From: Venturia oleaginea
Lineage: Eukaryota > Ascomycota > Dothideomycetes > Venturiales > Venturiaceae
NCBI GenBank assembly: GCA_013176395.1
Contig: JABMLP010000007.1
Coordinates: forward strand, 1,426,001 to 1,490,000
Direction: 5' to 3'
DNA: 64,000 nt
A program made the translations under genes and the position numbers. The notes under the pieces were generated by a model. That model did not search any database. It was given only the letters and a program-made list of their open reading frames with translations, and was not told the DNA's origin. Below, one piece after another: positions 1-64,000 of the stretch. Positions within the stretch are counted from its first letter, which is position 1. The number at the start of each line of letters is the position of its first letter.

Positions 1-2
1 TG

Positions 3-656
3 TGTCCATGGCGAGATTGCGAGGGCCTAAAGTTCTATCAGGAAGGAGCTACTTTGGATGTCAACTGTCAGCTCACCGATGGGTGGTCTCAGCTAGGGCC
101 TTTACATCCTGAAGGCACACGGTATGATATCTGTGGTACATAGACTATGAGTATGGCCGTTCTAACATCGCGTAGGAAGTATTATAGAACATTGGATAAT
201 TGCTATGTTTCTGTCAACACGGTTGAGGATCTCACGCAGAAAGCACCCTCAATGACACACGGGACAACGCGGCCGGCGGATGTGATGCAAGAGGCTCTGC
301 CATACTGTGGCCCAGTGCCTCACCTGAAAGCAAGCGATCGCCCAGGACTCACCGAAGATAGTCCACCTCTTCCACCTGTTGCCAATTCAGCGACTCCTCC
401 TCCGGCTGCTGCTCCATTACGACCGCCTGCTCCAAAACCTCTGTCACCTCCTAGACCAGCTGTTCAACAACCTCAACCCCTACAGGAACCAGCTACACAG
501 AGACTACAACCTCCGCCTAAAACAGGTGGGCTCAAATCTCCCGCTGTACCTCCAATGCCACCTAAAAACACCGCTGGAGTTATTCCACAAGAGGAAGAGG
601 AGGAAGAGGAGGAAGAGGAGGAAGAGGAGGAAGAAACTGATGAAGAAGAAAAGTAA
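3..656 (+). pseudogene. 3' part of a Cys-containing, probably secreted protein, with an in-frame TAG
   Basis: The frame is open from the window edge to a TAG at 141-143 and then open again, in the same phase, to TAA at 654-656. The part before the stop has spaced cysteines (CPWRDC near the start, then DVNC and DICGT). The part after it contains YRTLDNCYVSV. Together these resemble a small fungal extracellular SH3-like Cys domain, in which a W..T.DNCY segment closes the domain. The stop therefore appears to fall inside one domain. The tail is a Pro-rich linker followed by a run of Glu. If the TAG is real, either a 169-aa product starts at 147 or the gene is inactivated. The only candidate intron spanning the stop (GTATGA to ACATAG) would be about 22 nt, which is too short. 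The true start lies outside the window. The domain assignment is inference. Confidence 0.4.
590..652 (+). repeat. GAG/GAA microsatellite encoding a poly-Glu tail
   Basis: A run of GAG, GAA and GAT codons gives an uninterrupted acidic tail just before the stop at 654. The repeat is purine-only on this strand and is likely to vary in length between isolates. Confidence 0.8.
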
Positions 657-1614
657 CGGATATAATCGATAGGAAGGAATATTAGCAACCATCATCTGAT
701 GAAGGTATGTTGCTCCTCAATTGTCTAGGTATATTGACCAAGCTGACTCTGGATAGTCATGAAGCTACCTGAATGCTCGCAGTAAAACACTTCGGTGATG
801 ATCCTGTTGTAATCTGACTGTCTCTTTGCAGTGTATCCCCCTTTGGTAGCAGCTGAATTTCTTTTCGAGGTAACGACGCGAAGCCTTGCTACATTGCTTG
901 CGAGGCATAGCACTGCGTAGATGAGTAGATTTCTGTTTTGTGCATAGGAAAGTTCGATTGTAAATATAATAGGAGCCACTTGTATATACTGCTCTACTTT
1001 GGGCATGCGTGTAAGCTATGCCTATTACTGGCGGTCCATCGTTGTATCCATGTCTGATTCCGATTGGAAAAGGGTTGTGGGTAGTGGGTGTCCCGAGTCT
1101 AGGTTGAGGCTACAACAACGCCATTCTTGAAGAGTGCTGCCGGTATTGCGAATAAGGGAGGCAGAGTTGGAAGGAAGGCTGTAGTTGACATTCTCTCCGC
1201 CATTTCAAGCTGATATGCGATAGATATACCCGATTGAATTTAGGTACCCGAATCAGCAAGCTCACTTTGAAAGAACTTTCCAAGCACCACAATAGGATGG
1301 TTTAGGACCTCGACAGTTTCTATCAGTACATTGAATGGTACGGTGTTTGCAGAAAGACTCTTAGTGTTGGAGGCGCGCCGTCAACTTCACTTTTTCGGTG
1401 GTTGCAAGTAGTAGAACTGAAGTTCGCACATTCTTATTTCGATTAACAGATGTGACGGGCGATTCTGCGTGTCATGAGACTTGCACATCTGCTGACTTCG
1501 CTCCCATGCTGAGGAGGTGATGTCCACCTTTTTAGGACTTCCTTCACAACCTCAATCAGCTTCACCTCCTTTTGTCACTCTCAGATTACCACAACGCAAA
1601 GAGTATCGTTTCTA
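657..1614. other. intergenic, no supported gene
   Basis: Only short open frames without splice support or recognisable motifs are present. A pyrimidine-rich stretch around 1525-1590 lies just before the next gene and could be part of its 5' UTR or promoter. Confidence 0.5.
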
Positions 1615-3360
1615 ATGCTTTACGGTATCATCGTCGTATCGACCGACAACCCTTGCTTTTCGCAGGCAACCGAGCAGTCAACATCAGTTGCGTCGCAGGG
1701 GACTGATCAGCTTCGTTGTCCACTGCCGGGTGACGCCAATGTCACCACAACATCACCGCCATTCCTTCACCACACAACAACAGCGGCCTTCACGTACGCA
1801 GACAAGGAGACCCTCGCCATGATGACGAGAAATGCCATCCTAGTCATAGACAATGAGATGCCAACCACTCTCACCATCAGCTCAGCCTCCGAGGACGACA
1901 AGGATACGCATCAGTTGCGGCCAAAGTTGTGCATCAATGGCGTTGAAGTAAACCTCAGCACCAACGATGACCTATTCATCCACAAAACTACCACCGCAGA
2001 AGTCGGGTCCTACTCGAAAATATCCACCATGGCAATACCCACCACTCCTGAAGCCTTTGCTGAGGCAATCCTTGGACCCAAGCCAGTCGTTGCGCCTCTC
2101 TTTTCCACGCTACTTCCTACTCCTCCTCCTACACCGCCGCCTACGCCACCTCAGCCTCCCCGCAACAACGATTCGTCTATCATGCCGTTTGCAGATTCTT
2201 CCAGTACCGTACCTGTTGAGGCCCGTGGTTTCATTGAGCCTATCTTTGGGAGAGAGTTGAGCGATCAAGGGTTCGGGATGTTCTATACGCCTTCTGTTAT
2301 TCCTTGCAAGCGAGAGGGTACTCCTCTAGAGAAAGACCGTGGGAAGGCTCAAGAGAAAATGTAAGTCTCAAGTTCAGAACGCGCACGAGAGGCTTTGTAA
2401 AGGCTGCCAACATCTAATGGTATCAGTCCTCGGTCTGAAAGGATGAACTGATTCGAAAACTAGTCCACCACCACAAATCACGGCAGATATCATCGCTGAT
2501 GCAATCGAGGGCCAGTATGCTGCGATCACTCCACCTCCCAGCCCCGTTCTCTCAAGCGCCACAGTATTCGGATTCCCACTCGCACCTAACAGTGTGGCAG
2601 CAAACAATACCGAAGACATGTAAGTTGAGTATCAATATATGAATCTGTGAAAACGTTGCAGCAGCTCCTGGCAATCCATTAACCACAGCTCGTCAGAAGA
2701 TTATTGATATCGATCTCTCAACGGGAACTTTGTACTAACTAGCATAGCATGACGACCAAATCCGCCAACCCAGATCTGGATCTCTCCACCGACCACGAAT
2801 ACGACTTTCGCTCCTTGAAACAAAAGTGCGGCCTCTTGTACATGGGCTGGAACAAAACATTTGTCCTCAACCTTGCTCCTCACCTTCTGGCTCGAACAGA
2901 CGAAACCAGCAAAGCGCTCCTCCATCCAGGCCAATACATCAAGTCGAAACCTGCCCGCGTCAAAAAGAACTCGTCATCCACCTCTTCTCGCAAGGAGAAA
3001 CCGAAGTACAGCGCAGCCCCCGAAATCAGAGCTCGCCGCGGCACCCCCATCATCGCTCTCATCCACTCTCTCACCACCGTCCCTGATTCCGCATTCGACC
3101 CAATCGACGGCATGTTGAGGAAAGAGTGGTTGGGTGAAGCTAGACCACAACTTTTCTTCGCCAATGGAGAGATGCAGGAATACGTCAAGTTCAAAGCTAT
3201 CCCTGCCGGCTTTGACCAGCTTTTCTTCGGCTGGTTGAGAGGTGACGACAACATCAAGAATTGTTTCGGCAAGGAGAAGATCCAGAGGATTGCTGAGAGG
3301 TGCCTCACTGAGGTTGCTCGTGAGGAGAGGATCTTTGCCATCCATGGTGTTAGACTCTGA
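1615..3360 (+). CDS. hypothetical protein, three exons, conserved-looking C-terminal domain
   Basis: The model is exons 1615-2360, 2464-2619 and 2748-3360. The introns are 103 and 128 nt with GTAAGT donors, and the second has a TACTAAC branch site before its TAG. Both junctions keep the frame, giving about 504 aa. The first third is Thr/Ser-rich and probably disordered and includes a PTPPPTPP stretch. The last exon encodes a compact segment with GLLYMGWNKTFVLNL, then a Lys/Ser linker, then RGTPIIALIHSL and FFGWLRGDDNIKNCFG, ending near IFAIHGVRL. I do not recognise the family. There is no signal peptide or membrane segment. The first ATG at 1615 is uncertain; the Met pair at about 1819 is a reasonable alternative. 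Confidence 0.7.
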
Positions 3361-4039
3361 GTTGACGCACTGATTGGCCTTGGGTACGTATTTTCTTGCT
3401 TTTCTCCTTCTCCCTTTTTGCTTTTTCTAGGTTCCAGCAGCGGATCGATGCGAGAAGCACAGATAGGGATTTTGAGCATTTTACTCCGCATACGGTTACG
3501 GTTTCCGCTGGTTTCGGACTGGAGTGATGGACGTTATGGTTGGCTGGATACGCGTTTGGTGAAGACAGGCATTCGGACGGATTCTGGGGCGCGATTTTCT
3601 GAACGAATGAAATGTTTTTGTAGTAAACGCATGGAGAAAGAGCAAGGAGCGTTTCCTGGCAAAGCTTGTCAGCATAGTTGGCAGGATTTTAAGGCCAGTT
3701 GATTGGGATTGGGAAGCCGCATTTTCGATAGACTATCTCGTGGTTTCCGGGCTCAGTTCGCGCGTTGGAGGCCTTCGCATTATACAGGCTTCAAATGGTA
3801 CGCGTTCTGCTTTCTAGCTTTATTTCCATACCGCAATTCATCATCCCTTTATCGAGTAACTTAAAACAGTTTCACATGTTCATTCGAGGATTGACATCAT
3901 TAGGTTTCTAGCGGAATGATTCCAGAAATGTGCCAGACACTGACCGATATCGATACTCTTTTTAGAAAGACCATGTAAGCTTGCCGAAGAGACGAGGCAT
4001 GGGAATTGTATCCAATCTTTCTGCCGTGTCGGGCCCGCT
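3361..4039. other. intergenic between convergent genes
   Basis: This lies between the 3' ends of the 1615-3360 gene and the minus-strand thioesterase, so it probably holds both 3' UTRs. No coding signal was seen. Confidence 0.5.
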
Positions 4040-5071
4040 TCAGGTCGCAGCCCCCAAATCTTCCACAGCGTCAGCCCGATCCCAACTCGCCTTCTCAATC
4101 TCCCCAACCCTCTCCTCAATATCCCTAACCCTCTTCCCAACCTCCACCCTCACCCCCTCCTGCTCCCTCCAAACCTGCTGAAACCCCTCCAACATAAACG
4201 GCTTCAACGGCGCCTTCTTCCCCCTGACATAATCATAGACAACAATATCCTCCACCAGCCTCGCTGCCGGCCTCTGATGCCTTTCCGAAAATATAACAAC
4301 GTCCAGTATGAAATGGTCTGTGGAGGCAGAGGGCGGAGTCGCAAGCTTATGCAGGACGGTTATGTGATCGGGGTAGGTCATTGGGAATTTGAAGTCTGTT
4401 TTTATGGAGCGGAGGATCATGCCTGTGCCTTTGTTTGTGCCTAGTTGAGACCATTCGCGGGCGTGGGTTTGGTCGATGGAGGAGGCGAAGTTCTGGGTCC
4501 AGTTTACGCGGGCGGATTCGGCGTAGCGGTTGTAGATTACGTTGTTTACGTGGCCTGGATATGTTTAAGCTTGGTATAGAGTGAGGGAGTGTTGGTGGTT
4601 GGAATTGGCTTGGAGGAATGTTTGCTCACCCTTTTGTTGTCGTATCAGCGAATGGGTTCAGTAGAGCAATGATGTGGAACAATTGGTAAAGATGTAGTTA
4701 TGCCATTGAGTTCTACATACCATACTATCCATTTCTCCCCATACTACGGCGTGATTCCATAATCCTCTTCTGCCTTCTGCTGTTAGGAAGCCCTCGCTGC
4801 CAGCGATGAGCGTTCTCCAATCTGTAGCCAGTTCCTTCAATATCGAACCTGCCTCTTGGACTTGAGGGTTTGTAAGGCCAAACGTTATACATTTCCCCAG
4901 CCGAGCTTTTGTATTATTCAGCCACTGGGCATTCAGGGGCTTAGATTCTATTGAAGCGGCGGGTGGTTGGGAGCTATAGGTTGTGGATGATGTGGAAAAT
5001 CTGGAGGCTTGGTTTACGCAGAGTGGGATCGATGTGTGGACAGCGCTGGAGCAGGGGAGTCGGGGTGGCAT
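4040..5071 (-). CDS. mitochondrial-type hot-dog thioesterase (4HBT-like)
   Basis: Exon 1 runs from 5071 to about 4726 and exon 2 from 4554 to 4040. The N-terminus is rich in Arg, Ser and Thr without acidic residues (RFSTSSTTYSS), as expected of a mitochondrial presequence. Exon 1 ends in VVWGEMDS and exon 2 opens with HVNNVIYNRYAESARVNW. That is the fungal 4HBT signature, in which an acidic residue precedes HVNN in the hot-dog active-site helix. Substrates are presumably acyl-CoA thioesters. The junction is odd: the best donor (GTATGT, 4720) joined to the CAG at 4557-4555 shifts the frame. The donor at 4725 keeps the frame but shortens the motif, and a donor at 4716 lengthens it by one residue relative to the usual D-x3-H spacing. 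The C-terminus is a charged helix (VGKRVRDIEERVGEIEKA). The family call is firm; the junction is not. Confidence 0.75.
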
Positions 5072-6054
5072 GGCGAAGGTGTTCTGGAGGCTGTGTGCGT
5101 GTTGTTATCGAGCCATTGACGATGTTGTTCTTCGCCGCAGAATAGTCCCGTCGGCAATGATGGGGAATTAAGTTGGGTGGAGCTTCTCTTCCGCTTTTCC
5201 GTTATCGTGATTGCTTCCATCGGCAACACCACTATCATCTGATTCTTGCTGCATTACCACCAATGCGATGGACGCAAGGAGTATGGTACCATCAGCCCTA
5301 TCAATCCGGGCGGTTAGATATTTTCGGCTTCTGCTCCCACATGCAATGCCAGGAATGGTGGTAGGCGATCAATGACCAATGTCTCTCATTTGCGAGCTGG
5401 TCAGAAGAGATCTAGGAGGCTTAGGAGCCAAGGTGTTGCCCTAGCAATCTCTGCAAAGAAATACAACACCACTATAAAAAGAGCTTGGGATATTGCCGCC
5501 CAGTACGTACCCAGCGCAGCATAGGTATTCCAAGTAGTATACAGCAGGTCGAAATGCACAGGAGTCTTGTCGCGCCGCGCTGCTTTAAAAACCTGACCCC
5601 AAAATTAGATATCCGCGCCTGTACCCGCCATTTTCCTCCTCGAGAGGGCTTTTGACCATGGAAGATGCTGGTGAAAAGTCTTTTCTTTCGGTCGCCGCTC
5701 ATACTGCTTCCCCATAAATAGTGATGGTCTCCCATAACACATTAATATACTATATACATAGTGTACGATTAAATCATTGATCTCCAGAGCTGGCCCTGGA
5801 TTTCCTTGCCCTTCCTAATGCAGTATGGACTTGACAATTCTCTGCAATTGAAACGGGGGAAGCATACAATCCCAGGCATTCCCAGAGCACTCGGGCCACC
5901 AGCCCTTAATGACAGCCATGGTTTTCCGATTAGAATCCTGGGTTGTCAAATCGCTGGCCAGATGCATGGGTGGCATACAGTATGTTGATGACCTGCTTCT
6001 GTTCCTTGTCCTTGCCGGCTCAATTTGCGTGGTCTTGCCTCCAAATTCAACATC
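5072..6054. other. intergenic between divergent genes
   Basis: This is the likely promoter region shared by the thioesterase (minus) and the lectin-like membrane protein (plus). It contains only unsupported short frames. Confidence 0.45.
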
Positions 6055-7890
6055 ATGTCGCCAATTGTCGACGCTGTCCCGACGACACCAGACTCACATG
6101 TGGTATCGCCTATGAGTCCAGCAAACTCGTCATTAAGAGGGAGAAAACCTTCGATGGGGAAATTTCAAGAGTTAGGATTGGTCAAATCTCCACCCAACTA
6201 CTCGGAAGTGTGGACGGAAGATCATGGGAAAGAGGTTGTGCCGGTCGCGGAGGGAAAAGAGGTCAAACCGTATGATGGAATTGAGCATGAACCGCCAGCC
6301 GATGACAAATACGTTGCACTGCCGCACGATGAGAAGCAGGTCATATACGGGACGCGTGGAGAAGGTGAAGAGGAGGAGCGGATAAGAGGAAAAAGGAGAT
6401 GTTGTGGAGTCGCCCTGAAATGGATAGTAATACTGGCTATCGTAATACTACTGCTCGCTGTGGCTCTTGGGGTTGGATTGGCCTTTGGCCTGAAGAAGAA
6501 GAGATCAAACAAGTAAGGCATAGCTGTATAGCTGTGCGAAGACATGTATACTAACTCATTCGATCAGAGCTCTAAATCGACCGTTCTTGACCGGAATCGA
6601 CTACGACGATCCCTTTGAGAACCAAGGCTCCGAGATAGATCCATTGACAGACTTATTCTACCAAAGGAAAGACGGCCTGATCAGGCAAGCGACAATGCTC
6701 GCCAATGGGACCTGGCTTGGAGCCGCGCCGGATGATTTCGCAACCACGAATGCGAAGATAGGGACTCCTATCGCAGTCACGTCGTTCACAGTCCGCAAGA
6801 ATCAAGCCATGACACAAGTGGTTCGCGCGCCCTCCCGCGGTGATTGGTCGTGTACTGACTGTTACATGCAGCGACATCTATTCTACATTGACACTGGGGG
6901 ACTGTTACGGGAGCGGATATACGACAATGTCACGAGGAAATGGACGAGTGGAGCACTGGATCAGCTCAATGTAAAGCCTATATCGGGCAGTGGATTGCAA
7001 GTCTGCAATGGGAATGACTTTGGGGGAGGCCGTAATGATACCAGCTATCGAGATGGAATTACTCTTTTCTATGGTTACACGAGTGATAGCATTCAACAGT
7101 GAGTGGTTTGACCGAGTTATCTACTGCCCTCGATTTAACAATGGCTCCTAGACTCGGTTGGAACATGGAAGACAAATTCTGGGTCAAAGAACAGACCTTT
7201 GTTGATGTCAACGGTAAAGGTGGTGTCGCCTGCCACATCCGCCCCGAACTATCAACCGTCGTCGCAACAAACAAGACAGATGTGATATTCTTCTGGCGCG
7301 ACTCGAACGCAACGAAACGAGGCAGCGCCACCCACCCGATAAACGTTTGGCAGAGAGCTCCACTCTCTATACCAGGAATCTACGAAGGAGCTGCGATCAA
7401 TATGCGCGCATACGGCTTCGGCCAAGACAGAAAAGGAGGCGGTGGCAACAACAACAACAACAATAGTAATAATAATAGTACCAACACCACCGCCACAAAC
7501 GCAATAGACGCCCGACCAAACTGGCGCTCCGGAAGAGGCGGGAATTGGTCACCAAACCGCTACATCCTAACCCAACTCTCAGACCTCACCATCCGCGCCT
7601 TCAACATCACCGGTTCCGCGGAGAACATGGCCCTCGCACCGATAAATTATCGGAGGACACAGGTCCCCTCCGTGGGTATTGGGAGTCCGCCCGCTAAAGC
7701 GTTGCCGGGCACGCGGTTGAGCTTTACGATGGATCGGAATGCGGTTGAGCTTGGGAGTGGGGGGAGGAATTCGACGAGGCGCACGTGGATTACGTGGTTT
7801 CAGACTGAGGCTGGGGGGATTGGACAGTATATCGCTGGTAGTGATGATTTGGATCGGTGGGGGGTGGGACGGGTGGATATTGGGGATTGA
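6055..7890 (+). CDS. type II membrane protein with lectin-like extracellular domain
   Basis: Exons are 6055-6512, 6568-7098 and 7152-7890, with introns of 55 nt (CTAAC branch) and 53 nt. Both junctions are frame-true, giving 575 aa. Residues 1-120 are a cytoplasmic tail rich in Pro, Glu and Lys. At about 118-147, after RCCG, come a hydrophobic helix (VILAIVILLLAVALGVGLAFG) and then KKKR. There is no N-terminal signal, so the topology is type II. The rest repeats short units such as HLFYIDTGGLLRERIYD, GITLFYGYT and VIFFWRD, spaced like blades of the fungal fucose-specific-lectin type of beta-propeller. An Asn-rich linker lies near residues 465-485, coded by an AAC/AAT repeat at about 7447-7490. 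The start at 6055 is the first ATG in frame. A role in surface glycan binding is inferred; catalytic residues are not evident. Confidence 0.75.
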
Positions 7891-8486
7891 AGATTTGAGG
7901 GGGGGGGGGTTTGTTGGGTTTGGTTCTTTAATGGATGGATTCTTGGTGTGGGGATTTAGGTTTGGCGTATGTCTGGAAAAGATATGGGCTTTGTGAATGG
8001 CCTATCGTGCGTGGGCAGAGTTGGTGGGTGGAGTAATGGTTTATCTTGGTTGTATATTATGGGGATGTTGGAGGTCTTCAATACCCTGGGTGGATGGTGA
8101 ATCATGGGCTTTGCTTTTTTATTATCAATTTTATGATGGTTGATGTGGTCGTTGTGGTCTCCTTGCCCACTAGCTTGCTGTATTCCTCACTCTTATTGCT
8201 GGGAACGAAGAGGCGACAACGGTGTTTCTAGGAAGAGATCGTAACGTGCAAATTGTTCTTCGAGTACGGCGATTTGGGTATGAAGATGGAATCAATTGTT
8301 CATTTGACGGTGAGTTGAGCCAGGAAAAAGGTGGATGGATGGATCGTGTATGTGCCTTCAGGTGAAGTCCCTCGGTCTGGGAGTTGTCACTGTATTGCGC
8401 TGGATAAATGTGCGGAGTGGTGAATGAGATCGTTGCCATTACCGACAAAGAGCTTGGGCATCACGATCCCTAAGCTCCCCAAGTTT
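7891..8486. other. 3' flank, no gene seen
   Basis: G-rich sequence just after the stop (a run of ten G at about 7900) and T/G-rich sequence beyond, probably the 3' UTR of the preceding gene. No supported coding region. Confidence 0.45.
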
Positions 8487-9014
8487 TTATCCCGGATTCT
8501 CGTCGTCCCTCGTGATGGTGTAACATGAACCTGGACCATCGAAGAAGACGTACTCTATGAAATGAATGTATTGCGATTTCAGTGAGGCCGCCGGATGGGA
8601 GAACGCAGAATTCGGTGCAGCGAAGCCGGTGACCCAGTGGAGGGATTGGTACAGAATACCGTTCTTCAGCTGCAACCTGGGTTGGATATCACAAGATCTT
8701 GCGCGGCATAGTGCGCCACCAGAGTTGGTTCGACGGTCATCTGCTTCGTATTCATGAACGGCGAAGACGCAGATTTGTCTTGGTGTTCCTGGAATAGATT
8801 AGCTGCTTGCTTTGAGATGTAGAAGCATGTCCTTCAGATTATGTTGCTTGTCAGACGGACCGCATGAAAGACGCGGCCTGCCGTGATACATGTCTTTCGT
8901 TCCGCCTTGTAGGAAAATCGATACCGTTTTGAAGTATGCATCAGGCGCCGTACAAAGTACATTCCTCATTCGCATGAAGGTGCCGAGCGTGTAGTAGATT
9001 CCCTGGCGAGACAT
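8487..9014 (-). CDS. doubtful two-exon hypothetical protein
   Basis: Two minus-strand open stretches look protein-like. The first starts at ATG 9014 (MSRQGIYYTLGTFMRM) and the second ends at the stop at 8487 (GFAAPNSAFSHP, EYVFFDGPGSCYTITRDD). They can be joined by an intron running from a weak GTCCGT donor at about 8868 to a TTCCAG acceptor at about 8789, with CTAATC shortly before the acceptor. The joined protein would be small and Cys-containing, without a signal peptide. I recognise no family, and the donor is not a consensus one, so this may be a decayed gene or chance. Confidence 0.3.
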
Positions 9015-10077
9015 GATCGAGTCTTACTTGAAAGAGCAATCGATGTTTTTTGCTTTGCTCCGGAGTCCAGCCTCGCCCGTTCGTGCCGCAGTGTGGAGCA
9101 AGCGTGAGATGGGAGCAGAATATAAGGGGAACACACACCACGGGAGCGTGATCGTCGTCCGGGATCACTTCCGTCAAGTGGAGGAGTTTGTTCAAGAAGA
9201 CGAAGGTGATTCGCAGTATTGATTATTCACAATCAAGTACAGGAGAGGTCGGAGTAAAGGAACCCAGGAGGGTTGGATTGCCATGAGACATGGACATGGT
9301 TGATGGCGTCAAAGAACGAAGGGATATATCTCACCCGCTCGTTCTCGTCGTCGGACCCTGCCGTGTCTTGGTGGGGGTGATAAACGCCAGAGCGTGTGCC
9401 GCGGGGAAGAAAGGCTACGAGACAGGCCTGATGGAGTGTATGAACGACGTCGGTCCGAAGTAGCTGTCTAAGACTGTAAGATGTGATGGACAGCTGTGAT
9501 AGATCGATACGGGGTAGATGAGGATGCAAGATGGGAGCAATCAACTTCTCCTTTCGATACTGGATACGAACTCTCTAGCTGCATATGCACCGATGATGGT
9601 GTACGGAGAGTCAGTATTTCCCCTGACTAAACAAAAGCAATTTCTCTTGTATGGTAGAGCTGCAAGGGGAGAATCCGAACCTACACGCTGAAACAGAGGA
9701 ATTCCCAGCAAGAAGATGGGCCCCATGGCTTCGGTATTGGAGGCGCTGGGTCACTAGATGATGGCCGCCCGCCGACGGCGTATGCAGGAGGCCCAGGAAC
9801 AGAATATTGCGACCTGAAAAGGCGAGGCGAGAGCGTTTTATGCATACACGGTCAATCGCCACAGGAAAAGACATGTATAAACTTCTTCCCTCCCTAGAAC
9901 AGCGCCTGCCAACCGACCTCACTCTCCTTCAGTCCATCACCCACCAGCACTCGGACACGGCGCTTCGCCCCGGGTTCGATTCATGCGTCGCTAACATCAG
10001 TCCTTCTTTGACCTCGTCTGTATCTACAAAACCACTCTCTTTTGCCCTGTCAATCTCTACTTTCTTTCAACTTCAAA
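9015..10077. other. intergenic, no supported gene
   Basis: Short frames occur on both strands but none has splice support or known motifs. A TATAAA-like stretch near 9875 (acatgtataaac) and a pyrimidine-rich tract at 9895-10070 precede the next gene and are probably its promoter and 5' UTR. Confidence 0.45.
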
Positions 10078-11191
10078 ATGCCAAACTCGGGGAAACGCGC
10101 CCAATCGGAAACGCGATGCGATTCTGATCTCCTGATCCTCGATTACACGTTATACATGGCCGCCAAGGCCCTGCTCGAGGAACAGGTCCTCAAGCATGAA
10201 GAAGGCGTGGACGAAAATCTATCAAAACATCCTCTTGAGATGGTCGACTGTCAGTGAATCCAACAGCAGCCAATACCGTTCTTGTCGCTAATAATCCCTA
10301 GCCTTTCTCCACATATTCAAAAACAATCATCCGAACGAGTTAGTTTCTGGCGCTATCAAACTCCGCCTCCGACTGGTCAAGTTCACGACTCTTTTTGGAT
10401 GTCGCTGCACGCAATCGGCAATCTCTCCATCGTCAGCTGACCTCGAGCAACTACGTCAAACGCACCGACGTCGCGCCGCTGAGTACTGGGACTCGTCATC
10501 GGATGGATCATTCCAGGAGTCAGCCTTCCAGCATCGTCGACCTTCAGAACGCCGGTCCGCTACCCAATACCGTGCTGCCACTGACTCCGTCGCCCTCTCC
10601 GACCTTGTGCCAATGTTCATTGCGCTCTCAGCAGCTCGTAGCAATATGGATATGAGCACGCGAGAAATCACCACGCAATGGATGCATTTGGCTGGCCAGT
10701 TTATGCTCCAAGCTGCACTAGAGCAATGTCTGCTATATGGAGAGTGTCCAGCAGAAAAGCTCCGTGAGATTTTCTCCTGGGGGTGGAAGGAAGATATTTC
10801 AACCTCTTGGCAAGACGAGCAATCAGTCAATGACATGTTCTTTGACATGGATCAGTATGACGAAGACGGATCGAGGCGGGAAGTCAAGGGATGGAAGGAG
10901 ATTAAAATGGGATACTTCAAACTGGTGCGCATCTCGTTTCCAAGATATGCTTCGTCCACTAACACGGAATAGCTCAAGCCAACAGACGGTATTGATCCAG
11001 TAAGACATCTCAGACGAGTCCAAGGCCGCTATCCACTGCACCATTTCGAAAATTCACTCCTTCTCTTTCTGGAGGCTCTGCAACTGGAGCAAGAGCAACC
11101 TTTCCTGACCCAGCTCGAGAACAACAACGTCCCAGGCATGTCACCGAAAGAAATGGCTGCTTTGAAGAAGCGTCTAAGACTACCATTCTAA
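10078..11191 (+). CDS. hypothetical protein, three exons
   Basis: Exons are 10078-10249, 10302-10924 and 10973-11191, with introns of 52 and 48 nt that keep the frame, giving 337 aa. The N-terminal part is helical (DYTLYMAAKALLEEQVLKHEEG). It is followed by an Arg/Ser-rich linker, then a Trp-containing helical block (TQWMHLAGQFMLQAALEQCLLYG, SWGWKEDISTSW), and a basic end (ALKKRLRLPF). There is no signal peptide or membrane segment. I do not recognise the family. The fit of both short introns and the absence of frame breaks make a functional gene likely. Confidence 0.7.
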
Positions 11192-12165
11192 ATCGAAATC
11201 GCCATTGCCATCCGTCACCGTCCACGATCCCGATACCAATATCTCATGGTCGCTAGCGACATTTCCTTGGTTCTCCTCTTTGCGACCTGGCGGCTTTACC
11301 TCGACATTTATACCATAGCATGGCGATCATCACTTACGCATATCTGGTACTCAGCATTCTATCATGTCATATCTATGATCTTTTCTTACTTTCATTCTCT
11401 GGGCTCGACTCCCTCCATGTATTTATTACTGCCCTTTTTGCACAGAACAGCGTCTGGCCCGACGGTGACGTTAGAAACCAGATACCCGGAGGAAGGAATG
11501 TATGTTTGTACGGTAAGTATGATATTTGTATGTTCTTATAATTGAATTCGATATGCTTGATCGCAAACGTTCTTAATAGAAAGGCTCAACTTTTTCCGTC
11601 GCAGGATTTGAAGACTCTGGTGTATCTTTTTGTTGTGGCTTGTTCCCATATTGATTGATTGATTGATTTTATCCTACTCGGTTGCAGCCGCTTAATCAGG
11701 CAGCTATGTCCGGTTAGGAGGACTTCATCAGACAGCCGACACGTGATAGATTACATAATCCACCGCGCCCCACTTCGCCCCGTTCACTGAAACAAGACCA
11801 GCTGTCCCCTCCGTCCTCCCTCTTTTCCCTTAACCAGTATCTCCAAATGCCCGCTGGCTCTTGTAGATACTGGGTATTCTGCTAGTATATCTGTGCTATG
11901 TAGACTCAAGAGGCAATGCCTCGTGTTTCGCTATCCTTCTACCTACAGTCTCCCTCTAATGCTCAGCTTTGTCTATCTGTTTCGCCTTATCCCTCAAGGC
12001 CAATGGGTTCCCTAAGTATGTTTCTGCTTGTGAAAGTTGCCTTGCACCAGATTCCTATGCGGCGGTGTATTTGGTTGTGTGATGCTGGAGACAATAGTAA
12101 CCATCGTAGTCGTGATTTCGCTGCTTGGGTGTGATACTCCGGGTATGCCCGTGGACGAGGCTGTC
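11192..12165. other. intergenic, no supported gene
   Basis: AT-rich 3' flank of the preceding gene, including a run of GATT repeats at about 11653, followed by sequence leading into the tandem repeat. No coding signal beyond short frames. Confidence 0.45.
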
Positions 12166-12920
12166 TGGTAGCTGCCGTATTGTATGGCGCCGATCGTGCT
12201 ATAGACCTGCCGTCTTATAGTCGGAGCCTACCTGCTGCTAGTCGCTCTCCCTACTTGCTATATCGCGCTCCTACTCTTGCCAATGCCATAACTGGGACGC
12301 AACAGTCTGGGGAGAGGCTCAAGGCTACGTCTGCTGGCTTGTAGGGAGGGGATTTGCCGCCAATAAGCTCCTTCTATACGTCCTTACTGCTTACTGTGTT
12401 GCGCACCTACTCTTGCCAATGCCATAACTGGGACGCAACAGTTTGGGGAGAGGCTCAAGGCTCTGAACATCAGCTTGCAGCAGGACGGTTTGCGGAGACG
12501 ATAGTAGATGAGGTTCTCTAGCAGCTGCCGTATCGTGTCGCACCGATTGTGTTGTAGACCTGTCGTCTTATAGTCGGAGCCTATCTGCTGCTAGTCGCTC
12601 TCCCTGCTTGCTATATCGCGCACCTACTCTTGCCAATGCCATAACTGGGACGCAACAGTCTGGGGAGAGGCTCAAGGCTACGTCTGCTAGCTTACAGGGA
12701 GGGGATTTGCCGCCAATAGGCTCCTTCTATGCGTCCTTACTACTTACTGTGTCGCGCACCTACTCTTGCCAATGCCATAACTGGGAGGCAACAGTTTGGG
12801 GAGAGGCTCAAGGCTTTGGGCAACAGCTTGTAGCAGGACGGTTTGCCAAGACGTTGGGAGAGGTTGTCTAGTCGTTGCAGTGGTGTGTGGTGCCGATTGT
12901 TGCGCACCGGGCGTCTGGTG
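12166..12920. repeat. nested tandem repeat, about 353-bp unit containing two 136-bp-spaced sub-repeats
   Basis: A conserved core of about 60 bp (beginning CCTACTCTTGCCAATGCC) starts at 12270, 12406, 12623 and 12759. The spacing is 136 bp within each pair and 353 bp between pairs. The flanking segment around GTCTTATAGTCGGAGCC also recurs 353 bp apart (about 12211 and 12564), and a third, degenerate unit start lies near 12871. Many differences between copies are C/T or G/A transitions, as expected of repeat-induced point mutation. No intact reading frame spans the unit. Confidence 0.8.
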
Positions 12921-13804
12921 TTTGAGTTGTGTTGAAGGTATTGCCGTTCTAGCAGTGACTCGTCGACTCGGAGCGTTGCAGTGTCATCTGGGGTGATGGA
13001 CTAGCCGGGAGATAGTGACTAGATGGTTGCTGTTGTCTTTGGTGGACGCATCGTTCGTGTAGCTTGCTCATGTATTCGTCTGCTTGCTCTGCCGTGGCCG
13101 CGACGGCGACTCTAGAGATATCTCATCGACGCTGAGGGACGCGCGATGGCCTCTAGAGGCCGGAGCGGCCACTGGCAGAGGTGTTTTGATGATCTTTAGA
13201 TGATACTTCTGTAAATTCCAAAAATTGAGTTCTCGCTGTGTGTGCTGTTTTTGGCTTGTTCCCATAAGCGGTTGAAGTTCTCCAGACAGTCTTCTTCACG
13301 CTTCCACCTGACTGAAATCCCGTGCCTTGGTGGGAATCGACGCTTGGGCCACGGCTACGCTCTGACCCTTGATTCATCTCAACGCCAATCACAACCTCGG
13401 CCATTGCCATCAAACCGCCATCAAACCGCCATCAAGAACTTGTGCATAGTGGTGTCAGTCGTCCATCTGCAATTTTTATTTTTCTTGACGAATCCTTGCG
13501 CAAGTCGAGTGCACCCACCCATTTTCCCATACTGTTTTGATCCTACCACTTTACCGGAAACTTCGGACACAAATCACGGGTGAAGCACCGTCACTCCGCG
13601 TACAATGCCATACTATATGTTGTATTTGTCCGCTTCAGCCCATTTTGGGCTATTCAAAAAGTGATCTACAGTTGATTGTTCAGTGCGGGCAGTTATGAGA
13701 CCCTGTTCAACGTCCGCCTCATTCTTTGGAAGCTTCCTTTTTCTCTTTGCGATGCCGGTCGAGTTCCCTCGAGTTCTGTCTTTACTGAAATCTTAAAAAG
13801 GGAA
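12921..13804. other. intergenic, upstream region of the GH92 gene
   Basis: Contains a perfect 14-bp palindrome at 13148-13161 (GGCCTCTAGAGGCC) flanked by further GGCC-rich sequence. No supported gene. The end of the stretch is the probable promoter and 5' UTR of the next gene. Confidence 0.45.
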
Positions 13805-16642
13805 ATGTCTCGTCTCCGGCTACTGGGTTGGTGCTCGATATATTGGCTTTCAATAGCCCGAACACAACAGACGTCCGGGAATGCATCAGCTCCATCATCA
13901 CAGAATCAGACTGTTGGCGGATTCCAATATGTAGATCCTCTCATTGGGACTGCGGCTGGCGGTATGCTTCAGAGCTTCGACATGGGAACTGTGCTAAGCT
14001 TAGACAGGACATGTTTTTGCTGGAGCGACGTTGCCAATTGGAATGGTCAAAGCTGTTGCAGATGTGAACAACGAGAATCAAGGAGGATTCTCCACTGAGG
14101 GCAGTAGTGTTATTGGTTTCTCGCATATGCATGATTCAGGTTGGGTTCTCGTACATACCTACATGCGATGATGCTAATTGAGGATAGGAACTGGCGGAGT
14201 AAGCTTCTTCTCTTTATGTCTCAATATCAGATCTCTTCTACGATAACCGGATCATACCATTGCCTTCAAGAATGCCAGCAGGCGTCGCAGTGCGAGGACT
14301 AAGCGCTTAGTGTGCATGCATTTTTGTACACCATCATGAGATTGACCAGCTAACCTTGGAGAACATGGACAGAATTTTGTGGCGCGGAGAACTTGCAAGA
14401 ACTTCCAGAGTCAATCCTTCTAACCTGAGATTCTAGTCTCCATCAATGGGAAATTTCCCGATATTTCCGCAAGCTACCTGCCCAGACGACGATGTCAACA
14501 AATGTGGTCTCAAAATCGGCGATCGACAGACCGCAATTGTCGACGGCTCTGTCAAAGCCACACCTGGATACTTCTCCATCCAGCTTGTGACGGGAATCAA
14601 GGCCGAAATGACAGTGTCGAACCACACAGCTCTATACAAATTCACGTTTCCGACTGTGCCAAAGGCCCCTTTGACTGGTCCTCTGAGCCCGCTCATACAC
14701 GTAGATCTCTCGGATCTTCCCGATGGGAGAAAGAAAGGATCTGCTCAGGTTGATCCTAAGACAGGAAGAATGACCGGAAACGGCACATTTGGCCCATCCT
14801 TTGGCATTGGAGAGTATGAGCCGCATTTTTGTATCGACTTTTCTGACACGTCGATCATCAGAGACACTGGGGTTTGGAAAAACACAAGAGCTGGAAATAG
14901 CTCAAAAATTATCTTCATCGTCCCGGATGGCGTTAATGGGAACCAGTCTCCAATCTTACGTGGCGGTGCATACACACGGTTCAAAGCACCGCCTGGTGAC
15001 CAGATCACTGTTCGTGTGGGTATGAGCTTCATCAGCGTTGCCCAGGCGTGCAGAAATGCAGAGAAAGAAATTCCAGACTTCGATTTCAATAAAACCTTGG
15101 CTTATGCTGAGGCTGCGTGGAAAGAAAAGCTTAGTGTGGTGGAGATTGATTCCGGGGGAGCTGATCAAGGTCTGCTGAAGACTTTCTGGAGCGGCATCTA
15201 TCGCACCATGATCTCGCCGCAAGACTACACAGGGGAGAATCCTCTTTGGAAGAGCAAGGAGCCTTACTACGACTCTTATTATTGTATCTGGGATTCTTAT
15301 CGCAGCATTCACCAGCTTTTGACGTTGCTTGATCCTCAATCTCAGACATTGATGGTACGTAGCCTTATTGATATCTTCAGATTCGAGGGGAAACTACCGG
15401 ACTGTCGTATGTCTCTTTGTAAAGGGTTTACTCAAGGAGGATCGAATGCTGACACCTTGCTGGTGGATTCTTGGCAGAAAGGTATCGCTGATGACGTGGA
15501 TTGGGAGACAGGGTACAAAGCCTTGATTTCAGATGCCGAGGAAGAGCCTCTCAATTGGAGCGTTGAAGGCCGAGGCGGCTTGACTAGCTGGAAAGAAATC
15601 GGCTTTATACCAAAGGATGACTTTGATCCTTATGGTTCTGGGCCTTTCACGCGGAGCATATCGAGAACAGTGGAATACGCCTACAACGACTTCAATATTG
15701 CCACCATGGCCAAATTTACAGGACGAACTGCCGATTATGAAAAGTATATTGGTAGATCAAGTAACTGGAAGAAACTTTACAAAGCGGATCAGCAGTCTTT
15801 CCTTGGAAACGTGTCCACTGGGTTCACCGGTTTCTTGCAGCCCAAATACTACAATCAAACCTGGGCCGAGCAAGATCCATCATTTTGTTCGCCAGCAAAT
15901 AAAAATGAAGGATGCTACTTGAACCCAACAGGCTCGGAGACTTACGAGGGTTCACCCTGGCTCTATACCTTCTACGTCCCTGGTTTGTTCCTTCCCGTCC
16001 CGCTCACTGTGCAATACGCTGATAATAGGCCCAGGCGACATGGCAAACCTCATCACCACCCTTGGCGGCCCCAAATCCTTCGCTGCCCGCTTAGACTACT
16101 ACCACACCTCCAACATCGCCTACATAAGCGATGAACAAGCCTTCCTCCCCGTCTTCCAATACCACTACGCCGGCCGTCCTGGCCGCAGTTCCTACCGCGC
16201 CCACCAATACATCCCCGCCCAATTCTACGCTGCACCAACCGGGATTCCCGGTAACGACGATTCAGGCGCCATGGGCTCCTTCGCTGCCCTATCTATGATG
16301 GGGATCTTCCCAAATCCAGGACAGAATGTTTACTTCATTACGCCGCCATTCTTTAAAGAGATAAGTATCAAGAGTAGGGTCACGGGACGGAAAGCAGTCA
16401 TCAGGAATTTGAATTTCGACAAGGCGTATAAGAATATTTATGTGCAGAGTGCGACTTTGGATGGCAAGGTTTGGACGAAGAATTGGTTGAGCCATGATTT
16501 CTTTTTGAAAGGGGGTTTGCTTGAGTTGACGTTGGGGGCGAATGAGAGTTCTTGGGGGACGAGGGAGGAGGATCTGCCGCCGAGTTTGAGTACGAATGGG
16601 TTGGCGCCGAGGACGGTCATTCAAAAGGAATGGTATGTTTGA
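13805..16642 (+). CDS. secreted glycoside hydrolase family 92 (alpha-mannosidase type)
   Basis: Five exons: 13805-13961, 14008-14139, 14188-14198, 14437-15982 and 16035-16642, giving 817 aa with every junction in frame. The third exon is only 11 nt and supplies the GTGG of HDSGTGG. The N-terminus is a signal peptide (RLLGWCSIYWLSIA). Family landmarks in order are YVDPLIGT, GATLPIGMVKAVAD, GFSHMHDSGTGG, GNFPIFPQ, YDSYYCIWDSYRS, QGGSNADTLLVDSW, YTFYVPGDM and GIPGNDDSGAMGS near residue 687. GH92 enzymes are Ca-dependent inverting exo-mannosidases that trim alpha-linked mannose; the Asp pair in GNDD belongs to the catalytic region. The length of about 800 aa is normal. The last acceptor could be 16028 instead of 16034, which would add two residues. 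Intron 3 is unusually long (238 nt). Confidence 0.9.
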
Positions 16643-17673
16643 GTGGGAGGGCTGGATGAGGGGGCTGGGAAGGGTGTGATGCAGCTGCTAAGATACTTCT
16701 CACGCTTCAATAGATTCAACGCTGCTTAACCGGTCAGCATCGCCCCGATGATAACAGCACGCGAAGACTTACGGCCATATATTCTTAGTGGGATTGGTCC
16801 GATTTTTTACTAACAGAGGTATAAATACTGGTCGCATCGTTGGAGAACAAGAAATAATTCGAGTCATAAAAACGAAAGGTTGTATGCGGTTGCTTGTAAA
16901 CATTCCTGACATATTTGTTGTGAGAGGTGGTGAGTATCCACGGCTTCGGAGAACGAGTATTGAACAGAATGGTCACGATATTACCTTCATCACTCCTCGA
17001 TTACAACAATCATCATCAACCAATCTCCACTCTCTATCTGCTCCACGCTTTCTTTCACATTCACCTCAACATCTCCCTCGTCTTTCTCATCCAGAAAAAT
17101 TGCAAAACAATCAGCAAACGGCGCGTTTACCACAGCCAGCGCGTCAGGCATCTCGAGACTTCACCTCTTTCAAGATCTTTGTTTGAAACGAGAACCTCTC
17201 ACGAATTGTATGTCTTATAAAGAGACGTTCATCCTAGTATGGTAAACAGTAGATGATTCAACGACATTATCGCGTAGAAAGGAGATGACGAGTGTGGATG
17301 GGTTATTCTGGTTTTGTTTGTTTAATAATAAAAATCGGATTTTACGTGGTATGTAATGTTTTATTTATTTACAGAGGAAGCTATGGGTTGATTATTGGAT
17401 ATGGTAAATGATATATGGACGTGGGGGGGGGGGGCTGGTATGTCGCTATTTTTGTCTAAGGAAGGTATACCGGTACGTTAGGTATTCGTCATACTGAGAA
17501 AAGATAGGAGAGTGGTGATAATATCCACCACCTTTCAAAAGAAAATTCTTATCGGGATAGTCTTGTGAACGTTGGTTTTGTTTCTGTTCACATGCTTGGG
17601 GCTTCGCATACCTACATGATTTTTTTTATTACTATTAAAATTCTAGCAACCACCATCGCTGTTCTCTTCTACT
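16643..17673. other. AT-rich intergenic stretch
   Basis: 3' flank of the GH92 gene followed by AT-rich DNA with a G-run at about 17425. No supported gene. Confidence 0.45.
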
Positions 17674-18140
17674 TTAACTTCGGAGAACAATTTCATCGCG
17701 AAACAGACTCTTTAACATCTCAGCCGTCGTCCCGGGTCCCGCATAATAGCAATCACCCAAGTCCGCCGTCATGTTCCTTTCACGAAAGAATCCTTTTGGG
17801 TCCACGCAGTTTCGGATTACGCTCGATATTCTTCAATGGCGGTATAAATTCAGTCAACGGGTCCTCGGTGCATAGACCATCAACACGCCAATCGCCAACG
17901 CAAAACTGATGGAGCAGGATGGGTATGCGCTGTCCTCTATAGACACCATCGTCTACCATATCATACCATCGACGTTTCTCGCCTAAACTGCCATTTTTCC
18001 AACCGTCAAGTTTTGTCGAGGGATGATGCTTATCCTCACCAGCGACAAGAATTCGGAACAAGAAGACAGTTTGGATTTCCTTGGGTCCAATTCTGTTTTT
18101 GCGTTCGCGTGCGGTAGTGCGAGGAGCACTCCCGGTGAAT
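17674..18140 (-). pseudogene. decayed or frameshifted gene of unknown family
   Basis: On the minus strand a frame reads KEIQTVFLFRILVAGEDKHHP and then DGLCTEDPLTEFIPPLK, where it runs into a stop at about 17781. Before that, at about 17840, coding character continues in another phase with NCVDPKGFFRERN and LGDCYYAGPGTTAEM, down to TAA at 17674-17676. The phase change falls in AAG/AGA-rich sequence with no splice signals, so a small deletion is likelier than an intron. There is no start codon in frame at the 5' end. I do not recognise the family. Confidence 0.45.
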
Positions 18141-18566
18141 GACGGGCGACCATCATAAACTCAATCTTGGCACGTTTCGATCGTGGAGGAGACGAACCTC
18201 GCTGATCGGAGTATTTTATACAGAAGAATTGTATCGGACATGATCGGATACGCAAAGAGACATAGATGCGGGAGTAGATCTCGTGCTGATGAACGGCTAG
18301 GCACAGTTCCGGAGATGACGCTATCTTATAGAGTCCATTTCCTATAAAATGGTGTTAAGGAGCACAACTGTTTCTCAAATCAGGGCTCCCAGTTGATTCA
18401 AAACCCACGTTCTGCGCCCGGCAATATTCCAATGGGAGAGACTAATTGTGGCAAAGCGTGCCATGCAATGAGCGAGACTGTAACCGGATTCAAGCCGTGC
18501 CGTTTCGAGCTGCGTCTGTTGGCGAGGACAATCATTGTTGTTGATTTCCTTTGAGAACACTATTAC
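18141..18566. other. flank of the copia insertion, no gene seen
   Basis: No coding signal. The last five bases (ATTAC, 18562-18566) are the target-site duplication of the adjacent retrotransposon. Confidence 0.5.
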
Positions 18567-18757
18567 TGTCGTATCCTTGGCACCGACAGGGGCGGTGCAA
18601 TTTCTGCATCTCAAGGATACTTCAATGTTCGAAGAAGAACAAGAACAATCAAGAATACAAGAGACTTATCCATATATGTTTATTTCATTATCATTTCATT
18701 ATCGTTACATTATCATTTCATTACTATTTCATACACGTGTACAAAGCCGATCCAACA
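18567..18757 (+). repeat. 5' LTR of the copia element
   Basis: 191 bp, TGTC to CAACA. Near its start are nested inverted repeats: GTATCCTT (18571-18578) pairs with AAGGATAC (18613-18620), and GCACCG (18580-18585) pairs with CGGTGC (18593-18598). It has one more 22-bp ATTATC-type unit than the 3' LTR. Confidence 0.93.
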
Positions 18758-18934
18758 CTGATCAGTGGTTGCAAGGCGACCACAGATTAGCAAGAATCCA
18801 ATTTTCCGACAATTGTATGAAACTCCCGCACTGCAGGAGACTATTGTACAACCCACGAATCACGTATCGCACAACGGATACAATTCACTTAGATCTATTT
18901 GATCTAGAACAAATACGACATTGGAACCCGCACG

Positions 18935-21900
18935 ATGTCTCAACTACCAATCGGAGCATTCCAAGCGAGCAGTTCTACACCAGCAGGCCCGGCAGTCCCA
19001 AGGAAGTTCAAACCGAAAGGGAAAGAAATTGAGCTATTACAAGAGGAGAAGCCAGAAGAAGAACCAATACCTCTATTTACGGAGATCGCACAAGATACTG
19101 GAATACCAATCAATATCCTAAAGAAGCATCTCAATCTACACAATTGGTGGGCAGATATCAACCCAGAAACGGAACCAGAGGAGGCAAACTTGACAACTTA
19201 CCTTGTACGAAACTATATCGACGTAAAGCGGGCAGGAATTACAAAGAGGAATCTACTCGGAGAGCTGCGCGATGTTTTCTACGGATGGACAAATTATCAG
19301 TTTGGACAGATTAACAAACGTTTCATACGAATGTTGATTCAACTCTGTCAAGACAGGCAAATTACAATCCGAGATGAGCCCGGCTGTACGGCTGCAAACC
19401 AGATGATGTATGTACTTGGGGACTCCATTCCACCAACACCCCGTATTGAGGAGAGTTTGGTGGAACAGCAGAGCCCAACTACAGACGAATCTGTTAGGCT
19501 ACGGCTACCGACAATAGAACATCCAGTTCGCGCAAAGCAGGAGTTGGTAGGAGAAACCCTATCAGGACTCTCCGTTCGACAGAAAGGAACTCTCTCTCCA
19601 GTGGTGGAAATGCCGAGATTTCAACCCCAGATTGAGGAGAGAACTCAATCCCAGAGACCTGAGAACGCAGTACGGCAACCTCAACACCAAACCCAACGTC
19701 CTCAATCCTCTTGGCCTACTGGCATACAACAGAAGAATTGGGAAAGAGGCCGTACGAAGGAACTACCTCAATTTCAACTACCGAAGCAACAGCAGCAGCA
19801 GCCTCCCCAAGGTTGGTTTGTACAACCACAAGGAGGAGGAACCAGTGGAGGAGAAGGAAATGGCGGAGGGGGACTATCAGGCCTACCATTAGGTTCTGGT
19901 AGCTTTGCACAAGGTCCCCCAGACCCATTAGGAGGAGGATACAATTCTCAAGGCGGAGGATATTCAGGTGGAGGGGATGGAGGCTCGTACGGAGGACCAG
20001 GAGCACTACCAACAGGATTACCAGCAGGACCGCCAAGACCACCAGGACCGGATCCATACGAACTTCCCCCTACAAGATGGATCCCAAATGCCTTTATCGA
20101 CCCTCGTGCGATCGCTGCTTTCTCAAAAATATGGAAAAAGGAGAGATGCTACACCGGTGAGCCGTACGACATTCTACAGGAGAAGGTGAAGCTGTTTATC
20201 ACTCTCTGCAGGCGACTCCAGATCTATGAGAACCAGTACCATGCTGTCTTCCCCGACATTCTTACCGGACGTGCAGAGACATTTTACCTTGACCATATTG
20301 GACCAGATATGAGATGGGACCAGATCTATCGTGCGATGTATAACAAATTCAATACCAGTCAAAATCACGCAATCTACTACGCAGATTGGACAACAACCTC
20401 GTTCGCACGAACAAGATCTGAGAACCCTGATAAGCCACTTCCCGAAGTGCTCCAGATTATGCTAGATAAGCTCCAACTTGTCCAACGCGCAATGGGAGAA
20501 CCGTACAAAGGCGAGATACACCTCAGTACAGCTGTTACCAAGGCATGCAAAGGCGTACGAGAGCTGGAATCCGCATTCCTACGCCCAAGCACATCGTGCG
20601 AGAACTTGTTTGCAGAGCTCCGGTCCGCCCTTCAACTCTATATAGATCGGAAATCTACAAAGCAATTCTTTACAAGAGAAGGGCAACCCCAGCTACCACG
20701 GCCCTCGCACGAAGCAGATCAATTCTTCAATGACAGGAGATTCCGAGATAATAGTAAGCGAGGAACACCTACTCCGTCGTACAACAGAGGCCAGCAACAA
20801 TGGCAGCCAAGAATAGATCCCCCGCATGAGGCGAATTCGGGACAGCAATCTTATCAACAACCATGGCAGAGATCCAAGAAACCATGGCAACCTAAGCCAT
20901 TTGCTCGCACGGGAGGGAAAGGTTGCTGGATCTGCAACAAACCAGAATGCCGTTCCTGGAAACATACACCTGAGGAGCAAGCTCGCACGAAGAAGCAGTT
21001 CTTTACGGCAGTAGATGAAGCTGACATGGAACTCCCAAATGACGAGGAAATCCGACAATTCATAGTCTCGTACGAAGGTACCTATGAACAGTTCCTAGCT
21101 TCCCAGGACGAGGAAGAAGACAAGGGACAACAAGTGGTTTCCTACCTAACCACCGCTGCATTCTACCACCGTACAACAGGAGAGGATATCTACGGCCAGG
21201 GAGAACCGTCAGTACGTGCGGAACAGTTTATCCTTGAAAGCAAATATGCCAAAGCATACCAAGGTGAACTTTGGGACACAGGCGCCGCACGAGTCTCTAC
21301 AGTTGGGAAATGTCAGGTTGAAGCATACCTCCGAGAGTTCCCTCGTACGAAGATTGATTGGACACCTGGTAGTGCCCATATCTCGTTTGGAAGTGGACCA
21401 CCTACTGCGGCAATTGGTACGATAGAAATGGAGAACCCTCTTGGCAAGATCACCTACCACATCTTGGAGACAGACACTCCATTCCTCTTCTGCTTGGACG
21501 AAGGAGACAGGCTGAAAGCCTACTTCAACAATGTTAACAACACTATCGTACGAAAAGATGGATCTACAATCCCAGTCGTGCGAAAATGGGGACATCCTTT
21601 CTTCAATCTCAGCCAAAGAGAAGCCACATCATTCCTAACTGAGACTGAACTTAGGAGAGTCCACAAGAGATTTGGCCACCCTCGTACAGAACGCCTACAC
21701 ACTCTCCTCAAGCAAGCTGGCTATACGAATGTTGAAGAGTCCGTGCTAGAACAGATCCGGAAGGTGTGCCATCAATGTCAATCGCACGACCAGGCCCCAA
21801 GAAGATTCAAGTTCTCCATCCAGGATAACTGCGAGTTCAACTACGAAATTATTATCGATGTAATGTACCTCGATGGTAAGCCAGTTCTCCATGTGATTGA

Positions 21901-22822
21901 TGCAGCTACGTCTTTCCAGGCAGCTACCTTCCTGAAATCGATGTCTGCACGAGACACCTGGGATGCTCTCTGCAAATGCTGGATCTATGTCTACCAAGGA
22001 CCCCCAGACAACATTATACACGATCCAGGAACCAACTTTGCGTCCGAAGAATTCAGGAACTTCGCACGAATTGTTGGAACCTCGTGCGAAGAAATGCCTG
22101 TTGAAGCCCATCATACTATAGGGAAGATTGAGAGACAACATGGACCGCTAAGGAGGGCGTACAACATCCTTTTAGAGGAGATTGGCCATCGTACGGACAA
22201 AGAAATAATCCTCCAGATGGCAATCAAAGCTCTCAATGATACAGCAGGACCGAATGGCATTGTTCCAACACTTCTTGTATTTGGAGCATACCCCAGAATC
22301 AACCAGGACTCACCACCATCTCAAGACATTGTCGCACGAGCTGAAGCAGTTCAAAAGGCTATGAAGGAGATCAGAAGTATTCGCGCAAAGGTTGAAGTTA
22401 ACCGCGCAATCAATGCACGCAATGGACCAATGCTTCACCATATCCTCACCCTTCCATTGAGAAGTAAGGTAATGGTTTGGAGAGAGAAGAAAGGCTGGCG
22501 AGGCCCATACAAGATCGACGCCTTTGAAGGTAACAACGTGATACTTGCCCTTCCAAATGGACCAACGCAATTTCGTGCGACCCAAGTCAAGCCTTACTTT
22601 GAGGACATACTGGAAACACCTCCAGAGCCATCGTACGATAGCCCTAACGAGCTAGACTCACCACCAGGAAGCCCTCAACACCAAGAAGAAGCCCGTACAA
22701 ATTCAATCCAAACCCAGCGCAGGAGCGGGAGATCAAACCAAGGCCAACTCCCTGGGTACCTGGAGGAAAGCATTGTCTACCTTTCTAAGAAGGAACAGGA
22801 TGACCTTGCGCTTGCCGTATAA
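18935..22822 (+). CDS. copia Gag-protease-integrase polyprotein (1295 aa, ends at UAA)
   Basis: Starts at ATG 18935. The first 380 residues are Gln/Pro/Gly-rich Gag sequence. A CCCH-type knuckle variant lies near residue 665 (CWICNKPECRSWKH, C-x2-C-x4-C-x4-H). The aspartic protease motif is LWDTGAARVSTVG near residue 780. The integrase zinc-binding region has HKRFGH and later CHQC. The integrase core shows VMYLDGKPVLHVID, IHDPGTNF and IGKIERQHGP, supplying the D, D and E. The frame stops at TAA 22820-22822, followed directly by CTA. The downstream frame is the same phase and stays open through reverse transcriptase, so this is the upstream part of a normal copia polyprotein interrupted by one stop codon. 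Confidence 0.93.
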   Translation: MSQLPIGAFQASSSTPAGPAVPRKFKPKGKEIELLQEEKPEEEPIPLFTEIAQDTGIPINILKKHLNLHNWWADINPETEPEEANLTTYLVRNYIDVKRAGITKRNLLGELRDVFYGWTNYQFGQINKRFIRMLIQLCQDRQITIRDEPGCTAANQMMYVLGDSIPPTPRIEESLVEQQSPTTDESVRLRLPTIEHPVRAKQELVGETLSGLSVRQKGTLSPVVEMPRFQPQIEERTQSQRPENAVRQPQHQTQRPQSSWPTGIQQKNWERGRTKELPQFQLPKQQQQQPPQGWFVQPQGGGTSGGEGNGGGGLSGLPLGSGSFAQGPPDPLGGGYNSQGGGYSGGGDGGSYGGPGALPTGLPAGPPRPPGPDPYELPPTRWIPNAFIDPRAIAAFSKIWKKERCYTGEPYDILQEKVKLFITLCRRLQIYENQYHAVFPDILTGRAETFYLDHIGPDMRWDQIYRAMYNKFNTSQNHAIYYADWTTTSFARTRSENPDKPLPEVLQIMLDKLQLVQRAMGEPYKGEIHLSTAVTKACKGVRELESAFLRPSTSCENLFAELRSALQLYIDRKSTKQFFTREGQPQLPRPSHEADQFFNDRRFRDNSKRGTPTPSYNRGQQQWQPRIDPPHEANSGQQSYQQPWQRSKKPWQPKPFARTGGKGCWICNKPECRSWKHTPEEQARTKKQFFTAVDEADMELPNDEEIRQFIVSYEGTYEQFLASQDEEEDKGQQVVSYLTTAAFYHRTTGEDIYGQGEPSVRAEQFILESKYAKAYQGELWDTGAARVSTVGKCQVEAYLREFPRTKIDWTPGSAHISFGSGPPTAAIGTIEMENPLGKITYHILETDTPFLFCLDEGDRLKAYFNNVNNTIVRKDGSTIPVVRKWGHPFFNLSQREATSFLTETELRRVHKRFGHPRTERLHTLLKQAGYTNVEESVLEQIRKVCHQCQSHDQAPRRFKFSIQDNCEFNYEIIIDVMYLDGKPVLHVIDAATSFQAATFLKSMSARDTWDALCKCWIYVYQGPPDNIIHDPGTNFASEEFRNFARIVGTSCEEMPVEAHHTIGKIERQHGPLRRAYNILLEEIGHRTDKEIILQMAIKALNDTAGPNGIVPTLLVFGAYPRINQDSPPSQDIVARAEAVQKAMKEIRSIRAKVEVNRAINARNGPMLHHILTLPLRSKVMVWREKKGWRGPYKIDAFEGNNVILALPNGPTQFRATQVKPYFEDILETPPEPSYDSPNELDSPPGSPQHQEEARTNSIQTQRRSGRSNQGQLPGYLEESIVYLSKKEQDDLALAV

Positions 22823-24249
22823 CTAAGGCAAGACGGGATTATTACAACACCAGGTCCCCCATTCCAGGAATCAGATCTCAGCGAAGTTGATAACCTTATC
22901 AACCAAGATGTCTTTGAAATCATCTTGTACGATGAAAAGAAGCATGGGAAAGGAGAGATCTTTGGTACAAGGTTTGTCCATGAGGTAAAAGGAAAAGGGA
23001 TCGCACCGTATGAGAAGTCAAGACTTGTCGTACAAGGATTTGGAGACAAAGGAAAGGAAGAAATCCTTACCCAATCGCCAACAATCCAAAGGATGAGCCA
23101 GAGATTCCTTCTTGCAATTGGACCTACCTTGATTTCCTACTTCAACGCCCAAGGAGAACTGCGAGATATTACCCAAGCTTACACCCAATCAAAGGACGAA
23201 CTGGAGCGAAAGATCTTCGCACGACTCCCAAAGGAAATGAAAATGTTCTTTCCAAAAGGGACCCTCCTTCTCATCAAGAGACCCTTGTACGGATTGGCTG
23301 AATCAGGACTCTACTGGTTCAAAACCTACCACTCCCATCATGTTAAGAACCTGCAAATGAAAATCTCATCGTACGATCCATGCCTCCTTCACACAAACTC
23401 AGGACCTCAAGACTTTGGAATTACAGGACTTCAAACGGACGATACTTTCAGCTTTGCTACCCCAGAGTTCTCCCGGCGGGAAGAGGAAGAACTAAGCAGA
23501 GCAACTTTTCGTGCGAAAGGAAAGACAATTCTTGCAGAGGATCAACCTATTGAATTCAATGGAGGGAGGATCCGCATAGAAGGACCTGATATTCTCTTTG
23601 AACAGAAAAACCAATCCGACCGACTTGAGTTAATTAACCCTCGCGCGAAGGATGCACAGCAGAGGTACGTCGAGCAACGTGCGAGAGGCGCATATATTGC
23701 TTCAACATGCCAACCCGAAGCATCGTACGACCTCTCTGTTGCAGCACAAATCAAGGAACCAACAGAGAAGGATATTGAGAAACTGAACACACGAATCCAG
23801 TGGCAGATGGACAACAAAAGACGAGGACTCAGATTCATCCCACTAGACTTCGCACGATCAAAGCTGTACGCATTCACAGATGGATCATTTGCAAACAACC
23901 AAGATCTTAGCTCCCAGCTAGGTTTCCTTATTGTTCTCGCTGAAGAGGTCTATTGTACAGAAACTGAATTTGAGATCCAAGGCAACATTATCCACTGGAG
24001 CTCAACTAAATGCAAGAGAGTCACTCGAAGCGTGCTGGGAAGCGAATTGTACGGAATGACAACAGGATTTGACAACGCTATCGCTATTAGTACGACCCTC
24101 CAACAGGTTACAGCATCCCTCGGGCTCGCACGAATTCCCCTTGTCCTCTGCTCAGACTCTAAGTCGTTGTACGACTGCCTTGTAAAGCTCGGAACAACAA
24201 CTGAGAAACGCCTCATGATTGATATTATGTCAATTCGAGAGTCGTACGA
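20104..24249. repeat. array of TCGYRCGA octamers inside the copia coding region
   Basis: By eye I count 24 exact TCGYRCGA sites. They start at 20104, 20329, 20403, 20594, 20705, 20983, 21068, 21343, 21546, 21576, 21782, 22062, 22082, 22332, 22573, 22631, 23217, 23369, 23509, 23641, 23723, 23850, 24126 and 24242. One-mismatch relatives occur throughout and extend upstream to the Gag start codon (CCGCACGA, 18928). Chance expectation for 4.1 kb is about 0.25 sites. The sites fall 9, 7 and 8 times in the three codon phases, so no common peptide explains them. The centres are TA (7), TG (7), CA (9) and CG (1). The function is unknown. Confidence 0.85.
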
Positions 24250-24409
24250 GAACAGGGAGATTTCCCAAATCCGCCGAATCAATGGGAAGGACAACCCAAG
24301 TGATGCCTTTACAAAAGGAAGCCCTAACGCTGCACTAGAGAAACTGATCTCTACCAACAAGCTTACAGTGCAAATGGAAGCTTTTGTTGATAGATATGAG
24401 GATCTGTAG
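22823..24409 (+). CDS. copia reverse transcriptase-RNase H region, in phase after the UAA
   Basis: The frame continues without another stop from 22823 to TAG 24407-24409. The first internal ATG is at 22925. Reverse transcriptase landmarks are FGTRFVHEVKGKG, SRLVVQGFGDKG, KRPLYGLAESG and LQTDDTF; the last replaces the usual YVDD box, as in other fungal copia elements. RNase H shows the four acidic residues in AFTDGSFANN, GSELYGM, CSDSKSLYD and NPSDAFTK. Expression would need readthrough of the UAA, an undetected start, or the stop is a mutation in this copy. The domains are otherwise complete. Confidence 0.9.
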   Translation, partial: LRQDGIITTPGPPFQESDLSEVDNLINQDVFEIILYDEKKHGKGEIFGTRFVHEVKGKGIAPYEKSRLVVQGFGDKGKEEILTQSPTIQRMSQRFLLAIGPTLISYFNAQGELRDITQAYTQSKDELERKIFARLPKEMKMFFPKGTLLLIKRPLYGLAESGLYWFKTYHSHHVKNLQMKISSYDPCLLHTNSGPQDFGITGLQTDDTFSFATPEFSRREEEELSRATFRAKGKTILAEDQPIEFNGGRIRIEGPDILFEQKNQSDRLELINPRAKDAQQRYVEQRARGAYIASTCQPEASYDLSVAAQIKEPTEKDIEKLNTRIQWQMDNKRRGLRFIPLDFARSKLYAFTDGSFANNQDLSSQLGFLIVLAEEVYCTETEFEIQGNIIHWSSTKCKRVTRSVLGSELYGMTTGFDNAIAISTTLQQVTASLGLARIPLVLCSDSKSLYDCLVKLGTTTEKRLMIDIMSIRESYENREISQIRRINGKDNPSDAFTKGSPNAALEKLISTNKLTVQMEAFVDRYEDL

Positions 24410-24583
24410 TACGCTAGTTGAACGAAGGAGAGTAGTTGTTGGTTTGAGTGATTTTATTGTTGGTTATTTAGGAAAGAATGAGTTGGAGAGTAGGAGGAAG
24501 GTCTGCATTATCGGGGCCACCTCTAGAGTCACATGGAGCGCAACACCATCACGACTTGCATCACGACAAGAAAAGACTCCCAG

Positions 24584-24752
24584 TGTCGTATCCTTGGCAC
24601 CGACAGGGGCGGTGCAATTTCTGCATCTCAAGGATACTTCAATGTTCGAAGAAGAACAAGAACAATCAAGAATACAAGAGACTTATCCATATATGTTTAT
24701 TTCATTATCATTTCATTACTATTTCATACACGTGTACAAAGCCGATCCAACA
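24584..24752 (+). repeat. 3' LTR of the copia element
   Basis: 169 bp. Identical by eye to the 5' LTR except that it lacks the 22-bp tandem duplication. Directly followed by the ATTAC target duplication at 24753-24757. Confidence 0.93.
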
Positions 24753-25776
24753 ATTACCTCCACCGTGTCTACATCGTTCTCCTCTCTTCCCCTCGTCTGA
24801 AATTATGAAGTCTTTGATGAGCAGATCGGTAAGCAGCGCTGTCAATATCTCAGTACAACCGGAGCATAAGAGTATGATTAGCAGGACTTTGTGCTCTTGA
24901 GAAGGTCTTTGCTAATGTTCGAGCTTATATACTAATCCTTTCCTGGGTAGGAATGACTAATTGAGCTGGTGGTGGACAATGCCGTTGTCCACAACGTAGA
25001 GTTCTGGCTACGGCTGTCATTCGATCGTGAAGGGGTAGAATATATGTCCCTCTTTGAAACCTAGAAAGGGATACGATGAAGCTTCATATCAAGTTATCCA
25101 ACCTACGTGTTGCGCCGCGCGAGTGAATTATCCTCCACCTCGAAGCCCGAAGACTTGCCACAGACAACCAGATTCTCCTCGAGCAAGCCGTTTCACCACA
25201 GCCCCCTTTAATCCCGTAACAGAATGCAATTACAAAGATAATCATCATCTTCTCACCACACTAATCAATCACCTCCTAATCACAAATCACCAATTCTATA
25301 CTTTCAACAATACCACTACCATCGAGAGTCCCTACTCTGCTTCGAATAAGAACAAGCATGGACCAAAACAGCTCAGCGAAGCCTGATCAAAGAAGTTGTG
25401 TTGTTCACTATGATATTGGAAGAATCTGCGAACCAAATTAGTTCTTATACTTTTCTTTTCGTGCATCATAGAGAGCTACGTGCGGTTACTGTGGGTGTCG
25501 ACAGTTTCAGTCTGCGATGTTGGGATATGTATTTGTGAAAGGTGAATCTCGATTGTAGCCGTGGTTGAGTTTGTGTGAAGTTGTATGAAAGCTCTGATTG
25601 ATCCTCGAATCAGGAACCATCAACGCATCAACAACCCAAAGGGAATCGATGAGAGTGGAAGAAATGCACTTTAAAAAAACGTATCCAGATGCTCCATTCA
25701 GAAGCCTGAGTGAGGGTCCATGACGGCGCCAAAGGCGTGCTACTTTTATTGGCACTGATGCAGATGATGGTGTTCA
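24753..25776. other. intergenic stretch between copia insertion and AAA fragment
   Basis: No supported gene. A short perfect hairpin (GTGGACAA, 5-nt loop, TTGTCCAC) lies at about 24970-24990. Pyrimidine- and AT-rich sequence covers 25120-25330. Confidence 0.45.
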
Positions 25777-26193
25777 TCAAGAAGTTATACAAGCAAAACT
25801 CACATCGATATTCCCAATATCAAGGCGAGAGGGAAGAATGGCACATAGGTCTTGGATGTAATGGTTAGTTGACTGAGAATTTAAGGAACAGGTCTTAATA
25901 AAAACACAATTCTGGTTATCTAGCATGAGTGACACACCAAGACTGCGACAAACCAGCTCGTTCCTCGCAATATCTTTCGGGTTTCGCTCTGCCACGAACA
26001 CATCAGCCTCATCAAGCAGGATCACAGCATCCCACTCTGTAGCCATCTCGAAAACTTTCTTGATATTGGCACTGAGAAGAGCAGGATTGGTACCGAGATC
26101 TTCGGCTTGCAGATAGTAGAGTGGACGGCGAGTCTTATCCGCTACAGCTTCGGCAGTAAGAGTATTTCCGGTTCCCGGTGGTCCACTGAGCAG
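25777..26193 (-). pseudogene. AAA+ ATPase gene, downstream fragment (Walker A and B)
   Basis: Reads LSGPPGTGNT, then RRPLYYLQAEDLG, ANIKKVFEMATEWDAVILLDEADVF and ERNPKDIARNELV, a close match to fungal AAA ATPases of the DUF7025 type. Walker B (ILLDEAD) is intact, but the Walker A Lys is Asn (AAT codon). After NELV the similarity is lost and the rest of the ATPase domain is missing. The upstream part of the same gene lies at 31358-32923, separated by the CACTA insertion. The base triplet CAG at 26191-26193 is one copy of the target duplication. Confidence 0.85.
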
Positions 26194-26204
26194 CACTACG
26201 GTCA
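26194..26204 (+). repeat. left terminal inverted repeat of the CACTA element
   Basis: CACTACGGTCA, the perfect inverse of 31347-31357, directly next to the CAG target duplication. Confidence 0.93.
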
Positions 26205-26454
26205 TAGAATTTTGTAGATTACAACGATTTTAGGTGTATTTTACATCTAGATTCCCGTGGCCGATTTCACCCTTTTTTGGTGTAATTTACAATGGAATCT
26301 CCGTTTTTTGGTGTACGTATCTTGTTACAATGCACTAGAAAATCCCGTAGATTACAATCCGTTCAAAAAGCAATATATTCTCGTGATCTCGGCGAGATTG
26401 CCGTGTCACTCATCACCACTAAATATAGTGTAATATAGCTAATATACAGTGATT

Positions 26455-29400
26455 TTAAGGCTCCAAACCATGCATTCTAACATAGTTCAAAGCCCCTACA
26501 ATAAGCCGTGACTTGCGCGTGCGATGGCCCTCATCTTTTTCCTCTAGAACCCCAATTAGGCAGTAGATACCTTCCACCTCAATGATCTCCTTTCTACCAT
26601 TCTCGTGAGCCACAGTAATCTGGTGTACGTAGTCTTCCAATTGAGGGTTCTTCCACCGTGTAATGAGCGCACATTGACGAGATCTGACCATGAAAAATGT
26701 TGATATTGAGCCGAAATTGCAGCGTGGATTGGCTGCAGTGCGGTAGCAGACATAGTGGTCCCTGCGATTGAGTTCAGTGACGTATTGTGACGAGATTGAG
26801 CCAATTGAGACGTCTTTTGAGAGTTTGCAGCGCTTGTAGTAGATTATACGATACCTCGCGATCCTTGGCGTTATGGAGTTGACGATTTTGGCCAGATCTG
26901 AACGCATTCTACGGCTTAGATAGTGATATCTTTTGAATACGACATCTCCATCGACGTCATCGATCTCGTCGCTCAATGGCCGCCGCTGGCCACTGACTCG
27001 AGGGTATGGCGTAGGATCCTCGATATCGGGGTGTAGTCGATTACCATCGGTGGTCTCAAGTAACATTATATGGTTGAGCTGTTCTACTCGTAATAGACCG
27101 TTACCAATCGACTTATCGATTTGTGACTTGCTTGTACCGTGACTCTTTGCCGCAAAACAGTATCTTTCGAGTGGATATGACCAATAGTAACGGCAAGGGC
27201 CGTTTTTTCTGATGATATCGGGTAGATGTAGAAGCCAGTGATGGTTGATTGAGCAAGCCATTAACCTCTCCGGTACGTTACCGTAGTAGATTCGCTGATA
27301 TTGGCTCACAAATCTGTATACAAACATCTCGAGATCGTTGAGTTGTTCAGGTGTAACAGATTCTGCAGTAGCAATATACCAGATCTCGTATAAATCGCAA
27401 AGATTTGAGTATGCAGGGCCATATAGATGACCGTGTAGAAGCGATATCCCATAGGTCTCAAGAAAGTCCTGCCATTCAGCCGATTTGAAGCCACGAATAT
27501 GGTCGAATTTCCCTGGCATCCAGCACATTTTGGTGGGCATTGTAGTACGAGATTGACGTAGAGTCTTCGAGACGATATTCGCTACCGATGAGTTGAAAAG
27601 ATAGTCACTACCTGGTGTATAGGTATCGTGATCTTTCTTATCTGTATTGATCCGAGTACCGTTCCAGGTTTTCCAGAGAGTCTTCATGATATTGAGTGGA
27701 ATACAATGCATAAGATCCACAGGGAAGCTATCAGGGAAGTGGAGGGTATCTAGTTCTAAGAGGATGCTTTTTCGTACAACTCCTAGGTTTGTTAGTCAAT
27801 GCTGATTAATTGAATTGGTATGAGTAGATCTCCACGCCAAGGCGTCAAAATAGTCATGAAATAAGGCTTTTTGTTAGTAAAACGGCTTAATAATCATACT
27901 ATCTCGTAGAAGTATGCTGAGGGTGATTCTAACTGGTCCGGTACTTACCAACAAGATCTGCCCAACCCTTACCAAGCAACAATGTATCCTCAATCTCTTG
28001 ACGTAAGGCTTCTCTACAATGTAGATTACCCTTTAATTGATGCTCTGTATGAGGAACATAATAAGTCTTTTGCCCTGGCGACCATTTGGCTCGAATATAG
28101 CAGAATCTACAAGGACTCATTGCATTACCGGGGTGCTTCATTCCGCAGAGCTCAGATACTGCAGGGCCATCACCTATATGGTAGGTTAGTTAGCTAAAAA
28201 AAGAATCTAGACTATTGAATGAAGTTGAAATAAATATTATTATAGATGTCTCCGGTAACCGAATGACCATATATTGAAATAGAGAGGGACTTACCACAAA
28301 CCAACACCACATTCGCTCGCATCGTGAACTCTCTACCACGGTATTTATTGTGTGCCTTGACCCCAGTTTTGAGAAGTTTGAGCTCGTCAACGAGAGGCCT
28401 TAGATAGCTGTCAATATCCTCATGTTTGTTGGGCCCTGGAATGACGAGAGAGAGTAATATATTACCCTTCTTATAGCGAATCGATGGTGGTAGATTATAG
28501 TTGACGAGGATGACTGGGCTGACCGAGTGATTGCCCGATTTGATAGCTTGAACGCCATCATAATGTAGTGCAAAAGCGATGTCAGTTGGTCGCTTGAAAT
28601 AGCCTTCTTTTCTGAGATCTCGGTACCTTTCGCCGGACCACCAGTCATCACAGACTAATGGTAACTGGTCAATAGGGTTGATCCAGTACTTTTGGTGGTG
28701 TTTTTGGAGGGTCTCTGCTCGTATAGCCGATTGGAATTGATACCTGAGGCGAGGTATAAGAGGGATATATAGGAAGGTTTTTCGTGCACGGCGAGTGCTA
28801 TAGTAATAACGAGGTTCGTTACAACCACTGCAACCCTCTAGATTAGCGTAATCGCCAGTGTATGCAATACAACTCTTGATACAGCAGTCAAAGGTTCTAC
28901 CCTCGAGCCTCGTCAGTGCCGTAAGAACATCGCCGCGGCGGCGTAGATCTGGCAACTGTGTAGACCACCCATCCTCGACGATATAGCGTAGCATATTGTA
29001 TTGTTCTCGGCTGACATGGTAATCAACCCATTCAGAGAGTTGTAGATACCGTAATTGGGCGTCGGAGAGTTGACGTACTTAAAGAAAGTTAGCTTTATGT
29101 TAACTTGGGGACCTCCAGCGTAAATGAAAGGCCAATTCTGCTAAGAGGACGTTACAGGGATTAAAATTAGTGTAGAATGAGGTTATATCGTCCTCGAAAA
29201 GAATTGAAGTTGCTCAATCGCTGAAGGTTCCTATTTATCTCAAAGTTAACTTTAACTTACTTCGCTCAAAGTCGATTCCATCACCAACATCGATATCAGA
29301 ATCGTAATCTAGTGGCTCATTCTGCTCATTCTGAGGGCTTGGCGGGGTGTGAGACTCATCATCGACTATCTCGTCATCGGTCTCGATGCCGGCGGGCTCA

Positions 29401-29534
29401 TCTGCAGCGTTATAGGTAGGAAGATTGAGGTTTTGACGTCGTATCCAAGCCTCACGATGTCTTGTACGAGTCCGGATAGAACATCGATGTATAGATTCGC
29501 CGAGATCTCGTTCAAAAAAGCAGAATACAGCCAT
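26455..29534 (-). CDS. Tnp2-type CACTA transposase
   Basis: Four exons on the minus strand: 29534-29261, 29077-28295, 28173-27949 and 27782-26455. All introns are GTAAGT..AG and in phase, giving 869 aa. The N-terminus has SIHRCSIRTRTRHRE. Next come FDCCIKSCIAYTGDYANLEGC and CNEPRYY, the Cys cluster typical of Tnp2. These are followed by VCDDWWSGERYRDL, IAFALHYDGVQAIKSG, GDGPAVSEL and KHPGNAMSPCRFC. The last exon has VDLMHCIPLNIMKTLW and a C-terminal region like the DUF4218 part of plant and fungal Tnp2 proteins. It acts on the element's CACTA ends by cut-and-paste in the nucleus. It is divergent from the 29784 gene, with 249 bp between starts. Confidence 0.88.
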
Positions 29535-29783
29535 TTTTGGTATGTCAGCGAGAGTGATGTGTTCGAGTCACAATAGAGGTGTGAGATTCTGAGGCTACCG
29601 GCCGCAGAATCCACCTCCGGATTGACTCGAGACGTTTGAAACGGCTACTGATTCGGACATATCGTTATTGTTGGTGTATGAAACGGTCTAGGTGTCATGC
29701 TAAGGTGGGGTTGAGGTGTATAATAGGAGAATCTAGCTGTAGATAATTCTACCTTCACGATTACAACCTTTCAAAGACTTATA

Positions 29784-31043
29784 ATGGCGCCAAAAACAGC
29801 TTTGAGTGAACGCCCGATTGAGCAACCTCTTGATACCGAGATCACCACCTTGGCAGACATCCTCGTCACCATTAATCTGGCCGTGCGGAACTACCCGGAG
29901 AATATTCGCAAGGAGCTGATTGCAGACTATAAATCTGCGGTAGCGAAGTCACTCAATATCGCGAGATCTTATAGTCAAAAGGAGTCGGTTCCGATTCGCA
30001 ATGGTGATGGGACTCTGAATCTTGAAGCGTTAGTAACTACTCAATATCTCATCAAAGAAAGCTACTTATCTCTCTCTTTTAGTACATGTTTTAATCCCGT
30101 TAAGCAAACCAAGCCTTTTAAATCTCAGAGTCATACAGATCGTCAAAATCTGTTCACCGCCCTCCATACCGAAAGTCCTACTCTATCCAGATACGTAGGC
30201 TATTGGCCCTCCGCAGCGTTACTAAAGATCAAGTTGGACTATATTCGTACCGAAGAGTGCCGACGAAGAAAGGTTATAATGACACCAAAGGTTCCTCGAA
30301 AAAATGGCAGGGCAAAGTTGAAATCTACACCGATATCTACACCAACTTCATTAGCAAGTCAAGACACCGAGGGTGCCAGAATGATCGATTTTACACCTTC
30401 AAAGCCATCAAAACAGTCCTCTCATGTCGCCGAGGTGCTTGCTACACCTGGTATCTATTCGAGGTCGGTTTCTGCCGAGCCATCTTTGCCATATACATAC
30501 GACGATGAGGCCGCCGATTTCGAGGACTCTCAGGATCAGATCAATATCGATGATGATATTAGCGTCTATAGCGATGACCAACGCGATGACTACGCCGCTC
30601 GAATTGACGAGATTGATGGCGACCTTGAAGCGCTAGATTCTACTCTACAATCTACTCAGATAGCCTCGAAAAAGCGCAAGGAACGAGACCCTCAAGACCC
30701 TACTCTTATATTGGCCCCGAGTGCTAAAAGAAGCTTTCAAAAAACGTCAATTGTGGTGGATTTTAACGATAATAACGAGAGAAAGAGAGCTGAAAAGAAA
30801 GATTCTTTGGCCAAACAAGCTCTTGCATTGAAAAAGAAGACACAGCAAGATGCAGCCCTGGTACGTCAGAAAGGAAGCAGTTGGTCCAAGTCACTGAGTG
30901 GCCAATTACCCGAAATTGACGAAGAATCAGAGTCATGGTATATCATCGCTTCCACGGTATCTAACAAGAAGATGGCATTTGGAAGAGTCTGCACGTACGA
31001 GTGCTTCATTGGGGCAAAGACCCTGGACGCGGAGGATGCATAG
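29784..31043 (+). CDS. second protein of the CACTA element (accessory, unknown)
   Basis: Single open frame of 419 aa from ATG 29784 to TAG 31041-31043, wholly within the transposon and divergent from the transposase. The N-terminal 160 residues look folded and helical (ADILVTINLAVRNYPENIRKELIADY). The middle is basic and Ser/Pro-rich (RKNGRAKLKSTPISTPTS), followed by an acidic stretch (INIDDDISVYSDDQRDDY). Near the C-terminus are an NLS-like KKRKER and a Lys-rich coiled-coil-like helix (ERKRAEKKDSLAKQALALKKK). The position recalls the second gene of plant CACTA elements (TnpA-like end-binding proteins), but I see no sequence similarity to them. The function is inference. Confidence 0.75.
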   Translation: MAPKTALSERPIEQPLDTEITTLADILVTINLAVRNYPENIRKELIADYKSAVAKSLNIARSYSQKESVPIRNGDGTLNLEALVTTQYLIKESYLSLSFSTCFNPVKQTKPFKSQSHTDRQNLFTALHTESPTLSRYVGYWPSAALLKIKLDYIRTEECRRRKVIMTPKVPRKNGRAKLKSTPISTPTSLASQDTEGARMIDFTPSKPSKQSSHVAEVLATPGIYSRSVSAEPSLPYTYDDEAADFEDSQDQINIDDDISVYSDDQRDDYAARIDEIDGDLEALDSTLQSTQIASKKRKERDPQDPTLILAPSAKRSFQKTSIVVDFNDNNERKRAEKKDSLAKQALALKKKTQQDAALVRQKGSSWSKSLSGQLPEIDEESESWYIIASTVSNKKMAFGRVCTYECFIGAKTLDAEDA

Positions 31044-31346
31044 CCCCCAGTTTAGGGCCTGGATTGGAGGCTATCTGCCTATGTCGCTGTAATTATATAG
31101 TTAATCTGGTGATAGAGCTAGATTTGTCGTTGTTTTTGCGGCGATGCGGCGATGCAGTGCACGTGACTTTGGGGGGGGGGGATCTCCCCGCCAAAAACCA
31201 AAAAAAAGGGCTGAAATTTACAATAGACTGAATGCTAGATTGTTTACGAACTTTTTTTGAGTACAATGAGAATTCCTGAGACAAATCCCGTAAAAAACGG
31301 TGATTTGGTTGTATTTTCCGTGATTTTGGCGTTTACAATGTGTTTG

Positions 31347-31357
31347 TGACCGTAGTG
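31347..31357 (-). repeat. right terminal inverted repeat of the CACTA element
   Basis: TGACCGTAGTG, the perfect inverse of the left end, followed by CAG (31358-31360). Confidence 0.93.
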
Positions 31358-32923
31358 CAGAAGGATGAGACCTTGGCCCTTGCCCATGATCACATCTTCG
31401 ATGCCCTGTTTGGTACGCTTGTGGTTGTCGACAAAAGATAGAACGAGATCTTTTTGTTCTTCTGGGTACATCAAATGGTCGTAGGTCTCGTCATTCCAAT
31501 GCATGGGCTTGATATCATCAACATAAAAGCTTACTGTGATTATGTTAGCTTGTACAGCTCGGGAATCCCAGATTTAAAGACTCACGCCAAAGTTTGCTCT
31601 TTAGTGCATAACCCACTAGGATAGGGGATAAGAAGACAATATCATCTTTCCTGGCAAGCCATACATGCGTCTTTGCTTTTCTTCTGCTCGGCCTCGGTCA
31701 AGCGGTTGATGTAGGGATCGTCCTTGGAATCGGCTGTCACGGGCTGACCATCCCAACGATTCCTTCTCGACTTCTTAGCTAATTTCGCTTTTTCGGCTGC
31801 GGCGTTTCGTCGTAATGCAGCATGGTGCTTATTATACCCGTAAACGTCAACAAGGATGCGTCCATCAACATTGTGCTTTTCGTTCTTCGTGCCGTCATCA
31901 ATACAAACTCCAAGGCCAGAGTACTCGCAGTAAGTCAAGCCTTGGTAGTCTAGGACCCGCTCCCCCGAGCGCTCAATCTTGACTTGATTTGCGTTGCGTC
32001 TTTGCTGAAAGATAGCGGATAGTGGGCCGGTTCAGTAACTGGCTGGTCCCCTTCAAAAGCCCTGATATCATACTTGATTTCATTCCAGGTGAAAGTCTCG
32101 CCATCGAAAGCAATCTCCTCGGCCTTGACGATTAAATGAACATCACCAGAATTGTCCTTTAGGTATTCGGTGTCGACCACTTTGCAAAGCTTCTCGCAAT
32201 CCTTGTCCGGCGAGTATACAATGCAGTCTTTTGCGAAATAAGTCCAGGCAAGATTGAAGGAGATGAGGCCACTGGACTGTAAATTCTCTAGTTGTACTTT
32301 CATTGATCCGAAAACTTCGCCCATGACTTTAATCAAAAGTTGAAGATGAGATTCCTGACTTTCGTCGGTGTTGCTTCGAGCTAGCGCAGCTATCTCGTCG
32401 TAGTAGAACCACAATGGTCGGAAGGGATGTTTGAATGTCGCGATCTCCGTAGGCTCAAGATGAACGTCCTCCTTCTGAAGAATGTCCTTGAGAGCGGCGA
32501 TGAGGATCGAGCTTTGGATCTCGATCATATGGTATCTGAGAAAGAACTTTCCGTTGGTGACGGGCTGCTCGATGTCCTTAATCTTGTATACCTTGATCGC
32601 GAGTCGGTCATTGGCTTTTGCGACCTTCTTGCTCAGCAGCTTGCGAAGCGTTTCGGTCCAATCAAAGTAGGTCGCACTGCTGTCTTTGCCTTCGTAGAAC
32701 TACAATGATTTTAATTTTGGTAATGCAATCGGAAAGAAGTGCCCACAGTTTTCAGCACTGGATCGGCATCGAGAGTCTGTACAGGCTGGTTCGCGGCGGC
32801 CTCTGGGTCCGAGTTATCGATGTATAAGTCGCTGTAGTAGTCCTCAACATTCCTGCCGCTAAAAGAAGAGAACTTCTCCTTCAACGATCGAGTCGCGTCG
32901 GAGATGTCGCTGCGAGTGAACAT
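31358..32923 (-). pseudogene. AAA+ ATPase gene, upstream part (DUF7025-like), interrupted
   Basis: The minus-strand start is ATG 32923. Exon 1 ends at 32747, then a 47-nt intron, then exon 2 from 32699 with YFDWTETLRKLLSKK, HPFRPLWFYYDEI and FNLAWTYFAKDCIVYSPDKDCEKLC, which is typical of fungal DUF7025 AAA proteins. A run of five G near 31966 breaks the frame between SARG and RVLDYQGLTYCEYSG, and a second break lies near 31660 before DDIVFLSPILVGYALKSKLW. A 52-nt intron (31534-31585) follows, and then SFYVDDIKPMHWNDETYDHL to GLILL. The CACTA element begins there. The ATPase core continues at 26193 downwards. With two frame breaks, an insertion and a mutated Walker A, it is a pseudogene. Confidence 0.85.
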
Positions 32924-34018
32924 GATGAGATCCTAAACCTGCTTGGGATTGACTGAGATGAGGTGAGAACTGAAGTGTAGTGTGTACACCCATGAAAGTG
33001 GATGCAGCTCAACCTTAAGGAAAATATGTTTCATGCTACCAGAGATAAATCAGGAGCCTTATCTCCAGTCACCGGTTTCCAGAAAGGACCAAGTGCGGGG
33101 TGCCAGGTGGCACATAATGCAGTGCTGAGCAAGGCTGGTGTTTTGAGGCTTTGTGGCAGAGAGGCGGTGCAAAGTTTGGATTTCTTCGTAGGCTGTGTTG
33201 TTACTCTGGTCCGAGGAAAGGGGAGCGGTAGTGCTTGCAAGGCCATTGGAAGTCCTGATGAAGCCACGATGGTTTCGTCGTCGAACATGATGAGGAGATC
33301 GAGTCAAAGGAGGGAAAAGACAAGGAGAACCGTATTTAGTGCTAGGTTAAAATGCCTACGCTGCTGAATTCGGCAATATAAACATATCCTCGCTCGAAAA
33401 CTGTCCCTTTTTTCTTCTGCATTTCAATTATTGTCCATCGAGAGACTGACTTATACCATCTCGAAAACCAATATCGGTAGTTGCAAACCAATAAACATTT
33501 TCCAATGCTCACAAACCAAAGGAGAAAAAAATAATGGTGCACAGAATACGGAATAAGAAGAGCTTTAAAGGCCTCCAGAATCTACCCAGTGCCAATACCT
33601 CCCATCGTCCCTATCTCCCTCCCAACGCTCCACAATATCTTAGGAATGGATTTAGGAAAGCGATGAGAAAGGTCCAATATTCGGTGAGGGATTGTGTGTC
33701 CATTTTGATAGCTTGTTCTACCACAGCACTGTCGATTCCTTAGCACTGTCAATTCCTTATGACATTAGTGAAAAGTCAGAATCAATTTTGTCTTTCTTCC
33801 GGCGAAGACGGTCGCATCACGGGTGATACAACGATCTTACACCTTCCACGAAATTGATTTTTGAGTACCATTCGAATGTCATTCAGGACAGAGGATGCCT
33901 CTCCTAGGTGACCTATGTACCACGTTCTCGACTGAGGACCTAATCTGAAACTCTCTTCTACTCCTCGCCCATGCCACGCAAATTGTACCCACTTCAAAAT
34001 CATTAATCCGACTCATTT
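32924..34018. other. intergenic, no supported gene
   Basis: Promoter side of the former AAA gene and 3' flank of the Sec14 gene. An open minus-strand frame of 85 codons at 33031-33288 (MFDDETIVASSG) has no recognisable motif and no support. Confidence 0.4.
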
Positions 34019-35107
34019 TCATGCCGTCGCAGTATCTGGCACTGGCGCCGCAGGAGCGGCTGGCTTCGCGAATTGAGGATCTTGCCATGGGCCTTCATCA
34101 CTGAGTTCGCAACCACCAGCGCAAGCACAAGTTCCACCAAAACGTTTAGGGAGGTTCTCCGCTGGAATCTGCGCTTTCAACTCTTTCTCGAATCCGGATC
34201 CTAGAACATGGATCTTTGCCACGGTGACTGGATCCAAAAATTTCTTGATGACACTGAAGACCCCTGAGAAGCCCCATGGAGCGTTGATGATGTATAATTT
34301 TCCTAGTCTTTCTGGGTAGTAATTTTGTGATATGGCCGAGGCTCGTTGTAGGTATCCGTACACGGAAGACATCGAGGTGAGACCGACTCCCTTTGCGTCC
34401 ACTAGCAGCAATTATTAGTTTCAAGATATGCCAGTGTTGTATAGCATGTCTTACTGATAGTGCAACACGTTTCCAGCAAGACTCCTGATTTCCTGCTGCA
34501 TGCAGGCAGACGCGGGTCTGCGAGCTTCTCGTACTCAACAACCAAGTTCTGCAACATACGGTCGTCGGTGGTGATTTTCGCAAGCTTGGCCAGATCGATC
34601 TTGCCCAATTGCTCAATGTAAACAGGTCGGCCATCCTTGTCCGTCTTGTGGTAGTATTGTGGGTAGAATTCGAAGACTTGGGGTTTCTCGGTGTACACGA
34701 AGTTCTGGGCCAAGTCGTTTACACCCTTTCCTCCAAATGTTTTGCGCCAATTCTCGCAGTCAACAAACCTAGGAAGTTTAGCGGGGTCAACAAGCAGGCT
34801 GGAGTGAGCTTGCTAACATCTTCTTAGCAAGTTCGACGTTGAATTTTCGTGCGCGGAGAAATCGTAACTGATGTACTGGTCAATCTGTGCCTCCTCTCTT
34901 GCCAGCGAGACAGCGTACCAACGAGAGGGTGTCGAGATTCTCCTTGAAGCCTTCCGACTCCAACATCATCCGTAGTTGGCTAACCTGGGCATCTTGCTGC
35001 TCGGTCGTGTAGCCAGAGTGACCGCTCTGCGGTGCAGCGGCGATGATTGGGAAGTCGTAGCGGTCGTAGGTCGCGTCGAGCTTCGGTTCGTGCTGTTGGA
35101 GAGCCAT
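34019..35107 (-). CDS. sec14: Sec14-like phosphatidylinositol/phosphatidylcholine transfer protein
   Basis: Exons 35107-34919, 34867-34818, 34768-34455 and 34401-34019 on the minus strand are all in frame, giving 311 aa, the usual size. The CRAL-TRIO N part reads [24 protein letters not shown]. The lipid-binding domain has [80 protein letters not shown] and [12 protein letters not shown], ending [11 protein letters not shown]. Sec14 proteins exchange PI and PC and link lipid supply to Golgi secretion. The second exon is only 50 nt. It matches canonical Sec14 along its length, but the C-terminal Ala/Pro tail is short. It may be the main ortholog or a paralog. Confidence 0.9.
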
Positions 35108-36038
35108 GGTTACGTTATATATGTGTGGTATGCAGGGGAATACGTAGTATTGAGGATTTATATTCAATGGATGGGTGCGCAAAGAGTTGGGTTCTGGTGT
35201 AGCGGGAGTTGTCCCCTTTCTATTTGGATCAGACCCAACTTCGGAAATGACGTTTGCCGATCTAGCTCGCACAGCCACTGGCCAAAAGCCAAAAGAATCA
35301 AAGTAAAATGTTCCTCTATGGAACAGGTGCTGGCGTTCAATGTAATAAAAAAACCGTTGGCATCTCCATGCTAATCAACGTGACTAGAGTTGAACGTGCC
35401 GAATTTGCTTCTTCTCGTCTAGCACACCCAGCGGGCCCCTCATTACTCAAGAAGCTGTGTATTCTGCAACCCATTTCTTGGAGTACTGTCCTTCGAACTC
35501 CTCTCGAAACTGACCATCACTTTAGAGCCTCGAAACTCCCAAGCATAGGCGGATAATAGAAGTTTGGAATATAAGCTAGACGTATTTAACGACAAGTATC
35601 GAATACGAAAGTTGAAAAAGAGACTGCAGTCCATCTCGTGATTATCGAGATCCCCAGGAAATAACTATCTACAACCTTGCGACACTAAAAACTGCGGCGG
35701 TAGTGGAGGTGTAGATATCGTATTATGACTCGAATCGACATCACCTATATAAACTCCCCTATGCAAGTCGTTCTCTTATCAATACTTCACATGTCGTCCA
35801 TCTCTATTTCTTTTCTACGACTTCAAAAAAACATCTTGTCCGCAGCGCCTCGGAATGTTCAGCGCAAGACCTTGCAGAACCCCTCCATTGACTTCACTAG
35901 TACACTACACATATTCATCTCAAAATCAGCGCCATCTGTCTTTACTTGATCACATAGCCTCGTTAAACAGTCTGCAAACAACGGTTTCCGCAATCTCGTG
36001 CAGCCCAGCACTTCGGTAGACAAAGACGATACTCCACC
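35108..36038. other. divergent promoter region
   Basis: Lies between the Sec14-like gene (minus) and the reductase (plus), so it contains both promoters. No coding signal. Confidence 0.5.
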
Positions 36039-37085
36039 ATGGCTCCAAACCCAAAAGATGAACTCGTGGTGGTCACAGGAGGAACCGGTTTTGTTGGTGC
36101 CTGGTGTATTGTCAAGCTCCTCGAAGCAGGCTACCGTGTCCGAACGACAATCCGTGCACCGAAAGGCGAAGAAAAGGTTCGTGGAATGCTGAAAATAGCC
36201 GACTTTCCTGATCCCATGACCCCAAATCTCACTTTCACTACTGCCGATCTTGTGAGAGACGACGGGTGGCCAGCTGCAGTCAAGGATGCGACATACATTC
36301 TTCATATTGCCTCGCCAGTTCCCATGAGCGCGCCGACGCACGAGGACGATCTCATTATCCCGGCTCGAGACGGCGCTTTACGAGTTCTTCGTACGGCTCG
36401 CGAGGCTGGCGTCAAACGAGTAGTCCTAACCAGTTCGTTCGCTGCAATTGGCTTTGGCCTGCCGCCTTCCAGAAAACCCTTCACGGAAGAGGACTGGACT
36501 GATACCTCCGACCCATCAATAGCAGCTTACATTAAGAGCAAGACACTGGCCGAACGAGCGGCGTGGGACTTCGTCGCCAGAGAAGGTGGAGGCATGGAAC
36601 TCGTAACAATCAATCCCCCAGGAATCTACGGGCCAGTCCTTGGCAAAGATCTCCCTTTATCTGTCCATATCATCCCAAAGCTTCTTACTGGCGGAGTGCC
36701 AGTCGCGCCACATGTTATGTTTGGTATCGTTGATGTACGAGACGTCGCTGACCTCCATCTTCTTGCCATGACGGATCCAAAGGCAAAGGGGGAACGCTTT
36801 CTTGCCAATTCGCCGCCATCGTTGACGGTTCTGGAAATCTCCAAGGTTTTGAGGGAGAGATTGGGACCCGCTGCTAGCAAATGTCCTACTCGTGCCGTGC
36901 CTAATTTTGTTATCAAGCTGGCTGCGATGGTGAGTGCTGATATGGCGAGGATTGCTCCGCAAGTCGGAAAGCAGGTACACATGAGCAATGAAAAGGCAAA
37001 GACGGTACTGGGGTGGCAACCGAGGTCGAGTAGCAGTGCTGTTGTTGCTACAGCTGAGAGTATGATCAAGCTTGGCATTGTGTGA
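36039..37085 (+). CDS. NAD(P)-dependent extended SDR, dihydroflavonol-reductase/aldehyde-reductase type
   Basis: Uninterrupted frame of 348 aa. A Rossmann motif, VVVTGGTGFVGAWCI, lies near residue 10-24, followed by the ADLVRDDGW strand and LHIASPVP. The catalytic Ser is in VVLTSSFAAIG near residue 131. The YxxxK pair is in AAYIKSKTLAE near residue 167, then NPPGIYGPVLG and a substrate-binding FGIVDVRDVADLHLLAM. This is the extended SDR layout of fungal NAD-dependent epimerase/dehydratase-like reductases, which typically reduce aldehydes or ketones with NADPH. The substrate cannot be told. A decayed relative lies about 400 bp downstream. No signal peptide, so probably cytosolic. Confidence 0.9.
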   Translation: MAPNPKDELVVVTGGTGFVGAWCIVKLLEAGYRVRTTIRAPKGEEKVRGMLKIADFPDPMTPNLTFTTADLVRDDGWPAAVKDATYILHIASPVPMSAPTHEDDLIIPARDGALRVLRTAREAGVKRVVLTSSFAAIGFGLPPSRKPFTEEDWTDTSDPSIAAYIKSKTLAERAAWDFVAREGGGMELVTINPPGIYGPVLGKDLPLSVHIIPKLLTGGVPVAPHVMFGIVDVRDVADLHLLAMTDPKAKGERFLANSPPSLTVLEISKVLRERLGPAASKCPTRAVPNFVIKLAAMVSADMARIAPQVGKQVHMSNEKAKTVLGWQPRSSSSAVVATAESMIKLGIV

Positions 37086-37496
37086 GCGATCATTCGGCTC
37101 ACCTGAAGAGGTCTGGGTGTGATTGACATGTAAATGAGCAATATCATTGTAGGTCAAATCCTTATGATCAACTCATTTCTCTTCAACAGAACCAAGGGTT
37201 CCACTCCTCGAATTCCGTGCGAATATGCTTACAGAGCCGCGACAAATTCCTAACCAAATCTTCATGTTTGAAACCAACATCATCTGATCTGACACGTATT
37301 CGAATTCAGCTTGCTCGGTAGGATAATCCGCGGTCATGAGAAATGCAGTAGCACGGTAATTCTTGAATTTATTAACTCTCGAGGAGTAGCCAAGTCCAGC
37401 ATCATCTACAACTTGAGATCTAGATCGATAATCCTTCCGGAAAAATCATTTGCTGAACTCGCCAGGAATTTATTGATATCACTCTTGGGTAGATAG
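37086..37496. other. intergenic between reductase and its decayed relative
   Basis: No coding signal. Includes the 3' flank of the reductase. Any N-terminal Rossmann segment of the downstream relic is no longer recognisable here. Confidence 0.45.
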
Positions 37497-37880
37497 AGTC
37501 TCACCTTCACCATTGTCCCCGATCTAGCCCGTCTACACGCTTACGACGAAGCCGTCAAAAACGTAAAATACATAATCCACATCGCCGCCCCCCAATGCCC
37601 GACGCCCTCCCCAAGGCCAAGATCCACATACCGTTTTCATCCGCCCAGTTGTACCAGGCACAATCGATATCCTCAGCGTCGCAAATAAAGCAGGAACGAT
37701 CTGCCGAATCATCATAACGAGTTTCCTCGTTACCGTAGTCCCGCTCGCCCAACTCACCGGTCTCGAATTCAGCTCACGCCCAGCTCAGCCAACCGACCGC
37801 ATCGAATTAAGTGAAGGTCCTTATGGAAGCGAGTTTGCAGCTTACGCCGCTTCGAAAGTGGCACGAGTGCCCACTGGCGA
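37497..37880 (+). pseudogene. decayed NAD-dependent reductase (SDR) relic
   Basis: Reads FTIVPDLARLHAYDEAVKN, then KYIIHIAAP. After a phase change it reads PGTIDILSVANKAGT, then IIITSF, and later FAAYAASKVARVP, which keeps a Y-x3-K. These match the middle of extended SDR proteins. The glycine-rich N-terminus is missing, frames change, and no full-length reading exists. It lies next to an intact family member, but it resembles a different subgroup (VPDL..AYDEA) rather than a recent copy. Confidence 0.7.
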
Positions 37881-38217
37881 CTGTTCAATACATCTCGCAG
37901 CACCAAGACCAGTTTGCCCTCTGCGCATTGGCTGGCTATTGTCTGTTTTGCCTTAACCTCCTACGAGTCCCCAATGCTGGTGCTTCCACTGTTACAAGCC
38001 TTGCTGTCACTGCCGGCTTTAGTGTGAAAGATATTGGAGAAGGAGTTTTGGAAAGTACACGGGCTACTTCAAGCTTGGATGGCGCACAAAACAATGACTG
38101 TGTGCGCACCTTGTTCACGCGTTGTGGGATTGGGATAAAACATCGTTCTGAAGTTTTGTTCAAGCCCAAAGGTAGCTATGTCAAAACCAAGTATTATGCG
38201 ACTAATGCATATCCATC
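37881..38217. other. no gene seen
   Basis: Sequence following the reductase relic; only a short unsupported frame ending at 38219. Confidence 0.4.
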
Positions 38218-38660
38218 CTGACTAACTTCCCAAAATATTTCTGTGCCCTTTCTTTCTTCCACTTTCCCAGTGTCCCTCCACATCCTCCGTAACGGAAAGA
38301 ATCAACTGCGTTTTTCACGAAAGCATACCATCCGGTTCTTAACACACCTGGAAAGAACAACATTTCGATCCGCGTAGGCTACACCTGTAAGTACGAGTAA
38401 TAGAGGGGAAATGTTGCAAATTTATATCCTTCCTGACGAACTTCCTATCATATTTCTATTTTTTTTACTTCCCCAATGCCCATCCGCATCTCTTTAATGG
38501 ATGACATTTGCTACCTTTCCCTTTCTTTTGCTCGTACTTACAAGTGTAGCCGGATTGAATGTTGTTCTTTCCGGGTGCGGTGCGGTAAGAACCGGATGGG
38601 ACGCTTCGTGAAAAGTGCAGGCTAGCTCTTTCCGTTATCCATGATATAGCCAAAAGGATG
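38218..38660. repeat. imperfect inverted repeat, arms of about 140 bp
   Basis: The stretch 38290-38426 is similar to the reverse complement of 38495-38636. Shared segments include AACGGAAAGA, CATCCGGTTCTTA, GGAAAGAACAACATT and TGTAAGTACGAG. In addition, 38218-38285 resembles 38431-38500 in direct orientation (ACTTCC, ATATTTCT, CATCC). The whole could fold into a long hairpin. It may be the remains of a foldback or MITE-type transposon; no target duplication was identified. Confidence 0.6.
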
Positions 38661-39780
38661 AAGGATGTATCCAGCCGCCTTCACCTAAACTATAGTTTCT
38701 CTGTTCGAAAGCATTGAAGGATTGCTTGTATGCCGGGTCGAATGAATCGCGAGTGCAATGCAGACCCAGTCTGCGTAGGATGGGGGGCCGTAGAGTCCGA
38801 GAATGGTTGCGTTGGTATCAGGAGCTTCGCTGTAGCCAACTTTGTTAGGGAAATCGAGATTATAGGGTGGGGACTTTACTTTTTGTTCCAATGAAGTTTA
38901 GAGGTGGGGATGATAGAGCGGTGTTGGTTGGAATCAGGACGGTAAGCTGTCTATTATACACACACAGTATTCGGCACATGCATGACCATAATGTAAGTAG
39001 CATATATATTAATTGATCCGGGTGGGTCCGGGGAGGACCATACAGCTCCGTCTGATTTCTTGACATTCAACACCGCGCAATCATGCCATTACAGAGCCGA
39101 CGCCGATGCTACAGAAGAGTTTGATATCGAAGACTATTGCTTTCTTATCGAGTCGCACGTAGAACGTGACCTGACGTTCGAAGACGACGCCATTCAAGTA
39201 GTCTCGGGACTATTATATTTATCACCACAAAGCACTCTTAATACGGCGCTCTGGCTGCTTCTAAACTAATTTATATCTGTTTAGTGTTACGGGAGCGATA
39301 GAAGTAGTTGTAAAGCACGTTGACGAGTGTTTAGCCGTACTAGCTATGAGCGAGCGTGATAGAAGTCAAATGGTATTATCTTTCTAAGAGTCAAGACATT
39401 GCGTGAAGAATCTAAGCACAGTGGAGGAATCGCGAGGTAGGTAAGGGATTCCTCGGTTTGTGCGCTAGAATCACGTGTATACCAGTTCATGGTAACACTC
39501 TCAGTGTCACTCCGTGACATTTAGCATTTCTCTATAAGAGAATGATTTTGTTACGCAGAGGCTACGACTCAAAGTAATCTAGCTGGATTTGGCTAATCCG
39601 TACAGTAGGGTTCAAGTGGTCCGGGGTGACAATATCGTATCAAACAAGTGAAGCGAAGCTTGCAAGATATAAGAGTCGTGAATTGTGCTAAGTAACTAAT
39701 AAAGCAATAGCGAAGTAACTAGAGAGTGAAGATACGAGACACTGAGGGAGCAGAGTCTCGTCCTTCATATAGAGATCCAT
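38661..39780. other. AT-leaning intergenic DNA
   Basis: No supported gene. TGTTACGCAG-like sequence at about 39549 recurs at 40171, suggesting fragments of a repeated element, but ends and duplications cannot be defined. Confidence 0.35.
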
Positions 39781-40010
39781 CTCCTAAGAAATCCTAGCTC
39801 TTCAATATGTTCATTTTGTTCAAAACGAACATAATGAAACAAATGAACCTGGATGTTCATTTTGTTCATTTCGCCAAGAATGACGTGATCTTACATCTTC
39901 TATGTAACGATCAACCAATCATAAGGAGATAGAATTGTATGCATTTGAATGCACATGAATGCAATCAAATACATCCGAATACAACCGAATACATGTCCAC
40001 GTAACAGTAT
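39781..40010. repeat. short-motif repeats (GTTCATTTTGTTCA and GAATACA types)
   Basis: TGTTCATTTTGTTCA occurs at about 39808 and 39870, with inverse-like AACAAATGAAC between. A run of GAATGCA and GAATACA words covers about 39935-39995. The sequence is AT-rich and looks like decayed repeat DNA. Confidence 0.5.
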
Positions 40011-40019
40011 AGCAGATTT

Positions 40020-40136
40020 TGTCCTATTCTACCTATATATCTACCTTAAATTGAGCTACCATAGACTAGGTTCTACCAGCTAATTTACTCTTTATAATGT
40101 CCCAACAAGCTTCTATAGGATTAAGATCTGGGAATT
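40020..40136 (-). pseudogene. relic of a DDE (Tc1/mariner-pogo type) transposase
   Basis: The minus strand reads FPDLNPIEACWDIIKSKLAGRT, then a TAG and SMVAQFKV. The segment PDLNPIE..W is the hallmark around the third catalytic acid of Tc1/mariner-like DDE transposases. Stops flank and interrupt it, including a TAG where a Trp is common, as repeat-induced point mutation would produce. Only this piece is recognisable. Confidence 0.6.
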
Positions 40137-40149
40137 AAAAAGGATAGGT

Positions 40150-41587
40150 AGGTAGGAGGAGATTGGTATCTGTTACGCAGTGTTACAAATCACCTCAAGG
40201 CTGAAGAGCAGGAAGGCAGGACTCGCAAAGAATGGTTGGATAACAAGAAGTTATTGCCAGGACTGATAATGGAGGGGAATCCTTCGAGCGCACAGGATGA
40301 GACTGGTGCGACGAAGTCAATCCTAAAGGAAAATAGTACGTGCAGAAGTCACGTGATATTCCTACAGTTTCCACAGGTCTTGGCAAGGCTTACAGGTGTG
40401 GGAAGTGTGGGAAGAGCCAAGAGGTGTGGGAATACACCTTGGCACCCAGAACCAGAACGGTATATAGGGAGGACGTTGGACGGACCTTCCTTTCTCTCTT
40501 CGTGGTTATCTCATGTTATGTTTCTCACATAGGAGCTTCTTCCACCTACTACAGTAGCGACCTTTTACTTAGATACAATCAAGCACAAGTCATATGCACA
40601 CGAAGCAAGCCCACCCCCAACCTTCATACTAACCGACAAGCGTTCAGGATTGATCTGAGGATCAAATCGGTTAGACGACAATTGAATTGGGAGATACATC
40701 GGACGGCTAGGATCGAGTGAGCCTCCAAAGAACCTGAGCAAGGGAAGAAGGTACCTAAGGTAAGTACTTCCAGACTGATATTGCCCTTACCCCAAACCCG
40801 CGGACCAGAACAAGAGAACACAGGTGTCAAGAAGGTCTTGACATAATCAACTGTTTTGAGAAACGAGTTCCCCGTAACATCAGGCCTGAAAAAATCGCCT
40901 TTAGTTGACAGTATCATGCTCTCGCCTATTAGTCTTTCTTTACGAGGTTCTGGGGGCCATGGTAGTACGTAATTAAGTGTTGAAGTCAAGTGTAAGTTAT
41001 AGCTTTTTTAAAGTTCGGATGGAACCCCTCGGCTCCCCGCGCAGTCAATTCTGACACCCCCGTGAGTTCTGTGATAGATAGTTGAAAAGGAAGAGATGTA
41101 ATCTTTCATAGAACTTGAAATAAATTGTTGTATATAATTTCTTCTTTGCCTCGAAGACGGTGTATCGATAGCGGAATACTAGGTCCATTTGATGCGAATT
41201 GAACAATCGCTCTCTTGAATAAAACGCAAGAAGCGTGAAATGTAGTTGTGTCCGTCACACCATCAGCTTGCGTAATCGCCTCTCTTCGGCCTCATATCCA
41301 AGAACAACGTACTGACACGTCAGATCACAGAGATGCTGGTACTCGGTGGCTACAAACGATAAACTGAAGTTTTGGCGGAATATGTTCAGACTTCACGAAA
41401 GATGCACGGCCGTCTGAAAGAGGTTAGGCGTGGATGGAGCGGAGCGGCAACTACGATAGATTATGCAAGTTGTCCAATCCCGCTCACGGTGATTAAAACA
41501 CACTCCAGTCCCCTACCAACCACCCAGCCCGCATTGTATCTGATCGCGCGCGCGTATTGCCATATACTTACGATTATTGCGCTCGCA
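40150..41587. other. intergenic, possible LTR remnant, no gene supported
   Basis: 40171 begins TGTTACGCAG and a matching CGTAACA ends at 40879, with a TATATAG box at about 40461. This would suit a solitary LTR of about 710 bp, but the flanking bases (GTATC and TCAGG) do not form a target duplication. The stretch from 41000 to 41587 precedes the next gene and includes in-frame upstream ATGs from about 41380 that I regard as 5' UTR. Confidence 0.35.
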
Positions 41588-42635
41588 ATGATGCAGTTAT
41601 CCGAGACGACCTCTGCCTCGAATCTTTCCTCTCCCGTCGCCGATGGATCGACCTATGGGACTCCAGGAGCCAAATCCCACTCGGCGGCCTCATCAGAACC
41701 ATCGCCAGCCACGGGGAAACAGAATGAGAATGATCCGCAGATGGTGGTCTCTGCGGGCAAGTCGATCAAGAACATGCTGGTTGATCTGATGGGCGTACTT
41801 GAGCCGCAGGCCAAGAGCAAGATCTTCATCCAGGGAGATGTTACCCTGAAGATTGAGGGACGCGAAGCATACACCATATCTCTCTTCAACGAAGATGGGA
41901 TTGAGCCTTCGAACCTTAAGGTTCAAATTGACCATGCCAAAGTCCCCAGCAAATCTCCGGTCGATCAATCCAATGGCGCGTCGAATCGCAAGCGAGCGCA
42001 AGAGGCATTGAGCCTTTCAGAAGAGGCGGCCGCGTCGCAAAAGCGCAGGAGGATTGACTCTGTGGAAGACAACGAAGACGAATCTAGCGATCCAGTACCG
42101 GAAGAGACAGACGCGACGGCTGTAGCGCGTGTTGAGGATACTTCAGACTCCAATGCATCCATCATGACCAAGCTCCACAGTGTGTCGGCCCAGGTCAAAT
42201 GGGTTGAGGAATGTAGACGAATCGCAGATGAAGCGCACGATGGTCGTGAAGAGCGATGGCGGTCTTCCTCTGCCACATTCCATGACGAGACGCGCAAAGG
42301 ACGGGAACGACATGAGGCCTGGATAGTGCAGGAGATGGCATGGCAGCGCAATATGCTTATTGGCCTGTCCAACGACATGAAGGGTCTTCATTCTATTGGA
42401 CACTCGATGAAGTGGGGTGAGTATATGTGGCCAGTTGCTTTGGGCTCTGTACTGATGAGTATTAGAAACTCCGGCAAGTATGCAACATCCGCCACCACCT
42501 GGACCTCCACTTCCAATGGGGCCAGCTCAGCCTGGACAACCTTCTCATTTCGTCTCATACAATAGCAAGCCTTCTAAAAACGCGACTGGTGCTGCCGGCA
42601 GAGCAAGTGCTGGGACCAATATCAGACCGAAGTGA
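41588..42635 (+). CDS. probable nuclear hypothetical protein, two exons
   Basis: Exons 41588-42416 and 42466-42635, separated by a 49-nt intron with a GTGAGT donor, give 332 aa. Ser/Thr-rich N-terminus, then a folded-looking segment (KNMLVDLMGVLEPQAKSKIFIQGDVTLKI). A basic cluster typical of a nuclear localisation signal (QKRRRIDS) is followed by an acidic run (EDNEDESSD). Next comes a charged helix with many Trp (VKWVEECRRIADEAHDGREERW), and the second exon encodes a Pro-rich tail (MQHPPPPGPPLPMG). I do not recognise the family. The frame extends upstream to 41372, but 41588 is the first ATG giving a plausible N-terminus. Confidence 0.7.
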
Positions 42636-43378
42636 ACTTTGCATGATCATAGTAGTCTGACAGAAGACAACGTCGTTTCGCGACTTATGAGCATGGCACG
42701 GAAGGGCGCGGATTTAATGACTTGGGCATGAAGAAATGCAGCATGATTAACGACTGAATGAAGCATATGCGGCACAGTAGAGAAAAAAGTGGCGAAGGGA
42801 GAAGAGTACTGGGTCAACTCAAGAAAGAGAAGATTGTACTTTTTTTTAAAGTACACTGTAGCCGCATGGACTATGCTATCATGGATGTTGAAGAGTCAAA
42901 AGTGCTGTCTGAGATGAGGGATCCATATTCGTGGGAGCAAAACAGAAAGGGCATCTGCTCGAAATCTGAAAGGGTAGTAGAGATGAATCTACAAAGAGAC
43001 ATCATCTCTTTTCAATCGTAAGGGTCATGTTGAGAAGGAACGCTTCGGCGACGACGCAGGCCAGCTCTTGCCTCGCGGATCAGTCACCACTTCTCCTGCC
43101 ACTTCCTCATGCCCCCCTTCAGCTTTTTCCATCGCAGCTTCACCAGTCACTCGTTCAATTCACATCGCAATTGCGTTTCCACTCGTTTGTTGATGCTCCT
43201 CGACTGCCCCACGACTCTTAGCGATCGATATCTGCAAACATCGCATCGCCCACCACCACCATCATTGTCCTTTCGATCACTCTCTTTTTGCCGCTCATTT
43301 TGGACGTCCCCTTTTGGCGTCGCCTCGATTGGAACCCCAACATCATCATCCAATTACCTGAAGCTGTGAGGCGGCACA
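42636..43378. other. 3' flank and promoter/5' UTR region
   Basis: AT-rich 3' flank to about 42860, then pyrimidine-rich DNA (43070-43350, many TCC and CACC words) directly before the next start codon, typical of a fungal 5' UTR. No gene seen. Confidence 0.45.
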
Positions 43379-46300
43379 ATGCCTCATTCCAACCGAGATC
43401 CCAATGTCGGCGGACGCAATAGCAGAGCATCCAACATGTCCAACGGATCCAGAGTACCCGCCAGACCTTCTCCAGCAATGACAAAAGCAGACCAGCTTGC
43501 AAGTGCACCAGGTGTTATGAGCATGCTTCGGAGCTCTACTGAACTGGGGACCGATTCACTGATGATGCCGGGACCACGCTTCGCAGGCCACAACAATCGT
43601 CCACCGGTGCAGAATCGACATAGTGGCGGTGCTACTTCTCGCATGTCAACAGGATCAGGTCGCTCCCAGTCATCCAAGCGAACCTCGACCCACAAGCAGT
43701 GGCCGTCGGTCTCCTCGGCCGGTCGTCGACGCTCCATCACAAGCAATTTCAGCAACTTGAATGTACCGCACTATCTGGACACAATGCCGCCAAGTCTTGC
43801 CAACCTGTCTGATCATACGATACATCCTCCTCCTGCCCCACACTTCAGAGACGGTGGCCGTTCTCTTTCTTTGACCAATTCGACTCATCCGCCGACAGGC
43901 CTTACCAACTATAGGTCTATGACGAGCTTACGCGGAAATGAGCAGCCTTACCAGAGACCACGATCGCCATACAAGTATCCTACACGACTCAAACGGCCTG
44001 GGTATCGTCCATCATCGCCAGCACTGAGTGATATGAGTGGGATTGGATCCTCAAAGGCACAGCACAACAGGCTTGGATCAGGTCTTCGTATGGCTCACCC
44101 AGGACTACACTCTCACCATGGTCCGTACAATTACGGAGGACATAATTACCATCCCCAACCCCATATGCAAAGACCTGGACCCTCATACGCTGGTCTCAGG
44201 AACCGTTCAATTCACTCCGTGCATTCTGTGGGTACGGTAGATCGAATGCCTGGGACCTTTCCACCGTCATTGCCTGGTTCGCGTCAAGGCACACCTTCGA
44301 TTCCTGACCACCCTCTCCCGGCTTTGATACCAACGCATCCGCTATCTGCCCAATATGGCGCTTCCTCATCCGAACCATCATCATCCAGTCCTCAGACACC
44401 CAGGGATATGCCACTGCTGCCTGAGAGCGAACCATCCATCATGCCGAACAGGCCGATGCCGCGAGAACATTCCTCCGCTTCTGCAAATGCTCCAATCTAC
44501 TACGACTACAGCGAGCAGTTTGAGGAGTCTGAACAGATGGAGAAACATATCATTCAGACCTACCAAGAGACCACATCTGCCCCCATACCAATGGGCTTTG
44601 TTCATCGCATCAAAACGATACTGGAAGACCGAGGCATGACGGCTACTCCTGCTCATTACACTCCCACGGCCAGTTTTCTTCAGCTGCCAAATAGCGAAGT
44701 GCATGAGCTTCCCGCAACCCCGGTATTGCAGAGAGTTACACGGGACTTGATCCTCGCCCATCTTGAGGCTCCTAGCTCTCGCGGTCAGCAATCCGAACCG
44801 CAGAGTCAGGTTCCTAGTCATCATGTTGATTTTCGCACTTCCGACTTGCGTGAAGCTCCACAGTCCACCGTTATTCCTCCTAGTGGTCAACCAGAGAGCA
44901 CAACTCAGGGCCACGAAAAGCAGGGAAGTGCTAGCTCAGAGGTCGTCTCATATAGATCTAGCACAACCACCGCAACTGTTGCCATTGACTACGCCTTGCA
45001 CTACTCCATGCCCATGTCCACCACAAATTCTCTTCACTCCAACATGGATATTTTCATGCCGGGTGATCAGACAGATGAAGAATCAGATCCAGCTTCTGAG
45101 GGACCGAATGAGCCTGTCACGATTGTCACTGCTGAAGTCGAGGTAGCTGCTCCTACGCCGACTCAGGTCCATTGGGCTCCTCGATTCCAGACTCCTATTG
45201 ATAGCAGCCGAGCTCAGTCGGCATTTGTCCCAAGCTCGATCTTCTCAGGCGCACCAGCAGACTCAAGCGGCAGATATTCCACTCCTGCCACGCGCAATGA
45301 TTGGATGTCTTCTGAGCCTACAGATTTTCCTGTAGTGGGCAAGCCCGAATGTGTCAAGCTCCCAACCCCTCCTAACGTTCCCTCGAGCGTTGCACCTGCC
45401 GAGCCAAGCCATTCGCCCCCACCGACGCCTCATATCGCAGTTGAGCAGCCAACGCAGGAGCTCGACATGAGATCTCCAGTGTCACCTTTAGCCGAAAACG
45501 ATAGTCTTTCAGTTCCCTTGCAAAATCTTAGCCCTGTCAGTCCTATGGTAAACGCGGACCATGATGCCAACAAACGTGATAGCAACACAACGACCCACCT
45601 GACGGGTATCTGGTCGAATAGAAAGTCCTTGGCCACGGGATCCGAAAGTCCTGCCAGCTCGAGCACACGAATGAGTTTAAAGGAAGCTGAGCCTGTCAGG
45701 GAGCAGAGCCCAGAGCACAATAGCGTCACAGACCTGCGGTTTTCAATTCTACGCCCGCTGACCCGACCTTTGGATGATGTTAAGGAAGAACCGACCCTTG
45801 AAAACAGTGCGATCGATCTCAGGGCCGCAAGCTTCAAGTTTCCCTTTCCACAGCGGAAATCTTCAATGGCACACTTCGAGGAGTTCAGAATCTCTCGCGA
45901 GTCAAGAAGGCACGCCTCTGAAACTTCAAGCAAAGATTCTGCCTTTCGACATAGATCTCGTGCTATGTCGGAACAGCGTCCAATCACAATATCGCGTCCT
46001 CCTTCTGGTACTTTGAGCCTTGCTGACATGCGAGCAATTCCGTCTTTGAACTTCAGTCGCGTTGATCTGTTTGCGAAATTGAATGAGGAGCTCGGCATCA
46101 AACCCGCTGAAGAGTTGTCTGGCCAAGTTGTTCCGGAAGAAAAGCGCCCGCGATCTTCTGGTAGAATGCGAGAAAAGTATCGAAGCTTTTTCCAGAGTCT
46201 CGAGGAAATGACCAATCAGACCATAGCTCAGATCGAGATCAACAGACAGAGCAGAGATCTCGACGACGATGATGGATCCAGGGTTAGAAGCTGTGTCTCC

Positions 46301-47680
46301 CGAATCTCGCGACCTTTTTCACCTGATGATCTGATCGCTGAACTCGATCGGATTTCCATCCCTTCTATCAATGGACTTACCCAGAGACTTTCCGAGCTTC
46401 TCCCGTCACTCAAGCGCTACTACGGTGAAGAAGGGGAACCTCTGGACGATGATGAAACGATTAAATCAGCACTAGACGAGATACGACGACTAGGAAGTCA
46501 GGTGCCCTCTTCCTTGTTTGAAGTTTCTTTTGAAAGCGAACTTACCTCGCCTGATCATTCGAAAGGTGCGACTGAATTGTCCATCGTCGCCGAAGAGAAC
46601 ACTACAGGCTCGACTGTCAATACGCGAAGCATCAGACCCAGATCTGCATCTTCTCCAGATAACAACACTGTCATCTCGATTGCCGAGCTCGAAGCGCCGT
46701 CTCCAGCAGTTCTCCGCTCACGATCTTTATCAGACAGCCAGGCTACTGGCGCTGTCTTCAATAACATGGAGGTTGCTGTGCGAAGTTCGATGCGATCGCT
46801 ACGAAGTTCTCCAGCTGAATCCAGGCCTTGGAATCTCGACACCAGCTATCCTTGGGCTTTGGACGCTCAAAATGTCGACATCAGTCTTCCCGCACCTGTG
46901 CTTCGTCGAGATGCCATCCGACCAAGACCATCCAAGCTCAGGATGCGCGATGATGTCTGCGAGCCCGGTGATGTATGCGCAGATCTAGGTAGTATTATAA
47001 CGGGAGGAATGCATGAAAATCCCAACCAAAGTACAGGACCCTCGGCGGATACTTTCAATACTTTTAGTACCACTCGGCGAAAGATGAGCAAGCGAAGCAT
47101 TATGGGATCCATTTCACGTAAGATTGGCCTCAAGACATCCATCGACCACAGTGGCTTCGCCATTGGCCCAGACATTTTGCGTGGCGAGGAACGTGCTGTT
47201 GACCCTGGTGATCGGTATCCTACAACAGGTCTTTCCCCACCATCAGCTCTCAATATTGACGAAGTACGCAGCTTCTTCTCCGACGATAGTTCCCACCACG
47301 ATGCGAGTGCTCGGGGAGTGAGCTTTCGGAAGCGCTTCACCAATTTCAAGACAAAACTACCACCTATCTCAAGGGCTCATTCAGCCATGGAACATCGCAG
47401 TACTCCAGTTCAAGTGCCCGCTATTCATCGTTCGAACTCACTGTTTGTTTCCCATGACGGCTCGTCGCGGTCGATGGATGGCAGTACCGCTGTAGCCTAT
47501 GGTGATGGTGTTGGCATGCCAAAGACGGAATTCAGGGCTAAGAAATTGGTCGAGCGGATGAAGACTCTCTGGTACAAAGGAGGGGAGCTATTCAGATCCT
47601 TCAGCAAGAAGAAGAAGCCGACCGGGGTACAACATGATTGGGACTCTTCTGGTGAAAGTGCACATTGGTCCAATGACTGA
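43379..47680 (+). CDS. large Ser/Pro-rich, mostly disordered protein (1433 aa)
   Basis: One uninterrupted frame from ATG 43379 to TGA 47678-47680. Composition is Ser, Pro, Thr and Arg-rich with low-complexity stretches (SSEPSSSSPQTP, HSPPPTPH). Short predicted helices occur at MEKHIIQTYQE, FAKLNEELGIKPAEEL, KYRSFFQSLEEMTNQTIAQIEIN and DLIAELDRISIPSINGLTQRLSELLPSLKRYYG, suggesting interaction motifs in a long tail. The C-terminus is basic (RAKKLVERMKTLWYKGGELFRSFSKKKKP). There is no signal peptide, membrane helix or enzyme motif. The many Ser-Pro sites point to a phosphoregulated scaffold, which is inference. I do not recognise the family. Similar in style to the next gene downstream. Confidence 0.8.
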   Translation: MPHSNRDPNVGGRNSRASNMSNGSRVPARPSPAMTKADQLASAPGVMSMLRSSTELGTDSLMMPGPRFAGHNNRPPVQNRHSGGATSRMSTGSGRSQSSKRTSTHKQWPSVSSAGRRRSITSNFSNLNVPHYLDTMPPSLANLSDHTIHPPPAPHFRDGGRSLSLTNSTHPPTGLTNYRSMTSLRGNEQPYQRPRSPYKYPTRLKRPGYRPSSPALSDMSGIGSSKAQHNRLGSGLRMAHPGLHSHHGPYNYGGHNYHPQPHMQRPGPSYAGLRNRSIHSVHSVGTVDRMPGTFPPSLPGSRQGTPSIPDHPLPALIPTHPLSAQYGASSSEPSSSSPQTPRDMPLLPESEPSIMPNRPMPREHSSASANAPIYYDYSEQFEESEQMEKHIIQTYQETTSAPIPMGFVHRIKTILEDRGMTATPAHYTPTASFLQLPNSEVHELPATPVLQRVTRDLILAHLEAPSSRGQQSEPQSQVPSHHVDFRTSDLREAPQSTVIPPSGQPESTTQGHEKQGSASSEVVSYRSSTTTATVAIDYALHYSMPMSTTNSLHSNMDIFMPGDQTDEESDPASEGPNEPVTIVTAEVEVAAPTPTQVHWAPRFQTPIDSSRAQSAFVPSSIFSGAPADSSGRYSTPATRNDWMSSEPTDFPVVGKPECVKLPTPPNVPSSVAPAEPSHSPPPTPHIAVEQPTQELDMRSPVSPLAENDSLSVPLQNLSPVSPMVNADHDANKRDSNTTTHLTGIWSNRKSLATGSESPASSSTRMSLKEAEPVREQSPEHNSVTDLRFSILRPLTRPLDDVKEEPTLENSAIDLRAASFKFPFPQRKSSMAHFEEFRISRESRRHASETSSKDSAFRHRSRAMSEQRPITISRPPSGTLSLADMRAIPSLNFSRVDLFAKLNEELGIKPAEELSGQVVPEEKRPRSSGRMREKYRSFFQSLEEMTNQTIAQIEINRQSRDLDDDDGSRVRSCVSRISRPFSPDDLIAELDRISIPSINGLTQRLSELLPSLKRYYGEEGEPLDDDETIKSALDEIRRLGSQVPSSLFEVSFESELTSPDHSKGATELSIVAEENTTGSTVNTRSIRPRSASSPDNNTVISIAELEAPSPAVLRSRSLSDSQATGAVFNNMEVAVRSSMRSLRSSPAESRPWNLDTSYPWALDAQNVDISLPAPVLRRDAIRPRPSKLRMRDDVCEPGDVCADLGSIITGGMHENPNQSTGPSADTFNTFSTTRRKMSKRSIMGSISRKIGLKTSIDHSGFAIGPDILRGEERAVDPGDRYPTTGLSPPSALNIDEVRSFFSDDSSHHDASARGVSFRKRFTNFKTKLPPISRAHSAMEHRSTPVQVPAIHRSNSLFVSHDGSSRSMDGSTAVAYGDGVGMPKTEFRAKKLVERMKTLWYKGGELFRSFSKKKKPTGVQHDWDSSGESAHWSND

Positions 47681-48314
47681 TGAGGGCGCACGTTCGGCAA
47701 GCTGATAGCATTCTGGCTGATCAAGTTTCAATATCAAACAGACGATATCTTCGACGCGGACATTCGTATGTTCGGAAATTTTACAGTGGTTGTATTGCCG
47801 TTGGAAGTGGGTCGGTCAACCAGTCCACGGTCATGCTGCGTCTAATTCAGCTCAATGTTGACTTCAACAGTATACAACGTTAGTATTTTGACCAAACATC
47901 TCAATCTCAGAGAGAGAATCATGATGTAAGTTACTTGTCGACCACAAAATAATGTATCATAGAGCTATGTAGCAAAACAGATGCGATTAGACCATTGTCT
48001 CCACTTTTGTGCTCTCGCGTACAGCCATGCACTCCAGCTATACAGTCACTGTGTATTGTTTACTCCCGCGCTGTTTGACGTCCAGTGTAGGGCTCAGCAT
48101 CATCCTTTATTTTTCTTCAGCGTCGCCCCAAGCAGCGAGTGCCTGGACATCCAGCCGGCATCAATACAACATTGTCAATTTCATACGCAAAGCCACGAAA
48201 TCCGGTGCCCACATCGACGACATCCAGAGCCTTCCGTGAGCCTTCCGTGAGCCTTCCGTGCGCCTTCGCCACCTTGGCCCCATCCTTTCTCCTTTCCTCG
48301 ACCGGTACTCATAA
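47681..48314. other. intergenic, promoter of the next gene
   Basis: 3' flank of the large gene, then promoter and 5' UTR of the gene at 48315. Contains an 11-bp tandem repeat at 48228-48260 shortly before the start codon. Confidence 0.5.
48228..48260 (+). repeat. three perfect 11-bp tandem repeats
   Basis: AGCCTTCCGTG three times in a row, about 55 bp upstream of the start codon at 48315, probably in the 5' UTR. The 11-bp period is close to one DNA turn. Confidence 0.85.
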
Positions 48315-51143
48315 ATGCCTCAAGGCAGCAAAGGATGGAATCTCCGTCGCAATATTAAGAAGTGGTGGGCGGGTCGTTTGACGAAGGATAACATCGAGGG
48401 CGGTCTACGAAAGCAAAAGGACTTCCACGAGCGTGGGAGGATACACTCGTATCATGCAGGCATGAGCCATCAGGGGCAGAGCTACATGGACCACAAACCT
48501 ACCTCAACACCATTCGACGATACGTCGACACTCTCCCACCAGGCCAGTACCATGACCATGGGGTCTGATTTCCGCACTGCTGCATTACAACCCTCGCTTT
48601 CTATGATACCCAGTTTGCAACAAGCACCGTACGCCAGATCTACCCACCTAGGTCTGGAGGACTTCGGCCCGTCTACAATGACCGCTCCGCAAAGTGCTGT
48701 AATATATGGTGATCACCGTCAGGAAAATCGAACAGATTGTTACGACAGCGGACATTCCACATCTTGTAGCTCCTCCCAGCAGTCCAAGAGAAAGGTTGAG
48801 AATCAGAAGAACAATTGTGAGACCTTGGTCGAAGTATCCTCTAGCACTACATTTGTCGAGGGGTCGATAAATGTTGGGCCCGACAGTAGTGGCACTCCGG
48901 TACTCCAGAATGTATCTGAAGTCTCAGCGGATGTTTCGCGGTCCTTGAGTGCAAAAATCCTCGGCAGTAACGGATCGCTCATCGAAACTGATGGTTCCGG
49001 CATTGCTACACGTGTTCACACTTTGCAGTCGCCTGAGTTCAGGCCTCCTTTGACAATCAGGAATCTTGTCGACCTCGAGGATGCCGAGGCCTGCCGCGCG
49101 GAGCCTTCGATCTCAGCAGAAGGACGCTCTCCCCTTTCCAGAACTCCCAGTCAGATGACAGCCGTCAGTAGGACGAGTTCAAAACGATCCGGAAATGCCG
49201 TGAAGACCTCATCACAATCATACCGGAGATACAGGGGTCAAAAAAGCAGGTCTGAGCAATTGCTTGCACGCGAAGCACAGGTTTTCGAACAGAGGCGCAA
49301 GGAGATTCAGCGCTTCATGGTGGAAGAAGAACGGCGTGCCTCACTGAGTACCAATCTGAGTGCAGGGTTCTACCAACAGCCCTCAGAAAGTCTAACATCC
49401 CTAGGTAATCCCAACAGTCAGTCCTATGGATATCATCGACATTCCACGTTAAGTCTACCTGCCCTCCAAGACTCAATCAGCTATGCAACATTGCCACTTA
49501 TGGGCAAGGCGTCGGGAGGAAATTCACCATCCCCAGACCATACAGAAATTCACTATGCCCAGTCAATGCAAGATCTTTGCAATATGAGGATGAGTCCAGT
49601 GGATTATGATACCCGATTCAGCCAGTCATTGGATAATCAGCTGGAGCACCAATTTTGGGAAAGAAGTGCCAGTAGAGCTCACGTCGACGCTCGATCGATC
49701 CGCAGCACAAGTCGTGTTGACGCTGGAGACCAAGCTTCTATTCGAAGCCATCATTCTAGAACTCCTCCGATACCCTCTTCGCTCCACAGTGTGCCACAGC
49801 GACCTTCTCCCGACCCATCGCCCCGTCATCTCCGATATCCCGGCGGTCCGACGCCTTTACATACCTGGAATAACACTGCCATGAACAGTCACAGCTCTGG
49901 ATCAGACTCATCTTCTAGACCTTTTACAGGCTTTTCAGGAGAATACACACATGCTCAAAGACCTCATACGGTGATGTATTCTGCATCAGGCTACCAGCCA
50001 GAGGCTGACTATCCCAATCACGACGGCTATACACAGCTTGGTGGTTACGATCACCCTCAGTACTCGCAGTCAACACCGAACTTTGGCGGTCCTGCCTCTA
50101 TCGTGAGCATGTCTTCGTATTCCCATGGTCCAAATCCCAACCCATATGTTGCTGCCAACGGTCCGCTTGTGAGAGATGTTATGACACCATCTGCTCCACC
50201 AAGAGGACAAAGACGAGATCCCAAGGATATACCAAGATTGCAATGTGTGGCTAATGTCAACATGGCTGTTAGTTGGGATGCCAATGGTGAACCGATTGGT
50301 TGTCATTACGAAAATCCTGAAGAGTCGGTCATCAAGCGGTGGCAAGGTGGTGTCCATGCTGTTGAAGAGCTGAAGAGACAGAAGAGTATGAGGGCGGGAA
50401 GTTTGAGAGGTGGACGGGAGAAGGGACGACCTGTGAATTGGAGGAGTTCAAGTCGGCTTCATGGGACTATTCATGAGGAAGAGATGTTTGTGCCTGATGG
50501 AAGGGGGTTATATGGATATGTGTCTAGAGGGCAGGGGGAGGGGAGGTTGAGCGGGAATGGGACCAGGCCGTCGGTGAGTTTATGGAATTGTCTATGATGC
50601 AATTTCAAGCACCTGTATTTTCTTCCTCGACTTCATATACCCCTCACCTGATCCACCACCTGCTAACCAAATCTCTCACACTCACAGCTCCTCTCAACAT
50701 ACACCACCCCAACTTCCAACACCAACGACGAGACAGCAAACCTGCAAAAACAAATTGCCAACCGTCGTTCCCACGTGTATTACCCACAAAACCGCCCTTC
50801 ACAACCCTTCGGACAATTAGGTCTCCAATACTCCCACATCGAACGTGAAAAAGCGCGTCGGGTTGAAAAACAACGAGAGGCGGAACGGAAGGAAAGGGAG
50901 GAGCAGATGAAGAGTTTGAAGGAGGAGGCGAGGAAGCAGGTTATTGAGGAGATGAATTTTGAGTTTGTGGAACAGAGAGAGCGGGAGAGGGAGAGGGAGA
51001 GGGAGAGGGAGAGAGGGGGGAGAGATGTGCAGGAGGGGAAGAGGATGAGCGTTGTTGTTGAGGAGGGGGATGGTGCTGCTCCGACGACGTTGACTGTAAG
51101 GAAGAGGTTTAGTGGGATTTGGGGTAAGAAGGGGAGGGAATAA
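48315..51143 (+). CDS. Ser-rich protein with C-terminal charged coiled coil (904 aa)
   Basis: Exons 48315-50573 and 50688-51143, with a 114-nt intron (GTGAGT, TGCTAAC branch, CACAG), in phase 0. The N-terminus is basic and Trp-containing (KGWNLRRNIKKWWAGR). The centre is Ser/His/Tyr-rich and likely disordered, with one charged helix (LLAREAQVFEQRRKEIQRFMVEEERR). Near the end of exon 1 is a small conserved-looking block (RLQCVANVNMAVSWDANGEPIGCHYENPEE). Exon 2 encodes a long Glu/Arg coiled coil with a GAGAGG repeat (about 50980-51018) and a basic end. No known domain recognised. Skipping the second exon would lose the coiled coil. Confidence 0.8.
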
Positions 51144-51526
51144 TCGGGTTTTTATTTTTTTGGTTTTTGGTATTATCGTCCATCTTTCTGTCATTGGTGT
51201 TCTTTGGCGTCGCATTTTGTCCTGTTGGCGATTTTTTGATTTCGAGATAATGAGCGTGGCCACCATTCTATCTGTCCTTAAGGCCTGTTTTCTGTAGGTT
51301 TATTGGCGCCGTACGTTTCCCGTTCGAGAATCTTTCGTAATTTGCTTTTTTAGAGCGGAAAATGATGGTTGCTTGGTCCTCGAGCATTGCATTGATTGTC
51401 TCTCTTTAGCACATCTATAGATATACATAAACACTGCGATACGAGGATAATGGAAAACGATGGCTGGATCATTTGCCTATTCGATTGCTCCGCGCTGGAT
51501 TTTCATGGCTGCTAAACTTTCGCCGC
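51144..51526. other. convergent 3' flanks
   Basis: Between the 3' ends of the 48315 gene and MON1. T-rich, no coding signal. Confidence 0.5.
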
Positions 51527-53678
51527 TCAAAATACAGCACCGCCGATAATGAAAACTCTCTCCTCCTCCCTCTTCACAAATTGCACAAGACAATTCGCAG
51601 CTTGCGCCAATGCAGCCCTGCACGTGTTTGCGGGCGCAACTGCGTACAATTCAAACACAGGTGTTGTCCACGCTAGGGTTGTATGGGTGGTTGAAGTGCT
51701 ATGAAGGATCTTCGGATGGACGGGCCGGGAATGGAGGGAGGTATGGAGATGGGTGTAGAGTGTCAATAAGCTGGGAACAAAGTTAGTGTGGTGCTGGTAG
51801 ACATATGGTACCAGACGTTACTCCATGGAGGGGCCTCAGAATGGGGAGGGGAAGAACTTACCGTCTTCGTGCAATGGCAGTATCAAAGCAAGGCGAGAAC
51901 GATGGCATGATGAATTGAACATTTCCGCGGGACTTGTAGAGGAAGTGTCGGAGGACTGTGCCGGGGATTATGTCGGTGCATTTGGGACGTCCGCGGTGGA
52001 CGGCTTGTCGAATCAATTCGAGGGAACCATTTTTACCCAATTGCTAGTGAGGATTATTAGCGACTTGGACTTGAAAGTAAAACGGGTGATAGTTGACTCA
52101 CCTTGACAAGTTCATCGCGCATGGCTCTTAGCTCGAAGAACCCCTCTTTGTTGGCACTGATGAGCAAGATGGCTACCTCCTCCTCATTCCCAGAAGACGA
52201 TGCTGGCCGTTCCTTCATTTCCTCGGATGGGTTGTCCAGATTCAGAAAACTCACGTACATATAAAGGTAACCGGTATTATTGAAACCAGGAAGACATAAG
52301 GGGATCCAGTTTTCTCCGCCTCCAGCCTTGACGCTGCCGGCTTCGAACAGCATATTGAAGATCAAGTGCAGGTCGCCTGGGTGGAGGGAATGCTTTCTTG
52401 GTCGCACTACGCTTACGAGTCTCCCACCCGCGACGACCAATCCGTAAAGGAGATTCTCGGAACGCGTCTTCAGTAGCGTGTTGTTGATGACAGTTCGATG
52501 TGTTTTTCGGAGCTTAAGGCACTCCAAAGCAGACAACAGAGTGGAAGGAGATCCGCGGGTGAAGCCATCGGCAAGTGCTGACAGTAGAGATTCAGTGCCT
52601 TGCAAAGGCCGTCGCAAGTCTGTAGATGCTCTGTTCTTGAACATTCGCTCCAGAACTGGGAGTGTCAAAGTGGAAAGAATCTGCATGTACAAGGCCTCCA
52701 ATTGTGATCGCAGTTGTTGATCACTCTCTCTCAGCTTGCTGATGGCCACGAGATTCAGTGAGCCTTTGGTCATGACCACAAATCGAACACCTGCTGCCGT
52801 GAAGCCTCGCAAGCTTTCCGTTGCACCTTCGTAGAACGAGATCAGAGTCTGGACAACTCCAATATAGCTCGTGATCATTTGATCGTTGCCATGTCTTGTC
52901 CATATAGGCTTGCCTGCGTTGGAGAGAATCAAGAAGTGCTTGAGCTTCGCCTTCCACTGCAGCACAACAGCCTCTGTATGTACCTGTGATTAGCCATGTC
53001 CAGTAATTGCATGCGTGTGATCTAACCTTCATTCAACCCGTCACTCGTGATATCATCCAGCTCGTCAAACTCGTGCTCATATGCGTCATCAAAGGCAGGA
53101 TCTGCAGGGAAAATATCCTCCTCATTAATGCCATCGCCTCTCGTCAGAGGCGTGAGAGGTTTCATTCCTGGCGTAGCTCGCGCATGCTCAACATCTCCCA
53201 ACATGCTCTCCATATCTCCATCGGCTTGTAGCGTGAGCGCATAGCTCATCACACTGGCGGTATCATCCTCTACACTTTCTCGACGGCTTGCGACATTTCT
53301 GAATCCAGCAAAAGTGAATTGGCGGGTTGTTGGAGAGGTGCGACTCTCGTCGTGTGTGGTATGCGATTGGACATGTACATCGGCGAGTGAGAGCGCCGTG
53401 GTCGCCCTGGCGGAGCTGTTTGTTCGTAAAGTATTTCCGGGTATTCTCAAGGAGCCAGCTGAACTTTGTGGGCGATAGTTGGAGGCTCCATCTAGCCTAG
53501 GCCTTGGTGGAAGAGGAGGCGGCGTGCCTTCACGCGAAGCTGTAGGAGTCTGGTCATCATCCTTGTCCTCCTCAGTGGTATCCGTCTCTTCATTCAACAG
53601 AGAATCGTCCTCTTGGATGCTATCTTCCTGTTGTTTGGTGTCTTTTGGTGTCTCCTCTGGTCTGCTTTCTTCGGCCAT
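51527..53678 (-). CDS. mon1: vacuolar fusion protein Mon1
   Basis: Exons 53678-53027, 52973-52102, 52043-51862 and 51770-51527 on the minus strand, all junctions in frame, giving 649 aa. The first exon is an acidic Ser/Thr-rich disordered head ([13 protein letters not shown]). The longin-fold region follows: [25 protein letters not shown], then [34 protein letters not shown] and [33 protein letters not shown]. Later parts include [51 protein letters not shown] and the C-terminal VFELYAVAP. Mon1 with Ccz1 is the guanine nucleotide exchange factor for the Rab7 GTPase Ypt7 and drives fusion of endosomes and autophagosomes with the vacuole. Confidence 0.93.
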
Positions 53679-56600
53679 ATGGGGCCGCTCTTGTTCCTTT
53701 TCTATTGACTTGTGGTAGAGGCATATCTAGTGCCGAAAGGTACGCATTCACCTGGGTTTACGATGCGAGAGCAACTTTGGTGGATTGGAAGAGAAGGTTG
53801 GTGTATCCATCGTCATCGCGGCAATGAAATCGCCAAGGGTCGCAGCGCATCAACAATTTACCGCCGCGCAAGAACAGAACAACAACGAAAGGGCCTTAAC
53901 AATACCACTTGCAATCACGTAATCTGTCATCTATCTATACGCGCATATACACAACGTCCATTTGCGTGGTTTTGAGCCCTCCGAGAGCGTTGATGTGAGA
54001 CCAGTCCAGTGCTTTATTCCACTGTGTAAGAGGAGGAACCCGGCTACAATCGGACATACTAATAAGTAACTACATCTCAACTGGCGAATCCCATCGTGTA
54101 ATATCGAACAACGTATGCCTGTTGTATTCCCCAACAACCATGTCTACATAAGCTGGAAACATCAGCAAAATCTTTCTCTTTACAGGACATACACAAGGCA
54201 TTACAGCGCAAATGCTCCGGCTGTGGTCCGCGGAACTATGCATGAATTAGTCCGCTCTGTTTACTACTATCTTGCGAGGTTCGGCATTGAACTCACACTC
54301 AGAGATAGATGTCTGAAAACATGTTGTGCAAGTAAAGAAATATTCATCTGACATGTTGAAACTCGACACGACGAAGTGATGAATATCCTCACTACCAGAA
54401 TCACTCTTGACAAAGACTACTACTCCTATCATTTCTTCAGCTCTCATTCGATTGTTCAAACCATGGTCTCCAAGCGAATCCTGTTGTTGAAGCAGTACAT
54501 CAGTTTTCTACCTCTTCGTCTCCGTTCTCGGTGATTCCGACCACAGTTCGTCGCTTGGAATCCTTCAGTCTAGGATCAATTGGATTAATTTATACCCCTC
54601 CAGATGAAGAAAATTCGGCTGCAGTCGGACACACTTAGATTATACTTAAATCTTGTCGAAAGCTACGATGCGTCAGCAAGCCTGAAGCCTTCCTAACTGC
54701 TCTCTCGGCGAGCCGTCGTTCTCGACAAGAAGTACCCTATAAAGTGAACCACCTCGAAGGCCTTCCTTCAACAGGAAACGATGAAGTGAAAGTCCCCCAA
54801 AGCTCTGGGCGTACTGAGACGATCCGGGAACGCTGCTCATTATACCCTCCACTTGAAGCAGGATAGATCACCTAAACGTACTTCTGAGACGGAAACGAAG
54901 AAAGGTCACGAATGCAGTTGAACACTATCATTAAAGAAACCTCCATATCACCACCATCCTCTCGAGAAGGTAAGTTGATTCACGTCTTGACCCAAACAAC
55001 ATCAAAACCACACAACCAATCATTCTGACATTGAGCCAGAGAAGCCGAGTACCGGTCCTACAACAAGAATGAGAATGGCGTGCTCGATAAGTCTTGATCC
55101 TAGAGAAAACTGATACATTTATATTGCCCAGTAAGATACACCAAATGACTATTTCGGCGCGTGAAGAGATCGCGTTATACACCGATTATATCCAATTTCC
55201 CTTTCATCGTTTGATGGTTTCCAGAAACAGTAATATCCCTATATAACCGCTTTAGTTTATGGGTTGGGGTCGATCTCATAAACGCGAAAATTCCAACAGA
55301 CTCCAAGGGACTCGCGCGTGATGGGTCTGAATACACGCGATATATGCCACAAGAAGACTACAAGGGATCAAAGAGTTGGTGAGCAACTTAGCCCACGTCT
55401 TCGCGTTATAGATACGAGGTATTGAGGAGAAGAAGCCCTACAACCCGAGGCGGTGATCATTTCCATCATCACCACTATTTTATATCCCATTCGTCCATTA
55501 TCGAGGTATTCTCAGCGCTGGCATTGTGATGAAAGAATACAGGTATGCACCAGACCACCGCATCCGCATTATCCTGGCGCTGTCCTCCCTTCGCGTCTCT
55601 CGATGCTCTATTCGGCATGCATACGAATCTATTTATACCATTCTAGATCTAGGCTACCGTAGAACACCTGGCTGTCTTGTCGCTCAAGTGGCCATCCGCG
55701 GGGGCATGAACATCAAAGTCTCAGGTCGAGATTAGCTCCAGTTTCCGTTCCTTCCCGACTGCCGAGGGAATATAAAACTGTGCTCACTTGCCGAGCTCCT
55801 CTTGTCAGCACGACGAAATTAGATGGGAATAATTCCATGCTCGGGTCGTGGAAGAGAGCTGTTACTTGCTATTTATACTTTGCATCTCCTTGAAGAAGAA
55901 AAGAAGGTATGGACTCATATCTGAAGACGCGCGTTCGACGACCAAGAAATGGCAGGTGCCGGATTGTTATTGAGTTAGTGAAATATATAGGTTAGGTGGA
56001 TGATGAGAATCAGTATTACTAGTATCCATCTCCTAGATATTCACCATACCTCCGCGTTATTGAGCTCTTGCGATGATCAAGAAAATCGCAGAGACGTGAC
56101 CTTTACTCTATGTAGCACCACGCGAACCAGCAACATGGTTGCGTTGGGACCCCGATGATGTCGATATTCGTTCTGTGGAGGTGCTACGGGCAGTTTTGAA
56201 TAGACCTACCGGATATGGTGGCATGAGGCTAAGAACAATCAGGTGACGCTGAATTGCTTCAGAAGTATATTTTCTATTCCCATTTGTCGGCATCATTCGA
56301 GAATTAAGGATTGAAGTTTCAGAGGAAAGACTCGTCACCATGTTCATGATTGTCGACGATGAAAACAGAGAGCATTGGAGCACAGACTTCCTGAAACCAG
56401 ATCGACAGGGCTTTCAATGTGAATGTCGTCTTTACCATAGACTTGCGATGATTATTGCCGCCTGCCCACATCGATTGGATCCTTAGATACTTGGCATTTG
56501 CGGCATGGATGATAAGAATCGAATACGAGAGAATATAGATCTTTTTCTCCTCCCTCTTGGTGTTGGTATCGTAAAGAACAGAGGCTGACGAATTTGACAT

Positions 56601-59344
56601 ACCCTGGAAGATGCGTCACGAGGTTATGAGTGGATTGCAGCCGATTGAAACGATCGTGTAAAGTTCTGGCGTTCTCATGGCTGATTCATGCGGGCAGAGT
56701 GTATCCATCAACTCGACAGACAGAGAGGTTTGGGGCCCCAAACCTTGGGAGTCCGATACTGGTAGTTTCTGGCAACACGCAATGGTGGGTGAAGCTCGTC
56801 TCTAGAGAGAAAGAAAACCCAGGCGTGGGTCAGTTTCGAGCTCATGGCCAATTTTAATGAATCGATGGCATGGCTACCAATGCCAGTATCCGACCTGAGT
56901 AGATGAGAAACAGACGCAAGGAGGACATCTCGCTTGCATTGCCGTTGGACGCCTCAATTTATCGGACAGCTCGCAAGATGAAGGTTTTTGGTTCCGATTG
57001 TAAGACCCATTCTTAGCAGAGATGTATAGTCGCTGGGCAACGTCGAGAGGTAAGGCTCAGGCTCAGGCTCAGGCTCAGGATTGTTGGAATGCAGTATTGC
57101 CGTCCTTCCCGCGAGCGTCAACACTATTGGACGATGAGGCCGGTGACACGAAATGACTTTTAAGACAACGGTTGGACGTCCAGACCTTTGGGTACACGGC
57201 TGGAAATCTCTTCCATCAAGCCATCTCCTATCAAGGATGTCGTGTTATACTCTCACATCTTTAGTTCGCGCTGCAGTGGATACATCTCACCATCCAGATC
57301 ACACCTTTCGTGAAAGTGGCTGAGACATGATTAGTATTCTTTCCACAAGCATGCAAACCAGCCCACGGATCTCTGATAAGAACATGGCCATCGTACAGCG
57401 TCAAATATACCCAAGCGCGACGTGGCGACTATCGCGACGCTCCCAAAAACATTGTCCAGATCCAAATCAGATGACCAACCTCCCCGATTCCGATCCCAAA
57501 GTCCGAGCTCTTGCCGGTACCCGCGACTCCACAAAATATCTCCACTCTCTGCAAGGTCCGCGTGTCTCTCATCTATCGCCCCCACCTAACCCCCAATGCT
57601 CAAACGAATCACCATCTCTTCCTCAGCCCAAACTGTGGATCATGCGCCCAGGGCCCCCAGGGACCAAAGTGGCGATTCTCTCGAGATTCCCACTGTGATT
57701 TAGCTTATCAGCCGGAGCGGTTTCCGGACATCCATGCCGATACAGAATAGAGTTTATGCAGGAAGCATGTAGGGAAAATTGAACGTCTGTTCCCTCCCAC
57801 CCGATGACGTAGCAGCCAGCGATCATGCACAATCAATTCGGGATGATCCGGTATGAGACCAAAAACGTCGCGATAATAGAGTTGAAAGTGTCGTGGAAAT
57901 AGAAGTTCAATCTGTAGACATTCGGGACTCGCGACATTGTACTACAGAGAGGTCTGGCGCCTGCGATCCCTTGTGAATGTTACCCGCGGGAGAGGAAAAT
58001 TGCATCTCGAAGAAGGCGTAGATTAAGGATCCGCAGCGGGCGGGCAAGGTAGGGATGAAGGCTTCTTTCCATTTCCTCAGCCACAGCAATTGCTAAACAT
58101 ACCTATCGTAATACGGACCTGCCCACCTACTCAGTCGCTCCCCTGATCGAGAGGAGAATGCCTAACTCCATTTTTCTCCACAATGGACGATATCATGGAT
58201 GTATATTCCAACAGACTGCAGGTGGCAACGGGGAGCTCTCCGTATCATGAAAGAATCTTCCGCAATCATGCATACAATTCATCGACGTCTCGTCCATCCC
58301 CGTGCATTGACTTTCTCGAAGCTTCATTCGTATTCGTTGATAGCTAATGCACCCATCGAGCTCGGGCCAACATCGGGATCAACCCAAATGAGCATCTTAG
58401 CATCCACCGGAAACGTATGTGAAAAAAACATTTCCATAAGGGACATGGCGGACGCCGGGGAGTAGGGGGCATGATCCCGAAATAAACATCGAGTCGTCTC
58501 AGATGCAGCGAATACCAGAGCTTTAGTCAGTGCTTTCCATAGCTATTACTTTGCCTTTCGACGGCTCATAATGATATTGATACAGCGGCACAGGGAGGGC
58601 CTAAGATATTGATATAGCGGCATAGGGCGGCCCAAGGGTTTCATAGTGAGCGCTAGAATGAACTGACAGTTTGCAGAAAGATGAACGGAGCTTTCCATCC
58701 AGAGAATTCCGATAGATTTTTGTCTCGGCCACGTTTTGACATTCCGTGCTGTTCATGGCTAAAGGATCTTGTGGCTGCCACGCTGTTTGAGAGAGAGATG
58801 GGAAAACGCCATGGCCGTGCTGGTGTTGTGCCAGCTCTTTGGTTCGTTTCGACCTTCCATCGTCTCGCGAATCGCGACGAAGCGCATGACTTTCCCGGCA
58901 GTTCTTGAATTTTGTATCGTGATGTTTGCGAGGTCGACGTTTCCCATCAACGTCTTTTTATTTGCCCGGGTGATACCGAACAAACCTTTTCCTAAGTCTC
59001 TGAGCATCTTCAAAGTTCCCTTCTTTTATCGTATTTCGCTATCAAATAGCCTGAATCGCTTGGAGGCGTAAAAGAAAAGCGCCAGACCCAATACCGCCCT
59101 TCACTAAATCCACACGAGTCATAAGCGCACGGCAGCATCCGTGCAACAAAGTGACGTTGATTCAATCAACCGACGGTCGCACTCTTGCCAGGCAACGGTC
59201 GATCCAACCATCTATTCGAAACCCCATCATCGATATGTGGCTGTGCTAAGCATAGGCAAGATGCCACAACCATCACCACCGAATCAAAACACCAAGAGAA
59301 AGTCTGCGCCAAACATGGGCATTTCATTTTGGCCGTCATTATTC
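53679..59344. other. gene-poor stretch of 5.7 kb
   Basis: I find no convincing gene. Short open frames occur on both strands; a few read protein-like, for example WLRWDPDDVDIRSVEVLRAV on the plus strand near 56130-56190 and SPNCGSCAQGPQGPKW near 57625. All lack starts, splice signals or known motifs, so they may be relics. Two 20-bp words (CGGCTACAATCGGACATACT at 54041, and a version with three transitions at 54616) suggest old repeats altered by repeat-induced point mutation. Confidence 0.4.
57053..57076 (+). repeat. AGGCTC hexamer repeat
   Basis: Four perfect tandem copies of AGGCTC in non-coding DNA. Confidence 0.8.
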
Positions 59345-59552
59345 CTACCGTGGTTTTGTATTTAATCTACCATGGTGCTCATTCTAAGCCTACCGTGGTT
59401 TTTTGAACCAATCAGAGGGCCAGCATTTAATGCGCGGAAAGTTTTCATTACGGGGCCCGCTTTTCGACAAAGTGCTGACCCTTTGATTGGCTCAAAAATC
59501 ACGGTAGGTTTGGAATGGGGACCACGGTAGATTCAGTAAAAAACCACGGTAG
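59345..59552. mobile_element. 208-bp MITE-like element with about 80-bp terminal inverted repeats
   Basis: The first 81 bp pair with the reverse complement of the last 80 bp, with only scattered, mostly transition, differences, around a centre of about 47 bp. Each arm holds three CTACCGTGG-type words about 22-23 bp apart (positions 1, 23 and 46 of the arm), then AACCAATCAGAGGG-like sequence. No coding capacity. A target duplication is not clear (flanks TTATTC and AAATAG). This looks like a non-autonomous DNA transposon. Confidence 0.75.
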
Positions 59553-61556
59553 AAATAGTGACGACCTTCATTTTGGCGCAGACAACAAACTCGCCACAAA
59601 GCATGCACGCTTCACAATCAGATAAACACCCCATGGGAATCCATGTGGCGCCATGCCCAAAACCAACGAATCGACAGCCGAGTATCAAAACAACATCATG
59701 CGATTGTGGCGAGTACATCTCGCACCGCTGCGTTGGCGCCTCGTCCAAACCAATGAGATACAAGGAGACAGCGAGAGCGAGTCTCAAAATCTCACCGAAC
59801 CGGAGCCAGCCACGCACCATCCTCGTTCTTCAGAACAGCTGTTCTGTTCTACCACGTATGTATTCCGTTCTGGACCTTTCCCGCCCCCAGATGCAGGGTT
59901 AATAGCTGTACCGAGTACGGAGTACGAGCACGCCACGTCCTCATGATCGACTTGGACGGAAAAAAAAGGGACCTGTGGCGGTGAGAGGGAAATCGCATCT
60001 TGCGTCCCATGGGAAACAGAAATGTCCATCTCAAGTCGAGGGTTCAATGAGGCGCAGCAGCTCGGGACCGTCGATCCAGTGTGAGGGTTCGGCGCAGCTC
60101 GGGGGTAACAAACCCAACATCAATTCCCACGAGCTATCTTCGCTTCCTCGGTTACTTGATTAGCTACTACTCGTGTACAAGTCCTCGAGACGGCCGTCTC
60201 ATGAGGCATAGCATGGCCTCATCATGGGCAGAAAGAGACGCCCCGCTCACGCCGACCGGCCCCAAAAACGCCGTCGACAATGGACCGACTGACTGACGTT
60301 CAACGGCGGCACCTTTACACCAGTAACTATGGCTCTAGTGATGGTTGGAGGTGCGCGACAGCCTCCCACCCACCTCCACACAAACTAACCACTGGCTTTC
60401 CAAACTTCGACCTGATAACAAGGCGACGGCGACTATCACACTCCTACCTAGTCCCCCAGTCCACACCGCCGCAAGAACTATCTCGGATCTCGGAAAAGTG
60501 AGAAAGCGGAGATGGTACGACGAAAGGCCTTGCCCTACCAGGTTCACGCTCGAGTTACACGCGCAACTTGGTCCACCTTCAATTGCTCATGGTTAGGTGA
60601 GTCGTAGGGAAGGAGGGATGATGCTATTCCAGGCGGACGAAATGGAGGAAAAATAGGTTCATGGAGGTGGCTGGACCAATTACTCAGCCACAGATACCTC
60701 CTAACAAAAGCACGAGGCCCACGGAGGAAATTCGAAGCTTACTTGACTACTCGATTCCAAGTGAAGAGAGGTTGTCGTTTCTAGGCGAATGGCTAGGGCT
60801 GCCAGCTCATCGTTTTCGCCACAGGTCAGCACGATGCGCGACGATCAATATTGACGAGCCAAAGTTCAAAGGTAACAAGTGTCAGAGACGTGGGCACGTG
60901 TGAGATGATCAGAGGGGAAACGTTCAATGTGTCTTGGATATCCTGCATATACTATACAGTCAGTAACATATGGCGTGAAAATCGTTGCTTGTAACGCGAT
61001 CATAAAATCGTGTCGTAAATAAATGTGAAGGATAGCCCTCATTAGCCCGCCATTAGTACCTCGTATGCTTCCTCCTATCACCTCTGCCAACCATTCAGGT
61101 AGAAAATAAACATGTCATTCCCTCCCTGAGCCGCCGCAACTCCTCCGGACAAAAGCACTGTATTAGAACAAGTAGAATCATGAAGGTGGCCAAGGAAATA
61201 GCGGCGTAAATATGCAAGTAGAATTTTCAGTCTGATCCGAGGGTAAGTGCTGCCGATGAAGCCGGACACGTTGTTGCAAACAAGCCGCTGGCCATGTAAC
61301 GTGGTATCCTCCAAAAAATCAAGTGGGTATCGTAGAATCGAAGAGGATGTCCTGTATCGAGGATGTGGTATCTCAAAAAGCAGGTAAAGTAAAACGCCGA
61401 ACTGGGTATGCACTGATGCACGGGTTGCTGCCCTTCATGTTGGTGACTGGCCAGAGTCTCTCGGATGTGGTGAAGAAGAGGTAATACAAGTCGTAACCGT
61501 CGTCAGGGAGAGTGGTAAGGGCGTGCGTGAGGGGCAATCGAGATTCCTCGGGTGAA
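59553..61556. other. intergenic, no supported gene
   Basis: Several unsupported short frames. The stretch from about 61000 to 61556 is probably the 3' UTR and flank of the CP2 gene. Confidence 0.4.
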
Positions 61557-64000
61557 CTAATATAGCAGCCGCAGTTCGAAGCCTTCTGATTGCATGGTGT
61601 TTGCAATGTCGATGTCACCATCGACTTGGACCTCGTTCGGAGAGGCATCCCATTCTCTTCGCATCGGCGATCGAGGATGCATCTCGTTGAACTCTGCGAT
61701 CAAGTCTTGTCCTTCCGGCAATTGTAGAACAGCCTCGTCGTCGAACAGAATCTTGATACCCTGCTTGTTGATCCGGATGGTTCGTAGGACCTTGGTAGCT
61801 TCGATGTTGCACTTCATCGCGACGCCATTGACAAGGTCTTTCAGCGTTCGCTGCATGAGATACACAGCTCTGTAATATTGGTCATCTGGTGCTTTGCCAA
61901 CAAATCGCGGTTGTACATAAAAGCAAGCCACTGACGCAAGTTAGCATGTATCACTGAAGAACTCATGGAATGTTTAACTTACCAGGCTTTATTACGCGTT
62001 CCGGGGGTGGCTGGTAATGAGGATCTACGCCTAGTGCCTCTATCCAACCAGCAAGTGTCCCGCCATCCGTAGCGGTGGCTTTGGGAACCTTCACCGACAC
62101 ACCGGGAGGTGGTGTGCGATTCTGGGGCGCCATGTCGCCGAGAGCGTTTTGCGACATATTCTGCCAGTCTTGTTGTGCGGCCGAGAACGAGTCCGGTTGT
62201 TGATATTCTAATTCGCGTCGTTCATTCGAGTGAACTGATCTATTGCTGGGAGATGGAGATGCCATTGAGGAGCCGATATTCCCGCTTTGTCGTTCCCAGC
62301 TTGTGCCTGCGGATTCACCAGTATTGACGCGTACCAGATCCGTGGGCTCTCCAGAAAGGCGCACTGGGTGAAGATCAGGATCGTCGGCTTCCTCGCCTTT
62401 CAGGTACAAGATACTGGCAGGGCGCGTAGAAGTGAACATGTCCTGGAGGTTTGCAAGCTTGAGCTGCAAGTCCTCCTCTTGTGAGGAACCTCTGTTGCCA
62501 GTAGAACTAGCTGAAGACATGGACCATGTCCTTTTGTGTTTGGGTACCTTTCCGGGTCGTGAACCAGAGCTCGTGTTGGACTTCGATATCGAGTTGCTTC
62601 TCTTTCGCTTGCCCAGATCTTTGACACCAGATTCTACTTGTGCAATCTGTTGCTTCAGCTTGTCGATGGTTTTCTTGACGTGAGCAATATCGTTTGATAG
62701 TTTGCGCTCAGCGCCATGGTCGCGGAATAGCTTGACTTTACAGAAGCAGAGCTCCGGATCCCTGGTGTCTGGTGAAATTGGCGAGGCAGTGTTTCTCAGC
62801 TCGGTCTTCGCGCATAATCTCACTGGTATTCCTTTGACTCCTTTCGAATGGCTGAAGTCGGTGGAGAGGAAGTTGAAGCGAACTGCAAGAGAGCATTCGG
62901 GAGGGCTATTGGGCGCTGCTGTCCACGTTACGGAAAAGCCGTCAAAGGAGGCAGATTCAATGTCGATTTTGGGTCGACCTGAGCCTTCGAGACCTCCGAT
63001 TTGGGCTGGATCGACGAATTCGACCGCTTGAAGTCGGCCGCCGCGGTGATGAGCTTCATTGGTACCGCGTCCCTCCTTCCAGAGTTGCCAACAAGCTGCG
63101 GGCCGTAATCGTTGCTGCTCGTCCTCGAATGAGATTCGCACAAAGGTGCGGTAGGTAATTGGGTGTCCAGCTAGCTGAGGCGGCTGGCTATCGACAATTG
63201 TGATCGTATAAGCTTGTCCTTTGTTGAGATAAGTTATTGGGATCTCGTTCGAGTGTTTGATCATGGCCGTCGGCGCATTCAATGTGACATGGTATCGGAA
63301 ACTATTTGAAAGTCAGCTTTCTCGCTCGACGTGGACGGAAAAACAGTAGCGATTCGTTCATGACTTACTTCTCTGCGGGTCGCTGTATGATCACTTGTGA
63401 CATGCTGGTGTCATACCCAAGTGTATTCATGCCATCCGTAGGAGAGTGCTCTTGCATTTCCACGTCATTTTGCATCGCATCCTCAATCTTGGACTGCTCA
63501 TGATGATGTCCAAACGTTTCGAAGGCAGAAGGATGATGGCTAAATTGATGAGGTGGGAACGTTTGGGGGTGTTGTGGTTGTGGAAAGCCAAAAGGATTGG
63601 GATTCTGGAATACATGCGGTGCCATGGATTGGGAATGCGAGTGCGAGTGAAAGCCATGGGCGGCGATGTGCGAAGATTGACCTGTGTGTAAACCAGTTTC
63701 TGATGTGGGCATAGACAGCGGAGTTCCTAGACCTAGGGAGAAGCCAGGTGTGTGAAGGTCGCCGGCTGTAGGATGGTAGAGAGTGTTGGTGCCGCCAGGA
63801 GTGGGCGTGTAGTATCCAGGCGGCTGATTCGCAAAATGAGAGAAGGCGAAGCTGTTCGGGTCGAGTAGAGATGGAGTGAACCTCCAGGGCTCAATGGAAC
63901 CTCTTGGAGTGGGATCGAGATCCTTGATCTCGTGGTGGTCGTCATAATGTCTACAGCCACTTGTTAGTTTGCATGTCTAACATCCATTTTCGCAAATTCA
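61557..64000 (-). CDS. CP2/grainyhead-family transcription factor, 5' end outside window
   Basis: Visible minus-strand exons are 63950-63369, 63301-61983 and 61930-61557; 63951-64000 is intron ending in CTGTAG with an AACTAAC branch. The first visible exon is His/Pro/Phe-rich activation-type sequence (HSHSHSQSMAPHVFQNPNPFG). The second starts FRYHVTLNAPTAMIKHSNEIPITYLNKGQ and continues TYRTFVRISFEDEQQRLRPAACWQLWKEGRG and LAVRFNFLSTDFSHSKGVKGIPVRLCAKTE, the CP2 DNA-binding domain. It ends with a basic linker (GKRKRSNS). The last exon has a compact C-terminal domain (TLKDLVNGVAMKCNIEATKVLRTI, GIKILFDDEAV). Fungal members include the Neurospora csp-2 type, which controls cell-wall remodelling and conidial separation. 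The target genes here are unknown. Confidence 0.92.

What the first reader, a model, noticed from the sequence alone, without database searches (positions are those of the whole stretch)
20104..24249. Dense TCGYRCGA octamer array laid over a copia coding region
At least 24 exact copies of TCGYRCGA lie in 4.1 kb where about 0.25 are expected by chance, plus many one-mismatch copies reaching upstream to the Gag start codon. The sites are split 9/7/8 over the three codon phases and encode unrelated residues (S-Y-E, R-T, V-R, S-H-E), so protein function cannot explain them. The palindrome-compatible form, the double CpG and the spread over 20-586 bp suggest sites for a DNA- or RNA-binding factor: packaging, silencing or anti-silencing, or a self-recognition tag. 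A known parallel is the concentration of short VANC-binding motifs in Arabidopsis VANDAL elements. I noticed no exact copy elsewhere in the window but did not search it exhaustively.
Basis: partly seen in the sequence, partly recalled or inferred. Interest (0 to 1): 0.92.

Follow-up and report, generated by a model that had tools for sequence, protein, structure and literature searches.

The report
Palindrome array inside a fungal retrotransposon
A jumping gene in a scab-type fungus carries dozens of copies of one short mirror-image DNA word spread evenly through its protein-coding part, and DNA-type jumping genes in the same genome carry the same word, which points to docking sites for a DNA-binding protein that the elements have been selected to collect.

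Summary
The array is real and stronger than reported. The window holds exactly 24 TCGYRCGA, all in one LTR retrotransposon (18567-24752). Synonymous codon shuffling gives 1.7 (maximum 8 of 5000). The protein permits the octamer at only 34 positions and 24 carry it; shuffled versions of the protein permit 8.6. The relaxed motif TYGYRCRA gives 59 sites of at least 7 bits, spaced far more evenly than random placement, also in the non-coding leader, none in the LTRs. The element is a fungal GalEa Copia in a Venturia relative. One diverged relative (C23, 42% identity at fourfold sites) keeps 22 of 43 sites as class members and has ten others; C3/C9 relatives have none in the aligned parts. Fot1/pogo-type DNA transposons (B, and its ~50%-identical cousin D) are enriched in the same motif; two other such cousins are not. 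Best reading: binding sites of a dimeric, probably host-encoded, DNA-binding protein, accumulated because binding helps the element. Factor and benefit are inferred; an RNA-level role is the main rival. Among near-identical genomic copies the sites change at the neutral rate. TCGTACGA is also the core of a dothideomycete promoter element whose repeats raise transcription.

The parts
18562..18566 (.). 5' target site duplication ATTAC
18567..18757 (+). 5' LTR (TGT...CA, 191 bp); no site >=7 bits
18758..18790 (+). Conserved Hairpin Site of fungal GalEa elements: CHSeq1 CTGATCAGT 18758-18766, CHSeq2 ACAGATTAG 18782-18790
18758..18934 (+). non-coding leader with 3 motif sites >=7 bits (18813, 18844, 18867); a fourth (18928-18935) overlaps the start codon
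18935..24409 (+). Gag-Pol frame (one stop at 22820-22822 in this copy; the frame is open in some other copies); 24 exact TCGYRCGA, 55 sites >=7 bits
20104..24249 (.). span of the 24 exact TCGYRCGA sites
20924..20965 (+). Gag zinc finger C(2)C(4)C(4)H typical of fungal GalEa
24584..24752 (+). 3' LTR (169 bp); no site >=7 bits
24753..24757 (.). 3' target site duplication ATTAC

Best explanation
The internal region of this fungal GalEa Copia element carries about 50-70 evenly spaced binding sites (TYGYRCRA, best TCGYRCGA) for a homodimeric, sequence-specific, double-strand DNA-binding protein. Selection acting on the elements gained and kept the sites, even at the price of amino-acid changes. Since Fot1/pogo-type transposons of the same genome carry the same motif, the protein is most likely host-encoded, and binding along the element body probably benefits the element by keeping it open or transcribed (anti-silencing or intragenic activation). 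Shown: density, phase independence, even spacing, retention by class with turnover, sharing between TE classes, no enrichment in several other families looked at. Inferred: DNA level, dimer, selection as the cause, host origin. Speculative: the benefit.
For: 24 exact sites against 1.7. 24 of 34 protein-permitted positions carry the word; the protein permits 34 against 8.6 (sd 2.9, max 18 of 100) in shuffled versions, and of the 21-30 permissive positions aligned to each of six homologues only 2-7 are permissive there. Sites in the non-coding leader, none in LTRs or tail (5.35 expected at CDS density, P 0.005). Even spacing: A, 59 sites, CV 0.52 against 0.97, 0 of 5000 random placements; B, 13 sites, CV 0.34 against 0.89, P 0.0004. 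C23 keeps 22 of 43 sites against 18.8% pooled over 191 control motifs. Own sites >=7 bits against synonymous nulls: C23 32 against 7.2 (max 16 of 1000), C43 12 against 2.3 (max 7), C6 13 against 3.2 (max 9). Class-preserving double change, e.g. TCGCGCAA to TCGTGCGA at 22381. In transposon B the same word ranks first of 256 patterns and 11 sites >=9 bits lie in 1811 bp, Poisson 4e-13; D has 7 sites >=7 bits in about 0.8 kb. Close pairs genome-wide against the reversed-pattern control: 23/6, 50/0, 124/12, and 33/8 for TYGTACRA. CpG o/e in the element outside sites 0.54, rest of window 0.91. TCGCACGA/TCGTGCGA 9/7. TCGTACGA is the core of the 19-bp Pseudocercospora fijiensis promoter element whose repeats go with raised expression, also in a promoter swap.
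Against: No factor is identified; no binding, chromatin or expression data exist here. Near-identical copies show no constraint at sites (45/3177 against 428/36123). Identity at fourfold positions is not clearly higher inside sites (C23 16/31 against 170/401, C43 6/10 against 89/182, C6 4/12 against 78/183). C23, C43 and C6 share stretches and are not independent. B's ORF alone is only weakly above its own synonymous null (8 against 4.2, max 10 of 1000; its 88%-identical relative L069 7 against 3.0, max 8). D has only 2 exact words, level with two other patterns. B and D are Fot1-type cousins and may share one origin of the motif. The absence in C3/C9 is not significant by itself (null 1.2 and 1.0). 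In the relaxed set the middle dinucleotide leans CA over TG (16/7, P 0.09). The spacing null is random placement, not placement limited to protein-permitted positions. The promoter swap does not isolate the palindrome.
Confidence: 0.5

Rival explanations
1. The sites act in RNA: a host RNA-binding protein, or pairing of self-complementary octamers, aids export, stability or packaging of element transcripts.
For: Sites lie only in the internal transcribed region, leader included, and even spacing would suit RNP coating. Some asymmetry is visible: in the C23 rows eight sites begin with CC and one ends with GG (hand count); CA over TG 16/7 in A.
Against: Reverse-complement forms of the exact word are used about equally (9/7), and the CC/GG asymmetry is not seen in B (1 against 1). 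A DNA transposon, which has no RNA packaging, shares the motif.
Confidence: 0.17
2. The word is the recognition site of a TE-encoded protein, e.g. the B/D transposase, used by B for itself and exploited by the GalEa elements in trans.
For: B encodes a DDE_1 transposase with Tc5-type and Psq helix-turn-helix domains; dispersed transposase sites are known in other transposons (recalled).
Against: Sites run through the whole body of B, not only its ends; two Fot1-type relatives 50-51% identical to B have just 1 and 2 sites >=7 bits in 1.4 kb; no reason is seen why a Copia element would need them.
Confidence: 0.12
3. The sites shield the element against a mutational or methylation process (RIP, CpG methylation): bound sites stay unmutated while other CpGs are lost.
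For: CpG depletion outside the sites (0.54) with dense CpG inside; TCG/TTG interchange is common among aligned variants.
Against: Mere retention does not explain the excess of permissive peptides or sites present in relatives where A scores below 7 bits. By eye the substitution spectra of the nine compared copies show no dominant RIP-like CpA bias.
Confidence: 0.1
4. Host defence factor sites: a repressor recognises the word and silences the elements.
For: Arrays restricted to a few TE lineages fit a defence specificity.
Against: The elements should lose such sites; here 24 of 34 permitted positions are filled and the protein permits more positions than its shuffles or most homologues.
Confidence: 0.06
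5. Chance, codon usage or protein constraint.
For: Only the weak B-ORF null.
Confidence: 0.01

Closest known systems
VANC21-binding motif arrays of Arabidopsis VANDAL21 (PMC5735166; abstract and sections 8 and 9 read)
   Same: Short motif highly enriched in one TE lineage, rare elsewhere as arrays, variable between related families; density seems to matter.
   Different: VANC21 sites are mainly non-coding, directional, in one orientation, often spread by tandem repeats and bound by a TE-encoded protein. Here the word is palindromic, mostly inside coding sequence, with unlike flanks, shared by a retrotransposon and DNA transposons, and no extra gene is seen in the element.
Fungal GalEa Copia elements (PMC5445492; passages and section 10 read)
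   Same: LTR ends and size, 5-bp TSD, Conserved Hairpin Site, C(2)C(4)C(4)H zinc finger, KSRLV-, QTDD, CQPEA.
   Different: No such array is described in the passages read; a word search of the held main text for CGTAC, GTACGA and TCGTACGA finds none.
19-bp TCGTACGA-cored promoter element of Pseudocercospora fijiensis Pfcyp51 (PMC6637983 abstract and passages; PMC6797121 passages)
   Same: Same palindrome, same fungal class, more copies go with more transcription.
   Different: A tandem promoter repeat of one gene; no factor is named in the passages read; not known to act in transposons.
MoIsw2 palindromic ChIP-seq motifs in Magnaporthe oryzae (PMC11481914; passages and section 8 read)
   Same: A host chromatin factor linked to palindromes in TE-rich DNA.
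   Different: The motif letters were not seen; few ChIP sequences held more than one motif, and most hits are intergenic.

Membership tests
Fungal GalEa Copia | LTRs 5'-TGT...CA-3', 138-311 bp, 5-bp TSD | tested here: met
   191 and 169 bp, ATTAC on both sides
Fungal GalEa Copia | Conserved Hairpin Site with A/A mismatch directly after the 5' LTR | tested here: met
   CTGATCAGT and ACAGATTAG, 15 bp apart; pairing worked out by hand
Fungal GalEa Copia | C(2)C(4)C(4)H, KSRLVI, QTDD, CQPEA, ADxxTK | tested here: met
   CWICNKPECRSWKH, KSRLVV, QTDD, CQPEA, SDAFTK; KSRLVV and SDAFTK each differ from the published form by one residue
Fungal GalEa Copia | RT phylogeny inside the GalEa clade (FunCo8) | not tested
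   no tree built
VANC-type anti-silencing system | Family-enriched short motif array | tested here: met
VANC-type anti-silencing system | Motif mainly in non-coding DNA, directional, by tandem repeats | tested here: not met
   palindromic; 55 of 59 sites >=7 bits wholly in the CDS; flanks of exact sites unlike
VANC-type anti-silencing system | Element encodes the binding protein | tested here: inconclusive
   only Gag-Pol is seen; Pfam finds rve, gag_pre-integrs and RVT_2; the first 175 residues have no PDB relative by sequence
VANC-type anti-silencing system | Loss of methylation over the element | not testable with these tools
   no methylation data
Fot1/pogo-type transposon (element B) | DDE_1 plus Tc5-type HTH between terminal inverted repeats | tested here: met

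The most novel reading that the evidence does not exclude
Transposons of both classes in one fungal lineage have converged on one DNA password: an evenly spaced palindrome array, written over their own coding sequence, that recruits a host regulator to the whole element body and lets it escape silencing or be transcribed. The code drifts between lineages (TCG...CGA to TTG...CAA), as would suit a reader that takes TpG and CpG alike.
Probability: 0.3. Interest if true: 0.93.

Novelty: new variant of a known kind. Interest (0 to 1): 0.82.

Why it matters
If true, selection for protein-binding sites has shaped a mobile element's protein sequence, and TEs of different classes share one access code for a host factor. 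That would make anti-silencing in fungi directly testable with a defined 8-bp word, offer a way to find the factor biochemically, and warn that codon-based tests on TEs can be confounded by overlapping DNA codes.

Tried and rejected
Chance, codon usage and protein function: rejected by shuffles. Duplication of a longer repeat unit: flanks of the exact sites differ. Helical phasing: of seven periods tested on successive spacings the largest nR2 is 3.46 at 10.0 bp, not convincing. A general habit of this genome: the total of 58 TCGYRCGA per Mb equals the Markov expectation of 54-65 taken from the rest of the window. C3/C9 GalEa relatives first looked as if they had words of their own, but these are 22-bp tandem repeats, probably in their LTRs. 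Viral-contig scan for relatives: 3 pattern matches, none confirmed. Rfam at gathering threshold: none. PDB sequence search with transposase B and with the Gag N-terminus: none. In one search the maxima among the 191 controls (42 sites in A, 31 in C23, 22 shared) suggest that a near copy of the motif is among them, so 18.8% retention is if anything too high. No structure prediction and no tree were run. Searches of the held papers for the word or for such arrays; in what those capped listings and the passages read show (40 of 194 papers listed) nothing describes the array.
Full report
What is there. The window lies in an unnamed 46.08-Mb genome in 61 contigs. A glycoside hydrolase gene in the window is 90 and 88% identical to Venturia inaequalis and V. 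nashicola proteins, the closest named hits; Venturia belongs to the Dothideomycetes, so the host is a Venturia or a near relative. The array lies in an LTR retrotransposon at 18567-24752 with a perfect 5-bp target duplication ATTAC, LTRs of 191 and 169 bp, the Conserved Hairpin Site of fungal GalEa elements, the fungal-GalEa zinc finger, and KSRLV-, QTDD and CQPEA (the defining features are from PMC5445492 section 10). This copy has one in-frame stop at 22820-22822; copies with an open frame exist.

The count. One search finds 24 exact TCGYRCGA, all at 20104-24249; codon shuffles that keep protein and codon usage give 1.70 on average, maximum 8 of 5000; phases 9/8/7; only 34 positions of the protein permit the octamer, and 24 have it; of the other ten, seven carry a form with one or two changes and three have three or more. 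The protein is itself unusual: shuffled, it permits 8.6 (sd 2.9, max 18 of 100). Of the 22 homologues, 11 were scored the same way: nine lie at most about 1.1 sd above their own shuffles, most of them below the mean; P0001 (20 against 10.7, max 18) and P0006, from Magnaporthiopsis (10 against 5.8, max 11), are raised. Of A's 21-30 permissive positions aligned to each of six homologues, only 2-7 are permissive there too. So residues of this lineage allow the word where relatives' residues do not.

The relaxed motif. Iterating a symmetric matrix from the exact sites gives TYGYRCRA with 69 sites at >=5 bits, 59 at >=7 and 47 at >=9; densities 11.2, 9.5 and 7.6 per kb against 1.8, 0.68 and 0.21 in the rest of the window. 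Of the 59, three lie in the 177-bp leader, 55 in the CDS, one across the junction, none in the LTRs or in the 175 bp between stop and 3' LTR (5.35 expected there at CDS density, P 0.005). Spacing is even: no starts closer than 20 bp, CV 0.52 against 0.97 for random placement, 0 of 5000. This does not depend on the matrix: the plain class YYGYRCRR has 54 sites in the element and 33 in the other 57.7 kb, CV 0.47; the exact word alone has CV 0.66, P 0.025. The null places sites at random and does not model protein limits.

Relatives in the genome. The nine near-identical copies compared keep most sites but change inside sites as fast as outside: 45/3177 against 428/36123, P 0.27. This fits inert insertions and does not speak for selection on single copies. 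Between lineages it differs. In the C23 relative (71.5% nucleotide identity over the aligned part, fourfold positions 170/401 identical outside sites) 22 of 43 covered sites remain members of the class, against 18.8% pooled over 191 permuted palindromic motifs, and ten further sites lie where A scores below 7 bits. Synonymous shuffles of the relatives' own codons give 7.2 (max 16 of 1000) against 32 observed in C23, 2.3 (max 7) against 12 in C43 and 3.2 (max 9) against 13 in C6. These three share stretches and are not independent. The C3 and C9 relatives (54 and 52% nucleotide identity) have none in the aligned parts, against nulls of 1.2 and 1.0, so their lack is not significant alone. In the C6 and C43 loci the leading palindromic word is TTGYRCAA (4 and 3 copies; TCGYRCGA 0 and 2). 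Single fourfold positions inside sites are not clearly more conserved: what is kept is class membership.

Other transposons. One search lists the first 100 of 2679 sites, to 1.289 Mb of contig C1; grouped at gaps of at most 1100 bp they form six clusters of three or more: one is this family, five are element B, one of these together with its cousin D. For three of the B clusters the assignment rests on match letters printed, not on fetched sequence. B is a 1.8-kb element with inverted repeats and a DDE_1 transposase with Tc5 and Psq helix-turn-helix domains. B holds 13 sites >=7 bits (11 >=9; Poisson 4e-13), the 3190 flanking bp hold 4; TCGYRCGA ranks first of 256 palindromic patterns in B as well (6 copies); spacing CV 0.34 against 0.89, P 0.0004 for sites >=7 bits, 0.015 for >=5 bits. 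B's ORF alone is only weakly above its own synonymous null (8 against 4.2, max 10), perhaps because the motif shapes the short ORF's codon pool. In the 88%-identical relative L069, 6 of 8 sites stay in the class. D, about 50% identical to B (102 of 205 residues), has 7 sites >=7 bits within about 0.8 kb, though only 2 exact words; by hand mapping two of its sites fall on homologous codons of B and others do not. Two further Fot1-type copies, 50-51% identical to B, have 1 and 2 sites >=7 bits in 1.4 kb. Pairs of the exact word genome-wide against the reversed-pattern control: gap 0-30 23/6, of which 17 are this family; gap 50-80 50/0, of which 45 are this family or B; gap 115-145 124/12, where the listed part is all this family or B. 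TYGTACRA pairs at gap 85-115 give 33/8. The remainder includes a diverged Copia-like place on C15, a 23-bp tandem array on C17 and a few singles. Families looked at without enrichment: the C3/C9 GalEa relatives, another Copia group (L054-L060, mostly 1 site >=9 bits in 3.6 kb, one with 3) and the two Fot1-type copies.

Reading. Palindromic form, near equal use of TCGCACGA and TCGTGCGA, coding and non-coding location and sharing with DNA transposons point to duplex DNA bound by a symmetric dimer, and to a factor not private to the element. Filling of permitted positions, lineage-specific residues, gain and class-wise retention in relatives and even spacing point to selection for coverage of the element body. 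That the factor is host-encoded and that binding helps accessibility or transcription is inference. One independent hint: in Pseudocercospora fijiensis, also a dothideomycete, TCGTACGA is the core of a 19-bp promoter element, and a promoter with six repeats raised expression when swapped in (PMC6637983 abstract and passages, PMC6797121 passages); the swap does not isolate the palindrome. The TCG/TTG equivalence among variants would suit a bZIP-like reader that takes methyl-CpG and TpG alike; this is recalled knowledge and untested.

Compared with known systems. VANC21 arrays (PMC5735166 sections 8 and 9) are the nearest functional parallel but are directional, mainly non-coding, often tandem-born and read by an element-encoded protein. 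The MoIsw2 study (PMC11481914, passages and section 8) reports palindromes in TE-rich DNA, letters not seen. I found no description of a coding-sequence palindrome array shared between TE classes in the searches named under Tried and rejected; the library lacks most subscription journals.

Noticed in passing
G000 C12:5742-12675 and C32:103471-110406 (L006-L009, L026-L029): On two contigs the same layout of two truncated A copies in inverted orientation whose 3' parts meet in the middle, as if one inverted dimer had been duplicated.
   Followed up: no
G000 C17:6506-6582 (L066 707-783): 23-bp tandem array, each unit beginning with TCGTACGA or TCGTACAA, near a contig end, with only short frames around; resembles the layout of the Pfcyp51 promoter repeats.
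   Followed up: partly
L019 about 236-310 and 3594-3690, L048 about 410-490 and 2154-2300: GalEa relatives on C3 and C9 carry 22-bp tandem repeats (GCAAGCTGTCATGTTCTATTTT), probably in the LTRs, and show no enrichment of the octamer.
   Followed up: partly
C23, C6 and C43 relatives (L013, L021, L037): C23 and C6 give identical site rows in Gag, C23 and C43 nearly so in RT: mosaic, recombined subfamilies.
   Followed up: no
window 18677-18746: The 5' LTR is longer than the 3' LTR through a short imperfect repeat of ATTTCATTATC units.
   Followed up: no
G000, listing: The 3' part of transposon B recurs very often: most of the listed pairs (a capped part of 124) are B.
   Followed up: no
window 43379-47680 and 48315-50597: Two long open frames (1433 and 760 aa) without Pfam match at E 0.001.
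   Followed up: no
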